A DNA stretch of 7,215 bases from a bacterium (GTDB lineage Bacteria; CSSED10-310; JAJRTK01), in contig JAJRTK010000344.1 of assembly GCA_024278345.1 (NCBI GenBank), positions 1 to 7,215 on the forward strand, written 5' to 3'. Positions 1 to 7,215 of the stretch are shown here, piece after piece (position 1 is the stretch's first letter; the number at the start of each line of letters is the position of its first letter). The translations under genes were made by a program, and so were the position numbers. The notes under the pieces were generated by a model. The model had not been told where the DNA came from. It did no database searches and saw only the letters and a program-made list of their open reading frames with translations.

Positions 1-3
1 CGG

Positions 4-214
4 CATCTTGCCGCTGGAGAAAGGGTGGCCCCACCATCTTGCCGCTGGAAAAACGGCAGCCCCAGCATCCAGCCGCTGGAAAAACGGCAGCCTCAGCATC
101 CTGCCGAAAAGGTGACACCACCATCTTGCCGCTGGAGAAAGGGTGGCAGCGGCATCCAGCCGCTGGAGAAAGGGTGGCAGCGGCATCCTGCCGCTGGAAA
201 AACGTCAGCACCGG
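4..214. repeat. 31-bp tandem palindromic repeat array, seven copies
   Basis: Seven consecutive units start with CATC at positions 4, 35, 66, 97, 122, 153 and 184. Six are 31 bp; the fourth is 25 bp after losing 6 bp. An eighth start (CATCTT at 215) decays at once. Units share CATCYTGCCGCTGGA or CATCCAGCCGCTGGA, then a purine-rich AAA stretch and GGYRGC. Unit junctions form hairpins: 147-165 pairs CAGCGGC with GCCGCTG around ATCCA, and 178-196 pairs CAGCGGCA with TGCCGCTG around TCC. The period is not a multiple of three, so all frames rotate and no protein is encoded. The array runs off the left edge, so it may be longer. It looks like a REP-type intergenic repeat. Units adjoin with no unique spacers, so it is not CRISPR. 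Confidence 0.9.
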
Positions 215-628
215 CATCTTCTTTCAAGCACATACACCATTGCGGAACGAGTGGGCGGCGGAAACCAGCCCCCGGCCGTTGCCGAGGAAGCGCGGGAAGC
301 GGAAGCGAAGCGCCGCCGTGGATTGGCCGGAGGGGCCGCGGAACGAAGCTCGGCACGCCGGAGGTCGCCCGGGCGCTCCCAACGGCGAGCCGGTGAGAGC
401 CCCGGGGCTGTTGGTTGTGGACCCGGCCGGGTTCAGGGAACGCAGGTGAGAGCCCGGGCCACCGTCTCCTTCGTGGTGGCGTGGAACCAGAAACAGAGCT
501 GCTTACAAAGGGTTGTCTCGTCCCGATCCCGGAACCCGACATAGCAGACGGGAAGTGCCTTCGATGCCCGTCGAATGCCCCCTTGCCATCCCGCCTGCCA
601 TCCTGGCGCCGGCCCGCTTGATCCAGTC
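215..628. other. Non-coding GC-rich stretch, no supported gene
   Basis: About 410 bases between the 31-bp array and the end of the minus-strand gene. Open frames exist on both strands, but their translations are low-complexity Arg/Pro/Gly text with no recognisable domain, and some run into the tandem repeats. The stretch holds two copies of GGTGAGAGCCC (392-402 and 445-455), a hairpin-capable GCCACC/GGTGGC pair near 459-481, and a short TTCGA/TCGAA stem at 560-575. No U-tract terminator is visible for the minus-strand gene that ends at 629. The region may hold a structured RNA or its remains. Confidence 0.5.
412..560 (+). promoter_or_regulatory. Possible degenerate cobalamin-riboswitch-like RNA (weak)
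   Basis: The segment AGGGAACGCAGGTGAGAGCC (436-454) matches the GGGAA-N4-GGTGNNANNCC pattern of the cobalamin riboswitch core. It is preceded by GGT and a GACCCGG/CCGGGTT hairpin, as that family has upstream of this core. A poor B12-box-like string, AGCAGACGGGAAGTGCC, lies at 542-558. The expected CCCGC-AACTGT segment is absent, and no plus-strand gene lies downstream, so it is either chance in GC-rich DNA, a remnant, or a different RNA. A second GGTGAGAGCCC at 392-402, inside CCGGTGAGAGCCCCGGGGCTG-like sequence, also resembles the core but lacks GGGAA. Confidence 0.2.
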
Positions 629-2617
629 TCAGTGGACCGGCTTCTTCGACGGCTGTTCCCAAAGTTCTCTTGGGCGCTTACGTCCGAAGCCCGGCTTGCG
701 CCGCGGAGCCGCTGCCGGCCTGGTGGCGGCCTTCACAGCGGTCTCCCGGATCATCTTCTGGTAGCGCTCCACTTGGAGCCGGTTCCATTCCTGGAAGTCC
801 GGCTCCCCGTTGCGCCGGATCAAGAGGTCCGTGTAGACGCCATGCCGCGTCAACGCCAGGCTCCCCTTGACCTGGTGGAGCGTCGCCAGCGCCACTGCCA
901 AGGGATCGCTTTCCGGAAGGCCCCGTGGGCTTTTCGAATCTTCCAATGTCCCATGAAGAGAACAACTTGCCCTCCTTCCCTCCAACCGGTAGACGCCCCC
1001 GTCGGGACATCTCACGGGCCCCAGGGCACGCATTCCACCCGTCAACGTCGCCAGCCGCTTGTCGCGGCCATCCAGCGCTCCCGCCTTCGCGATCCCCTCG
1101 AGGGCTTCCAGGCGGGCAAGGTTTCTGCGGCAGCGGGCACGGTGGCGCGCCTCCGCCTGGACCAGGATCTCGTCCCTGAGGAAGGATGCCCGGCGAAAAT
1201 CGACGCCGAAGAAAGTGTTGGCAATCGTGGGATCTTGCTTCCCGTCCGCCACGGCCCGCCGCGCTACATCGAGTTCCCGTTCCCGGTCCACCAGGCGTTG
1301 CACCAAGGCCAGGGCGTTCTGTTCGCCGCGCTCCTCTTCCGTCCCGGCTTTCGGCTCTCCGGCGCCATCCAACCCACGCCGGGAAGACGTCTGCACCATG
1401 AAGAGCCTCTCCTCTGTCAGAACGAAGAGGGGCGCTCCTGCAGCCCCCGATGCCGGGACACACAGGAGCCGGATCCCCTCCGGCAACCCTGCCTCCCGGA
1501 TGGACCAGATCTCCCTGTCCTGCATGCCCACCAGCCGCCGGAAAAATGTCGCGGCCAGCGGCGCATCCCGAACCTCCAGGCGGGCGTACGGCACGGCCGG
1601 AGCCCCATTCTCTCCACCCACCGGCGGGATCACCAGGAAATTCACCTCGCTGCCCACCCAGTCCAGCGGTCCGGCAGTCTTCAAGTCCCAGCCAAGGCTG
1701 ATCGACAGGGCCGCCAGCCATAACCGCATGGAGGACTGCCTAGTGCCGCTCCCCTCCCTGGCGAGCCCCTTCAAACTCAAATCCATGACAGCCATCGACG
1801 CCATCACCCCCGCCGAGGGCAGCATCGCTTCCCCGCCAGCCAACGCTCTCGGCGATCCAGGGCTCCACGACGAAATCCCCAAACCCCTCGAGCCCGGCCG
1901 AGGAAGCACGTAAGTCGAGAAACGCAAAGACGGCTCCAACGACACCTCGATGCCCACGGGATCAAGAAGCCTGGACCAGAATCCCCCCCTGAACTTCCGC
2001 GCGAACTGCTCGTAAGCACGCTTCTCCAAAATGGAAATCCCCGCCACTGGCGTCTTCGACAGAACCGCAGGGCGCTTCCGCCTCCCGTGATGCCCGCACC
2101 GAAAAACCGAGGCACCGCCGTCGAAAACATACCGCCCACGATGAGGACAGACTGGCCGGTAGGCCAGGTAACCCGCCGCCTCCAACGACTCCAACGAACG
2201 CAAATCCTTCCCTTCCATCCTCGACAAATCCACGGCCGAGTCCAGCATCGACAGGTTCTTCATGCAACGGTCCCGCCGCAGCACCGCAATCCGAAAACCA
2301 GGAGAAATCAAGCGCTTGTAAAACTCGCTGGAAACGAAAAGAAAACCGTCACCCCCGGGAAGAAGCGAACGCATCGCCAACAACTCCTTCTCCTCTTTCA
2401 AAGAGCGCCTACGACCTCCACCAGCATCCAACACCTGCTCCAACGACGCCAGGCTGTTGGAAAACAACCGGTACCTCCCCACCACCGCACGATACACCAA
2501 ACCGTCCATCCCCAAATCCACCACCTCGATGGAAACCCCCTCCCACTCCACCCGGTCCACCCCCCCCACCGGCCCCAGAAGACCGCCGAGCCTCGTCCCA
2601 CGCTGCCAACGCATCAT
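629..2617 (-). CDS. 3' part of split lipoprotein; two pilin-like Cys motifs
   Basis: A 662-residue frame ending at TGA 629-631. It has no signal peptide of its own and no convincing ribosome binding site before ATG 2617. It reads as the continuation of the lipoprotein frame that begins at 3377. Residues about 20-65 (GVDRVEWEG ... FSNSLASLEQVL) resemble DUF3352-like repeat proteins, from memory of such families. Two copies of a pilin-type segment are visible. Copy one has C118-x2-NL, then CPHRGRY (157-163) and C174-GHHG. Copy two has C496-x2-NL, then CPDGGVY (537-543) and C552-SLHG. The same motif series occurs in type II pseudopilin-like proteins of PVC bacteria, but here without a pilin N-terminal helix. 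Residues 330-415 form a second beta-rich module resembling the first, and the C-terminus is basic and Pro/Arg-rich. The function is unknown; an envelope or periplasmic role is inferred. As a separate ORF its true start is doubtful. Confidence 0.7.
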   Translation of the reverse strand: MMRWQRGTRLGGLLGPVGGVDRVEWEGVSIEVVDLGMDGLVYRAVVGRYRLFSNSLASLEQVLDAGGGRRRSLKEEKELLAMRSLLPGGDGFLFVSSEFYKRLISPGFRIAVLRRDRCMKNLSMLDSAVDLSRMEGKDLRSLESLEAAGYLAYRPVCPHRGRYVFDGGASVFRCGHHGRRKRPAVLSKTPVAGISILEKRAYEQFARKFRGGFWSRLLDPVGIEVSLEPSLRFSTYVLPRPGSRGLGISSWSPGSPRALAGGEAMLPSAGVMASMAVMDLSLKGLAREGSGTRQSSMRLWLAALSISLGWDLKTAGPLDWVGSEVNFLVIPPVGGENGAPAVPYARLEVRDAPLAATFFRRLVGMQDREIWSIREAGLPEGIRLLCVPASGAAGAPLFVLTEERLFMVQTSSRRGLDGAGEPKAGTEEERGEQNALALVQRLVDRERELDVARRAVADGKQDPTIANTFFGVDFRRASFLRDEILVQAEARHRARCRRNLARLEALEGIAKAGALDGRDKRLATLTGGMRALGPVRCPDGGVYRLEGRRASCSLHGTLEDSKSPRGLPESDPLAVALATLHQVKGSLALTRHGVYTDLLIRRNGEPDFQEWNRLQVERYQKMIRETAVKAATRPAAAPRRKPGFGRKRPRELWEQPSKKPVH

Positions 2618-3377
2618 CCAGCCGCCCCGGATCCAACACCTCCAGGATCAGCGTCAACTCCGGAGCAACCGACAAATAAGGGTCATCCAGAACCAGAACC
2701 AGGCTCCCCACGGCCTCCCGGTAGACCGCCCGCGACTCCTCATCACTCTCCAACCCCAACTTCTGCCCCAGCGAAAACGGCGTTCCATCCAAATGGAGAA
2801 AATCCGACAGCCGGCCCACGCTCCCCTGCCACAGACTCACGTCATCCGCCAGGCGAAGGGCTGCCGAAGCCTTCCTGAACCCCAAGTAAAGCGAGTCCAC
2901 AGGGCAAAAAAACACCGCCGGCAACTCCGGCCCCACCCCGGAACCTTGCACCAACTCCACCGAACCAAGCTCCGGACCCCGAAGACGATCCACCGACTCA
3001 CTCCACCGAACATCCCGAGCCCGCTCACCCTCCATGAGCACTTCGTCCAGCCCAAGCGTCGCCTCGACCGCCGACAACCCGCTGATCGACAACAGCTCGC
3101 CAAGGATCCACGTCCCTCCTCCTCCCGTTGCAGCTTCCGGAGCACGAGGCACCCGGATCCCCCGCCGATGCGCCGCCAGCGCCACGTAATAGGGCCAAAA
3201 ACCATCCGTTTCACCAGGCTCCAGCAACCCTGCCAATTCCCGCACCGAACCCCGAAACCCCGCCCCATCCCCCGAGCCCAACGCACCACCTCCCGCCGAC
3301 TTCGTGGAACACGCCGCCAGACAAATCATTACGGCGACACCACGCCAACCAACACGTCCCCATCTCAAACCACCCAT
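2409..3377 (-). CDS. 5' part of split lipoprotein (signal peptide and lipobox)
   Basis: A 322-residue frame. The start at ATG 3377 is supported by GGAGG (3384-3388, minus strand) with a 6-base spacer. The N-terminus has basic residues (R5, R8, R12), a hydrophobic stretch GVAVMICLAAC, and a lipobox LAAC with Cys23, so an exported lipid-anchored protein is expected. Residues about 45-263 look like an ordinary globular protein (for example LTLILEVLDPGRLDDALAAWDEAR at 241-264). After residue 264 the text turns into Gly-rich low complexity, which is what reading out of frame gives. The frame that continues the protein is that of the overlapping 2617-629 ORF. The switch falls near the eight-base homopolymer at 2560-2567. 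With seven bases there, the two parts join into one 915-residue protein. I do not recognise a named family for the N-terminal part. Confidence 0.75.
   Translation of the reverse strand: MGGLRWGRVGWRGVAVMICLAACSTKSAGGGALGSGDGAGFRGSVRELAGLLEPGETDGFWPYYVALAAHRRGIRVPRAPEAATGGGGTWILGELLSISGLSAVEATLGLDEVLMEGERARDVRWSESVDRLRGPELGSVELVQGSGVGPELPAVFFCPVDSLYLGFRKASAALRLADDVSLWQGSVGRLSDFLHLDGTPFSLGQKLGLESDEESRAVYREAVGSLVLVLDDPYLSVAPELTLILEVLDPGRLDDALAAWDEARRSSGAGGGGGPGGVGGGFHRGGGFGDGRFGVSCGGGEVPVVFQQPGVVGAGVGCWWRS
2560..2567. repeat. Eight-base C/G homopolymer at the frameshift
   Basis: C8 on the plus strand, read as G8 in the minus-strand lipoprotein gene, directly after the GGT codon for Gly270. With eight bases the upstream frame goes into Gly-rich text and stops at 2409. 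With seven bases it enters the downstream frame as GGVDRVEWEG and continues to 629. Candidate causes are a sequencing or assembly indel, a real frameshift mutation, or phase-variable or transcriptional slippage. Confidence 0.7.
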
Positions 3378-3383
3378 TCCTTG

Positions 3384-3388
3384 CCTCC
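3384..3388 (-). promoter_or_regulatory. Ribosome binding site of the lipoprotein gene
   Basis: On the minus strand, AAAAGGAGGCAAGGAATG places GGAGG six bases before ATG 3377. This decides the start and puts the lipoprotein signal at the N-terminus. Confidence 0.75.
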
Positions 3389-3449
3389 TTTTCGGAAATC
3401 ATGATGCCCGCGAAGCACACTGCTCCCAAAAGAATCGCGCCACCACTTC

Positions 3450-3466
3450 GCAGCTATCGTGCCAAC
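3450..3466 (-). promoter_or_regulatory. Candidate sigma-54 (-24/-12) promoter
   Basis: The minus strand reads TTGGCACGATAGCTGC. It matches the RpoN consensus YTGGCACG-N4-TTGC at every position except one (CTGC for TTGC). The invariant GG and GC doublets have the required spacing. The inferred transcript start is near 3438, giving a leader of about 60 bases before ATG 3377. No enhancer-binding-protein gene is in the window. A sigma-70 reading of the same place is poor. Confidence 0.5.
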
Positions 3467-3796
3467 TCATCGTTGACCAAAAAATGGCCGACAAACCGAC
3501 TAACCTGTCTCGAAAAAACACCCTGCCAACTCCGGGGTGAGGTCCGCTCGCGTCGCCCGCCATCCGGCCGGCGCCACTCGCCATTCACCACCGCCCTCAC
3601 CATCGCCCATCCCCAAGGAGACCCCCACCGCCCGACGACCGCCCCTCTTCCCGATCCCATGACCGAACACGTTCCCGAATTGTGTTACTCTGGCGCTTAC
3701 GCCAACGCGGCCAGTGCAGTTTCCCCGCCACCCCGCGGAACCTCCGTCGCTCCGCCGACGAGTCTCCTTCACCGTCGACAAGAGAGCCCACCACTC

Positions 3797-4804
3797 ATGC
3801 ACCACCCCCCAAAGAGTAACCATCAGAGTTACCCCCCCGAGAGCTCACCGGAACCTACCCACGCCTCCCCAGGAACCCGGCAGCCTCTCCGCCTGTCCGG
3901 GCTGGAGATCGCCGGGTACTGCCTGCATCTCTTGGTCCCGGCCCTGGCCGTGCCAATGCTAGGGATCCTCCTGGCCCGCGCCTGGAGGCTTTCTCCCGAT
4001 CCAAGAGCGCTCTTCCTGGGCGGGATGGGGACCGGCGCGGTCTACCTCCTGGACCGCCTCCTGGAGCCACCAGCCCCATCCCCAGAAGCCGCGCCGCCAG
4101 GATGGAATACGAGCCAGCCTTCGGGGGAAAGGGAGATCGCGCCGCCAGGATGGAATACGAGCCAGCCTTCGGGGGAAAGGGAGATCGAGTCCGCGGAGTG
4201 GCGCCAGCCTAACGATCCGGCTTCCAGGAGGTATCTCCCCGCGGGCCTCCGAAGGATCTCCTGGTGCCTCGCAGCCGGGTTCTCCTTTGCCGCTTTCTGT
4301 CTCGCCATCTCCAGCTTCTGGCGCTCATGGAAGGCGTACCTGGTCATGGGGGCGAGCCTGGGCCTTCATCGCGCGACGAAGGCTTGGCCCGCGGGGAAGA
4401 CCTTGCCCGTGGCTCTTTGTTGGACCGTGGGCGCGGTGGTTCTGCCCTTTCCCGGAGTTTCGGGCCGCTGGGAACTGTTGTGGCGCCCGGCCTCGCTGGC
4501 GGTCTTTCTCCTGGTGGCTGCCGGTTGTCTTCTCTGCGACTGCAAGGATCTGGAGCGGGATGCCGCGTCGGGAAAAAGGAACCTCTCGGTCCTCTTGGGC
4601 TTTCGCCGGACGCTCCTCTTGGCGGAGGGCCTCGCCATGGCCGCGCTGCCTTTGGCCTGGTTGGGGAGCGCCCCGCTTCTGTCGGTGACGATCCTCGGCT
4701 ACCTCGGGCTCTACTTCTGGCCAGCCGGCCTGGCCGACGGGTTCTGGGGCGCCCTGCTCACCGACGCTTTCCTGGCACTGCCGGGACTGATCGCTTGGGG
4801 GTAA
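3797..4804 (+). CDS. UbiA-like prenyltransferase-family membrane protein
   Basis: 335 residues from ATG 3797 to stop 4804. Several hydrophobic segments fit the UbiA fold: about 38-61, 71-88, 153-174, 180-192, 203-218, 231-247, 272-289 and 294-334. The second Asp-rich motif of the superfamily is clear: D248-x2-D251-x3-D255, then SGKRNLSVLLG, which matches the usual DxxxDxxxGxxTLxVxxG. The first motif (NDxxDxxxD) is reduced to YLLDRLLE (83-90), so classic isoprenoid transferase activity is doubtful. Such UbiA-like proteins are, to my knowledge, uncharacterised. Directly after it come two identical 16-residue repeats (99-114 and 115-130), an insertion in the cytosolic loop. The start is uncertain: ATG 3659 (in frame) and ATG 3956 (inside TM1) are alternatives, and no strong ribosome binding site marks 3797. 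The N-terminal 35 residues are Pro/Ser-rich. Confidence 0.7.
   Translation: MHHPPKSNHQSYPPESSPEPTHASPGTRQPLRLSGLEIAGYCLHLLVPALAVPMLGILLARAWRLSPDPRALFLGGMGTGAVYLLDRLLEPPAPSPEAAPPGWNTSQPSGEREIAPPGWNTSQPSGEREIESAEWRQPNDPASRRYLPAGLRRISWCLAAGFSFAAFCLAISSFWRSWKAYLVMGASLGLHRATKAWPAGKTLPVALCWTVGAVVLPFPGVSGRWELLWRPASLAVFLLVAAGCLLCDCKDLERDAASGKRNLSVLLGFRRTLLLAEGLAMAALPLAWLGSAPLLSVTILGYLGLYFWPAGLADGFWGALLTDAFLALPGLIAWG
4091..4186 (+). repeat. Perfect 2 x 48-bp in-frame tandem duplication
   Basis: Units 4091-4138 and 4139-4186 are identical over 48 bp, starting GCGCCGCCAGGATGG and ending GGGAGATC. Each encodes the 16 residues APPGWNTSQPSGEREI within the loop between the second and third membrane segments of the UbiA-like protein. 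Identity at the DNA level points to recent duplication or active expansion. The length keeps the reading frame. Confidence 0.95.
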
Positions 4805-4843
4805 GGGCCCGCGCATCCCGTGAGGGCAGGCAACCCCCGGAAG
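4805..4843. other. Short spacer after the UbiA-like gene
   Basis: Holds GC-rich sequence between the UbiA-like stop and the fold-back element. No U-tract intrinsic terminator is seen; termination may rely on the hairpins downstream or on Rho. Confidence 0.4.
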
Positions 4844-5190
4844 GGATTGCGCATGCGGACCTCCCGGCCCGCACGGGCCACCCGTGGGACGAGCCCCCGG
4901 CAGGGAAGGGCTTTTGCGGGTAGGGTATCAACGCAAGGCGGGACACGCACCAAAGAAACGATGCGGAGCGTCGACCATGAATGTGGGTCCATGGAGCGAT
5001 GGCTCCCTGGTGGGTGCAGGGCTTCGCCCTGCCTGGGGACCGGGGAGAGAGTCCCCGGACGGGTAACGCAAAGCGTGACCCGCTGAGTGTAGCGAGGCGT
5101 CCGCCCTGGCGCTCGAGGTTCCGCAAACCTCAAAGTGTCCCGCTTTGCGTGGATGGCCCGGGCAGGTCTCCCCGCCTGCGTGCGCATTCC
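4844..5190. repeat. Fold-back element with nested inverted repeats and hairpin cluster
   Basis: Outer arms 4844-4880 and 5154-5190 are inverted copies, 25 of 37 positions matching without gaps by hand alignment. Matches are best at the ends (GGA-T-TGCGCA and CGGGCCA). Inner arms 4931-4946 (ACGCAAGGCGGGACAC) and 5135-5150 (GTGTCCCGCTTTGCGT) match 15 of 16. A further copy of the inner motif, ACGCAAAGCGTGACCC, lies at 5066-5081 in direct orientation. Between the arms are hairpins at 4993-5006, 5016-5032 (GCAGGGC/GCCCTGC), 5040-5058 (CCGGGGA/TCCCCGG), 5061-5081 and 5115-5131, and a weaker one at 5131-5147. No coding frame and no clear target-site duplication is seen. It could be a MITE, a REP-like mosaic or a structured RNA. 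Confidence 0.55.
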
Positions 5191-5195
5191 GATCA

Positions 5196-5225
5196 TTGAC
5201 TTCTGGTAGCCAATCTGGTCGTAAT
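5196..5225 (+). promoter_or_regulatory. Sigma-70-like promoter for the yhbY operon
   Basis: TTGACT (5196-5201, 5 of 6 to the -35 consensus) and CGTAAT (5220-5225, 4 of 6 to the -10 consensus) are 18 bases apart. The predicted transcript start near 5232 gives a leader of about 48 bases before GTG 5280. It lies just outside the right arm of the fold-back element. Confidence 0.45.
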
Positions 5226-5279
5226 GGATGAACCGACTTGGCCGGGTATGGCCGAGGGCTCAAGCAGGGAGCTGACCAG

Positions 5280-5585
5280 GTGAAGCTGAAAGGGAAGGAC
5301 GCGCGATATCTTCGGGGGTTGGGCCACAAGCTCAAGCCCATCGTGACCGTGGGCAAGGAGGGACCGTCGGACGCGGTTCTGCGGGCCATCGACCTCGCCC
5401 ACGAGCACGACGAACTCTTCAAACTAAAGATCCTGGACGGCTGTCCCTACGACCGCCGGGAGGTCGCGGCCATCCTCCAGGAGAAAACCGATTCCCAGGT
5501 GGCGCAGGTTCTTGGTCGGACGCTGCTCCTCTATCGGCGCCACCCGGAAAAGCCGAAGATTCTCCTTCCGTCGGAGCGGGCTTAG
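5280..5585 (+). CDS. yhbY: YhbY/CRM-domain RNA-binding ribosome assembly protein
   Basis: 101 residues covering a single CRS1-YhbY (CRM) domain, the usual length for bacterial YhbY, which associates with the large-subunit precursor in ribosome assembly. Visible marks are KGKDARYLRGLGHKLKP at the N-terminus (4-20), the RNA-binding GxxG loop as VGKEG (24-28), the DELFKLK strand (44-50) that replaces the more common HELIKVK, and the G-x4-LYRR end (79-87). GTG 5280 is preferred: GGGAG (5267-5271) sits eight bases upstream and the family normally starts just before this K-L-x-GK segment. The in-frame ATG 5238 would add 14 residues without a ribosome binding site, and lies only a few bases after the predicted transcript start. 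The M14 peptidase gene follows after 21 bases, so the two are probably co-transcribed. Confidence 0.9.
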   Translation: MKLKGKDARYLRGLGHKLKPIVTVGKEGPSDAVLRAIDLAHEHDELFKLKILDGCPYDRREVAAILQEKTDSQVAQVLGRTLLLYRRHPEKPKILLPSERA

Positions 5586-5593
5586 AGGGCGGA

Positions 5594-5600
5594 GAGGAGG
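5594..5600 (+). promoter_or_regulatory. Strong ribosome binding site before ATG 5607
   Basis: GAGGAGG lies six bases (TTTCTC) before ATG 5607. It is a near-perfect Shine-Dalgarno sequence and the main reason to place the peptidase start here despite the long N-terminal extension. Confidence 0.6.
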
Positions 5601-5606
5601 TTTCTC

Positions 5607-7215
5607 ATGGGAAGCGGGCCTGGCGGGAGGGAGTTGGGGCGTGCCCCGGACCCGGGACTTCCGGTTTTGGCTCCGGGCCGTGACAGGCGAGCAGCGGTCG
5701 GCTGGAGGGGAACTCACCCCCAAGCCGTGGGTCGTGCCGATGCGAGCGGAATGCAACCCCATGCAACAACAAGGGAAGTTCCAATCTGTGCCTCGGCTGC
5801 AAAGCACTTGGGGAATTTGGGGGGCGTGGCGGTTTTGCCGGCGCTCCTTCTTCTGGTGGGAAGCGTGGGCTGGGCTGGGCCGGTGGAGGTGGAGCTGATC
5901 TTGCCGCCGGCTTTGCCTTGGAGCGGACAGAGTTTGCAGCTTGCCTTGGGAAAAGAGGAGCCCTGGAGCACCCCCTGCGAGAAGAGCGGGCTCTTGCGGA
6001 CGCCGCGGTACCCGGAGACCGTGGCCTGGCTGAAGAAGTTGGTGGCGGCGGCTCCGGAGCTGGAGATGGTCAGCCTTGGCAAGAGCTGGGAAGGCCGGGA
6101 GATTTGGATGATCGTCGCCTCGGCCGACGGGGCGTTCACGCCGGAGGCTTTGAAGAAGATCGGACAACCGACGCTCCTGGTCCAGGCCGGGATCCATTCC
6201 GGCGAGATCGACGGGAAGGACGCCGGGATGATGCTGCTTCGGGACATGACGGTCCGGGGCGTGCGGCGGGATCTCCTGGAAGGGGCGAACCTGCTGTTCG
6301 TCCCCATTTTCAGCGTCGATGCCCACGAGCGGTTTTCCGCGTACGGCCGGATCAACCAGCGGGGGCCCGTGGAAATGGGATGGCGCACCAACGGCCGCAA
6401 CCTCAATCTCAACCGCGACTACGCCAAGTTGGACACCCCCGAAATGCGGGCCATGGTCCGGGCCCTGGACACCTGGGATCCCGATCTTTACGTCGATGTC
6501 CACGTCACCGACGGGACTGATTACCAGTACGACGTCACTTGGGGCGCCAATGGCGTGCAGGGGTGGTCCCCTTCCATCGCCGCCTGGCTCGATTCCCGGT
6601 TCACGCCGGCCGTGGCGGAGAGCCTGGAGTCCTGGGGGCATTTCCCGGGGCCGTTGGTCTTCGCCGTGGATCCGCGGGATATGCTTCGAGGGAATGCCGG
6701 ATGGATGGCCGGGCCCCGGTACTCCCACGGGTATGGCGACGCCCGGCACTTGCCGGCCATCCTGGTGGAGAACCACTCGCTGAAGCCCTATCCCCAGCGG
6801 GTGATGGGCACGTACCTCTTCGTGGCGGAGGCCATGCGGGTCCTGGGCCGGCACGGGCCTGAACTGCGGGAGGCCATTCGCCGGGATCGGGCTCGGCGTG
6901 CCGATCCGGTGCCCCTTTCCTGGAAGCGTTCGCCAGGGCCTCCGCCGCTGGTGGAGTTCTTGGGCGTGGAGCAGCGGCTGGTGCCCTCGGCCATTTCCGG
7001 CGCGCTGCGGGTGGAGTGGACGGGAAAGCCCGTGACGCTCCGGATTCCTTTCCTTGCCCAGGAGCAGGTGGACCTGGCCGTGCCCAGGCCGGCAGCCTAC
7101 TGGATCCCGCCATCGTGGCCGGAGATCATCCAGCGCCTCCGCCTTCACGGCATCCAGATGGAGCCCTCCAGGGACGGCTGGACCGGCGACGTGCGGATGT
7201 TCCGCCTGGGCGAGC
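5607..7215 (+). CDS. Secreted M14-family zinc carboxypeptidase (3' end cut)
   Basis: The frame is open from ATG 5607 to the window edge (536 residues, no stop). It is a metallopeptidase of the M14 (carboxypeptidase A-like) family, which removes C-terminal residues using one zinc. Zinc ligands are H197 and E200 (IHSGEIDG) and H299 (YVDVHVTDG). N269-R270 in NLNLNRDY matches the carboxylate-binding pair, and E388 in LVENHSLKPYPQRV fits the catalytic general base. A hydrophobic stretch VAVLPALLLLVGSVGWAGP (about 74-92) looks like a signal peptide, so export is likely. After the peptidase domain, from about residue 430, a beta-rich C-terminal region includes AYWIPPSWPEIIQRLRLHGI. The first 72 residues are Arg/Gly/Pro-rich and unusual before a signal peptide. 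ATG 5751, TTG 5808 and GTG 5826 are alternative in-frame starts. The gene follows yhbY in the same operon. Family assignment is firm; substrate is unknown. Confidence 0.88.
   Translation, partial: MGSGPGGRELGRAPDPGLPVLAPGRDRRAAVGWRGTHPQAVGRADASGMQPHATTREVPICASAAKHLGNLGGVAVLPALLLLVGSVGWAGPVEVELILPPALPWSGQSLQLALGKEEPWSTPCEKSGLLRTPRYPETVAWLKKLVAAAPELEMVSLGKSWEGREIWMIVASADGAFTPEALKKIGQPTLLVQAGIHSGEIDGKDAGMMLLRDMTVRGVRRDLLEGANLLFVPIFSVDAHERFSAYGRINQRGPVEMGWRTNGRNLNLNRDYAKLDTPEMRAMVRALDTWDPDLYVDVHVTDGTDYQYDVTWGANGVQGWSPSIAAWLDSRFTPAVAESLESWGHFPGPLVFAVDPRDMLRGNAGWMAGPRYSHGYGDARHLPAILVENHSLKPYPQRVMGTYLFVAEAMRVLGRHGPELREAIRRDRARRADPVPLSWKRSPGPPPLVEFLGVEQRLVPSAISGALRVEWTGKPVTLRIPFLAQEQVDLAVPRPAAYWIPPSWPEIIQRLRLHGIQMEPSRDGWTGDVRMFRLGE

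Follow-up and report, generated by a model that had tools for sequence, protein, structure and literature searches.

Has a pilin-type fold been reused, and doubled, in a protein of another kind? The question is raised by a minus-strand gene in a bacterial stretch of 7,215 nucleotides (hereafter the window), which is the whole of contig C274 in a draft genome of 6.06 Mb and 550 contigs. A preliminary description of this DNA, made from its letters, pointed to two pilin-like cysteine motif segments within one lipoprotein and suggested that a pilin fold had been put to a new use there. Profile comparisons and the predicted structure of the first copy support this proposal, and we consider the two segments to be, very probably, homologous copies of the globular domain of GspG/PilJ-like type IV pilins.

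The gene and its two motif segments

The gene is read in two overlapping ORFs that are the two halves of a single gene (Table 1). ORF 1 is collinear with related proteins until it reaches a run of eight G residues, and ORF 2, which carries both motif segments, contains no internal stop. Skipping one G of the run joins the ORFs into a protein of 915 residues, collinear with its relatives; the joined protein of the preliminary description is thereby reproduced. It begins with MGGLRWGRVGWRGVAVMICLAACS, a type II signal peptide whose lipobox LAAC places the predicted lipidation cysteine at residue 23, so that from its translation the product is a predicted lipid-anchored extracytoplasmic protein. 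No class III prepilin signal is present at this N-terminus, and the Pfam and NCBIfam scans gave no N_methyl match to the protein, in agreement with the earlier remark that the modules come without an N-terminal pilin helix. Neither NCBIfam nor Rfam returned any match for the window, and the protein has no Pfam match above cut-off (a single sub-threshold Rieske score is considered below).

Table 1. Positions of the lipoprotein gene and its parts in the window
Feature	Position	Strand	Basis or remark
ORF 1 (322 aa)	2409..3377	minus	N-terminal part of the lipoprotein, up to the frameshift; collinear with relatives until the G8 run
Lipoprotein signal peptide, lipobox LAAC (Cys23)	3309..3377	minus	read from the translation
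G8 run (C8 on the plus strand)	2560-2567	minus	site of the one-base frame shift
ORF 2 (662 aa)	629..2617	minus	C-terminal part of the lipoprotein, with both modules; no internal stops
DUF3352-like unit 1 (approximate)	2309..2705	minus	spans the frameshift; alignment to relatives that match Pfam DUF3352
Copy 1, modelled stretch	2057-2320	minus	ORF 2 residues 100-187
Pilin-type module copy 1, motif	2084-2266	minus	ORF 2 residues 118-178; profiles, structure model, shuffles
DUF3352-like unit 2 (approximate)	1172..2050	minus	alignment to relatives; Pfam finds nothing in this stretch
Pilin-type module copy 2, motif	950-1132	minus	ORF 2 residues 496-556; profiles, low-confidence full model

With its frameshift, the window gene may be an inactive or a misassembled copy. 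The same genome encodes a paralog (L009, on contig C324; 886 residues or more), 31% identical to the window protein over about 200 residues. This paralog is also frameshifted by one base, near position 1630 and close to its start, where the family sequence reads EKSNYLRL. That both two-module genes of the genome are frameshifted suggests either assembly error or decay of the two copies.

Two repeats were seen elsewhere in the window. A 31-bp unit (GCATCCTGCCGCTGGAAAAAGGGTGGCACCA) is present in about 6.6 copies at positions 3-202, and related arrays (63-93% identity) lie on at least six other contigs, several of them at contig ends; this is a dispersed repeat that probably breaks the assembly. 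A UbiA prenyltransferase-like gene contains, at positions 4090-4187, a 48-bp direct tandem repeat that is perfect and, with its 16 codons, keeps the frame.

The motif C-x2-NL-x2-L ... CPxxGxY ... C-x2-HG occurs twice in ORF 2, as the preliminary description had it, at residues 118-178 (CMKNLSMLDSAVDLSRMEGKDLRSLESLEAAGYLAYRPVCPHRGRYVFDGGASVFRCGHHG) and 496-556 (CRRNLARLEALEGIAKAGALDGRDKRLATLTGGMRALGPVRCPDGGVYRLEGRRASCSLHG), 378 residues apart. When the 662-residue ORF was shuffled 200,000 times, not even one instance of a loose version of the motif turned up. Both copies present the elements in the order of a Cys-type GspG/PilJ-like head, that is, a helix with C-x2-N, a hairpin with CPxGGxY and an end with CSxHG. 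Across 18 aligned modules, prepilins included, residues C9, C48, P49, G52, Y54 and C65 are invariant, and the histidine of CSxHG is present in most. An odd number of invariant cysteines combined with a nearly invariant histidine suggests, from the alignment, either a metal site or one disulfide with a free cysteine.

Pilin likeness in profiles and predicted structure

Are the two segments copies of one module, and is this module related to pilins? Their profiles align with each other with a probability of 97.9% and an E-value of 4e-13 in hhalign. We also built a profile from prepilins only (five proteins with an N-terminal pilin helix, from other genomes). It matches copy 1 at 98.3% (E-value 1.6e-14) over 69 columns, which is the whole module, and copy 2 at 97.0% (E-value 1.1e-10), against 0.1% for a reversed copy 1 used as control. 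These five prepilins had themselves been recovered with the copy-1 profile, so the independent tests are the comparison with PDB sequences and the structure prediction.

The copy-1 profile, built from the family only, found matches in 25 of 193 genomes at an E-value of 0.01 or below, and its reversed version found none in the same 193. Its matches include prepilins in which the motif directly follows the N-terminal pilin helix (L063, L064, L066, L067 and L081) and a GspG-like pseudopilin (L074). From the full set of PDB sequences, the combined profile retrieved only two matches, PilJ (E-value 0.002) and a pseudopilin of type II secretion (E-value 0.26); the copy-1 profile alone retrieved only this pseudopilin (E-value 1). 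The likeness to pilin C-terminal domains that the preliminary description proposed to look for by profile search was thus found, with negative reversed-profile controls. Its comparison with PVC pseudopilin-like proteins in particular was too narrow: the similarity is to the GspG/PilJ type, is met in several phyla and extends to many non-pilin architectures.

Structure prediction likewise returned a pilin fold. AlphaFold2 models copy 1 with confidence (pLDDT 89.8, pTM 0.78), as a helix (7-35), a short helix (43-49) and two strands (64-67 and 72-75). PilJ is its best Foldseek match, with a probability of 0.97 and a weak E-value (0.25) that reflects the small size of the domain. VIA Z-scores rank PilJ at 8.5, by itself a middling value, followed by PulG (7.8), PilA1 (6.2), PilE (5.6), XcpGHIJK (5.2) and XcpT (4.3); the next row after the pilins is an archaeal histone at 2.5, and unrelated folds score 2.5 or below. 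The model of the full 662 residues has a mean pLDDT of 40, too weak for structure searching; copy 2 appears in it with the same order of helix, helix and hairpin as copy 1. Given this low confidence, we trust a structure for copy 1 only, and the case for copy 2 is made by profiles and secondary structure. The globular pilin fold, a helix packed on antiparallel strands, is accordingly assigned to copy 1 by model and to copy 2 by profile only.

A two-module family

A search started from the paralog returned ten relatives with 52-60% identity, nearly all from Planctomycetota (Pirellulales, Stieleria, Rhodopirellula and Phycisphaerae); one is a Nealsonbacteria record. All ten have both modules with every cysteine kept, including one (L017) that ends at a contig end. 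An ORF with two modules was also seen in G104 (1506 aa, spacing 354) and in G142 (1144 aa), and two profile matches per ORF were found in G195, G263, G313, G337 and G373; in the phylum sampled with these genomes, 37 of 199 have a module match. By its sequence, the window protein is a divergent member of a widespread family of two-module proteins of 900-1500 residues. The duplicated module in a lipid-anchored protein, as first described, stands, and what does not stand is its being special to the window, since it belongs to a family conserved in Planctomycetota, in the paralog and elsewhere. The lipobox is not present in every planctomycetal relative.

In a tree of the modules, copy 1 of the window groups with copy 1 of the relatives and copy 2 with copy 2. 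Because the copies cluster by position, the doubling probably predates the split of these proteins; support for the deep nodes is low (the node of all copy-2 rows has 0.34, that of all copy-1 rows 0.78), and we take this modestly supported order as a hint. Two secreted single-module proteins of about 540 aa (L059 and L080) fit the doubling of one unit.

What was this unit? In the relatives, a match to DUF3352 (PF11832) directly precedes each module, in a similar part of the profile (roughly 126-215 of its 536 positions). Four of them (L010, L011, L013 and L018) match in both halves, each time weakly; in the whole-protein scan, L018 reaches 28.6 bits for a cut-off of 26.8, and most relatives remain below the cut-off. 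The window protein has no Pfam match to DUF3352, its second half included, and a direct profile comparison of its two halves was not significant (prob 1.2), with a plausible register. The similar beta-rich module said to precede each copy is thus supported mainly in the relatives, as DUF3352 twice, and is not recovered when the halves of the window protein are compared. What is repeated is most likely a DUF3352-like domain with a pilin-type module behind it, an assignment with moderate support. Our literature search, within which few subscription papers could be reached, yielded no paper naming DUF3352.

Pilin-like heads were observed in further arrangements in other genomes, and small lipoproteins and membrane proteins of other phyla also terminate in the module. 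In L060, L069 and L079, a transmembrane helix comes after an apparently cytoplasmic domain and passes directly into a GspG-like pilin head devoid of cysteines, as though the cytoplasmic domain had taken the place of the pilin leader; we take these domains to resemble DUF4388. Six membrane-anchored TPR-like proteins of about 280-315 aa (L062, L068, L070, L071, L073 and L078) end with a GspG-like pilin head. Two small proteins, L061 (1285-1701) and L075 (1342-1710), have a pilin-type module (with CPSGG in L061) behind an N-terminus that resembles a lipobox, and are perhaps a minimal lipid-anchored pilin head. A 1217-aa relative (L097, 4698-8351) seemingly contains another GspG-like stretch near its N-terminus (LDAVKTAMEMYAADNGTYPINISDVNAL), possibly a further pilin-type module.

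Alternative readings, function and known pilins

Could the resemblance to pilins be misleading? The window copy 1 reads C-x-H-x14-C-x2-H, close to the ligand pattern of Rieske proteins, and C48, H50, C65 and H68 are invariant among the copy 1 sequences of the family, so one may ask whether the segments hold a Rieske-type iron-sulfur cluster, or another cluster, and look like pilins only superficially. The Pfam Rieske model indeed gives window copy 1 an E-value of 0.0044, yet the score of 17.3 bits falls below the cut-off of 20.3. No other member matches, the first histidine is replaced by Asp, Glu, Ser or Ala in copy 2 and in the prepilins, and the fold matches list pilins and not one Rieske protein. 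We therefore rejected membership in the Rieske [2Fe-2S] group and regard this reading as the least probable of all. Hardly more probable is convergence, in which a cysteine-rich hairpin after a helix would have arisen twice without common descent from pilins. In favour of it are the small size of the module, about 70 residues, and the nature of its most conspicuous identities (Cys, Pro, Gly and Tyr); against it, the match runs over all 69 columns, helix and linker included, the order of elements is identical, and reversed profiles of the same composition find nothing.

We thus return to descent from a pilin head, and to what such a head may do in a lipoprotein. Each module corresponds to the second half of the long pilin helix, the short helix and the beta-hairpin with CPxGGxY and CSxHG, the hydrophobic N-terminal half of the helix being absent from both. 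The lipid-anchored extracytoplasmic protein probably contains two DUF3352-like units in tandem, each capped at its end by one module. With neither polymerising helix nor class III signal, ordinary entry into a pilus or pseudopilus is not expected. The modules may instead act outside the membrane as small, stable binding or structural domains held by the three cysteines and the histidine; we give such a non-polymerising extracytoplasmic role about an even chance. A different role, which we think unlikely, is that of pilin mimics that dock on a pseudopilus or type IV pilus, by capping or membrane tethering, and thereby regulate assembly or secretion. The whole sequence signature is common to the module and to real prepilins, and the 19 prepilin-type N-terminal matches in the window genome imply that filament machinery is present. 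However, no pilus or secretion gene adjoins the window gene, the paralog or the relatives, whose neighbourhoods are not conserved and suggest no functional link, and the Cys-type motif was found in none of 50 prepilin-like ORFs from sampled loci of the phylum, so that no partner pilin of the same subtype was seen.

A broader reading of the helix-free head, which we advance tentatively and hold somewhat less firmly than the non-polymerising role, is that of a general extracytoplasmic domain employed by many unrelated proteins, among them DUF3352 proteins, TPR-like proteins, DUF4388 membrane proteins and small lipoproteins; one large subfamily would have a Cys3His metal site in common with true pilins. 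Natural pilin heads that lack the membrane helix would allow a direct test of metal binding by the invariant Cys/His set. Through them, part of a so far uncharacterised family that is conserved in Planctomycetota gains its first fold assignment; they also imply that the CPxGGxY/CSxHG motif is by itself no marker of a pilin.

How does this compare with known pilins? Pilins that gain extra domains are known, and modular pilins have already been described (PMC6916266); the reverse, pilin heads duplicated in non-filament proteins, was not described in the literature that we searched. That search found no helix-free pilin domain and reached few subscription papers, which makes the absence weak evidence. 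The best match by both structure (Z 8.5) and sequence (E-value 0.002) is PilJ, a type IV pilin of Clostridioides difficile (PDB 4ixj) with a dual fold (PMC4471445). PilJ shares with the modules the cysteine in the helix and C-x-x-GG-x-Y, but as a filament pilin it has its first fold attached to a polymerising helix, which both window copies lack. The major pseudopilins of type II secretion, GspG, PulG and XcpT, share the helix, short helix and hairpin (Z 7.8 for PulG, 4.3 for XcpT), and in a pseudopilin of known structure (PDB 3g20) DPWGGDY is the aligned counterpart of CPxGGxY. The window modules differ from them in having Cys instead of Asp, no hydrophobic helix half and no class III signal, a signal that is invariable in pilins (PMC10191384). 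The modular pilins PilB and PilC of Streptococcus sanguinis likewise combine a pilin fold with foreign domains (PMC6916266, PMC10191384). These precedents, like PilJ, retain the pilin helix: in PilB and PilC, a foreign domain is grafted on a complete pilin, whereas in the window protein helix-free pilin heads sit inside a non-pilin. The fold is a known one; the domain architecture, in which a pilin head has been transferred to a lipoprotein and doubled, is new.
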